In this document: positions 1 to 38,964 of the stretch, in pieces
How the letters are laid out: each line of letters begins with the position of its first letter
Position numbering within the stretch: position 1 is the stretch's first letter
Origin: Oscillospiraceae bacterium
Lineage (GTDB): Bacteria; Bacillota; Clostridia; Oscillospirales; Acutalibacteraceae
Assembly: GCA_022508845.1 (NCBI GenBank)
Contig: JAFLUL010000012.1
Location: forward strand, 1 to 38,964
DNA: 38,964 bases
Direction of reading: 5' to 3'
Made by a program: the position numbers and the translations under genes
Notes under the pieces: model-generated
Told to the model about the DNA's origin: nothing
Database searches by the model: none
Seen by the model: the letters and a program-made list of their open reading frames with translations, nothing else

Positions 1-195
1 ACAGGTGCAACAGGAGCCACCGGTGCAACAGGCCCCACGGGTCCCACCGGCCCTGCGGGAGCAGCAGGCGCAGCCGGAGCCACGCCCACATTCACGATAG
101 GAACTGTTACCGCGGGTGACGATCCTCAGGTCACAATCACCGGAACGCCGCCCAACTATGTTCTGAACTTCGTGATCCCGAACAGCGTAACTTAA
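1..195 (+). CDS. Collagen-like repeat protein, C-terminal end (partial)
   Basis: The frame is open from base 1 to a TAA at 193-195, giving the last 64 residues of a longer protein whose start lies left of the window. Residues 1-27 are Gly-X-Y triplets (GAT, GPT, GPA, GAA) with Thr in the Y position, as in bacterial collagen-like surface or exosporium proteins. A non-collagenous tail of about 36 residues follows, containing TFTIGTV and PNYVLNFVIP. I recognise this type of tail from collagen-like proteins of gut Firmicutes, where it may help trimerisation. The Thr-rich repeats are plausible O-glycosylation sites, and the next gene is a glycosyltransferase. A strong hairpin follows the stop. The full length and any anchoring signal cannot be seen. 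Confidence 0.8.
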   Translation, partial: TGATGATGATGPTGPTGPAGAAGAAGATPTFTIGTVTAGDDPQVTITGTPPNYVLNFVIPNSVT

Positions 196-209
196 TTTAA
201 TAATAATGG

Positions 210-243
210 CTGCCGTACCGCAGTTTTGCGGTGCGGCAGTTTG
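210..243 (+). terminator. Intrinsic terminator of the collagen-like gene
   Basis: A 13-bp stem (210-222 with 227-239, one G-U pair) closes on a GTTT loop 15 bases after the collagen gene stop. A short T run follows. It covers the ATG at 206, which argues against that ATG as a start for the next gene. Confidence 0.7.
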
Positions 244-259
244 CAAAGGAGAGAGCATT

Positions 260-1339
260 TTGAATAAATATAAAATTGCGGTTTACGCTATTGCGAAAAA
301 TGAGGAAAAATTTATTGATCGCTGGGTGAAGAGTATGAGCGAGGCGGATGAAATAGTCGTTCTCGATACGGGCAGCACGGATTCCACATTATCGCTTTTA
401 TCAAAATACGAAAAGGTCAGGGTTTACAGCGAGATCATATCTCCGTGGCGTTTTGACACTGCGCGAAACCGCGCCCTCAGCTTTGTTTCCGATGACGCGG
501 ATATTTGCGTAAGCACGGATATAGACGAGATTTTTGAGCCGGGATGGAGAGAGAGAATAGAAAAATGCCTCTCCTCGGGAGCAACGCAGGTGCGTTATCG
601 CTACACCTGGAATTTTAATCCCGACGGCAGCGAAGGAACTGTTTTTTTTGGCGATAAGATCCATAAAAAGAAAGGCTTTGTTTGGCGGCATCCGGTGCAC
701 GAGGTTATAAAATTTGAGGGAGAATATGAAAACAAGGTTGTTGCTGACCCTCTTATCCGCCTTTATCACAGGGCGGATAACTCAAAATCCCGCGCGCAGT
801 ATCTTCCGCTGCTTGAATTGTCCGTAAAGGAAGACCCGTCGGATGACCGCAATACCCACTATCTTGCCCGCGAATACTATTTTCGCCGCGAATACGAAAA
901 GGCAGTGGAGTTTTTTCTCCGCCATCTTGACCTCCCCTCGGCAACTTGGGCGGATGAGCGCTGCGCCTCCATGCGCTATATAGCTAAATGCAAGTTAGCA
1001 TTAAATCAGGAAGAAGAGGCAGGGAGGTGGTATATGCGCGCCTGCGCCGAAGCACCGTATGTTCGCGAGCCGTGGCTGGAATTTGCCTACTTCTGCTATG
1101 ACAAAAAAAATTACCATGCCGCTGTGGCTCTGATAAACGAGGCTCTTAAAATAACTTCCGCCAACCTTACCTATATTTCCGACTCGCTCTCTTTCAGCGA
1201 ACGCCCATACGATATTCTGAGCCTGTGTTATTTCTTTTTGGGAGATAAGAAAAACGCGCTGATAAATGCCGATAAGGCGCTTGAAATAAGTCCTGATAAT
1301 GAGCGCATCCGCCAAAACAGATTATTTTATTTGGAATAA
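260..1339 (+). CDS. Family 2 glycosyltransferase with C-terminal TPR repeats
   Basis: This is a 359-residue protein with a GT-A fold glycosyltransferase domain (about residues 4-190) followed by helical TPR-like repeats (about 195-355). Visible motifs are the N-terminal nucleotide-sugar strand with AKNEE (residues 12-16), LDTGSTD (35-41) and the DxD metal-binding motif DID (87-89). I chose the TTG at 260 because AAAGGAGAG sits 7 bases upstream. The in-frame ATG at 206 has no ribosome binding site and lies in the preceding terminator. There is no signal peptide or membrane segment, so it should act in the cytoplasm. Placement directly behind a Thr-rich collagen-like gene suggests, by inference, that it glycosylates that protein. 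The donor sugar and acceptor are unknown. Confidence 0.82.
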   Translation: MNKYKIAVYAIAKNEEKFIDRWVKSMSEADEIVVLDTGSTDSTLSLLSKYEKVRVYSEIISPWRFDTARNRALSFVSDDADICVSTDIDEIFEPGWRERIEKCLSSGATQVRYRYTWNFNPDGSEGTVFFGDKIHKKKGFVWRHPVHEVIKFEGEYENKVVADPLIRLYHRADNSKSRAQYLPLLELSVKEDPSDDRNTHYLAREYYFRREYEKAVEFFLRHLDLPSATWADERCASMRYIAKCKLALNQEEEAGRWYMRACAEAPYVREPWLEFAYFCYDKKNYHAAVALINEALKITSANLTYISDSLSFSERPYDILSLCYFFLGDKKNALINADKALEISPDNERIRQNRLFYLE

Positions 1340-1423
1340 GGTAACGGTAAACGCGTTAAATTACGAAAATGTTACTGGACACGGCAGCCGGATTCATGTT
1401 ATGCTTTTATCAGGTGACGAGAA

Positions 1424-1915
1424 ATGTATGAAAAAATAAAAGGCAGCGGCGCGCTCAAGCGCGACAGAACAGTTTTAATAACCCTGCTGATCGCGGCGGT
1501 TTTTTTTGCCGCTGTGTTAACTCCCGTGTTTATCGGAACGAGCGGTTCTTATCGCTTTCATTGTTTTGTAAGGGATTTTGCAGAAGACCTTGTTTCGGCG
1601 CGTTCCGGCGGCGCGATAATGCTCAGCGCGGACGGCGAAAAAACCAAGGTCTCGGCCGATAGCGTCAGCAAAATGTTTATGACGCTCGCAGACTTCGGCT
1701 TCGGTCAGCAGATAAAGGAAATTCCCAACGCCGAAAACATTTCTCTCTCCCTGCCGAACGCAGCTGAGCTGACATTATATTCAACTCCCGGAGACTACGG
1801 AGAGGATCATCCGACCGGGGTAACTGTCAGATATAAAAACTCCGAGGGAGAGGTTTTTATGTATCTGCACAGATATATGGAATTTGAGAATCTTACCTGG
1901 TTGCTTTATTTATAA
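1424..1915 (+). CDS. Hypothetical membrane-anchored protein
   Basis: I do not recognise this 163-residue protein. It has a short basic N-terminus (about 15 residues), one hydrophobic segment at about 17-37, and a 125-residue polar part predicted to lie outside the membrane. The segment has no clear cleavage site, so it is more likely an anchor than a signal peptide. The soluble part contains no catalytic motif that I can identify. The ribosome binding site is weak (AGGTGACGA, about 8 bases upstream). It stands alone between the glycosyltransferase and the gltX operon and is followed by a repeat element and a terminator. Its codon use resembles its neighbours, which supports a real gene. Confidence 0.6.
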   Translation: MYEKIKGSGALKRDRTVLITLLIAAVFFAAVLTPVFIGTSGSYRFHCFVRDFAEDLVSARSGGAIMLSADGEKTKVSADSVSKMFMTLADFGFGQQIKEIPNAENISLSLPNAAELTLYSTPGDYGEDHPTGVTVRYKNSEGEVFMYLHRYMEFENLTWLLYL

Positions 1916-2080
1916 TTCTGAATTCGTAAGGCGGAATTCGGAATTATCTTAATAATAGTTTAGATTTTAGAGTTTAGAGTTTAGATTTCGCAAGCTGCGG
2001 TTGGCATTATAAAAGTCCAAAATCGTTTGCGTTGCCGAAATTCTGAATTTCGAATTAAAAAATGATCGCTTGCGTTTTTT
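1913..2080. repeat. Dispersed intergenic repeat, copy A
   Basis: This AT-rich element has a left end reading ATTCTGAATTCGTAAGG, then GGAATTCGGAATTA. Its right end has CCGAAATTCTGAATTTCGA, roughly inverted relative to the left. The inner part (CTGCGGTTGGCATTA, then AAAATCGTTTGCGTT) matches copy C at 22923-23037 closely. A simple TTTAGAG tandem run (about 1957-1987) interrupts it. It contains no plausible ORF. Confidence 0.6.
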
Positions 2081-2091
2081 TTCGGATCCGT

Positions 2092-2124
2092 AAAACGGCA
2101 TAGGCCTGCGCCTTGCCGTTTTTG
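2092..2124 (+). terminator. Intrinsic terminator upstream of gltX
   Basis: Arms 2092-2100 and 2114-2122 (AAAACGGCA with TGCCGTTTT) enclose a second 4-bp stem, AGGC/GCCT. A TTTTTGTTT tract follows. It ends transcription from the left before the gltX promoter at 2147. Confidence 0.65.
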
Positions 2125-2146
2125 TTTATCCGTATGAGAAAAATAC

Positions 2147-2175
2147 TTTACTTTTAATTATTTCTGTATTATACT
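2147..2175 (+). promoter_or_regulatory. Sigma-A-type promoter for gltX-glnS
   Basis: A -35 TTTACT at 2147-2152 and a -10 TATACT at 2170-2175 are separated by 17 bases. The gltX start lies 32 bases downstream of the -10, and AGGTGG precedes the ATG. Confidence 0.6.
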
Positions 2176-2207
2176 AAACTGAAAACAAAAAAACAGGTGG
2201 TAAGAAT

Positions 2208-3722
2208 ATGGCTCAGTTTGATAACACTCCAAACGGTTATGATGAGAAGAATTCAAAGAGAGATATCCCCGAAGGGGCAAAGGTTACTCGCTTTGCTCCC
2301 AGCCCAACGGGTTATATGCACGTTGGAAATCTGAGAACCGCGCTTTATACATTTTTAACCGCAAAGCAGGGAGACGGCGTTTTTATTCTGCGTATTGAGG
2401 ATACCGACCAGTGCAGAAAGGTTGACGGAGCCGTTGACGTTATATATAAAACCCTCAGCGAAACGGGACTTTTGTGGGATGAAGGGCCGGATAAGCCCGG
2501 CAGTGTGGGGCCCTATGTCCAGAGCGAGCGTATGGGAATTTTTAAGGCGTGGGCTGAAAAGCTTGTTGCCGAAGGCAAGGCATACTATTGTTTTTGCACT
2601 GAGGAACGCCTTGAAAAAATGCGCGAGGAGCAGGTTGCCTCGGGTATGGCTGTTGGCAGCTATGACCGCCATTGCAGGGATTTATCAAAAGAGGAAATAG
2701 AAAAAAATCTGAAAAACGGCGTTCCTTATGTCATAAGGCAAAAAATGCCTCTGGAGGGTAAAACGAGCTTTGACGACCTCATTTACGGCCATATCGAGGT
2801 GGATAACCGAGAGCTTGAGGATCAGGTACTCCTGAAATCGGACGGAATGCCAACCTATAACTTTGCAAACGTTGTGGATGACCATCTTATGGGCATAACC
2901 CATGTTCTTCGCGGAAACGAATATCTTTCCAGTACGCCTAAATATAATCTTCTTTATGAATCATTCGGCTGGACTCCGCCAACGTATATCCACTGTCCTC
3001 CCGTTATGAAGGACGCGCATCAAAAACTCTCAAAGCGAAACGGAGACGCAAGCTATCAGGATCTCATCGCCAAGGGCTATCTCAGCGAGGCGGTTCTCAA
3101 TTATCTGCTTCTGCTCGGCTGGAGCCCCGAAGGGGAAAAGGAGATTTTCTCGTTAAGCGAAATGATAGAGAGCTGGGATCCCGCCAGAATAAGCAAATCC
3201 CCCGCGATCTTTGATCCTCTCAAGCTTCGCCATATCAATTTTGAATATATAAAGGCTCTCTCTCCCGAGGAGTTTCTCGAAAAGGCAAAGGCCGTTATAG
3301 GCGGGGAGCTGCTTTCGGAGATCCGCGATTTGCCGCTTTTATGCAAGAATTTGCAGCCTCGCACCGAGGTTCTTGGCGAAATAAACGAGCAGATAGCGTT
3401 TATAAAAACTCTGCCGGACTACGATACGGAGCTTTTCTGCAATAAAAAGATGAAAACTGATCCCGAAACTGCAAAAGAAGCTCTCGGTATTCTGCTTCCG
3501 ATCCTTGAAAGCATTGAGCCGTGGACGCCGGACGCCATATTTGCCGCCTGCGCCGAAAAGGCAGCAGAGCTTGAAATGAAAAACGGAAAGCTCCTTTATC
3601 CGCTCGGCATAGCCCTTGCCGGAACTCGCAGCACTCCCGGCGGCGGAACCGATCTTGCCGTTATATTGGGCAGAGAAAAAACTATTGAACGCATAAAATC
3701 TGCATTGGAAAAACTCAACTAA
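2208..3722 (+). CDS. gltX: Glutamate--tRNA ligase
   Basis: This class I aminoacyl-tRNA synthetase of 504 residues charges tRNA-Glu with glutamate in the cytoplasm. The ATP-binding HIGH-type motif is the HVGN segment (38-41) within the sequence around APSPTGYMHVG. The KMSKS-type loop is KLSKR at 273-277, followed by NGD. The C-terminal anticodon-binding helical domain is present, and the length is normal for the family. The N-terminus is about 24 residues longer and more charged than usual before the Rossmann strand. The ATG at 2208 is chosen for its AGGTGG ribosome binding site and upstream promoter. The next gene, 24 bases on, is glnS, so this organism charges Gln directly and this GluRS need not mischarge tRNA-Gln. 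Confidence 0.95.
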   Translation: MAQFDNTPNGYDEKNSKRDIPEGAKVTRFAPSPTGYMHVGNLRTALYTFLTAKQGDGVFILRIEDTDQCRKVDGAVDVIYKTLSETGLLWDEGPDKPGSVGPYVQSERMGIFKAWAEKLVAEGKAYYCFCTEERLEKMREEQVASGMAVGSYDRHCRDLSKEEIEKNLKNGVPYVIRQKMPLEGKTSFDDLIYGHIEVDNRELEDQVLLKSDGMPTYNFANVVDDHLMGITHVLRGNEYLSSTPKYNLLYESFGWTPPTYIHCPPVMKDAHQKLSKRNGDASYQDLIAKGYLSEAVLNYLLLLGWSPEGEKEIFSLSEMIESWDPARISKSPAIFDPLKLRHINFEYIKALSPEEFLEKAKAVIGGELLSEIRDLPLLCKNLQPRTEVLGEINEQIAFIKTLPDYDTELFCNKKMKTDPETAKEALGILLPILESIEPWTPDAIFAACAEKAAELEMKNGKLLYPLGIALAGTRSTPGGGTDLAVILGREKTIERIKSALEKLN

Positions 3723-3746
3723 TAAAAGAAAAAGCGGGAGATAATT

Positions 3747-5405
3747 ATGGAAGAAAACGGACTTAACTCAAATTTTATTCACGATTTTATTGACGAGGAC
3801 TTAGCCGCCGGAAAAAATTCACGCATTCAAACGCGTTTTCCGCCGGAGCCCAATTCATATCTGCATATAGGCCACGCCAAAGCCATTTGCATAAACTTTT
3901 CAACTGCCGAAAAATACGGCGGCATATGCAACCTGCGCCTTGACGACACCAACCCCGTTAAGGAGGACGCGGAGTTTGTTGAGGCAATAAAGGAGGATAT
4001 CGAGTGGCTGGGATTTAAGTGCGCAAACGTTTTTTACGCCTCCGAATATTTCGATTTTATATATGACTGCGCCATAAAGCTCATTGAAAAAGGCAAGGCG
4101 TATGTTGACGATCTCTCCGCCGATGAAATAAGGCAGTATCGCGGAACTTTAACAGAACCGGGCAAAAACAGCCCGTGGCGAGAGAGAAGCGCAGAAGAAA
4201 ATCTCCGTCTTTTTAAGGAGATGACCGACGGAAAATATGCCGACGGCGAGAAGGTTCTCAGGGCAAAAATAGATATGGCTTCGCCCAATATGAATATGCG
4301 CGACCCGGTTATTTACCGCATTATGCACGTAAGCCATCATCAAACGGGCGATAGATGGTGCGTTTATCCCATGTATGATTTCGCCCATCCGCTCTCCGAC
4401 GCAAAAGAGGGAGTAACCTATTCGCTTTGTTCTTTGGAATTTGAAAATCACCGCCCGCTTTACGACTGGTTTATAAACGAAATAGGCTTTTCAGAGCCGC
4501 CGCGCCAAATAGAGTTCGCGCGCCTCAATATAACAAAATGCCTAACAAGCAAGCGCAAAAATATTCTCCTTATGAATGACTCCCTTGTGTCTGGCTGGGA
4601 TGATCCCCGCCTTGCCACTATATGCGGAATGAGAAGGCGCGGCTATCCGGCAAAGGCTCTTCGCTCGTTTATCGAAAAGGTGGGTGTTTCAAAGGCATAT
4701 TCAACCGTTGACTACGGTCTGCTTGAAGCCTGCGTAAGGGATGAGCTCAATTCTTCAGCTCCCAGAACTCTCGCCGTGCTCGAACCTCTTAAGGTGATAA
4801 TTGATAATTACCCGGAGGATAAAACCGAGCTTATTGAGGTAGAGCGTCACCCGGATCACCCCGAAATGGGAAAAACCTCCCTTAAATTTTCAAGGGAGAT
4901 ATATATTGAAAAGAGCGACTTTATGAAGGAGCCTCCAAAAAAATATTTCCGAATGTTCCCCGGCAATGAAGTCCGCCTTAAGGGAGCTTATTTCCTCACC
5001 TGCATTTCCTTTGAGGAGGATGAAAACGGAGAAGTTACCTGCCTTCACTGCACCTATGACCCCGAAACAAGGGGCGGCGATTCGCCGGACGGCAGAAAGG
5101 TTAAGGGAACCATCCATTGGGCGGGAGCCGATTTTGTTAAGGCGGAGGTAAGGCTTTACGATCAGCTCTTCGATATGGACAACCCCGGCGCGCTCTCGGA
5201 TGACGAGCTTAAGGCGTCAGTTAACGCCTCTTCTCTCACGGTGCTTAAAAACAGCCTTGTTGAGCCTGAGGTGGCGGCAGCGAAGCCCGGAGCTTCCTTC
5301 CAGTTTGTTCGCAACGGCTATTTCTGCGCCGACCTCGATTCATCAGCAGAGCGCCCCGTTTTTAACCGTACCGTCCAGCTCAATTCATCCTATAAACCCA
5401 AATAA
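3747..5405 (+). CDS. glnS: Glutamine--tRNA ligase
   Basis: This 552-residue class I synthetase makes Gln-tRNA-Gln directly. The family signature is PPEPNSYLHIGHAK, with HIGH at residues 40-43, and the KMSKS-type loop is LTSKR at 266-270. DPRL and the C-terminal two-barrel anticodon domain are also visible. Bacterial GlnRS is generally taken to descend from a eukaryotic gene by old transfer, and many Firmicutes lack it and use GatCAB instead. Its place next to gltX makes a compact Glu/Gln charging operon. GGGAG sits about 7 bases before the ATG. No odd residues were seen. Confidence 0.95.
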   Translation: MEENGLNSNFIHDFIDEDLAAGKNSRIQTRFPPEPNSYLHIGHAKAICINFSTAEKYGGICNLRLDDTNPVKEDAEFVEAIKEDIEWLGFKCANVFYASEYFDFIYDCAIKLIEKGKAYVDDLSADEIRQYRGTLTEPGKNSPWRERSAEENLRLFKEMTDGKYADGEKVLRAKIDMASPNMNMRDPVIYRIMHVSHHQTGDRWCVYPMYDFAHPLSDAKEGVTYSLCSLEFENHRPLYDWFINEIGFSEPPRQIEFARLNITKCLTSKRKNILLMNDSLVSGWDDPRLATICGMRRRGYPAKALRSFIEKVGVSKAYSTVDYGLLEACVRDELNSSAPRTLAVLEPLKVIIDNYPEDKTELIEVERHPDHPEMGKTSLKFSREIYIEKSDFMKEPPKKYFRMFPGNEVRLKGAYFLTCISFEEDENGEVTCLHCTYDPETRGGDSPDGRKVKGTIHWAGADFVKAEVRLYDQLFDMDNPGALSDDELKASVNASSLTVLKNSLVEPEVAAAKPGASFQFVRNGYFCADLDSSAERPVFNRTVQLNSSYKPK

Positions 5406-5417
5406 AGGAGATTTAAT

Positions 5418-6059
5418 ATGAAAACCGCTTATAAAATAACAATGCCCATTTTAACGCTCGGCATTATTCCCGTGCTGTTCTTTATGCCCTTTCTGCATCT
5501 GAATATAACCTCATCGCTTGCGGGTTCGCTTATGAGCAATTTGGGAATGAGCGAATATCAGAGCATATATAATATTGTGAAATTCGGCGGAAATATGGAC
5601 GAAACCCAGAGCGCCCTCTGGAGAACAATCGGAAACGCCATAATGGATAAGGACGGCAAAATAGGCTCAGTGCTTACAAACACGAAATATCTCTATGTTT
5701 TCGCTGTGTTTGCCTGTCTTATGCTGCTGTTTGCGATAGCAGCCGCAGTGCTTTCCATAGCAACCAAGAAATACGGCATAACAACCTGCTTTACTCTTGC
5801 TTCTCTTATCTCTGCGTTTGCAATGAACAAGAGCTTTGATGCTTTCGCAAAACCGCTGCTTACAGGCGAAATAAGCATAAGTTCGTTTTTATCGGGTTCA
5901 GGCTCCGGCTCGGGAAATATTCTTTCAAACCTTTTGGGGTCGCTTGCAAAGGTTGAAAGCTTAGAGCTTTCATTTGCCTATTCGTTTACGTTTTTGATTC
6001 TCATAATTGCCGTAATATTCAGCGTTATAGCTCTTATATATCAAAAGAATTCCAAATAA
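5418..6059 (+). CDS. Hypothetical four-pass membrane protein
   Basis: This 213-residue protein starts 13 bases after the glnS stop, behind a good AAAGGAG site, so it is probably cotranscribed with gltX-glnS. Hydrophobic segments lie at about 8-27, 92-117, 123-142 and 180-206. A Ser/Gly run (SGSGSGSG) sits near residue 158 in the loop before the last segment. I do not recognise the family and see no catalytic motif. The functional link to tRNA charging is unclear, and the gene may simply share the transcript. A bidirectional terminator follows 75 bases after the stop. Confidence 0.65.
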   Translation: MKTAYKITMPILTLGIIPVLFFMPFLHLNITSSLAGSLMSNLGMSEYQSIYNIVKFGGNMDETQSALWRTIGNAIMDKDGKIGSVLTNTKYLYVFAVFACLMLLFAIAAAVLSIATKKYGITTCFTLASLISAFAMNKSFDAFAKPLLTGEISISSFLSGSGSGSGNILSNLLGSLAKVESLELSFAYSFTFLILIIAVIFSVIALIYQKNSK

Positions 6060-6134
6060 ACGCTGCAAATTTGATATATAAGCGTGCCTTGCGGCAAAAA
6101 TAAATTTGCCTTTTTTGGCAGAGCCTAAATAAAA

Positions 6135-6175
6135 AACTCACCGTCAAAATAAATCGGCGGTGAGTTATTTTTTTT
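6135..6175. terminator. Bidirectional intrinsic terminator
   Basis: A 9-bp stem (AACTCACCG at 6135-6143 with CGGTGAGTT at 6158-6166) is flanked by T-rich sequence on the right and A-rich sequence on the left. It can therefore stop both the gltX operon and the convergent minus-strand gene ending at 6188. Confidence 0.8.
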
Positions 6176-6187
6176 GTTCGGAATAAA

Positions 6188-7156
6188 TTAGTTATAGTAA
6201 GCTATTTTATAAAAATCGGTATAAACTGCGGTAAACTGCGATAGCAGCGTGCGGGAGGATGAGCCGGGGTCGTTGATATAAAAATCCGAATATTTTAAGC
6301 CACCGTCCTTATAGCCCGTAACCGTTACCCAGTGGGTTCCCTTTGATGAAGAGCAGCCCAAAATAACGGGCTTATTTTTATTTATGAGATTTCTGAGCGT
6401 TGAGAGCAGATCTGAAACGCTTACGGATGTAACGTAGTTTGAAGGCCAGTAGAGCGAGCCGTCAGGGGAATAGGTAAGGCTTTTTGACATGACGTCCGGA
6501 TAAACCGAATAGCCGAGGCGGTAGCTCTCGCACATTGACAGGCAGGTTGTTGTGCAGCCTATCTGAGAAATTGTCTTTTTTGATGTTCCGAGCTGGGTGT
6601 TTGCCCAGCGGGAGTCCGTCTGCTTAAAATCGGGAACGCTCAGAACAACGCTTTTTTCTTCATTCAGCTTTTTTATATATGCAGAGCTTACAAAGCCTGT
6701 TTGATTATTGTTATAAAGAATTTTCGCCCAGCCGCTGCTTTCGCTTATAACAATAATCATATTGCCCTTATAAAGCGCGCCTATGGCGGTGTGCTGTGTT
6801 CCCGGGCCCGAACGAATATACAGATAACCGCTTGAAATATTAACCTGAGCGGGATATGCGCCTGAGTATTCCTTAAAATATGCCGAGCTTACAAAACCGA
6901 TTTTGTTTTTTGCGTATCCGACCTTAAAAAAACCGTTTTCGTTTCCGTATACTGTCAGCGCGGTTCCGTTTTCAACGGACGAAACAACCGAATAGCCTGT
7001 ACCCGGACCTGATCGAACGTTTAAGTTTCCCCCGGCGGTCGAAACGTACCCCGCGCCGATCGGAGCTTCCGAGGCAGAGCCTGCCGGCAGAACTCCGAGC
7101 GATAAAATTGCCGCAAAAAGCGTGCATAAACATCGACTTAAAAAATTTTGAATCAT
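6188..7156 (-). CDS. Secreted protein with two SH3b domains and a C39-like cysteine peptidase domain
   Basis: This is a 322-residue exported protein. A signal peptide (about residues 1-29) is followed by two bacterial SH3-type domains, at about 36-95 (NLNVRSGPGTGYSVV) and 104-162 (YLYIRSGPGTQH). The last 150 residues resemble the C39_2 peptidase-like family: Gln179, Cys201 in QIGCTTTC, His275 in GTHWVTVTG and Asp296 in INDPG give a plausible papain-like active site. The likely role is binding and cutting cell-wall or extracellular peptides; the substrate is unknown. I chose the ATG at 7156, with AAAGGA 10 bases upstream, over a TTG at 7165 that lies too close to the site. That ribosome binding site lies in a predicted hairpin. 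Confidence 0.8.
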   Translation of the reverse strand: MIQNFLSRCLCTLFAAILSLGVLPAGSASEAPIGAGYVSTAGGNLNVRSGPGTGYSVVSSVENGTALTVYGNENGFFKVGYAKNKIGFVSSAYFKEYSGAYPAQVNISSGYLYIRSGPGTQHTAIGALYKGNMIIVISESSGWAKILYNNNQTGFVSSAYIKKLNEEKSVVLSVPDFKQTDSRWANTQLGTSKKTISQIGCTTTCLSMCESYRLGYSVYPDVMSKSLTYSPDGSLYWPSNYVTSVSVSDLLSTLRNLINKNKPVILGCSSSKGTHWVTVTGYKDGGLKYSDFYINDPGSSSRTLLSQFTAVYTDFYKIAYYN

Positions 7157-7163
7157 AAAAATC

Positions 7164-7199
7164 AAATCCTTTCAAGAGCATAAGCCATCAAAAGGATTT
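7164..7199 (-). promoter_or_regulatory. Hairpin enclosing the ribosome binding site of the SH3/C39 gene
   Basis: Arms 7164-7172 and 7191-7199 pair perfectly over 9 bp. Read on the minus strand, the second arm is AAAGGATTT, which contains the Shine-Dalgarno sequence. A TATAAT hexamer lies just upstream (7208-7213, minus strand) but without a good -35. Confidence 0.45.
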
Positions 7200-7266
7200 T
7201 AACTTAAATTATATTTTTTTGTAAGTCCTAAAAATTTGGCAAATCGGGAATAAAATTACCTGATCA

Positions 7267-7944
7267 TCAGTTGCCCTTGGGCACATATGCTGCAACGCTG
7301 GAGGCAAAAGTTTGAAGGGACATAGTTTGAAGAGTAACCTTGCCGGGGCCTGTTACAACGGTGTTAAAGAAGCCTTCGCCGCCGAGCAGCTTGTTTTTCA
7401 GCCCCTTTACTGCCTGAATGTCAATTGAGCAGGATGCATCGCACATAGCTAAATTGCCCGTGTCTACAATAAGGCTCTGCCCTGCGGCAAGCTCATATTC
7501 AATTGCGGTTCCGTCAATCTCAACGAAGGCAATACCGTTGCCGCTTAATTTTTGCATAATAAAGCCTTCGCCGCTGAGGAAGCCCGCCGCGGCTCTCTTC
7601 TGGAAGAAGGTTGAAAGCTCAACGCCGGAGGTTGATGCAAGAAAAGCTCTTTTCTGAGCGATAACGGGTTTGTCGGGGGTGACCTGAACAGCTCTTATGG
7701 AACCAACAAACGATGAGCCGAAGGCTATCATTCCTCCGCCCGCGGGAGCTGTATAGATGTTTTGGAAAACGCTTTCGCCTGTAAACATTCGGCCGAATGC
7801 CTTGCCCAAACCGCCTGAAGAGGTATCCATATTAAAGCCGGGGCTCATCCATACCATTGAGCCGCTTTCGGTTATCATTTTTTCGCCGGGTTCAAGTTCG
7901 CAAATAACAACGGGCATCGGTTCGCCCTGAATAGAGTATTTCAT
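7267..7944 (-). CDS. AIM24 / TIGR00266 family protein
   Basis: This 225-residue protein belongs to the AIM24-like family. It is recognised by the opening VVICELEPGEKMITESGSMV, the middle repeats of glycine-rich beta strands (GGMIAFGSSFVGSI) and the LIVDTGNLAM segment. The fold is a TRAF-like/double beta-barrel with no known enzymatic activity in bacteria. There is no signal peptide or membrane segment, so it is expected in the cytoplasm. AAGGAGGAT lies 7 bases before the ATG, and its own promoter is upstream. The length is normal. Function is not established for bacterial members, and I infer none. Confidence 0.85.
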   Translation of the reverse strand: MKYSIQGEPMPVVICELEPGEKMITESGSMVWMSPGFNMDTSSGGLGKAFGRMFTGESVFQNIYTAPAGGGMIAFGSSFVGSIRAVQVTPDKPVIAQKRAFLASTSGVELSTFFQKRAAAGFLSGEGFIMQKLSGNGIAFVEIDGTAIEYELAAGQSLIVDTGNLAMCDASCSIDIQAVKGLKNKLLGGEGFFNTVVTGPGKVTLQTMSLQTFASSVAAYVPKGN

Positions 7945-7975
7945 AAAAAATATCCTCCTTTTTTATTTGTTAATA

Positions 7976-8004
7976 ATTTTAGTCCTTTGTTTCTAATCTG
8001 TCAA
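7976..8004 (-). promoter_or_regulatory. Promoter of the AIM24-family gene
   Basis: On the minus strand a perfect -35 TTGACA (7999-8004) and a -10 TAAAAT (7976-7981) are 17 bases apart. They abut the stop codon of the upstream metallophosphoesterase gene, so the AIM24 gene is probably transcribed on its own. Confidence 0.7.
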
Positions 8005-9213
8005 TTATAAATTTGAAAAGAAATAAATAATTGCGGAAATTATTGAAGAAGCGAGGTTTTTGATTTTTGCGATCGTCTCTGAAACGGGATCGCTGTAGGT
8101 TTTATAAGGCTCGTATGCTTCGGGAGTTACGGTAACGTTTCCGAGACGGGAATTTCCCTCATAACGGTAAAGGGAGTTTTCGTAATTTGTTATATCGTTT
8201 TCGTGCAGGGTAAAAACTCTGAAGCCGTAGGGGCCGGTTTTTGCCATCTCGCTGCCGTAGGTAAAGCCGAGCTCAATGCCGTCCCAAACGCCGGAAAAGC
8301 CCTCAACGTGCTGATGGCCGAAAAACGCTCCGATAACATCGCCGCATTCCTTCCAGGCTTCAAACTCATAGCTCGTTTGTCCCGGCTTATAGCCCCAAAA
8401 ATTATATCCGTTTGCGATTTCTTTATTCAGCCTTACATAGCCTCCGCTTACTTTTCTTGCGCCTTCGTCAAGGGCGGAGCACTCTTCAAAGAGATTGCCC
8501 ATGTCGCTTGTTTGAATGTGCTGAAACGCGAGAGCCGGAACGGGTGAGCCGCCGTTTTGAGCGGTTATTTCCTTTGAAAGAGCCTTATACCAATCAACCT
8601 GCTCGTCGGATATTCCGCTGCGGCAGGTGTCCATAAGCCAAACGTTGAATTTGTTAGAGCCGTCGGAACCTTTTATTGTTACGTGATAGTCTATTCCGCC
8701 CTGAGCGTCCTCGCTCTCGTCAAAAATTACGCAGTGTTTATAGGCTGATAATATCTCTATCCAGTCCTCGCTTGAAAGACCCACCTTTCGGTCGTTGTTG
8801 CCGAGGGCGATAACGTAGGGGATCTCAAAGTTTTCAATTTCGGTTAAAATGGCGTCAACAGCCTTTTCAACGTTTTCTCTTGTTTTTTCATAGTTGAGCT
8901 CGCCTTTTATATTGCTCACATTAACTCCCTCAAAAAGAGGCTGAGAATCAGATCCTCTGTCGCCTACTCTGCTGTCCTCAACCAGATCTCCGGTTATAAC
9001 TATTAAATCGGGAGATGAAAACTTAATGGAGGTTCTGATGAGATTCAGCATTTCTCCTGCGGGAAATGCATCGTCCTGCATATCGCTGAGCTGTAAAATA
9101 GTAAATTCGCCGTTGCCGTTAAACGATAAAGACGCTTCTTCGGCAAACGAAACGGGAAGGCTCATCATCAGAAGAATAAGGGCAGATGCCAGAGCAATGA
9201 GTTTCTTTTTCAT
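8005..9213 (-). CDS. Secreted calcineurin-like metallophosphoesterase
   Basis: This 402-residue protein begins with a clear signal peptide (MKKKLIALAS..., cleavage near residue 24). The metallophosphoesterase metal motifs follow in order: LSDMQD (Asp44, with Gln46 where many members have His), GDLVED (75-80), GNND (138-141), FQH (His232) and GHQH (299-302). The Gln for His change in the first motif is known in the DevT/PAD1-like branch. A short hydrophobic stretch at the C-terminus (last 18 residues) may touch the membrane. It probably hydrolyses phosphomonoesters or phosphodiesters outside the cell. I chose the ATG at 9213 because GGAGG is 9 bases upstream and the signal peptide begins there; the frame is open 25 codons further upstream. 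Confidence 0.85.
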   Translation of the reverse strand: MKKKLIALASALILLMMSLPVSFAEEASLSFNGNGEFTILQLSDMQDDAFPAGEMLNLIRTSIKFSSPDLIVITGDLVEDSRVGDRGSDSQPLFEGVNVSNIKGELNYEKTRENVEKAVDAILTEIENFEIPYVIALGNNDRKVGLSSEDWIEILSAYKHCVIFDESEDAQGGIDYHVTIKGSDGSNKFNVWLMDTCRSGISDEQVDWYKALSKEITAQNGGSPVPALAFQHIQTSDMGNLFEECSALDEGARKVSGGYVRLNKEIANGYNFWGYKPGQTSYEFEAWKECGDVIGAFFGHQHVEGFSGVWDGIELGFTYGSEMAKTGPYGFRVFTLHENDITNYENSLYRYEGNSRLGNVTVTPEAYEPYKTYSDPVSETIAKIKNLASSIISAIIYFFSNL

Positions 9214-9241
9214 AATAAAGTTTCCTCCGTGTTTTTTTAAA

Positions 9242-9270
9242 ATTTTAACATAAAAAGCTAAAGAAATCAA
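9242..9270 (-). promoter_or_regulatory. Promoter of the metallophosphoesterase gene
   Basis: On the minus strand TTGATT (9265-9270) and TAAAAT (9242-9247) are separated by 17 bases, and the start codon lies 29 bases downstream of the -10. It is divergent from the promoter at 9297. Confidence 0.6.
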
Positions 9271-9296
9271 TAAGCAATTGTGCATCAAAACTGCCG

Positions 9297-9325
9297 TTGC
9301 TATTTTAACAATAGTATGTTATTAT
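9297..9325 (+). promoter_or_regulatory. Promoter of the structured leader and beta-helix gene
   Basis: TTGCTA (9297-9302) and TATTAT (9320-9325) are 17 bases apart. A start near 9333-9338 would give a leader of about 155 bases that holds the hairpins described next. Confidence 0.5.
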
Positions 9326-9337
9326 ATAAATAAAATA

Positions 9338-9480
9338 GAGGTTCAGCGTGAAAAATCACGCTGAAAAATCTTATGTCCCTCAAAAACTGAACTTGTTCGA
9401 ATTTTGAGACGGACATAATTACCATCACGTCTTGTCCGGCTGCAACAAAGATTTATCGTGATTTTTTATTACTATTCGCA
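9338..9480 (+). ncRNA. Structured leader with terminator, candidate attenuator or riboswitch
   Basis: Three hairpins follow one another. P1 is a 10-bp perfect stem (9342-9351 with 9356-9365) on an AAAA loop. P2 has 8 bp (9371-9378 with 9411-9418) plus 7 bp (9379-9385 with 9402-9408). P3 (9424-9429 with 9457-9462) is followed by a run of T, so it looks like a terminator 18 bases before the ribosome binding site. The right arm of P2 (CGGACA at 9410-9415) can also pair with TGTCCG at 9433-9438 inside P3, which would open the terminator. I match it to no known riboswitch class. Confidence 0.5.
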
Positions 9481-9491
9481 GCCGAAAGGAT

Positions 9492-11600
9492 ATGGTGATT
9501 ATAATGCAGATTTTAGCGAGTATAGTTGCGGTAATAATGATATTGTTGTCTCCGTGCATAAATTTTTTTGCCTCGCTGAAAACAGATGAGCCAACGGAGG
9601 GGAATTTTACGAATTACGAAGAAATAATCAAACCCGAGCGCGGATATCTTCCATTCGGGCAGGGTGAAAACGATATTGTTTTAAGCGAGGGCGAATCATT
9701 TTCCGATGCGATAGAGAGCGTTAAGACCGCAAGGGCAGGCGGAGATGATTCCCCCGTTACAATATGGCTTCACGGCGGAAAATATTCTCTCTCAGGAACA
9801 GTAAATCTCAGCGGCGTCAGAGATTTAACCGTTGCAGCCTATCCCGGCGAGAGGGTGACCTTAACCGAAGGAACCGAGATTTCCGGATGGAGCGAAACAG
9901 AGGTAAACGGCGTTAAGGCCTGGCGCGCAGATATGCCCGGGGGATTGGTTTTTCAAACTCTTTATAAGGGCGATATCCCTCTCAGCCTTTCCCGCTATCC
10001 CGAGAGCGGCTATCTCACGGTTAAGGAGCCGAACCGCGCTTCTTCAATGTTTACCGAAAAAACAAGACCCTGGGAATTTACTTACGGCGACAGATCGTTT
10101 TATTACGGTGACGACCTGGGAATAACCGACTTTTATAACCTTAAAGATGTTCGCATAAAGCTTATGCACTATTGGTTCTGCGAGATAACGAGCGTTTCTT
10201 TTATTGAAAACGGAATTCTCGGCGTAGGCAGACCCTGCTCAATGATGATTCGCGAGGGCGACAGATATTTTCTTCAAAATGTTTTTGAAGCTCTGAAAAA
10301 CCCCGGCGAATGGTATCACGACACCGCTGAAAACGTTCTTTACTATATTCCCGAGGAAACCGATGATATAAACTCCACCGTTCTCTTCGCCCCCGGCGAG
10401 ACAATTTTCTTTGACATAGAGAACTGCTATAACGTCAGCTTTAATAACATCCGCTTTGCCTTCGCGGATATAAGCGATCCTGAGGCGGACGCTCAGGTGA
10501 GCTGGCTTGGGCAGTACGGTATGCTTCATCCTCAGGGAAATCTTGAAGTGAGAGGCGCGGTTGAAATAAAGGAGAGCAGCAATATAAACTTTATTAACTG
10601 CGATTTTGAGAATATCGGCAATACGGGAATTCGTTTTTCCGTTAAAAACACGGACTGCACCGTTTCGGGCTGCTCCTTTAAGAACATCGGCTGCAACGCG
10701 ATTTTTATTGACGGAAAAAATTCGGAGGACGAAAGCGAGCAAACAAGGCGTATAAACATAACCGATAACCTCATAGAGGGCTACGGCCGCAATATCCCCT
10801 CGGGAATAGGAGTATTGCTTACTTACGCTGCCGATTGCGAGCTCAGCAATAACGAGGTTCACGACGGATACTACACCGCCTTTTCGGTGGGCTGGGTCTG
10901 GGGCTATGACTTCCACACAACTGACTATATAAAAATTAAAAACAACCTTATTTATGATATCGGTCAGGGGTGGCTGAGCGATATGGGCGGAATTTACACT
11001 CTCGGTTCTCAGCCCCACACCGAAATTTCGGGCAATGTTATTCATAATGTTGCCGCCGACCCGGGCGAGGGCGGCTACGGAGGCTGGGGGATTTACCTTG
11101 ACGAGGGCTCTTCTCATATAACCGTAACAAAAAATCTTGTTTACGACTGCGGTTCCCAGAGCTTTCACCAGCACTACGGCAGAGAAAATATTATATCAAA
11201 CAATATTTTCGCATTCAGCGGCGAAGGGCAGATCCGCGTTTCAAAAATTGAGGATCACACAGAATTTGACCTCACCGGCAATATCATAGCAGGCGAAAAT
11301 CAGCCCTTATGGGTGAACGCCCATATGAGAAACTTTACCGAGAGCGGCAACCTTTTTTGGGATTATGAAAATTTTAAGCATGTTTATGTTCTGTATGATT
11401 TGAATAGTAAACGCACCAATCGGATTTATAGGAGCGTTCTGCGGCTGTTCGGCTGCACTAAAGATGATGTTGTTGCCGACCCGCTGTTTTATGACGCTTC
11501 CTCCCGTGATTTTCATTTGAGTGAAAATTCCCCGGCGCTCACCGAAATCGGATTTGCCCCGTGGAACTATGCTGAGGCGGGAACACTCAGCGCGTTTTAA
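9492..11600 (+). CDS. Secreted right-handed beta-helix protein
   Basis: This 702-residue protein has an N-terminal hydrophobic export signal (about residues 1-27). A 'dust' segment (EGESFSDAIESVKTARAGG) and LHGGKYSLSGTVNLSG mark the start of a parallel beta-helix. Asn-rich coils with repeats of the type NITDNLIEGYGRN, CELSNNEVHDGYY, EISGNVIHNV and NIISNNIFAFSG run from about 300 to 620. This is the pectate-lyase-like/NosD-type architecture of extracellular polysaccharide-active enzymes. The catalytic residues are not identifiable by eye, so the substrate is unknown. The start is uncertain: AAAGGA lies 1 base before ATG 9492, 4 before GTG 9495 and 13 before ATG 9504. The gene is single, has its own leader and is followed by a terminator. 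Confidence 0.8.
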   Translation: MVIIMQILASIVAVIMILLSPCINFFASLKTDEPTEGNFTNYEEIIKPERGYLPFGQGENDIVLSEGESFSDAIESVKTARAGGDDSPVTIWLHGGKYSLSGTVNLSGVRDLTVAAYPGERVTLTEGTEISGWSETEVNGVKAWRADMPGGLVFQTLYKGDIPLSLSRYPESGYLTVKEPNRASSMFTEKTRPWEFTYGDRSFYYGDDLGITDFYNLKDVRIKLMHYWFCEITSVSFIENGILGVGRPCSMMIREGDRYFLQNVFEALKNPGEWYHDTAENVLYYIPEETDDINSTVLFAPGETIFFDIENCYNVSFNNIRFAFADISDPEADAQVSWLGQYGMLHPQGNLEVRGAVEIKESSNINFINCDFENIGNTGIRFSVKNTDCTVSGCSFKNIGCNAIFIDGKNSEDESEQTRRINITDNLIEGYGRNIPSGIGVLLTYAADCELSNNEVHDGYYTAFSVGWVWGYDFHTTDYIKIKNNLIYDIGQGWLSDMGGIYTLGSQPHTEISGNVIHNVAADPGEGGYGGWGIYLDEGSSHITVTKNLVYDCGSQSFHQHYGRENIISNNIFAFSGEGQIRVSKIEDHTEFDLTGNIIAGENQPLWVNAHMRNFTESGNLFWDYENFKHVYVLYDLNSKRTNRIYRSVLRLFGCTKDDVVADPLFYDASSRDFHLSENSPALTEIGFAPWNYAEAGTLSAF

Positions 11601-11614
11601 TTCTTTACGGCATA

Positions 11615-11648
11615 TAAACGGTTCGGCTTTTGCCGAGCCGTTTATTTC
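11615..11648 (+). terminator. Intrinsic terminator of the beta-helix gene
   Basis: A 12-bp stem (AAACGGTTCGGC at 11616-11627 with GCCGAGCCGTTT at 11632-11643, one G-U pair) on a TTTT loop, with flanking A and T residues that extend it. Confidence 0.8.
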
Positions 11649-11684
11649 TGATTGTTACCGATAAGTTGTATGCAAAAAAATTTC

Positions 11685-11713
11685 TTTACATTTTCCTTTA
11701 TTTGCGTTATCAT
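11685..11713 (+). promoter_or_regulatory. Promoter of metY
   Basis: TTTACA (11685-11690) and TATCAT (11708-11713) are 17 bases apart, 34 bases before the ATG. The leader is too short for a SAM riboswitch or T-box, and no such motif was found. Confidence 0.6.
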
Positions 11714-11747
11714 ATAATTTACAGAAAATTAACAGAGGACATAGCTT

Positions 11748-13022
11748 ATGAATCAAAAGATAGGAACAAAATGCGTTCAGGCGGGCTATACTCCCGGAAA
11801 CGGCGAGCCCCGTCAGATACCTGTAATTCAGTCAACAACCTTTAAGTATAACACAAGCGAGGATATGGGAAAGCTGTTTGATCTTGAGGCTTCGGGATAT
11901 TTTTATACCCGCCTTCAAAATCCAACAAACGATTATGTTGCCGCGAAAATAGCCGCTCTTGAGGGCGGCTCCGCCGCTATGCTCACCTCCTCAGGACAGG
12001 CCGCAAACTTTTTTGCTCTGTTCAATATCTGCTCTTGCGGCGATCATATTGTTGCTTCCTCCTCAATTTACGGCGGAACCTTCAATCTTATCTCGGTAAC
12101 AATGGCAAAGATGGGCATAGAAACAACCTTTGTTTCTCCCGATTGCTCTATAGATGAGCTGAACGCCGCCTTTAAGGACAACACAAAGGCAGTTTTCGGC
12201 GAAACCATAGCAAACCCCGCTCTGACGGTTCTCGATATAGAGAAATTTGCCGCCGCCGCCCACGCGCACGGAGTTCCGCTTATCGTGGACAACACCTTCC
12301 CAACTCCGATAAACTGCCGTCCCATAGAATGGGGAGCCGATATAGTTACCCATTCCACAACAAAATATATGGACGGTCACGGCGCGGCAGTTGGCGGAGC
12401 CATAGTTGATTCCGGAAATTTTGACTGGATGGCAAATGCCGAAAAATTCCCGGGACTTTGCACTCCGGACGAATCCTATCACGGCATAACCTACGCCGAA
12501 AAATTCGGCAAAGAGGGAGCCTTTATAACTAAATGCACTTCTCAGCTTATGCGTGACTTCGGTGCGGTCCAGTCGCCCCAAAACGCTTTTATTTTGAATT
12601 TGGGACTTGAGTCCCTCCACGTCCGTATGGCAAAACACGTTGAAAACGGACAGGCAGTCGCCGAATTTCTTCAGAGCAGAAGCGAGGTTCAGTTTGTAAA
12701 CTACCCCGGACTTCCGAGCGATAAATACTATGAAACGGCGCAAAAATACCTGCCAAACGGCGGCTGCGGAGTTGTTTCATTTGAATTAAAGGGCGGAAGA
12801 GCCGCCGCGGAGAGCTTTATGAAAAAGCTTAAACTCTGCGCAATCGAAACCCACGTTGCCGATGCGAGAAGCTGCTGCCTTAACCCCGCAACCACAACTC
12901 ACCGTCAGATGACCGATGAGCAGCTTAAGGAGGCGGGTATCCCCGCCGGGCTTATACGCATTTCCTGCGGGCTGGAGGATAAGGAAGACCTTATAGCGGA
13001 TCTCGAGCAGGCTTTTGAATAA
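11748..13022 (+). CDS. metY: O-acetylhomoserine aminocarboxypropyltransferase (O-acetylhomoserine sulfhydrylase)
   Basis: This 424-residue enzyme is of the Cys/Met metabolism PLP family. It makes homocysteine from O-acetylhomoserine and sulfide, for methionine synthesis. The cofactor lysine is Lys206 in HSTTKYMDGHG. The substrate-binding region around residues 55-60 (YTRLQNPT) and the C-terminal SCGLEDKEDLIADLEQA are typical of the MetY branch. The first residues KIGTKCVQAGYTP fit sulfhydrylases rather than cystathionine synthases. A cystathionine gamma-synthase or lyase is the main alternative, less likely given the 424-residue length. The ATG has AGAGGAC about 9 bases upstream. It stands alone with its own promoter, and repeat copy B follows. 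Confidence 0.88.
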   Translation: MNQKIGTKCVQAGYTPGNGEPRQIPVIQSTTFKYNTSEDMGKLFDLEASGYFYTRLQNPTNDYVAAKIAALEGGSAAMLTSSGQAANFFALFNICSCGDHIVASSSIYGGTFNLISVTMAKMGIETTFVSPDCSIDELNAAFKDNTKAVFGETIANPALTVLDIEKFAAAAHAHGVPLIVDNTFPTPINCRPIEWGADIVTHSTTKYMDGHGAAVGGAIVDSGNFDWMANAEKFPGLCTPDESYHGITYAEKFGKEGAFITKCTSQLMRDFGAVQSPQNAFILNLGLESLHVRMAKHVENGQAVAEFLQSRSEVQFVNYPGLPSDKYYETAQKYLPNGGCGVVSFELKGGRAAAESFMKKLKLCAIETHVADARSCCLNPATTTHRQMTDEQLKEAGIPAGLIRISCGLEDKEDLIADLEQAFE

Positions 13023-13029
13023 ACGATCA

Positions 13030-13176
13030 TTATTCAATGCGGAATTATAAACCGATTCGGAATCAGTAATGCGTAATCCGGAATTAAATAATATTTATAA
13101 TGGGATAGTAAAACTTGGAAATATATTTATATAACCAAAAATTCCGATATTCCGAATTCATTGTTCCGAATTAAAA
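13030..13176. repeat. Dispersed intergenic repeat, copy B
   Basis: The left part contains CAGTAATGCGTAATCCGGAA and the middle ATAGTAAAA, which matches copy D. The right end reads AATTCCGATATTCCGAATTC, then TTCCGAATTAAAAAA. The ends are rich in the inverted pair AATTCGG/CCGAATT. It fills the gap between metY and recJ and has no ORF. Confidence 0.55.
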
Positions 13177-13191
13177 AAGTGTGGTGAGAGT

Positions 13192-15222
13192 ATGGGCAGA
13201 AAAAAATGGAACGTTATTTCATACAATAAAGAGAAGGCAATGGAATTGGCCGAAGAAACAGGCTATGACCCCTTTGCCGTGCTGCTCGCTCTCTCTCGCG
13301 GATTTAACACCCCCGAAAAGCTGCATAGCTTTTTCGGAGCAAAAAATATTCCGCTCTCTTCTCCGTTTCTGATAAAAGATATGGATAAGGGCGTTGAGAG
13401 AATAAGGCGCGCCATAGAGAGCGGAGAAAAAATTCTCGTTTACGGCGATTATGACTGCGACGGAGTTACCTCCACCGCGCTTTTATACACCTATCTGCAA
13501 AACACCGGCGCGGATGTGGATTTTTATATCCCCTCCCGAATCGACGAGGGCTACGGCCTTTCGGAAAAGACCGCCGAAAGAATTCTTCAGGGAGGCTTCA
13601 GCCTTGTTATAACCGTTGATAACGGCATTGCAGCCATAAAAGAGGCCGAATTTTTCAAGGAAAACGGAATAGATATGGTTGTAACGGATCATCATCAGGC
13701 GGGCGAGACTTTGCCCGACTGCGTTGCCGTTATCGATCCTCACCGCCCGGACGACACCTCTCCCTGCAAGGAGCTTGCCGGGGTGGGGGTTGCGCTGAAG
13801 CTTGCCGTTGCTCTTGAGGACGGCGATTATTCCGCCGTGCTCGAGGATTATCTTGATATAGTTACAATAGGAACGATAGCAGATATAGTACCCTTAACGG
13901 GAGAAAACAGAACCCTGGTTTGTCTGGGGCTTAACTTTGTTAAAAATACCTCCCGACCGGGGCTTATCTGCCTTTTTGAAAGCCTCAATATTTCCGATAA
14001 GCCCTTTTCCGCCTCAACGGTCGCTTTTGCCGTTGCGCCGAAAATCAACGCCGCCGGCCGGATGGATACAGCCGAAAACGCCTTGGAATTGCTTATAACC
14101 GAGGATTTCGAAAGGGCAAACGAGCTTGTTAAAATACTATATGCGGCAAATTCGGAGCGTCAAAGCGCTGAAAACGCCATTTTGGAAGAGGCGGAGAGGC
14201 TGTTTGAATCGGACGCTTCTTATTATAATGATTCTGTTTTAGTTGTTTCGGGCAGAGGATGGCATCCCGGAGTTATCGGGATAGTTTCCTCCCGGCTTGT
14301 TGAAAAATACGGCAAGCCCGCCTTTGTTATCTCGGTTTCCGACACCGGCGAAGCAAAGGGCTCCTGCAGAAGCCTTCCGGGCTTTGCGCTCTATGACGCG
14401 CTTAAAGAATGCGAGCATCTCCTTATGAAATACGGAGGCCATAAGCTTGCTGCGGGATTTTCAACCCGGGAAGAGCTTATTCCCGAATTCAGAAAAGCCA
14501 TAAACGCCGTTGCCGATAAATCGGGCGATATCGTTCCCGTTTTGGATATAGATTGCCGCGTTAATCCCTTAAATTTAAGCATTTCGGTTCTTGAAAGCCT
14601 TGCCCTTTTAGAGCCGTTCGGGGCTGAAAATCCAAGCCCGGTTTTCGGTCTTTTCGGTATGAAGATCACCGGAATAAAGCCCATCGGCTCAAATAAGCAT
14701 ATTCGCGTTTTCCTTTCAAAGCAGCAAGTTAACCTCAATGCGGTTTTCTTCGGACACACGGCCGAGGATTTTCCGTTTGAACCGGGTGAGTGCGTTGACG
14801 TTGCCGTTAAGCTTGAAAAAAATGAATATATGGGGCAAACCAATCTGAGCATACAAATTAAGGATATCCGTCCTGCAGGAACCGATGACGAAAGCCTTTT
14901 TTATTCCCTTAACGCGTTAAAAAAGCTTAAACAGGGTAAAAATATAAATTCGGATGACAGGCAGCTTTTGTTTCCCCCGCGCTCTCTCTGCGAAAAGGTT
15001 TATACATATATAAAAAACGCGCAGTCCCTGTCGCTTTCCCCCGAGCTTTTTGCATATAAAATAGGGGAGCCTCCCGAGTCTGCCGGAGCGGTTTATTGCG
15101 CGCTTGCGGCGTTTGAAGAGCTGGGCATAGTTATAAATGAAAACGGGTCTTACAGACTTTCGCCCGTTAAAGCAAAAAAAAGCCTTGCGGACAGCGATAT
15201 TATAAAAAAATTAAGCATTTAA
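13192..15222 (+). CDS. recJ: Single-stranded-DNA-specific exonuclease RecJ
   Basis: This 676-residue 5'-3' ssDNA exonuclease of the DHH superfamily acts in recombination and repair. Motif I is GDYDCDGVTST (84-94). The DHH motif is TDHH (165-168) with DPHRPDD near 184. The DHHA1 motif is GGHKLAAGFS (415-424). An OB-type domain follows (about 460-560). The last 110 residues form an extra helical, winged-helix-like tail common in Clostridia RecJ. The catalytic Asp and His residues are present. GGTGAG precedes the ATG at 13192. It is the first gene of a tight operon, with rel 14 bases on, and the gap before it is filled by repeat copy B. Confidence 0.93.
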   Translation: MGRKKWNVISYNKEKAMELAEETGYDPFAVLLALSRGFNTPEKLHSFFGAKNIPLSSPFLIKDMDKGVERIRRAIESGEKILVYGDYDCDGVTSTALLYTYLQNTGADVDFYIPSRIDEGYGLSEKTAERILQGGFSLVITVDNGIAAIKEAEFFKENGIDMVVTDHHQAGETLPDCVAVIDPHRPDDTSPCKELAGVGVALKLAVALEDGDYSAVLEDYLDIVTIGTIADIVPLTGENRTLVCLGLNFVKNTSRPGLICLFESLNISDKPFSASTVAFAVAPKINAAGRMDTAENALELLITEDFERANELVKILYAANSERQSAENAILEEAERLFESDASYYNDSVLVVSGRGWHPGVIGIVSSRLVEKYGKPAFVISVSDTGEAKGSCRSLPGFALYDALKECEHLLMKYGGHKLAAGFSTREELIPEFRKAINAVADKSGDIVPVLDIDCRVNPLNLSISVLESLALLEPFGAENPSPVFGLFGMKITGIKPIGSNKHIRVFLSKQQVNLNAVFFGHTAEDFPFEPGECVDVAVKLEKNEYMGQTNLSIQIKDIRPAGTDDESLFYSLNALKKLKQGKNINSDDRQLLFPPRSLCEKVYTYIKNAQSLSLSPELFAYKIGEPPESAGAVYCALAAFEELGIVINENGSYRLSPVKAKKSLADSDIIKKLSI

Positions 15223-15236
15223 GAGAGGGTGAAATT

Positions 15237-17429
15237 ATGCCGGAGGGATATGAGTATTATTCGGTTATAGAAAAGGAAGTTCGCGGCTTCTTTCCCGAAA
15301 ATGAGGCCGACCTTATTGAAAAGGCATATAATTTTGCCTATGAAGCTCATAAGGGGCAAAAGCGCAAATCGGGAGAGGCATATATAATCCATCCCGTTGC
15401 CGTTGCTAAAATACTCCTCAGCTTCGGTATGGACCATCAGTCCGTTATAGCGTCGCTGCTTCACGATGTTGTTGAGGATACCCCCGTAACAAGCGAGGAG
15501 GTTAAAAAGCTTTTCGGAGCGTCGGTCGCGTTTCTCGTTGAGGGCGTAACCAAGCTTGGCAAGGTTCCTCTTGCAAGTCAGGAGGAGCAGCAGGCGGAAA
15601 ACCTCAGAAAGCTGCTGCTTGCAATGAGCGAGGATATTCGCGTTATCATCATAAAGCTTGCCGACCGGCTTCATAATATGCGGACTCTTCGGCATATGCC
15701 CGAGCAAAAACGGCGAGATATAGCCAGAGAAACCATAGCAATTTACGCTCCCATAGCCCATAGGCTCGGTATCCGTCCCGTTAAAGAAGAGCTTGAGGAT
15801 CTCGCCATAAGCTATCTCGACCCGGTGGCCTACAGCGAAATAGAGCGCGCTTTGGAGGAGCAGGAGCCTCAGAGAAAAGAATTTCTGGATGAAATAAAAA
15901 CCAAAATCACCTCCCGTGTTCAGGGTATCGTTTCAAATTCCACCATTGACGGACGCATAAAATCTGTTCACGGTATTTACCGCAAAATGTATATCCAGGG
16001 CAAGAGCTTTGAGGAAATTTACGATATCTATGCAGTTAGAATTATTGTTGACACCGTAAGCGATTGCTACAACTGCTTAGGTCTTATGCACGATATGTAT
16101 AAGCCCATTCAGGGGAGATTCAAGGATTATATCTCAACTCCCAAGCCGAATATGTATCAGTCGCTCCACACAACTCTGCTGGGGCGCGAGGGTATTCCCT
16201 TTGAAGTTCAGATAAGAACCTATGAAATGCATAAAACCGCCGAATACGGCATAGCAGCGCACTGGAAATATAAGCTCGGAATAAAGGACGCCGAATCAAA
16301 CAAGCGAATTGAAAAGGGCATAGGCTGGGTAAAGGATCTGCTCGAGGCTCAGAGCGAGTCGGGAGAGGTTTCGGATCTGTTCAACATTATTAAAAACGAC
16401 TTTGTAAGCGATGAGGTCTTTGTTTTCACTCCCCGCGGCGATGTTATCTGTCTTCCGGCAGGCTCAACGGTTATCGACTTTGCCTATTCCATCCATTCAG
16501 CCGTCGGAAACCGTATGGTTGGCGCAAAGGTGGATAAGCGCATAGTTCCGATAGATTATAAGGTAAAAAACGGCGAGATAATTGAAATTATAACCACCTC
16601 TCAGCCCGGCAAGGGTCCCAGCCGCGATTGGCTCAAAATCGTTGCAACAAACGAGGCGCGCACCAAAATCCGCACATGGTTTAAAAAAGAGAGGCGCGAT
16701 GAAAATATAGAAGAGGGACGCCAGGAATATGAGAGGGAGCTGCGAAGAAACAATATGACTCTCTCCGAGGAGCAGGGAGCTCAGCTTCTTAAGATAATCG
16801 CCGAGCGTCAGAAGATGAGTTCTGCCGACGATTTCTTTGCCGCTCTCGGCTACGGCGGGATCATACTTTCAAAAATCATACCGCTCATAAAAGATGAGTA
16901 CGGTAAAATTATAAACTCTCAGGAAAAAAACGAAGCAAAGCTCTTAAAGCAGGTTAAAACCGTGAGCAGCGAGGGAGTTGTTGTTGAGGGAATAAGCAAC
17001 TGCCTTATAAAGCTCTCCCGCTGCTGTAATCCCATTCCGGGAGATGAAATAATAGGCTTTATAACGAGGGGGCACGGCATCTCGGTCCACAAACGCGACT
17101 GCACCAACGTCCCCGCCGATATTTCATCAAGCTCCGAGCCTGCGCGCTGGATCAACGTTTATTGGAACGCCGATGAAAAGCGCGATTTCCTTGCCTCGCT
17201 TCTTTTAACTTGTCTTTCGGGCAGCGGCAGGATGAATGAGATATTTAACACTCTGAACACCCTTCACGTTGCCGTTCAAAGCATAAATACCCGCTCAACA
17301 AAGGACGGCAGAATGCTTGTAAATTTAACTATCTCGGCAAACAGCGTTGAACATCTCGGCTCAATTATGAACCGACTCAAAAAGACATCAGGGGTTCTCA
17401 GCGTTGAACGCTCGGGAGCGGATATATAA
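15237..17429 (+). CDS. rel: Bifunctional (p)ppGpp synthetase/hydrolase, RelA/SpoT family
   Basis: This 730-residue enzyme makes and breaks (p)ppGpp in the stringent response. The hydrolase HD domain is intact, with His52 and HD at 76-77 in [12 protein letters not shown]. The synthetase domain follows (about 230-350), with [26 protein letters not shown] and FEVQIRT. The TGS domain (about 395-455) begins [12 protein letters not shown] helical/zinc-finger region with [12 protein letters not shown] comes next, and an ACT domain fills the last 75 residues. The length is the usual one. Because both domains look active it is called bifunctional. AGAGGGTG lies 5 bases before the ATG. It shares the operon with recJ, dtd and hemZ. 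Confidence 0.94.
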
Positions 17430-17454
17430 AGTATTTTTTTTGGAGGACATACCT

Positions 17455-17691
17455 ATGGAAAAGAAAAAGCTCTATAAATCGTCAACCGATAAAAAGCTCG
17501 CCGGAGTTTGCGGCGGTATAGCCGAATATTTTGATGTCGATTCAACCTTAGTGCGCCTTATCGCCGTTGCGCTCGTGCTTTTCGGCACCGGCGGAATATG
17601 GGCTTATCTTATCGCTATGCTCGTTATGCCAAGCGCCCCCGAAAACGGCGGTTATACCGATTATACGGACTATGTTCAGAGGGATAACTGA
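17455..17691 (+). CDS. Small PspC-domain membrane protein
   Basis: This 78-residue protein has the PspC signature: [20 protein letters not shown] (residues 4-23), [11 protein letters not shown], then one hydrophobic span (about 37-60) ending in MPSAP. PspC-type proteins sit in the cytoplasmic membrane and are linked to envelope stress in other bacteria; here the role is inferred only from the family. I chose the ATG at 17455 with GGAGGAC upstream; the same frame is open further left inside rel but without a site. Its TGA overlaps the dtd ATG by one base, showing translational coupling. Confidence 0.85.
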
Positions 17692-18152
17692 TGAGAGCTG
17701 TTATTCAGCGGGTAAAAAACGCCCGTGTTGAGGTTGAAAACAAAACCGTTGGCAGTATAGGGCAGGGCTTTCTTATTCTTCTCGGAGTTATGAACGGCGA
17801 TGCTGAAGAGCAGGCGGATATTCTTGCCGGGAAGGTTGCAAGGCTTAGAGTTTTTGAGGATGAAAACCAAAAAATGAACCTCTCTCTTGCCGATATAGGC
17901 GGAGAGGCTCTGGTGGTTTCCCAGTTCACTCTCTGCGCCGATGTAAAAAAAGGGAACAGGCCGTCCTTTACCCCCTCAGCCGAGCCGAAAGAGGCAAACA
18001 GACTTTATGAGTATTTTATGCTGCGGCTGGCCGCCGAGGGAATAAAAAAACCGGAACACGGCATTTTCGGCGCTGATATGCAGGTGAGCTTAACAAACGA
18101 CGGTCCCGTTACGATAATTTTTGATACGGATATATGGACGAAACAGAAATGA
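17691..18152 (+). CDS. dtd: D-aminoacyl-tRNA deacylase
   Basis: This 153-residue enzyme removes D-amino acids (and glycine from tRNA-Ala) wrongly attached to tRNA. The family motifs are present: MRAVIQRV at the start, SQFTL near residue 81 (catalytic Thr loop) and NDGPVT near 137. The length matches the family (145-155). Its place behind rel and before an MBL-fold hydrolase and hemZ is a common order in Clostridia. The gene overlaps the PspC-domain gene by one base. Confidence 0.95.
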   Translation: MRAVIQRVKNARVEVENKTVGSIGQGFLILLGVMNGDAEEQADILAGKVARLRVFEDENQKMNLSLADIGGEALVVSQFTLCADVKKGNRPSFTPSAEPKEANRLYEYFMLRLAAEGIKKPEHGIFGADMQVSLTNDGPVTIIFDTDIWTKQK

Positions 18153-18175
18153 TTTCGAATTTATAAGGAGACATT

Positions 18176-18802
18176 ATGCTGCACTGTATTCCCGTTGGCT
18201 CCCTTTCAACAAACTGCTATATTCTTATTGACGATGAAACAGGCGAGGCTCTTGCCGTTGACTGCGCCGTGTTTGACGGCGAATATCAATCGTTCATAAG
18301 GGGCTTGGGCATAAGAGAGTTAAAATATATTCTGCTCACTCACGGGCATTTTGATCATATTTCCGGTGTTAGAGCGCTTAAGGAAGCTTTCGGAGGCAAG
18401 GTATGTATACACGCTGAAGACTCCGAATGCCTTTTTGATGAAACCAAAAGCCTCAATGCCTATGTTGACTATGCGCCTCTTCTCCCTTCAAAGGCCGATA
18501 TTATTTTGACCGACGGTTTATCTCTTGATTTTGGCAATGGTGAAATAAAAGTTATGCACACCCCCGGCCACACGAAGGGCAGCGTATGCTTTTTTATCGG
18601 AAATATGATGTTCAGCGGAGATACGCTCTTTAAGCTCAGTATGGGCAGAACGGATATGCCCGGCGGAAGCACACGGCAGATGTTCAGTTCTCTCAGAGCC
18701 ATAGGGCAACTGGAGGGCGACTATGAAATTTATTCGGGTCACGGCGAAAAAACAAACCTTTCTTTTGAAAAGGCAAATAACAGATATCTGAGGGCAAAAT
18801 GA
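18176..18802 (+). CDS. MBL-fold metallohydrolase (glyoxalase II-like)
   Basis: This 208-residue single-domain metallo-beta-lactamase-fold enzyme has the zinc motif THGHFDH (55-61), HTPGHTKGS, FSGDTLF and a final SGHGE. It resembles the short YcbL-type glyoxalase II group. The substrate is not certain; thioester or other small-molecule hydrolysis is likely, and no separate substrate domain is present. AAGGAG lies 5-6 bases before the ATG. It follows dtd by 23 bases and overlaps hemZ by 4 bases (ATGA), so they are coupled. Confidence 0.9.
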   Translation: MLHCIPVGSLSTNCYILIDDETGEALAVDCAVFDGEYQSFIRGLGIRELKYILLTHGHFDHISGVRALKEAFGGKVCIHAEDSECLFDETKSLNAYVDYAPLLPSKADIILTDGLSLDFGNGEIKVMHTPGHTKGSVCFFIGNMMFSGDTLFKLSMGRTDMPGGSTRQMFSSLRAIGQLEGDYEIYSGHGEKTNLSFEKANNRYLRAK

Positions 18803-20283
18803 TACTTTTTTTACTCGGACATACATATAAATATGAATGTGAAAAGGTGTGCCGCATATTTTTTCCAACAGAGAAAATTATTTTTGCGGACGGCCTTTCT
18901 TCTTCTCTTCCCGAGGACGGTAAAAGGGTTATAACCGAAATATCAAAAAGGGGCAGCTTTACCGATTATATATGCAAGGCGGAAATAAACGGGAAATTTT
19001 CCTGCCATACAGTTACCGAAAAATCGGATAAAAAGGGTGTTATCGAGGAAAATTCCCTTGCGGCGGCAATGATAAAATCTCTCTCGGAAATAACCGGCGC
19101 AGTTCCTCCCTGGGGCATACTAACCGGCGTTCGTCCTTCAAAGCTTATGAGAAAGCTGATAGCTTCAGGCGGTGAAAAAGAGGCAAAGGAGATTTTTTCA
19201 TCTGAGCTTATGGTGAGCGATAAAAAAACTCAGCTTGCCTTTGATGTTGCTATGGCGGAAAACGAGGCTATAGCTCTTTCAAAACCCGATTCGTTTTCGC
19301 TTTATATTGCAATACCCTTCTGCCCAACCCGATGCTCATATTGCTCATTTGTTTCTCATTCCGTTGCGCAGGCAAAAAAGCTGATACCCGAATATGTTAA
19401 GCTGTTGTGCGAGGAGATAAAGCAGACCTCAGCATATGCAAAAAGCCTTTCATTAAAGCTTGAAACCGTGTATTTCGGCGGAGGAACGCCAACCTCCCTC
19501 TCGGCGGATGACATAAAAAAGCTTCTTAACGCGGTAAACGAGAGCTTTGATGCTGCGAATTGCCGTGAGTTTACGGTTGAAGCCGGCAGACCCGACACCA
19601 TTGACGAAGAAAAGCTTCGGGTTTTGAAAAACGCGGGCGTTGGCAGAATAAGCATAAACCCGCAAACCTTTTCCGATGAGGTTCTCTTAAATATCGGACG
19701 GCGGCATAAAAGCTGCGAAACCGAGGAAAAGTTCCTTCTCGCCAGAAGCCTCGGATTTAATAATATAAATATGGATTTCATCGCCGGACTTACCGGCGAC
19801 ACTCTTCAGGGCTTTAAGAACAGCATCGAAAGAGCCTTAGTCCTCTCTCCCGAAAATATAACGGTCCACACCCTCGCCCTTAAAAGGGCTTCAAGAATGT
19901 CTGCCGAAAACGAACAAACCGAAAGCGCTCTTTTAACCGCCGATATGGTGGAGTATTCAAATTCCGCTCTGAGCAAAAGCGGCTATATGCCGTATTATAT
20001 GTACCGCCAGAGCAAATCTCTCGGAAATCTTGAAAATGTTGGATGGACTCTCCCCGGGAGAGATTGCCTGTATAACATCTATATGATGGAGGAAACCCAC
20101 ACCGTTTTATCCTGCGGCGCGGGAGCCGTAACAAAGCTCAAAGAGCCAAACGGCGAAAATATTGAAAGAATTTATAATTTTAAGTATCCTTATGAGTATA
20201 TCTCACGCTTTAGTGAGCTTACAGACAGAAAAAAATATATTGAAGAATTTTATCTGAAAGGAAAAACGGATGGCAAACGCTAA
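18799..20283 (+). CDS. hemZ: HemZ-family radical SAM protein (coproporphyrinogen dehydrogenase-like)
   Basis: This 494-residue radical SAM enzyme has a cluster motif CPTRCSYC (Cys175, Cys179, Cys182), followed by YFGGGTPT and the HemN-like VEAGRPD region. An N-terminal domain of about 165 residues, with WGILTGVRPSK, is typical of HemZ and absent from HemN. HemZ is annotated as oxygen-independent coproporphyrinogen III oxidase, but its physiological reaction is poorly settled and other tetrapyrrole or heme-related roles are possible. No other heme gene is in the window. It overlaps the MBL gene by 4 bases and the flippase gene by 14 bases. Confidence 0.88.
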   Translation: MILFLLGHTYKYECEKVCRIFFPTEKIIFADGLSSSLPEDGKRVITEISKRGSFTDYICKAEINGKFSCHTVTEKSDKKGVIEENSLAAAMIKSLSEITGAVPPWGILTGVRPSKLMRKLIASGGEKEAKEIFSSELMVSDKKTQLAFDVAMAENEAIALSKPDSFSLYIAIPFCPTRCSYCSFVSHSVAQAKKLIPEYVKLLCEEIKQTSAYAKSLSLKLETVYFGGGTPTSLSADDIKKLLNAVNESFDAANCREFTVEAGRPDTIDEEKLRVLKNAGVGRISINPQTFSDEVLLNIGRRHKSCETEEKFLLARSLGFNNINMDFIAGLTGDTLQGFKNSIERALVLSPENITVHTLALKRASRMSAENEQTESALLTADMVEYSNSALSKSGYMPYYMYRQSKSLGNLENVGWTLPGRDCLYNIYMMEETHTVLSCGAGAVTKLKEPNGENIERIYNFKYPYEYISRFSELTDRKKYIEEFYLKGKTDGKR

Positions 20284-22048
20284 AAAACAGTCGCTTCTTA
20301 ACGGCGCGCTGATTCTCTCCGCGGCAATAGTGCTGGTAAAAATACTCAGCGTTTTGTTTAAGCTCTATGTTGCCAATAAAATAGGTTACGGCGGCACCGG
20401 GCTTTACGCAACTGCGTATAATATCTATACGCCCATTTATTCCATAGCCCTCGCGGGGCTTCCAACCGCCGTTTCAAAAATGGTTGCCTCGGAGCTTGCG
20501 CAGGGGCATTATAAGGACGTTAAGAGGCTGTTCGGAGTTTCAAATATGCTCTTTGCCTTTATGGGGCTTATAGGAACGGCTTTAATGTTGCTGCTGGCGT
20601 ATCCTTTTGCTTATTCGGTTGGGTCTCTGGATGCTATGCCGTCCATTATAGCTATCGCTCCGTCAATCTTCTTTTGCTGCGTTATGTCGGGCTACAGGGG
20701 CTATTATCAGGGGCACAGCAATATGAATCCGTCTGCCGTGTCGCAGATTTTTGAGGCGGCAGGCAAGCTCATCTTCGGCTGGCTTTTCCTCAATATTGTT
20801 GCGGGCAGCACGCTCTCATTTGCAGATAATATTCCCTTTATGAAGAACATCGTAACCGACGTCTCCTCAGCCTATGCCTCAGCCGCCGCAATAGCGGGCG
20901 TTTCGGTGGGCTCGCTGATGGGAGTAATATATCTCATAATAAGAAGCAGGGTGGTTCGGGATAATGTAACAAGATCTCTGCTGAATTCCTCTCCCGAGGC
21001 AAAAAGCCGAAAGGCTCTTGCCCGCCGCCTTATAAGCATTGCCATTCCTATTGCTCTTTCATCGCTCGTTTTTAACGTAACAACGCTCATTGACAACTGG
21101 ACGATTCAGAACCGCCTTAAGGCTGTGCTCGAAAGCGGCTATGATACCGTTGCAAATATGTATCCGGGGATAGTTTCCGCAAGAGGGTTCACCCGCGAAA
21201 CAGCGATCGACTTTAAGACATATCTCTTCGGCGCGTATGATATGGTGCTCGAAATTAAAAACGTTGTTCCAACGTTTACAATAACTCTGGGGCTCAGCGC
21301 GATCCCGATTTTATCTGAAAACTGGACAAAGAAAAATATTCCCGCCGTGAGAAGATCTATTGAAACTGTTATAAGGCTTTGTATGCTAATTGCCTTCCCC
21401 GCGGGAATAGGAATGATCGCGCTTTCCGATGATCTTTTATATCTCCTTTTCGGCTCGTCCGCCGTGAACGCCCCCGCCATCCCGTATATCGCTCCGATAC
21501 TTATGTTCTATGGCTTCTCCGTTTTCTTTCTCGCCTTAACTCAGCCGCTTACCGCCGCTTTGCAGGCAATAGACCGTATGGACGTTCCGATAAAGGCTAT
21601 GGCGATAGGCGCAACGGTGAAAATAGTTGCGAATTTCGTTTTGGTTAGCATACCGAGCGTAAATATTCAGGGCGCGGTGTTCGGCTCAATACTGTGCAAT
21701 GTCGTTATGGTTGTTTATGCGCTCTATATCCTCTCAAAAGAAACTAAGCTGAAATATAATTATAATTCTCTGTTTGTAAAGCCGTTTTTGTGCGCCGTTA
21801 TTTCGGGAGCTGCGGCGTGGCTTGTTAATTCCATCTTTGAAAAAGCTCTTCCCGCAAACGGACTTACCTTTATTTCTTCACGGCTGTCGGCGGATAATAT
21901 TGCCTGCCTTGCAGGGGTGTTTGCTGCGGTAATTTTCTATGTTATAGCTCTGTTTGCGCTGCGCGCGATAACAAAAGAAGAGATTTCTATGCTTCCAAAA
22001 GGCAAAAAAATTGCAAAAGCACTTGAAAAATACGGATTTATAGGTTAA
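20270..22048 (+). CDS. MVF/SpoVB-type polysaccharide or lipid II flippase
   Basis: This 592-residue membrane protein of the MATE/MOP superfamily (polysaccharide export branch) has about 14 hydrophobic segments. Family features are LNGALILSAAIVLVKILSVLF at the start (quoted here as segment 8-28), YATAYNIYTPIYSIALAGLPTA (roughly 42-63) and SGYRGYYQGH in the second bundle helix. Firmicute homologues include SpoVB (spore cortex) and YtgP/MurJ-like lipid II flippases, and I cannot decide between these by eye. GAAAGG lies 8 bases before the ATG. It overlaps hemZ by 14 bases, and mazG follows after 43 bases. Confidence 0.85.
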   Translation: MANAKKQSLLNGALILSAAIVLVKILSVLFKLYVANKIGYGGTGLYATAYNIYTPIYSIALAGLPTAVSKMVASELAQGHYKDVKRLFGVSNMLFAFMGLIGTALMLLLAYPFAYSVGSLDAMPSIIAIAPSIFFCCVMSGYRGYYQGHSNMNPSAVSQIFEAAGKLIFGWLFLNIVAGSTLSFADNIPFMKNIVTDVSSAYASAAAIAGVSVGSLMGVIYLIIRSRVVRDNVTRSLLNSSPEAKSRKALARRLISIAIPIALSSLVFNVTTLIDNWTIQNRLKAVLESGYDTVANMYPGIVSARGFTRETAIDFKTYLFGAYDMVLEIKNVVPTFTITLGLSAIPILSENWTKKNIPAVRRSIETVIRLCMLIAFPAGIGMIALSDDLLYLLFGSSAVNAPAIPYIAPILMFYGFSVFFLALTQPLTAALQAIDRMDVPIKAMAIGATVKIVANFVLVSIPSVNIQGAVFGSILCNVVMVVYALYILSKETKLKYNYNSLFVKPFLCAVISGAAAWLVNSIFEKALPANGLTFISSRLSADNIACLAGVFAAVIFYVIALFALRAITKEEISMLPKGKKIAKALEKYGFIG

Positions 22049-22091
22049 AATGTCTGTTGTCTGTATAAACAAACGGATGTGAGATAAGATT

Positions 22092-22907
22092 ATGATAGAT
22101 AACTTTGAGTTCAAAAACCGCTATACCTGCTCTGACCTTGTTAATATTGTTACCATTCTTCGGGCTCCGGGCGGCTGCCCGTGGGATAGGGAGCAGACCC
22201 ACGAAAGCATCCGTAAAAACTTTATCGAAGAGACATATGAGGCAATTGAGGGCATAGATAAGGCCGACCCCGATATCCTCAGAGAAGAGCTGGGCGACGT
22301 TCTTCTTCAAATTATGCTCCACACCGAAATGGAGAGAGAAAAGGGCGTATTCGATTTTGACGATGTTTGCAACGATATCTGCCAAAAGCTCATTATCCGC
22401 CATCCCCATGTTTTCGGCGAGGTGAACGTTTCGTCCACCGACGAGGTTCTTTCAAACTGGGATGCAATTAAAAAGGCAACCAAAAAGCAAAAGACCTCCT
22501 CTGAGAGCATACTCAGCATTCCCCGCGAGCTTCCCGCTCTTATGCGCGCTCAAAAAACTCAGAGCAAGGCGGCAAAGGCGGGCTTTGACTGGAGCGAAAT
22601 CTCCGGCGCGATAGATAAGATTTATGAGGAGACTGAGGAGGTCAAAGAGGCGTTAAAGGAAAACGACCCCGCCAAAATAGCCGATGAGCTTGGCGATTTG
22701 CTCTTTGCCGCGGTAAACGTTTGCCGCTTTGCCGATACCGACGCCGAGGAGGCGCTCACTTTTGCAACCGATAAATTTATAAATCGCTTTGCTTTGGTTG
22801 AAAAGCTGGCAACTGAAAACGGAAAAAATATGAAGGACTATACCCTCAGCGAGCTTGATGTTTTCTGGGAGCAGGCAAAGAGGATGCTAAATCCTCTTGC
22901 CGATTAA
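22092..22907 (+). CDS. mazG: Nucleoside triphosphate pyrophosphohydrolase MazG
   Basis: This 271-residue protein has two MazG-type helical domains. The first carries LRAPGGCPWDREQTHES, then EETYEAIEGID and EELGDVLLQ, the Mg-binding Glu/Asp set. The second has ELGDLLFAAVN. It hydrolyses NTPs to NMP and PPi, probably cleaning the nucleotide pool. In E. coli MazG also limits ppGpp effects, which fits its sharing an operon with rel here. The length is like E. coli MazG. It is the last gene of the operon, followed at once by repeat copy C. The ribosome binding site is weak (GATGTGAGA). Confidence 0.92.
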   Translation: MIDNFEFKNRYTCSDLVNIVTILRAPGGCPWDREQTHESIRKNFIEETYEAIEGIDKADPDILREELGDVLLQIMLHTEMEREKGVFDFDDVCNDICQKLIIRHPHVFGEVNVSSTDEVLSNWDAIKKATKKQKTSSESILSIPRELPALMRAQKTQSKAAKAGFDWSEISGAIDKIYEETEEVKEALKENDPAKIADELGDLLFAAVNVCRFADTDAEEALTFATDKFINRFALVEKLATENGKNMKDYTLSELDVFWEQAKRMLNPLAD

Positions 22908-22922
22908 AAAAAAGATATGATC

Positions 22923-23037
22923 AGAAATTCGCAATGCGTAATTCGGAAGCGCTGAACCTGCGGTTTGCATTAAAAAAATGTGTTCAAAAATCGCCTGTGT
23001 TTTGTGAAATTCCGAAATCCGAATTTGATTAAAGCAC
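22923..23037. repeat. Dispersed intergenic repeat, copy C
   Basis: The left end is AATTCGCAATGCGTAATTCG and the inner part CTGCGGTTTGCATTA. Then come AAAATCGCCTGTGTT and a right end GAAATTCCGAAATCCGAATT. The inner blocks match copy A and the right end matches copies A and D. It lies between mazG and the HU gene. Confidence 0.6.
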
Positions 23038-23083
23038 TTAAGCCGTTTTTCGGCTTTTGAATATTAAAAAGGAGGAAGTATTT

Positions 23084-23359
23084 ATGACTAAAACAGAACT
23101 TGTTGCAGCAGCAGCAAATAAGAGCGGACTTACCCTTAAGGATACAGATAAAGCTCTGAATGCCATCGTGGAGGCCGTAACAGAGGCTCTCGCAGACGGC
23201 GCAAAGGTACAGCTTACCGGCTTTGGCACCTTCGAGGTTCGCGAAAGAGCTGCCAGAGAAGCCCGCAACCCGCAGAAGCCCGGCGAGACCATCTCGGTTC
23301 CCGCATCAAAGGTTCCCGCTTTCAAAGCAGGCGCTTCCCTTAAAAAGGCTGTTAAATAA
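23084..23359 (+). CDS. hup: HU-family nucleoid protein
   Basis: This 91-residue histone-like DNA-binding protein has the family core GFGTFEVRERAAREARNPQ, then PGETISVPASKVPAFKAG, which forms the DNA-binding arms. The N-terminus TKTELVAAAANKSGL fits HU, and the length is exactly typical. I chose the ATG at 23084 because AAGGAGG sits 8 bases upstream; an ATG 27 bases earlier has no site. It compacts and bends DNA as a homodimer. The gene is single, with a terminator right after it. GC-richer, 'gct/aag'-type codon choice fits high expression. Confidence 0.95.
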   Translation: MTKTELVAAAANKSGLTLKDTDKALNAIVEAVTEALADGAKVQLTGFGTFEVRERAAREARNPQKPGETISVPASKVPAFKAGASLKKAVK

Positions 23360-23377
23360 GATTTATTCCAACGCATT

Positions 23378-23410
23378 AAAAAGTCCGATACTCTCGGGCT
23401 TTTTTTCTTT
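23378..23410 (+). terminator. Intrinsic terminator of the HU gene
   Basis: An 11-bp stem (23378-23388 with 23394-23404, one G-U pair) has a 5-base loop, TACTC. Its right arm runs into a T-rich tract. Confidence 0.75.
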
Positions 23411-23414
23411 AATA

Positions 23415-23443
23415 TTGACATATAATTTTTTTCGTGATAGCAT
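23415..23443 (+). promoter_or_regulatory. Promoter of the transglutaminase/dockerin gene
   Basis: A perfect -35 TTGACA (23415-23420) is 17 bases from a -10 TAGCAT (23438-23443). The start codon is 45 bases downstream of the -10. Confidence 0.6.
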
Positions 23444-23488
23444 AATTTATATTATTTAATATAGTTTAGGATAAAGGAACTGAATTAA

Positions 23489-25519
23489 ATGACTGACAAA
23501 CGATCTTTTTTTAAAACGTTTTCCGTTCTGATGGCGGCAATAATGATGATTTCCGTTTTTGCGCCTGCCGCATCAGCAGCTGAAATATCTTCCAAGGAAT
23601 ATTATGTTGTTGATGAGCCCCGTTATTATGATAATGCGGTTTCGTATAAAACCTCCGCCGGTATTGCAGATAAAATTGATTTAAAAAAGCTCAGAGCTGA
23701 GGTTTTTGAGTTTTTTTATAATTGTCCTGTTGAAAAAAATAAAAACGGCACTTCAAATCCCGATGCATATTTGGATATTTCTGAATATAAAATCCCGCTG
23801 AATGAACGTTCGGTTATCAGTTCTTTAATCTGGCACGAATGGACAGAGCTTTTCCATATCGGCCCAATATTATTTTCATATAATACCGATGATAATTTAC
23901 TAACCGGTATCGCTGTTACAGAATATAACTATCAGGCGGAAGAATATCACCGTATGCTGAAGGTTTGTGAAAGAGAAGCGGATAGACTCCTCTCAGGCAT
24001 TAAAGGCAATTATAACCTTACGGACCTTGAAAAGGTTCTCCTTATCCACGACAGACTGGCAGCAAACACCGAGTATGATTATGATGACTTCCTTGCGGGA
24101 ACGCTCGAAAAATCGGTATACAATATTTACGGCGTTCTCGGAAACAGAACGGCCGTATGTGCGGGTTACGCGCTTGCAAATATATACCTTCTTGAAAAAG
24201 TGGGTGTGAAAGCTGCATATTGTTCCTCTGATGCGATGAATCACGCCTGGAACATCGTATATATTGACGGTATTCCTTATCATGTTGATGTTACCCACGA
24301 TGATCCCACCTGGGATGTTTCCGGCCGGGTAAAACATAATAATTTCCTCCTCTCAAGCGCCGCTTTATACAACAATACCAGCCACAAGGCCAACGACTAC
24401 AACACCGAGCCAACGAGCACCTTTTATGATAATTATTTTTGGCAGGACTCCGATACGGAGTTCCGGCTTGTTGACGGTAAAATTTACTATATCAATAATT
24501 CAGACGCAACAATCTACAGAATCGACGGCAATATAAAAACGCCTGTTTTAAGCGTCAAAGATAAGTGGAAAGTTTCAGAAACACTCCATTACACCGGAAA
24601 CTACTCAAAGCTCAGTTCTTACGGTAATTATTTGCTCTATTCTCTTTCAAACGCCGTATACAGATATGATGTAAACACCGGAGAATCCACTGTTTTCTGG
24701 ACTCCCGAAAAACCCGGCAATTATTATAACATCTACGGCTTTACCTATGACGGAACATATCTTATCTGTGAAGTAGCTCCTTCTCCGAACTTTGATGAAA
24801 ACACCAAAGCCGTTTATCAGCAGAAGGCGCTTTTCGATCTGACATCTCCCTCGGTTTCAATAACGGTATCAAACGATGTTGCAGCCAGCCAAACGCTTAC
24901 CTTCGATTTGTATGATGAGGGTGTGCTCAGCGGATACTACTGGGGAACAAGCCGCTACTATAATGCAAATAATTTTACCGCCATAACCGGCTCGCTTACG
25001 CAGTTTCTGACAACTGAAAAAGTTTCGCAGGAGGGCACATACTATCTTACCGCAGCCGACAAAAGCGGTAACCTTTCCTATACATATATGATTACTTTTG
25101 TAAAAACAACGCTTTATGCTGCTCCGGGTTCTGTGTCGCCTTCATATGTTATAACTGCAGTCGGAAATTCATTCCCGCTGCCCAAAGCTGAGAGAACTTA
25201 TTATGAAAATCTCGGATGGTCGGTTGATCAAACGAAAACCGTTTCATATAATGCGGGAGAGTTCTATCGGCCCGAGACCTCCGCAACGCTCTATGCGGTA
25301 TGGAGCAAATACAAACTCGGAGATGTTGACAACAACGGAGAAATCACGGCCGCCGATGCAAGACTTGCCCTAAGACGTGCGGTAAATCTTGAAAAATTTG
25401 CTGCGGGTTCTGAAAAGTTCCTTGCCTGCGATGTTGATAAAAATAATGAAGTAACCGCATCGGACGCGAGAATTATCCTCCGAATCGCAGTAGGACTTGA
25501 AAGAATAACGGATTATTGA
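23489..25519 (+). CDS. Secreted transglutaminase-like protein with type I dockerin
   Basis: This 676-residue exported protein has a signal peptide (residues 1-31, ASAA cleavage site). A transglutaminase/protease-like core follows, with triad Cys224 (AVCAGYA), His252 (MNHAWN) and Asp267 (HVDVTHDDP). Next is a beta-rich middle (about 320-600) with a WSVDQTKTVSYNAGE region resembling bacterial repeat/Ig-like folds. The C-terminus (about 609-673) is a type I dockerin with two calcium loops, DVDNNGEITAADA and DVDKNNEVTASDA. The dockerin should bind a cohesin on a scaffoldin or other surface protein, so this is probably a cell-surface or extracellular complex component. Whether the core is a peptidase or a crosslinking enzyme is not known. 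Its own promoter and terminator flank it. Confidence 0.85.
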   Translation: MTDKRSFFKTFSVLMAAIMMISVFAPAASAAEISSKEYYVVDEPRYYDNAVSYKTSAGIADKIDLKKLRAEVFEFFYNCPVEKNKNGTSNPDAYLDISEYKIPLNERSVISSLIWHEWTELFHIGPILFSYNTDDNLLTGIAVTEYNYQAEEYHRMLKVCEREADRLLSGIKGNYNLTDLEKVLLIHDRLAANTEYDYDDFLAGTLEKSVYNIYGVLGNRTAVCAGYALANIYLLEKVGVKAAYCSSDAMNHAWNIVYIDGIPYHVDVTHDDPTWDVSGRVKHNNFLLSSAALYNNTSHKANDYNTEPTSTFYDNYFWQDSDTEFRLVDGKIYYINNSDATIYRIDGNIKTPVLSVKDKWKVSETLHYTGNYSKLSSYGNYLLYSLSNAVYRYDVNTGESTVFWTPEKPGNYYNIYGFTYDGTYLICEVAPSPNFDENTKAVYQQKALFDLTSPSVSITVSNDVAASQTLTFDLYDEGVLSGYYWGTSRYYNANNFTAITGSLTQFLTTEKVSQEGTYYLTAADKSGNLSYTYMITFVKTTLYAAPGSVSPSYVITAVGNSFPLPKAERTYYENLGWSVDQTKTVSYNAGEFYRPETSATLYAVWSKYKLGDVDNNGEITAADARLALRRAVNLEKFAAGSEKFLACDVDKNNEVTASDARIILRIAVGLERITDY

Positions 25520-25521
25520 TA

Positions 25522-25568
25522 AAAAACTGATAGCCGGGGCGGAGCTTTGTGACGCTTGCAGTTTTTTT
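25522..25568 (+). terminator. Terminator of the transglutaminase/dockerin gene
   Basis: AAAAACTG (25522-25529) pairs with CAGTTTTT (25559-25566) across a GC-containing interior, with further T residues after the right arm. Confidence 0.55.
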
Positions 25569-25593
25569 GATTATTATCAAATTGTTTTGATAG

Positions 25594-26048
25594 AAGAGTG
25601 TTTGCAAAAAGACAAAAACCGAGAGTATAACGAAGTTTGAAGAAACCGTTATTGATACTTCCAACGTAAAAGAAAAAGACGGTTCTGTTTATGCGGTTCC
25701 CAACCTCACCGCCGCTGATGTAATCAAGGCAGCGGGAAACGGCGCAAAGATAATTAAAATCGACGGAAAGGAGCTTGGCGCTAAAGAAAAGGTCGGTTCG
25801 GGTATGACGCTTCAAAAGCCTGATGGCACGAAAGAGACAATAATCGTTAAGGGTGATAACACCGGTGACGGCGCGATAACCGCCTCAGACGCGCGCTTTG
25901 CCCTGAGAACTGCCGTTAACCTTGAAAAGCCGAACGGTTGGGAGAAAATGCAAGTCTTGTTGACAGTTCAAAAACCAACATAACCGCCTCAGACGCGCGC
26001 CTTATTCTTCGCGCCGCAGTTAATCTCGAAACATTAAATCTTTATTAA
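25594..26048 (+). pseudogene. Truncated, frameshifted dockerin protein remnant
   Basis: A frame open from 25594 reads through a segment (YAVPNLTAADVIKAAG, then GSGMTLQKPDG) typical of the domain that precedes dockerins in Ruminococcaceae proteins. It continues into a first dockerin loop, GDNTGDGAITASDARFALR. About 25 codons later it hits a stop. The second dockerin half, VDSSKTNITASDARLILR, continues in another frame to a TAA at 26046-26048. There is no start codon with a ribosome binding site, no signal peptide and no upstream body, so this is a decayed 3' end. Its dockerin resembles that of the neighbouring intact gene, which suggests duplication followed by deletion. Confidence 0.8.
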
Positions 26049-26061
26049 ATAACATAATTTC

Positions 26062-26107
26062 AGGACGTTTGCTGAAACCAAAAAGGCCGGCAAGCGTCCT
26101 TTTTTTT
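26062..26107 (+). terminator. Terminator after the dockerin remnant
   Basis: AGGACGTTTGC (26062-26072) pairs with GCAAGCGTCCT (26090-26100, one G-U pair), followed by seven T. The intact terminator of a decayed gene supports the idea of recent loss. Confidence 0.75.
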
Positions 26108-26222
26108 GCAGGAAGCTGAAAACAGCAGCGGTAGGGCGGTGCTTCGCTCTGCGGTAATTTTTTTTCTTTATGTTTAATGGCAGAATTTTTCCAAGCAAAA
26201 AATTTTTATGATCCCCCATCCC

Positions 26223-26282
26223 CCATCCCGTGAACGAAGTGAGCAATATTCGCCATCCCGCGACCGAAGGGAGCTATTATCC
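26223..26282. repeat. Two tandem 30-base direct repeats
   Basis: Unit 1 (26223-26252) and unit 2 (26253-26282) share CCATCCCG, CGAAG and GAGC blocks at equal spacing and differ at a handful of positions. The unit resembles the CGAAGTGAGC-type repeats scattered in many bacterial genomes. Confidence 0.55.
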
Positions 26283-26292
26283 GAATTTGTGA

Positions 26293-26320
26293 TTGCATTT
26301 TTCAAAAATAGTGGTAAAAT
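26293..26320 (+). promoter_or_regulatory. Promoter of the mcsAB fusion gene
   Basis: TTGCAT (26293-26298) and TAAAAT (26315-26320) are 16 bases apart, 30 bases before the ATG. AAAGGGAAG lies just before the start. Confidence 0.5.
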
Positions 26321-26350
26321 AAATGTATCAACAAAAAGGGAAGTTTAGCT

Positions 26351-27745
26351 ATGCTTTGTCAGAACTGTCACAATAAAGACGCGGACGTGCATTTGAGAAG
26401 GATAATAAACGGCGAATCCGCCGAGATGCACCTGTGCGCCGATTGCGCCAGAGCCCTCGGCTACGGAGCCGTTTTTTCGGGTTTTTCGTTTCCTACGGCA
26501 AAAACCTTGGGCGATATTTTCTCCGGCTCAGAGCTTACAAGCATAGGAAACAGAGTTCTCAGATGCGAAATCTGTTCTTTGAGCTTTGACGATATAGTTC
26601 GCTCCTCCCGTCCGGGCTGTCCTAATTGTTACCGTGTTTTTGCCGATAAGCTTATGCCGTATATCCGCGAGATCCACGGAAGAAGTATGTATAAGCCGGG
26701 CGAAGAGACCGCTGTGTTTGATGCAGGAGCGGGCGAAGAGAAGTGGTACAGAGAAAAAAAGAACCACAGCGATATAGTTATCGGCTCAACCGCGGTTATA
26801 ACCGCCGGTGTTGACGGTGTTCCGTTTCCCGCAAGGCTCACTCCATCTCAAAAAAGCTCTCTCGCCGTAAATATTCTTTCGTTGCTTAAAAATGTTGGCG
26901 ATGAGCTGAGCGTTTGCGATCCCGGAAGGTTATACCCCTATGAGATGGTGTCCTTTGCCGAGCGCGCGCTCATAACCCCCGAATTTGCCTCTGCAAGGGA
27001 GGGAGCGGTTATGGCCTTTTCAAAGGACGAGAGGGTTTGCGTTATGCTCTGCGATGAAGACCATATTAAGATCCGCACCTGCGTTGGAGGACTTTCTCCC
27101 GAAGGAGCATTCAGCAAGGCAAAAAAATACCGTGACGCAGTAAACGCCGGAATTCCGCTTGCGTTTTCGCCAAGGCTCGGCTATCTCAATCAAAGCCCCT
27201 CCCGCCTCGGAACCGCGCTGAGAGCCTCCGTTATAATGCATCTCCCCGTCCTCTCAAAAACAGGAGAGATACCCGCTTTGTCGTCTATGATATCAAAGCT
27301 GGGACTTTCGGTAACAGGCGTTGACGGCAGCTCTCTTAATGCCAGCGCGGATATGTTTCGCATTTCAAACACCTTAACTATGGGCATAAGCGCGTCGCAG
27401 GTTCTGGCAAACCTCAAGGCTTTCTGCCTTCAGCTTGAAACGAAGGAGCGTGCCGCCGCCGAGGAATATGTTAAGGATATATCCGTTCGCGACCGCATAA
27501 ACAGAGCGGCGTCCCTGCTGTCCGGTGCGGTGCTGCTCACTTCCTCCGAAATGAACGAAATGCTCTCCTGGATAAGGCTCGGTTCGGTTTACGGACTTTG
27601 TCCGTTTGATATAAGCGATATAAACGAGCTTTTTTTCACTCTCCAGAGCGCGAGCGTAAACACCATTGCCGGGGCAAAGCTCAATAGAAGCGAACGGGAT
27701 GAATTAAGGGCGCGCCTTGTTCGCAAAAAATTATTTTCCGAATAA
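26351..27745 (+). CDS. McsA-McsB fusion: zinc fingers joined to a degenerate protein-arginine kinase domain
   Basis: In this 464-residue protein residues 1-115 match McsA. The first zinc finger has Cys3, Cys6, Cys29 and Cys32 (LCQNCHN, HLCADCA) and the second Cys72, Cys75, Cys90 and Cys93 (GCPNCYRVF); MPYIREIHG follows. The usual McsA UVR tail is absent, and residues 130-464 match McsB (protein-arginine kinase) throughout, for example DEDHIKIR, GTALRASVIMHLP and RISNTLTMG. In McsB the motif SSRIRLARN binds ATP phosphates; here residues 145-153 read GSTAVITAG, with all three Arg gone. The Arg after DEDHI is Lys240, the TSCPTN cysteine is Ser282, and a later RG motif reads TG. Glu236 and the C-terminal RDxxRA motif (449-454) are kept. 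I infer a pseudokinase adaptor for ClpC; clpC is next. Confidence 0.85.
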   Translation: MLCQNCHNKDADVHLRRIINGESAEMHLCADCARALGYGAVFSGFSFPTAKTLGDIFSGSELTSIGNRVLRCEICSLSFDDIVRSSRPGCPNCYRVFADKLMPYIREIHGRSMYKPGEETAVFDAGAGEEKWYREKKNHSDIVIGSTAVITAGVDGVPFPARLTPSQKSSLAVNILSLLKNVGDELSVCDPGRLYPYEMVSFAERALITPEFASAREGAVMAFSKDERVCVMLCDEDHIKIRTCVGGLSPEGAFSKAKKYRDAVNAGIPLAFSPRLGYLNQSPSRLGTALRASVIMHLPVLSKTGEIPALSSMISKLGLSVTGVDGSSLNASADMFRISNTLTMGISASQVLANLKAFCLQLETKERAAAEEYVKDISVRDRINRAASLLSGAVLLTSSEMNEMLSWIRLGSVYGLCPFDISDINELFFTLQSASVNTIAGAKLNRSERDELRARLVRKKLFSE

Positions 27746-27769
27746 AAATAAGCAAAATTTCGTATACTG

Positions 27770-27797
27770 AAAGCAGTGAGTTTCACTGCTTTTTTTC
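27770..27797 (+). terminator. Terminator or attenuator between mcsAB and clpC
   Basis: A 10-bp perfect stem (27770-27779 with 27783-27792), a 3-base loop and a T run lie 18 bases before the clpC start. Transcription from mcsAB to clpC should be partly cut here. A TATACT hexamer at 27763-27768 could be a -10 for clpC, though no good -35 was found. Confidence 0.7.
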
Positions 27798-27814
27798 ATT
27801 TACGGAGGATAAAA

Positions 27815-30226
27815 ATGTATCAGTTTACGGGATTTACCGAAAAGGCGAACGCCGTTTTGAACGAGGCGTTTTTTATTGCCGAAAGCTACGGCCATACTTA
27901 CGTCGGAACCGAGCATCTTCTGGCAGCTCTCTGCGCCGATGCGGGCAGCGTGTCGGGAGCGGCTCTTAAAAACAGGGGCATAACTCCCGCCGCAGTCAAT
28001 GCAAAAATTGCCCTTGCAGTCGGATCCGGCATACCCACTTCTCTCACCGAGGAGGATGTTACTCCGAGACTCAAAAAAACCGTGAGCTCTGCTCTCACTC
28101 TCTCTTCAAAAGATGAGCTCGGCGCGGGAACAGGGCATCTTCTGAGCGCGCTGCTCTCGGATAAGCGCTCAGCCGCAGCTCGCATAATAACCGAGCTCGG
28201 CGTTTCTCCCGCGCTGCTCATTGCCGATCTGCATTCGGGCTTTAAGAGCGTTGATACAATTATCAGGGAGCCTTCAAAAAAGAAGGAGTTTCCAACCCTC
28301 GAAAAATACGCCGCCGACCTCACTTCTTTTGTCAGAAACGGCAGGGCGGATCCGGTTGTGTGCCGCGATAAGGAAATAGGCAGAGTTATAAGAATTCTCT
28401 GCCGCCGATCAAAAAACAATCCCTGCCTCATAGGCGAGCCGGGGGTTGGCAAAACTGCAATCGCAGAGGGGCTTGCCGCAAGGATAGTTTCGGGAGATGT
28501 GCCCGATATGCTGAGGGATAAATCGGTTTATTCCCTTGAGCTTAATTCTATGGTTGCCGGTGCAAAATATCGGGGCGATTTCGAAGAGCGCATAAAAAAC
28601 GTTATAAACGAGGTAACTTCATCCGGCAAGGTGATTTTGTTTATCGACGAGCTGCACAATATAATCGGCGCAGGCTCGGCGGAGGGAGCCGTTGACGCCG
28701 CAAATATCTTAAAGCCCGCCCTCGCAAGAGGGGAAATTCGCATCATAGGCGCAACAACGCTCGATGAATACCGCAAAACGATTGAAAAGGATGCAGCTCT
28801 TGAACGCCGCTTTCAAACCGTTACTGTTGAGGAGCCTTCCGAGGAAAGAACAATTGAAATACTGCGCTCGCTGAAGGCAAAGTATGAGGAATTCCATGGC
28901 TGCGTTATTGAGGACGATGCAATAAAATCGAGCGTTGAGCTTTCTTCGCGCTATCTCTGCGGCCGTTTTTTGCCCGATAAGGCAATTGATCTTCTCGATG
29001 AGGCGGCTGCAAAGAAAAATTTATTAAACAGCGAAAAGCCCGGCAGTCTGAAGCTCCTTGAAAGGCAGCTTCGTGAGGCTCAGGAAAAAAAGCTCGGCGC
29101 GGTGAACTCGCAGGACTATGTTCTTGCCGCTAAAACAAGGGAAAAGGAGCTGAGTATTGCCTGTGAGCTTGCGGCGGCGGACGAAAAATGGGATAACGAA
29201 AAAAATTCTGCCGAAAAAAGAGTAACCGCTCAGGATATTGCCTCGGTTCTCAGCGAACAAACGGGTATCCCCACCGAAAGTTTGCAGCAGGGCGAAAGGG
29301 AGAGGCTTATTGACCTTGAAAGCCGCCTCGAAGAATATGTTATAGGTCAAAAAAAGGCAATAAGTGCGGTTTCATACGCCATAAGGCGAGCAAGAACCGG
29401 TCTTTCCGATCCGAAAAGACCTATGGGCGTTTTCTTTTTCTGCGGCCCCACTGGCGTTGGAAAAACCGAGCTTGCAAAGGCTCTGGCTCAATGCGTTTTT
29501 CAGGATGAAAAGGCGCTTATAAGGGTCGATATGTCCGAATACAGTGAAAGCCACTCCGTTTCCCGGCTCTTCGGTTCGCCTCCGGGATATGTTGGCTATG
29601 ATGAGGGCGGCTATCTCACCGAGCAAATTCGCCGCAGACCGTATAGCGTTCTTCTCTTTGATGAAACCGAAAAGGCCCATCCGGACGTTTTCAATTCTAT
29701 TCTTCAAATTCTTGAGGAGGGTATGTTCACCTCCTCATCGGGCAAAACTGTGAACTGCCGTAACTGCATTGTTATTATGACCTCAAACGCCGGCGACAGG
29801 TTTGTTTCGGATGCTCTTCCGCTGCTCGGATTTAATTCGGATGATAAGGGTTCGTCCGACGCCGCCGGAAACGCCGTTAAAAATGAGCTTAAAAAAATAT
29901 TCCGTCCGGAATTCTTAAACAGAATAGACGAAATAGTGGTATTTAATAAGCTGTCGCAGGATGACCTTATGCTCATAACGAAAAAAATGCTCTCGCTGCT
30001 TTGCAGCAGAGCAAAAAAAACCGGAATTGAGCTTGAATATACCGATGCCCTTGTCAGACATATAGTTTCGAGCTGTTCTTCCGGCGTTTACGGGGCAAGA
30101 CCTCTTCGCCGCTTCATAACTTCCCATATCGAAAACCCTCTCGCGGAGCTTTTGCTCTCAGCCGAACCGGTAACAAAAGTAAAGGCGGATATTGAAGATG
30201 GGAAGATAAGCTTGATTAATGCTTAA
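27815..30226 (+). CDS. clpC: ATP-dependent Clp protease ATP-binding subunit ClpC
   Basis: This 803-residue AAA+ unfoldase feeds proteins to ClpP. Two Clp N repeats (about 1-145) come first, then D1 with Walker [10 protein letters not shown] and Walker [11 protein letters not shown] short coiled M-domain follows (about 405-460), then D2 with GPTGVGKTE and [11 protein letters not shown]. The ClpP-binding loop is LGF (671-673). Length and order are those of ClpC. In B. subtilis ClpC two N-domain glutamates, in GTEH motifs, hold phosphoarginine. Here the first is kept (Glu33 in GTEH) but the second is Gly107 (GTGH). The ATG at 27815 is chosen for ACGGAGG 7 bases upstream. The upstream gene is the McsA-McsB fusion. 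Confidence 0.93.
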
Positions 30227-30230
30227 TGAG

Positions 30231-30323
30231 TGCGGAGAGTGGAGTTAATTATAAGTTTTTGATTGATTACTCATCAATACTACTATTTAACTCCGCTCTT
30301 TAAACTAAAAACAACTCCACTCT
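30231..30323. terminator. Inverted-repeat region between convergent clpC and activase genes
   Basis: AGAGTGGAGTT (30235-30245) can pair with AACTCCGCTCT (30288-30298, one G-U) or perfectly with AACTCCACTCT (30313-30323). The third copy touches the stop codon of the activase gene. It is probably a terminator serving both strands, but U-tracts are short. Confidence 0.4.
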
Positions 30324-31267
30324 CAACAATTTCCGCACCTGCTCCCAATGCTCCCTATTTTGTTCCCGTCAAGATAGATAGCCGTAAGCGCGCAGCGGTT
30401 TTCGCAGCCGGAGCAAATTTCGCTTTGGCTGTTCCAGTCACCGGAGGTTTTCCCTTTTCCTTTAAATAGAGATTCCTTTCCCGTTTTTTCGCGGTTTTCC
30501 TTTGCGAGTATTGCCGCGCCCCACGCCCCCATTACATTATAATAAGGGGGAATAATAATATCCGTTTCAAGCTCCCTCTTAAACGCTCTGACAATTCCGG
30601 AATTTGCCGCAACGCCGCCCTGAAAAATAACGGGCGGCTCTATATTTTTGCCCGAGCAGAGGTTGTTTATAAAATTTCTCACAAGCGAATCGCACAGCCC
30701 CGCTAAAATATCCTCCGTTTTTGCTCCCTCTTGCTGCTTGTGTATCATATCGCTCTCGGCAAAAACCGCGCAGCGGCCTGCTATGCTGCAAGGGGAGGTG
30801 CTCTTTTTGGCCTCTTCACCTATGTTTTGAACCTCCATTCCGAGGCGACCCGCCTGTCTGTCAAGAAATGAGCCTGTTCCCGCCGCGCAAACTGTGTTCA
30901 TATTAAAATCGGTTATTATGCCGTCCTCAATAAAAATAATTTTTGAGTCCTGTCCGCCTATTTCCAAAACGGTGCGAACGTCCGGCATAGCCTCAACCGC
31001 CGCAACGCCGTGGGCGGTTATTTCGTTTTTAACAACGTCTGCTCCCGTTACCGCCGCGGCTATGCCTCTTCCGCTGCCGGTAGTCCCCGCGCCGAGAATT
31101 TCAATATCCCTTTCGCCTGAAAATATCGTGTTTATTCCGCTTGTAACCGAATTTACCGGATCGCCGTTCGTTCGGATATAGAGCTTTTTATATATGCTTT
31201 TGTTCGGGTGCATAAGAACGATGTCAGTGCTTATTGAGCCAACGTCTATTCCGATATACATTTCCAT
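30323..31267 (-). CDS. Acyl-CoA dehydratase activator, HgdC/BcrAD-BadFG ATPase family
   Basis: This 314-residue protein has the ASKHA ATPase fold: GIDVGSISTD (6-15), EIGGQDSK and the GG(V)AANSG region. In HgdC, Cys127 and Cys166 hold a [4Fe-4S] cluster at the dimer interface. Here Cys127 (NTVCAAGTGS) and Cys166 (GRCAVFAESD) match exactly. The activator uses ATP to inject one electron into a 2-hydroxyacyl-CoA dehydratase. An added tail (285-314) carries CSGCENRC and CGNC, five cysteines that could bind a further cluster or zinc. That tail resembles the linker of the large activase/dehydratase fusion proteins. The upstream dehydratase stop is one base from its start. The substrate is unknown. 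Confidence 0.85.
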   Translation of the reverse strand: MEMYIGIDVGSISTDIVLMHPNKSIYKKLYIRTNGDPVNSVTSGINTIFSGERDIEILGAGTTGSGRGIAAAVTGADVVKNEITAHGVAAVEAMPDVRTVLEIGGQDSKIIFIEDGIITDFNMNTVCAAGTGSFLDRQAGRLGMEVQNIGEEAKKSTSPCSIAGRCAVFAESDMIHKQQEGAKTEDILAGLCDSLVRNFINNLCSGKNIEPPVIFQGGVAANSGIVRAFKRELETDIIIPPYYNVMGAWGAAILAKENREKTGKESLFKGKGKTSGDWNSQSEICSGCENRCALTAIYLDGNKIGSIGSRCGNC

Positions 31268-31268
31268 T

Positions 31269-32333
31269 TTATGCGTTTTTCCTTCTCTCTATCATTTGCG
31301 TAAACGCTTCAAGCCTTGTAATAAAGCCCGCCTCCGCGCTCTGCTCGTCCATAACTATGCTCAGCACAGGCTTTTTATATCTCTTTGAGACCTCGGGAAG
31401 AATGTTTCTTGCAACGCTCTCGGGCATGCAGTTCAGCGGATAAAGCTCAATTATTCCGTCAAACCCCTCTTTTGCCCAGCTTGCAGCATTTTCAACGGTC
31501 TCTTTTGCAAAGCCTCCTATTTTGTGCGGCAAAAAATCCGCCGCGGCATTTTCCCGGTTACCGCCGTTAATTTTCAGCTTATCGCGAAGCCAGGTGCTTA
31601 TGCTCATACTGCACCTTGTGTATGCGCCCATACTGCCAAGCAGCTTTTGAATATTTTTATTCATAAAAGGGTCAATAATCGTGTATATATCCCCCGCAAT
31701 GCCTATTTTAAGCGGCGGCGTTCTGTCCGCCTTAACGCAGTTTATTTCGTCTATGGCATTTTTTGCCGTTTGCATCAGAGACGTCAGCGACGGCGAAGCC
31801 TGCATTTTTTTATTTATTTCTTCCTCAAACGCTTCAAGCTCCTTTATTTTATAATTGTTTATAAGCTCGGCGCGTTTGTCGCAGAGGGCCTGTTCATATT
31901 CATCCAAAATGCCCGCACATTTTATTCCCTCCGGAATAAGGAAAACCTGTTTTTTCAGAGAGGTTTTTGTTGCGCAGCGGAGCATATTTTTAACGTCTCT
32001 TATCCCCGATAAATCATATTCGGGAGCAATAACCTCCATCTTTATTCCGCTCTGCTTAAAAATAAGGCGAAATGCCTCGGCAAAATAGCCGAAGCTGCAT
32101 GGTCCCCTCCCGCCCAAAAACAGAGCCGTGTCCGCTCCGTTTTCATAGCTCTCCAAAAAATTTCCCAAAACGACCTTCATGGGAAGGCAGGCGTCCGGCG
32201 GGGCGTATTTTACTCCGAGCTTAACCGTTTTTTCGGTTGTTGGAAGGGGAGAGGCAAAGCTGCCGCCGACCTCTCTCATATACGCGCTCAGAAGAACCGA
32301 TAGCTTTCCGAGATTGGGAAAGGCGAGAGTCAT
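31269..32333 (-). CDS. 2-hydroxyacyl-CoA dehydratase-like subunit (HgdB-related)
   Basis: This 354-residue protein is related to the dehydratase component D family. Visible segments are YAPPDACLPMKVVLGN (around 43-58), LGGRGPCSFGY, LRCATKTS and, near the C-terminus, IIELYPLNCMPES and DEQSAEAGFITRLEAF. Cysteines in these segments are candidates for the [4Fe-4S] cluster. The last motif is shared with the next gene upstream, so the two are paralogues. AAGGAT lies about 10 bases before the ATG. It is followed one base later by the activase, so the two proteins probably form one electron-transfer system. Which 2-hydroxyacyl or other substrate it acts on cannot be told. Confidence 0.75.
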   Translation of the reverse strand: MTLAFPNLGKLSVLLSAYMREVGGSFASPLPTTEKTVKLGVKYAPPDACLPMKVVLGNFLESYENGADTALFLGGRGPCSFGYFAEAFRLIFKQSGIKMEVIAPEYDLSGIRDVKNMLRCATKTSLKKQVFLIPEGIKCAGILDEYEQALCDKRAELINNYKIKELEAFEEEINKKMQASPSLTSLMQTAKNAIDEINCVKADRTPPLKIGIAGDIYTIIDPFMNKNIQKLLGSMGAYTRCSMSISTWLRDKLKINGGNRENAAADFLPHKIGGFAKETVENAASWAKEGFDGIIELYPLNCMPESVARNILPEVSKRYKKPVLSIVMDEQSAEAGFITRLEAFTQMIERRKNA

Positions 32334-32344
32334 AGTATCACATC

Positions 32345-32493
32345 CTTAATTATAAGTCCAGATTCGTAATGTGTAATTCGGTATTATTATCTGATAGTAA
32401 AATTCAGGTTGTAATTTTAGTAAATACTGAAATTTGAAATAAAACATATTTAATCAACAATCGCTGTGTTTTTTCCGAAATTCGGAATTAAAA
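32345..32493. repeat. Dispersed intergenic repeat, copy D
   Basis: The left end is ATTCGTAATGTGTAATTCGG and the middle ATAGTAAAA (as copy B). Then come AACAATCGCTGTGTT and a right end CCGAAATTCGGAATTAAAA (as copies A and C). It lies between two genes of the minus-strand dehydratase operon. Confidence 0.6.
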
Positions 32494-32511
32494 CTGTTTG
32501 CTCCTCGTGTC

Positions 32512-33411
32512 TTACCGCATTTTCCTAAACTCCATACAGTCCCTGAAAGCTTCAAGCCTTGTGTTTAGTCCCGCTTCGGCGGTGTGTTCGTCAAGGCTGA
32601 GGGTAAGCGAGGGGATTTTTCCGTGCTGTTTTAAGTATTCCCTGCAAAAATCTGTTGAGAGCGCGTCCGTTCCGCAGCCGAATGAACTGAGGAATATAAC
32701 TCCGTCGGCGGCCTTATTGTCAGCAATATATTTTGTGAAACCGAAGCTTTTCTGCGCCGAATTCCAAAAAGGGCGTTTGAAGCCCGTGTTTTCGGCAAAC
32801 TCCGATATTCTCTTTTTTCGGAATGTATCCGGGGTGATAAATGAAACGTCCAGTTTTTTCAGCCGCTCTTCCATATCCATATTGAGCTTATTATCTCCCA
32901 GCATATAGCTGTGGCCTATGAGAGCAACCTTGAATTCTCTCTTTTGGGGCTCGGCGTTTTCGGGCTTTCGGCCTTTTTCGACGGCTCTGAGAGCTTTTTT
33001 TGTCTGAACGCTGCCAAAGCCCATTTCCCTTGCGGCGTCTGAGAGCATTTTTTTTGAGTTTCCGTTTAATCGCGGAGAAACCGTTTTCTGCATACTTCCT
33101 GCGAAGGTGTTTTTCAGCATGGAATTAAGTCCTATGCTCTTTGGGCAGGTAAAGCAATTCTTGTTTGTTTTTCTTATCTCGGGCAAAAAAATATAGTCAG
33201 GATTTCTCTCAATAAGATTTTTAACGTGCCCGAACGCAGTTTTAACCGGCAGACAAAGGTCGGAGGAAGCGCACTTTATGCCCTCTGCAAGAATCTTTTC
33301 ATCTGTTTTCGGTGACAGGACTACCTCTGTTCCAAGCCCCTCAAAAAAGCTCTTCCAAAGCTGTCCGTATTCAAAATAATACATTGAACGGGGTATTCCA
33401 ACCGTTTTCAT
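32512..33411 (-). CDS. 2-hydroxyacyl-CoA dehydratase-like protein (DUF2229-type)
   Basis: This 299-residue protein starts with MKTVGIPRSMYYFEYGQLW, the usual opening of DUF2229/acyl-CoA dehydratase-related proteins. It contains KCASSDLCLPVKTAFGH, NKNCFTCPK and FLSSFGCGTDA, and ends DEHTAEAGLNTRLEAF, nearly the same as the downstream paralogue. The conserved cysteines suggest an Fe-S cluster. I chose the ATG at 33411 on family grounds; an in-frame ATG at 33435 is possible, and neither has a strong ribosome binding site. It is the first gene of the three-gene minus operon, separated from the second by repeat copy D. In many Firmicutes these domains are fused into one long protein with the activase. 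Confidence 0.7.
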   Translation of the reverse strand: MKTVGIPRSMYYFEYGQLWKSFFEGLGTEVVLSPKTDEKILAEGIKCASSDLCLPVKTAFGHVKNLIERNPDYIFLPEIRKTNKNCFTCPKSIGLNSMLKNTFAGSMQKTVSPRLNGNSKKMLSDAAREMGFGSVQTKKALRAVEKGRKPENAEPQKREFKVALIGHSYMLGDNKLNMDMEERLKKLDVSFITPDTFRKKRISEFAENTGFKRPFWNSAQKSFGFTKYIADNKAADGVIFLSSFGCGTDALSTDFCREYLKQHGKIPSLTLSLDEHTAEAGLNTRLEAFRDCMEFRKMR

Positions 33412-33480
33412 CCGCTTATCATCTGCCTGAATCATAATATTTACAATTTTGTAATAAATAAAAAAAACTTGATATAAATC

Positions 33481-33509
33481 TTGTGTTATCAAATTTTTTG
33501 TGATATAAC
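33481..33509 (+). promoter_or_regulatory. Promoter of the small membrane protein gene
   Basis: TTGTGT (33481-33486) and TATAAC (33504-33509) are 17 bases apart, 63 bases before the ATG at 33573. The minus-strand dehydratase operon starts within 100 bases in the other direction. Confidence 0.4.
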
Positions 33510-33572
33510 TATAACATCTGCAACCTGGGAAAAATTATATGCAGACAAAAAAAGTGCTCCGGAACTGAGAAT

Positions 33573-34121
33573 ATGGCCGATAAACGAAGTTTCTTAAAAA
33601 AAGGATATCTGAGCTATTTTGTTAAAAACGCCGCCGGAGAATATATTTACACAGGCAGTCACTACAGCCTTGAAAATAATAATTACGGCGGTTTTGCAGC
33701 TCGTGTTTGCGTTTTTTGCGCCGTGGGGCTTATATCGGCAGTATTGTCCGGGATAATTCCCGCCCCCGGAATGCTCAATTGCTTTTATGTGATCATTCCG
33801 TTTATTCTCGAAATATCCCTTACTTTCAGCGTTGTTTGGGCGGCGGTCAGGTTTTTATCCAATAAAAAACCGCTTAGAGAATACATTTATGACGCAACTA
33901 TAAAGGCTCTTCCGGTCAGATCGCTTTTTGCCGCAATATTTTCTCTTGTTGGTATTATAAGCGAAACAGTCTTTATTATTCTGAACGGTTTCGGCGAAAA
34001 AACGCTCTGGTGCATTTGCCTTTATTTCTTGAAGGCTGCCTCAGCCGCTTCAATGCTTCTGATACGCCGATTTGTTCAAAAATCCGTCTGGATAAAATCA
34101 GACAAACAATCTCTAATATAA
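33573..34121 (+). CDS. Hypothetical four-pass membrane protein
   Basis: I do not recognise this 182-residue protein. A polar N-terminal part (about 38 residues, rich in Tyr and Gly) precedes four hydrophobic segments at about 41-62, 70-93, 114-137 and 143-163. The last residues are basic. No catalytic motif is visible. A weak site, GGAACTGAGA, precedes the ATG. It lies 49 bases before the ABC-importer binding-protein gene and could be cotranscribed with it, but nothing in the sequence ties it to transport. Confidence 0.6.
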   Translation: MADKRSFLKKGYLSYFVKNAAGEYIYTGSHYSLENNNYGGFAARVCVFCAVGLISAVLSGIIPAPGMLNCFYVIIPFILEISLTFSVVWAAVRFLSNKKPLREYIYDATIKALPVRSLFAAIFSLVGIISETVFIILNGFGEKTLWCICLYFLKAASAASMLLIRRFVQKSVWIKSDKQSLI

Positions 34122-34170
34122 TTTCGGGCAAAACCGATTTTATAAAATAAACTCAAAGGAGAGAATTCCA

Positions 34171-36465
34171 ATGAAAAACTTGAAAAAGTTCGTTGCTCTT
34201 TTCCTTGCGCTTGCAATGTGCGTTTGCGTATTTGCCGCGTGCAACGGCAATAAGAAGCCCGAGGATTCAACGAACAATGCCAACCCCGGAAATACCGCAA
34301 CAAACGATAAACCCCTTGTTGTTGGTTATTCCAACTTCAATGAGAAGTTCTCACCCTTCTTCAGTGAGACTGCCTACGATCAGGACGTTTACGCCATGAC
34401 CGCTCTCGCTCTTTTAAACAGCGACCGTACAGGTGCAGTTATCCAGAAGGGTATCGAGGGCGAAACTATTGCCTACAACGGAACCGATTATACATACTAT
34501 GGTCCCGCTGATCTCACCATTACTGAAGATGAAGCCACCGGCTATATCAACTATGATTTCAAGCTTCGTGACGACATCACCTTCTCCGACGGCGAAAAGA
34601 TCACTGTAGACGACGTTATCTTCTCAATGTATGTTCTTTGCGATCCTACCTATGACGGCGCTTCAACTCTGTTTGCAGTTCCGATCCTTGGTATGAACGA
34701 GTATCGTGCCGGTATGGACACTCTTCTCAACCTCATCTTTAAGGCTGGTAAAGAGAACACCGATTTCACCTATTTCACCGAGGAACAGCAGACCGCTTTC
34801 TGGACCGCTTATGACGCAGCAACTCTTGCTCTCGCCAACGAGATCATTGATTTCTGCATCGAGGCCGGTTATGCAGAAGACGCTGCCGGTGCAGCCGCTG
34901 CTTGGGGCTTCGCAGGCGCTAACTCCGCTGAAGATCTTGCCGCTATGCTTACCGAAGCTTACGGTGCCGATGTTGCCGGTATGATCAATACCGAAAACGC
35001 AGGTTCCACCGTTGAAGATCTCTTCCCGAATCTTACCGATTATTCCACCGTTGGTGTTAAGACCGGTGATTCCGCTGCTAAAATCGAAGGCATCCAGAAG
35101 ATCGACGACTACAACATGAGAGTTGTTCTCACCGAAGTTGACGCTACTGCTATCTATCAGCTCGGCGTTGTTATCGCTCCTCTTCACTATTACGGAAATG
35201 ATTCTCTCTTCGATTATGACAACAACAAGTTCGGTTTTGAAAAGGGCGACCTTTCTTCCGTTCGCGCTAAGACCACAGTTCCCATGGGCGCAGGCCCCTA
35301 CAAGTTCTTAAAGTATGAGAACGGCGTTGTTTATTTCGAGGCTAATGAGACCTACTACAGAGGCACTCCTAAGACCAAGTATATAAACTTCATCGAGGGC
35401 TCCGATGCTGATAAGCTTAACGGCATTGTTACCGGCACTATCGACATCACCGATCCTTCCTTCTCCGCTGACACCGTTAAGGCTATCAAGGCTGCTAACG
35501 GACTTGCAGAGGATGCTGACGAAGTAAGCGGCAGCAAGATCACTGTTAACACTGTTGACAATCTTGGTTACGGTTACATCGGTATGAGTGCTGACAGCAT
35601 GAACGTTGGCGGCGTTAAAGACAGCGAAGCTTCCAAGAACCTTCGTAAAGCTTTCGCAACTGTTCTTGCAGTTTACAGAGACGTTGCTATCGACTCCTAC
35701 TATGGCGAGCGCGCTTCTGTTATCAACTATCCCATCTCCAATACCTCTTGGGCTGCTCCTCAGGCAACTGACGCAGACTATAAGGTAGCTTTCTCAACCG
35801 ACGTTAACGGCAAGGCTATCTATACCTCCGATATGGATACCGAAGCTCGCTATGCTGCTGCTCTTGAGGCTGCTCTCGGCTACTTCGAGGCTGCCGGCTA
35901 CACTGTTGAGAACGGCAAGGTTACCGCTGCTCCCGAAGGTGCTTCCACCTCCTATGAGCTTTGGATTCCTGCTGACGGACAGGGCGACCATCCTTCATTC
36001 ATGATCGTTACTCTTGCTTCCGAGGCTCTTGCAAAAATAGGCGTTGAGCTTATCGTTAAGGATCTTGCAAACTCCGACGATCTCTGGGACGGCATCGAGG
36101 CCGGCAACGTTCCTATGTGGTGCGCTGCATGGCAGGCAACTGTTGATCCCGATATGTATCAGATCTATTTCTCCGGTAACGACAATCAGGCTGCCGGCGG
36201 TTCCAACTATATGTATGATATTGCTGACGAAGAGCTTAACAAGCTTATCCTTGCTGCAAGAGCTTCCTTCGACCAGTCCTACAGAAAGACCGTTTATAAG
36301 CAGTGCCTTGACATCGTTGTTGACTGGGCAGTTGAGATTCCTGTATATCAGCGTCAGAACGCTGTTATATTCAGCACCGAGCGTGTTAATATGGCAACCG
36401 TTACTCCCGACATCACAACCTTCTATGGCTGGATGAGCGAGATCGAGAACACCGAACTCAACTAA
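34171..36465 (+). CDS. Oligopeptide-type ABC transporter substrate-binding lipoprotein
   Basis: This 764-residue extracytoplasmic solute-binding protein of family 5 (OppA/DppA type) has a lipobox at FAAC with Cys24, so it is anchored as a lipoprotein. Family segments are LRDDITFSDGEKITVDDVIFS (about 131-151), GAGPYKFLKYENG and the ending with YQRQNAVIFS. The length is well above the usual 520-600. The extra part is about 181-302, an Ala/Glu-rich, helix-like block starting GMDTLLNLIFKAGK, placed before the KIEGIQKIDDY strand. Codons favour GCT, GTT, CTT, ATC and AAG far more than neighbouring genes, a sign of high expression. AAAGGAG precedes the ATG. The permeases follow after two hairpins. 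The ligand is unknown. Confidence 0.88.
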   Translation: MKNLKKFVALFLALAMCVCVFAACNGNKKPEDSTNNANPGNTATNDKPLVVGYSNFNEKFSPFFSETAYDQDVYAMTALALLNSDRTGAVIQKGIEGETIAYNGTDYTYYGPADLTITEDEATGYINYDFKLRDDITFSDGEKITVDDVIFSMYVLCDPTYDGASTLFAVPILGMNEYRAGMDTLLNLIFKAGKENTDFTYFTEEQQTAFWTAYDAATLALANEIIDFCIEAGYAEDAAGAAAAWGFAGANSAEDLAAMLTEAYGADVAGMINTENAGSTVEDLFPNLTDYSTVGVKTGDSAAKIEGIQKIDDYNMRVVLTEVDATAIYQLGVVIAPLHYYGNDSLFDYDNNKFGFEKGDLSSVRAKTTVPMGAGPYKFLKYENGVVYFEANETYYRGTPKTKYINFIEGSDADKLNGIVTGTIDITDPSFSADTVKAIKAANGLAEDADEVSGSKITVNTVDNLGYGYIGMSADSMNVGGVKDSEASKNLRKAFATVLAVYRDVAIDSYYGERASVINYPISNTSWAAPQATDADYKVAFSTDVNGKAIYTSDMDTEARYAAALEAALGYFEAAGYTVENGKVTAAPEGASTSYELWIPADGQGDHPSFMIVTLASEALAKIGVELIVKDLANSDDLWDGIEAGNVPMWCAAWQATVDPDMYQIYFSGNDNQAAGGSNYMYDIADEELNKLILAARASFDQSYRKTVYKQCLDIVVDWAVEIPVYQRQNAVIFSTERVNMATVTPDITTFYGWMSEIENTELN

Positions 36466-36500
36466 TTTCTGATAAATCAAATTGATTTAACTGGTTTTAC

Positions 36501-36593
36501 CGTTATCCTGCGGAATAATTCGTTATCCCGCAGGGTAACGTATCCCGTATATGAATCAGCGCTTTTGAAATAAGAACGTTGATTCATATACGG
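36501..36593 (+). promoter_or_regulatory. Two strong hairpins between the binding-protein and permease genes
   Basis: Hairpin 1 pairs 36501-36513 with 36528-36540 (13 bp, one G-U). Hairpin 2 pairs 36545-36561 with 36577-36593 (17 bp, one G-U). T-runs after them are poor. They are more likely to stabilise the upstream mRNA or act as a partial terminator, lowering permease output relative to the binding protein. Confidence 0.65.
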
Positions 36594-36683
36594 TTATTGT
36601 AATAATATAGCTAAATTAAATTTTTTTAACTAATTTATTAAATAATTGTATAAACAATTTTTTTCTGTGTGGATGGTGATAAG

Positions 36684-37670
36684 ATGAGGAAATACATAGT
36701 AAAACGTCTTTTTATCTCGGTGGTTATACTGTTTTTTGTTGCGTTTATTATTTACGCTCTGATGCGCTGTATGCCCACCTCCTATATTGAATCTGTTGCG
36801 AGGCAGAGATCTATGGCTCCCGGCTCAAAGAGCTTTGACGAGTGGATGGTTCAGCTTTCAGCGCAGTATAATATGGATAAGGGAATAGTTGCCGGCTTTT
36901 TCGGATGGTTCTGGACCTTCCTTAAGGGCGATTTCGGCGATAGCTGGAAGTGGACCGTGCCTGTTATAGATAAGTTTAAGGACGTTATATGGATATCCTT
37001 TATTATGGGTGCTATATCATTCTTCTTTGAGCTTATTATAGCAATTCCGCTCGGCGTTATTGCGGCAACAAAGCAGAATTCAAAAACAGACTACACAATT
37101 TCCGTTATAGCTCTGGCGGGTATATCCTTTCCCACCTTCTTCTTTGCTTCTCTGATGAAGCTGGTGTTCTCGGTTAAGCTCGGCTGGTTTGACCTCTTCG
37201 GTCTTGTTGGACGAAATTATAATAACCTTGACGCCTTCGGAAAGATGCTCGATATGGCTCACCACCTTGTTTTGCCTATAATAACCCTTGTTGTTATCAG
37301 CTTCGGTTCTCTTATGCGCTATACGAGAACCAATATGCTTGAGGTTTTAAATGCGGACTATATCAGAACTGCGAGAGCAAAGGGACTTTCCGAGCGAAAG
37401 GTTATTTATCATCATGCCTTCCGCAACACTCTTATTCCGATAGTTACGATAGTTGGCGGCTCGCTTCCCGGACTTTTTTCGGGCGCTCTTATAACCGAAA
37501 CTTTGTTTGGCATAACCGGTATAGGCTATGTTTCATATCAATCGATGGTTGGCGGAGATATTCCGTTTTCAATGTTCTATATGGTTTTCCTCGCGGTTTT
37601 AACTCTGCTCGGAAACCTGCTGTCCGATATTCTCTATGCGGTTGTTGACCCGAGAGTAAGAATAGCGTAA
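36684..37670 (+). CDS. ABC transporter permease, OppB/DppB family
   Basis: This 328-residue integral membrane permease has six hydrophobic segments at about 8-27, 100-122, 130-152, 190-207, 253-275 and 298-320. The cytoplasmic EAA-type loop, YIRTARAKGLSERKVIYHHA (about 232-251), contacts the ATPase. The start YIVKRLFISVVILFFVAFII is typical of OppB. I chose the ATG at 36684, with GGTGAT upstream; an in-frame ATG at 36669 is possible. It lies 13 bases before the oppC-type gene, so the two form one unit. The import substrate is unknown but probably a peptide, by family. Confidence 0.9.
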   Translation: MRKYIVKRLFISVVILFFVAFIIYALMRCMPTSYIESVARQRSMAPGSKSFDEWMVQLSAQYNMDKGIVAGFFGWFWTFLKGDFGDSWKWTVPVIDKFKDVIWISFIMGAISFFFELIIAIPLGVIAATKQNSKTDYTISVIALAGISFPTFFFASLMKLVFSVKLGWFDLFGLVGRNYNNLDAFGKMLDMAHHLVLPIITLVVISFGSLMRYTRTNMLEVLNADYIRTARAKGLSERKVIYHHAFRNTLIPIVTIVGGSLPGLFSGALITETLFGITGIGYVSYQSMVGGDIPFSMFYMVFLAVLTLLGNLLSDILYAVVDPRVRIA

Positions 37671-37683
37671 GGAGGGGAAGAAG

Positions 37684-38964
37684 ATGAGTAAAGATAATAA
37701 AGAAAAGAAAGCCCCTCAGACCTCAAAAGAAAACACAAAAGAAACAAACGAGCAATTTTCATTAAACGACGATCGCCGTGTTAAGGTTTTATCTCCCGGC
37801 GCCCTCGTTGCAAAGCGTTTCTTCAGAAACCGCCTCGCCGTTACCGGTATGTCCGTTCTGGTGTTTATGTTTATCTTCTCCTTCCTCGGAGGACTTGTTT
37901 CGCCCTACGGTGAAAAGGAGATATTCTACCGTGACGATATTGTTAATAAGGAATACTGCAGCGTTATAACAAACGAAGAATTCCGCTATGTTTCAAACGA
38001 TCCCGTCTTTTCCGGTTTGGCTCAGTCAAAGGCATATCTTGCTATTTCGCAGGGTCAGACTGAATACACAAACAACGACACAACCTTTACTGTTGAAAAC
38101 AGAGGAGCCGACGTTTATGTTATTCTTGTTGACGGAAAAGAGGTTGGACTTGCCTATAAGGATATAATAAACTCTCTTTCCGACAGCGTTAACGAAAATG
38201 ATTTTGTCTTTGTTTCAGCTGCTCTTTCAGCATATGCCGCAGAGGAAACCTCCTTTACCGCGAACGGAAAGGACTATACCCTGACCGACGGCGAAATATT
38301 TGAAAACGGCAATGAAGTCGCATATATAAGCCGTTTTATAGTTCGCTCCGTTTATGACGATGTTGTTTTGTCAAAACGTTTCAAAACTGAGCTTCAGGAG
38401 GCTCTTGAAACCGGAGATAAGGACTTTTTATACACAGAGGACGACGGCGAAGAATATGAATACACTCTGAGCTACGACGCCTACCGCAAATCCTATTCCG
38501 TTAAACAGGGTAAGGAAACAAGGGTTATTGACCAGTATTCCTCTCCCAGCAAAGAACACTGGCTCGGAACCGACAGTAACGGTATGGATATGCTCACCCG
38601 TCTTATGTACGGCGGCAGAGTTTCGCTCATCATCGGCTTTATAGTTGTTTTCATAGAGAGCTTCATAGGTGTTATTTTCGGCGGAATATCCGGATATTTC
38701 GGCGGCTGGGTGGACAACCTTATAATGCGTATAGTTGATATATTCTATTGTATTCCGTCAACGCCCATGCTTATAATTCTCGGCGCCATGATGGACGCCT
38801 ATAATGTTAAGCCGCAGATAAGAATGCTCTATCTGATGCTTATTCTCGGCTTCCTCGGCTGGCCCGGAGTTGCCAGACTTGTAAGAGGTCAGATCCTCTC
38901 GCTCAGAGAGCAGGAGTTTATGACGGCAACAGAGGCGGGAGGTATAAGGATTTCGCGCAGAATT
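37684..38964 (+). CDS. ABC transporter permease, OppC/DppC family (partial, right edge), with large insertion
   Basis: The frame is open from the ATG at 37684 (GGAGGGGAAG upstream) to the window edge, 427 residues with no stop. After a charged N-terminal tail (1-36) comes the OppC N-terminal segment with RNRLAVTG and the first membrane span (about 51-74). The family motif HWLGTDSNGMDMLTRLMYGG appears only at 292-311, where it normally follows after about 50 residues. Residues 78-287 are thus an extra extracytoplasmic domain. Further spans lie at about 314-337, 352-372 and 380-398. The EAA loop (EFMTATEAGGIRISRRI, 411-427) is starting at the cut. It pairs with the OppB gene 13 bases upstream. 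Confidence 0.88.
   Translation, partial: MSKDNKEKKAPQTSKENTKETNEQFSLNDDRRVKVLSPGALVAKRFFRNRLAVTGMSVLVFMFIFSFLGGLVSPYGEKEIFYRDDIVNKEYCSVITNEEFRYVSNDPVFSGLAQSKAYLAISQGQTEYTNNDTTFTVENRGADVYVILVDGKEVGLAYKDIINSLSDSVNENDFVFVSAALSAYAAEETSFTANGKDYTLTDGEIFENGNEVAYISRFIVRSVYDDVVLSKRFKTELQEALETGDKDFLYTEDDGEEYEYTLSYDAYRKSYSVKQGKETRVIDQYSSPSKEHWLGTDSNGMDMLTRLMYGGRVSLIIGFIVVFIESFIGVIFGGISGYFGGWVDNLIMRIVDIFYCIPSTPMLIILGAMMDAYNVKPQIRMLYLMLILGFLGWPGVARLVRGQILSLREQEFMTATEAGGIRISRRI

Follow-up and report, generated by a model that had tools for sequence, protein, structure and literature searches.

McsB normally marks damaged proteins by placing phosphate on their arginines, McsA is its activator, and ClpC belongs to the machinery of protein degradation. 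What does a McsB protein do once its kinase site has been lost, and why would it be joined to McsA and kept beside clpC? These questions are raised by the window analyzed here, a 38,964-nucleotide stretch of an Oscillospiraceae bacterium genome (GenBank assembly GCA_022508845.1, contig JAFLUL010000012.1). We examined the fused gene of the window, its counterparts among 26 genomes of the same genus, and McsB proteins across the wider family.

One ORF joins McsA to a full-length McsB homolog

A single ORF without internal stops encodes both proteins, with clpC directly downstream (Table 1). The initial annotation had claimed as much, describing McsA zinc fingers with all eight Cys, no UVR tail, and a junction to McsB, and the ORF and alignments bear this out. 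Its claim that the McsB domain is homologous over its whole length agrees with the NCBIfam models, though at scores below their cut-offs: residues 1 to 114 matched McsA (83 bits against a cut-off of 210; also PDB 8wtb_B), and residues 130 to 461 matched full-length McsB (NF002194, 229 bits, cut-off 385; NF053707, 197 bits, cut-off 500; also PDB 6fh1, 8wtb, and 6tv6). All NCBIfam McsA and McsB scores fell under the curated cut-offs, as expected of divergent family members, and the Pfam PF00217 match reached 127 bits (cut-off, 22.4). Whole-length homology and the phosphagen-kinase and dimerization folds place the second part in the McsB family below those curated thresholds, and two CxxC-CxxC zinc fingers, with the UVR tail absent, place the first part with McsA. 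The eight zinc Cys (residues 3, 6, 29, 32, 72, 75, 90, and 93) and the RDxxRA motif are invariant in an alignment of six fused proteins. The UVR tail is present in most unfused relatives and likewise absent from three of them (G002, G010, and G025), so its loss may be older than the fusion.

Elsewhere in the window, a fragment at 25600 to 26045 holds a pair of dockerin-like repeats, of which the second (TASDAR...LR..VNLE) lies in a different frame. The fragment is similar to the last part of the dockerin/transglutaminase protein encoded at 23489 to 25519 and looks like a broken gene copy.

TABLE 1 Features of the fused gene and the start of clpC in the window
Feature	Position	Strand	Remark
mcsA-mcsB fused gene	26351..27745	+	464 aa
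McsA part, residues 1-115	26351..26695	+	two zinc fingers, eight Cys, UVR tail absent
Linker, residues 116-128	26696..26734	+	differs among fused proteins
Phosphagen-kinase-type domain, degenerate, residues 129-370	26735..27460	+	fold retained by prediction
GSTAVITAG, nucleotide-binding motif erased, residues 145-153	26783..26809	+	
McsB dimerization/pArg-receptor domain, residues 371-464	27461..27742	+	
RDELRA (RDxxRA) motif kept, residues 449-454	27695..27712	+	
Conserved GTATACT box and terminator-like hairpin 5' of clpC	27762..27797	+	
clpC	27815..30226	+	ATG at 27815; GTG at 27776 is the start in the ORF list
Gly codon at ClpC Glu106 position (pArg1 pocket)	28133..28135	+	

Most of the kinase site is replaced

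Alignment to B. subtilis McsB showed that SSRIRLARN has become GSTAVITAG, with R29 replaced by T147, R31 by V149, and R34 by A152. Further along, R125 is replaced by K240, C167 by S282, R207 by T322, and E212 by S327, which brings the total to seven key Bacillus McsB residues. The initial annotation had named the motif change, the Arg-to-Lys and Cys-to-Ser changes at 240 and 282, the loss of a later Arg, and the survival of RDxxRA, all of which the alignment confirmed; it had overlooked E212S327 and the replacement of R194, the Arg of the octamer clamp, by A309. Retained are E121 (E236), R176 (R291), R337 (R449), D338 (D450), and R341 (R453). E121 and E212 are catalytic residues of McsB.

In PMC7235348, Arg-to-Lys changes in B. 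subtilis McsB at positions 29, 31, 34, 125, 176, 207, and 337 are each reported to leave no kinase signal, and a kinase-inactive version is described in C167S. Six of these eight activity-abolishing positions are replaced in the window protein, in addition to E212, and one of the signal-abolishing changes, R125K, occurs in it naturally. The predicted loss of kinase function in the fused protein is well supported, and the earlier claim of a dead kinase holds at the level of sequence, with most of the ATP and catalytic site replaced.

The fusion is shared by seven genus genomes and appears to be under purifying selection

The fused form was present in 7 of the 26 genus genomes (G000, G007, G009, G012, G016, G023, and G024). 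G016 carries two fused copies in a bin with 5% contamination, one of them nearly identical to that of G007, which brings the seven genomes to a total of eight fused genes; all but one run to their end without a stop, the exception being that of G009, which is cut by the contig end. In G011 only the C-terminal end of the gene was found, and in G019 and G021 no mcsAB gene was found among these 26 genomes. All assemblies of the genus are of draft quality, and those with the fusion are labeled metagenome-assembled genomes (MAGs), from sources that include goat rumen, goat omasum, and water-buffalo rumen; the genome of the window is 85% complete. A draft MAG invites the suspicion of a sequencing or assembly artefact that joined two genes. 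This explanation is refuted by the same fusion in seven genomes from several record series, with identities to the window protein down to 45 to 46%, and the fusion is not a sequencing error.

On the McsB tree, which has long branches, the fused proteins form one clade (support 91/86) within a clade of 13 rows that all lack R29 (86/88). Among the best 80 of 302 relatives scanned for fusion, both genes lay in one ORF at 7 loci, all apparently of this genus, and no fusion was present among 17 dead-McsB loci outside it. We found no second PF00217 protein in the window's genome at its 85% completeness, and none in the other fused genomes except G016, where both copies are fused.

Kinase-domain dN/dS was 0.157 for G007-G024 (dS 0.73), 0.33 to 0.34 for G007-G016b and G024-G016b (dS 0.80 to 0.85), and 0.087 for the window and G023, a pair near saturation (dS 1.9). 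The remaining pairs had dS above 1 or were not estimable, and the range over computable pairs was 0.08 to 0.34. In the dimerization domain the ratio reached 0.67 in one pair (G024-G016b). From these ratios, the fused gene appears to be under purifying selection.

Graded McsB erosion in a genus where CtsR and YwlE were not found

C167 was lost in all 24 genus McsB proteins read (23 genomes). R337, D338, and R341 were kept in 22 of 23 readable proteins; G013 lacks R337, and G009 was unreadable there. The 11 basal members read keep Arg at 29, 31, 34, 125, and 207 but carry C167N, with E121 replaced by R, K, Q, or S in nine and E212D in seven. R29 is lost in G008 and G005; G002, G010, and G025 additionally lack the UVR tail and are still unfused; the fused forms follow. 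As judged from these alignments, the fused protein is the end of a graded series of McsB change in the genus.

CtsR (PF05848) was found in none of the 26 genus genomes, by a profile search of drafts that can miss genes; no ctsR was thus seen for the CtsR-McsA-McsB-ClpC stress operon here. The same search found CtsR in 8 of 10 other family members, and the two without it also gave no PF00217 match. Low-molecular-weight protein tyrosine phosphatase (LMWPTP)-type phosphatases occurred in 12 of the 26 genus genomes, every one with a CxGNICRS motif, and the CTGNTCRS motif was present in 7 of those 10 family members outside the genus. A YwlE-type phosphatase (CTGNTCRS), and with it that element of phosphoarginine (pArg) signaling, was not found in the draft genomes of the genus. 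The second Thr of CTGNTCRS is presumably the mark of the pArg specificity of YwlE.

A control set of 14 named genomes gave PF00217 matches in none and CtsR in one, though it included B. subtilis, which is known to carry both a PF00217 protein (McsB) and CtsR. The profile search can therefore miss genes. Within the family, the same searches found PF00217 in 249 of the 300 sampled genomes and recovered CtsR from all but one of the 39 genomes whose McsB is intact. A CIRCE element, the sign of HrcA-type control in place of CtsR, had no match in the window at up to three mismatches. MecA, a candidate replacement adaptor, matched weakly in G000 (33 bits, with frame neighbours) and, mostly weakly, in 28 of 59 genomes searched, a pattern that carries no information on such a replacement.

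ClpC is altered in the same clade

At genus loci with a long enough contig, clpC follows mcsB or the fused gene, except in unfused G005 and G018, whose ClpC lies on a contig other than that of mcsB. The two pArg pockets of ClpC contain E32 and E106, and E106A is reported to activate S. aureus ClpC partly without an adaptor (PMC12583610). The window ClpC keeps E32 and has Gly in place of E106, leaving one of the two pocket Glu residues. Gly stands at this position in 12 of the 24 genus ClpC proteins with a readable N-domain (G000, G002, G005, G007, G009, G010, G011, G012, G016, G023, G024, and G025), and E32 is kept in all 12. The 11 of these genomes with a readable McsB all lack R29, as does one (G008) of the 12 genomes with E106; apart from that of G008, all ClpC proteins read in the clade without McsB R29 carry Gly instead of E106. 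On a ClpC tree built without that stretch, from which G019, G011, and f1_G026 were left out, E106G is one change (98/94), so its link with McsB decay in the genus amounts to one historical association.

The M-domain stretch is 15 to 26 residues long, instead of 75 to 76, in 7 of the 12 E106G proteins (G002, G005, G009, G010, G011, G012, and G025) and 53 residues long in G008. In those seven, almost all of this repressive domain has been lost naturally. These deletions are not one clade, as the subclade of G000 keeps the M-domain, and we do not claim a single event. Loss of the M-domain is reported to raise ClpC activity strongly, and the M-domain mutant F436A to be toxic (PMC5699869). The clade resembles the S. 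aureus E106A and M-domain mutants, both reported to de-repress ClpC in the laboratory (PMC12583610 and PMC5699869), in having lost the pArg1 Glu and, in some relatives, the M-domain; it differs in that E106G is natural and the window ClpC keeps its M-domain.

Just 5' of clpC we observed an RTATACT box, then AAGCAG-loop-CTGCTT, then a T run. A pattern search located the element in 12 genus genomes (G000, G007, G009, G011, G012, G016, G023, and G024 and unfused G002, G006, G010, and G020); three of the nine predicted hairpin pairs have changes on both sides, and no Rfam match fell within 20000 to 34000. It could be an attenuator or promoter of clpC or a terminator of mcsAB, and because a terminator-like hairpin stands between the genes, their cotranscription is not certain.

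Kinase-site loss recurs in the wider family

Thirty family genomes were selected mainly for a low PF00217 score; kinase residues were replaced in most of them, and nearly all were lost in several. We then compared 78 genomes picked by PF00217 score or kinship, independently of YwlE or CtsR: 14 from the genus (out of 26), 28 of the 30 (G152 and G221, both partial, were excluded), and 36 further genomes that included 30 high scorers. McsB was called dead when one or more of nine catalytic positions carried a replacement, a lenient definition under which G126 qualifies by R207K alone. The YwlE motif and CtsR were each present in 0 of the 14 dead genus members; outside the genus, 25 dead genomes had the YwlE motif once (G148) and CtsR 11 times, and among the 39 genomes with intact McsB the counts were 33 and 38. 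Fisher's test on the 64 non-genus genomes, uncorrected, gave 5 × 10−11 for YwlE and 1 × 10−6 for CtsR.

An rpoB tree covered 72 of the 78 genomes (five lacked an rpoB match, and that of G009 was a fragment), with the placement of G104 and G108 unsure. The dead or intact state required 11 changes on it, 7 of them being forced by well-supported branches. In seven independent pairs, YwlE went in the same direction in 5.4 on average and in the opposite direction in 0.0 (median p, 0.06), and for CtsR the corresponding averages were 3.0 and 0.0, with a median p of 0.25; the phylogenetically corrected association is suggestive, not conclusive. By the residues aligned, kinase-site loss is recurrent in the family, with 7 to 11 changes of state, and nearly always goes without YwlE. 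Six intact-McsB genomes without the YwlE motif (G096, G143, G147, G153, G263, and G308) suggest that YwlE can be lost without loss of the kinase.

Outside the genus, 17 loci with a dead McsB were read, and at 12 of these (L352 to L363, in G102, G150, G104, G125, G079, G166, G174, G095, G213, G319, G179, and G331), no ClpC ORF adjoined mcsAB in the stretch read, which in G095 ends with the contig 402 bases past mcsB. This argues against ClpC as a universal partner. In five of these genomes (G102, G150, G166, G174, and G319), a protein of about 225 to 250 aa, alike by eye, lies 3' of mcsB. In genus g7, both loci (L019 in G031 and L227 in G187) encode an eroded McsB with R31, R125, R176, R207, and E212 replaced, in genomes with CtsR and no YwlE motif; this McsB is possibly an early stage of erosion.

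A proposed kinase-dead partner of ClpC and the alternatives to it

We consider it fairly probable that the fused protein is a kinase-dead McsAB scaffold or adaptor of a ClpC less dependent on phosphoarginine, a single-chain pseudokinase that would be a constitutively assembled partner acting without catalysis. Phosphoarginine tagging would have been abandoned in the lineage of the window, and E106G, by analogy with E106A, would weaken the resting state of ClpC. Fused McsAB might then bind substrates, restrain ClpC, or both, and its zinc fingers may respond to redox state. Fusion would be sensible once McsA no longer needed to come and go to switch the kinase on. We infer the delivery of substrates to ClpC by analogy. 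According to the review PMC5506225, McsB and ClpC of B. subtilis are bound to each other when cells are not under stress, and McsA senses redox state through thiols; the same review has the adaptor activity of McsB depend on its own kinase activity. A kinase-independent role is what the authors of PMC7235348 inferred from a milder effect of C167S than of deletion on MgsR turnover. The half of McsA kept by the fusion is the one that binds McsB, as the second zinc finger and the following loop reportedly contact the McsB kinase domain (PMC12387690).

The initial annotation had proposed a kinase-dead adaptor that still reads or delivers substrates. The dead kinase stands; the reading of phosphoarginine is weakened because the searches turned up no further PF00217 kinase that could place the mark. 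With neither CtsR nor a YwlE-type phosphatase found either, and one pocket Glu of ClpC gone, the retained RDxxRA may serve another purpose, such as McsA docking, dimerization, or another ligand. PMC7235348 suggests that the pArg-receptor site may also help to bind the second zinc finger of McsA.

Three other explanations were weighed. An enzyme still active, whether through a changed chemistry or as a very weak kinase, might explain the retained E121 and R176 and a kinase-type fold predicted to be intact despite the replaced site, but R125K by itself reportedly abolishes the B. subtilis signal, six more key residues are replaced, and R176 is missing from four of the six fused proteins aligned; we regard this as highly improbable. 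A decaying remnant, on its way out since CtsR and YwlE went and selection on the kinase relaxed, would leave the varying erosion seen throughout the genus, the long branches, the dimerization-domain ratio of 0.67, and the 51 of 300 family genomes without a PF00217 match. Yet seven of the eight fused genes are full-length and stop-free and the other ends with its contig, the kinase domain evolves at a ratio of 0.34 or less wherever computable, the zinc Cys and RDxxRA are invariant, and the gene adjoins clpC, all of which makes decay unlikely.

The partnership with ClpC could itself be doubted if McsAB were kept for another task, such as sensing redox state or metals through zinc or scaffolding other partners, with ClpC only an inherited neighbor. 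The 12 outside loci without ClpC, five of them with the similar-looking protein after mcsB, fit such a Clp-independent protein, as do the separate contigs of G005 and G018 and the hairpin before clpC. G008, which has lost McsB R29 and kept ClpC E106, and the E32 retained in E106G ClpC also speak against a ClpC adaptor. Against independence, ClpC follows the gene in the other genus loci with sufficient contig and is itself altered in the same clade, and we hold this explanation to be quite unlikely. A broader account built on the kinase-dead ClpC partner can be offered only tentatively: the phosphoarginine code may have been switched off many times in one gut Clostridia family, usually with loss of YwlE and often of CtsR, McsB surviving as a pseudokinase. 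In the genus of the window, the writer would have fused with its activator, and ClpC would have been rewired (E106G, some M-domain deletion) to be pArg independent, partly de-repressed, and served by a dead McsAB with redox-sensitive zinc fingers as adaptor or brake.

Relation to known systems and implications

The fused protein differs from the McsB arginine kinases of B. subtilis and G. stearothermophilus (PDB 6fh1-3 and 6tv6) in the replacement of R29, R31, R34, R125, C167, R207, E212, and R194, in the attached McsA, and in its scores below the NCBIfam cut-offs. With the McsA activator (PDB 8wtb, 8wtc, and 8gqd) it shares both zinc fingers; it lacks the UVR/coiled-coil tail and forms one chain with McsB. 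The laboratory point mutant C167S, kinase inactive and reported to retain part of its role in MgsR turnover (PMC7235348), is another parallel; the fused protein differs from it in the replacement of most of the site, in the attached McsA, and in a setting where neither CtsR nor YwlE was found. Searches of the open-access literature gave no title or abstract opening that describes a McsB pseudokinase occurring in nature or a McsA-McsB fusion. As far as checked, the parts (McsA, McsB, and ClpC) are known, and the single-chain kinase-dead form with its accompanying ClpC change is undescribed.

An mcsB annotation alone is an unsafe basis for inferring arginine phosphorylation. The species series suggests an order of dismantling, in which eraser and repressor were lost, the active site eroded, the reader changed, and the writer fused to its activator. 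In B. subtilis it is difficult to tell the kinase role of McsB from its adaptor role, and evolution seems to have separated the two here; whether McsB has a kinase-independent job can be tested directly with the fused protein and the ClpC encoded beside it.
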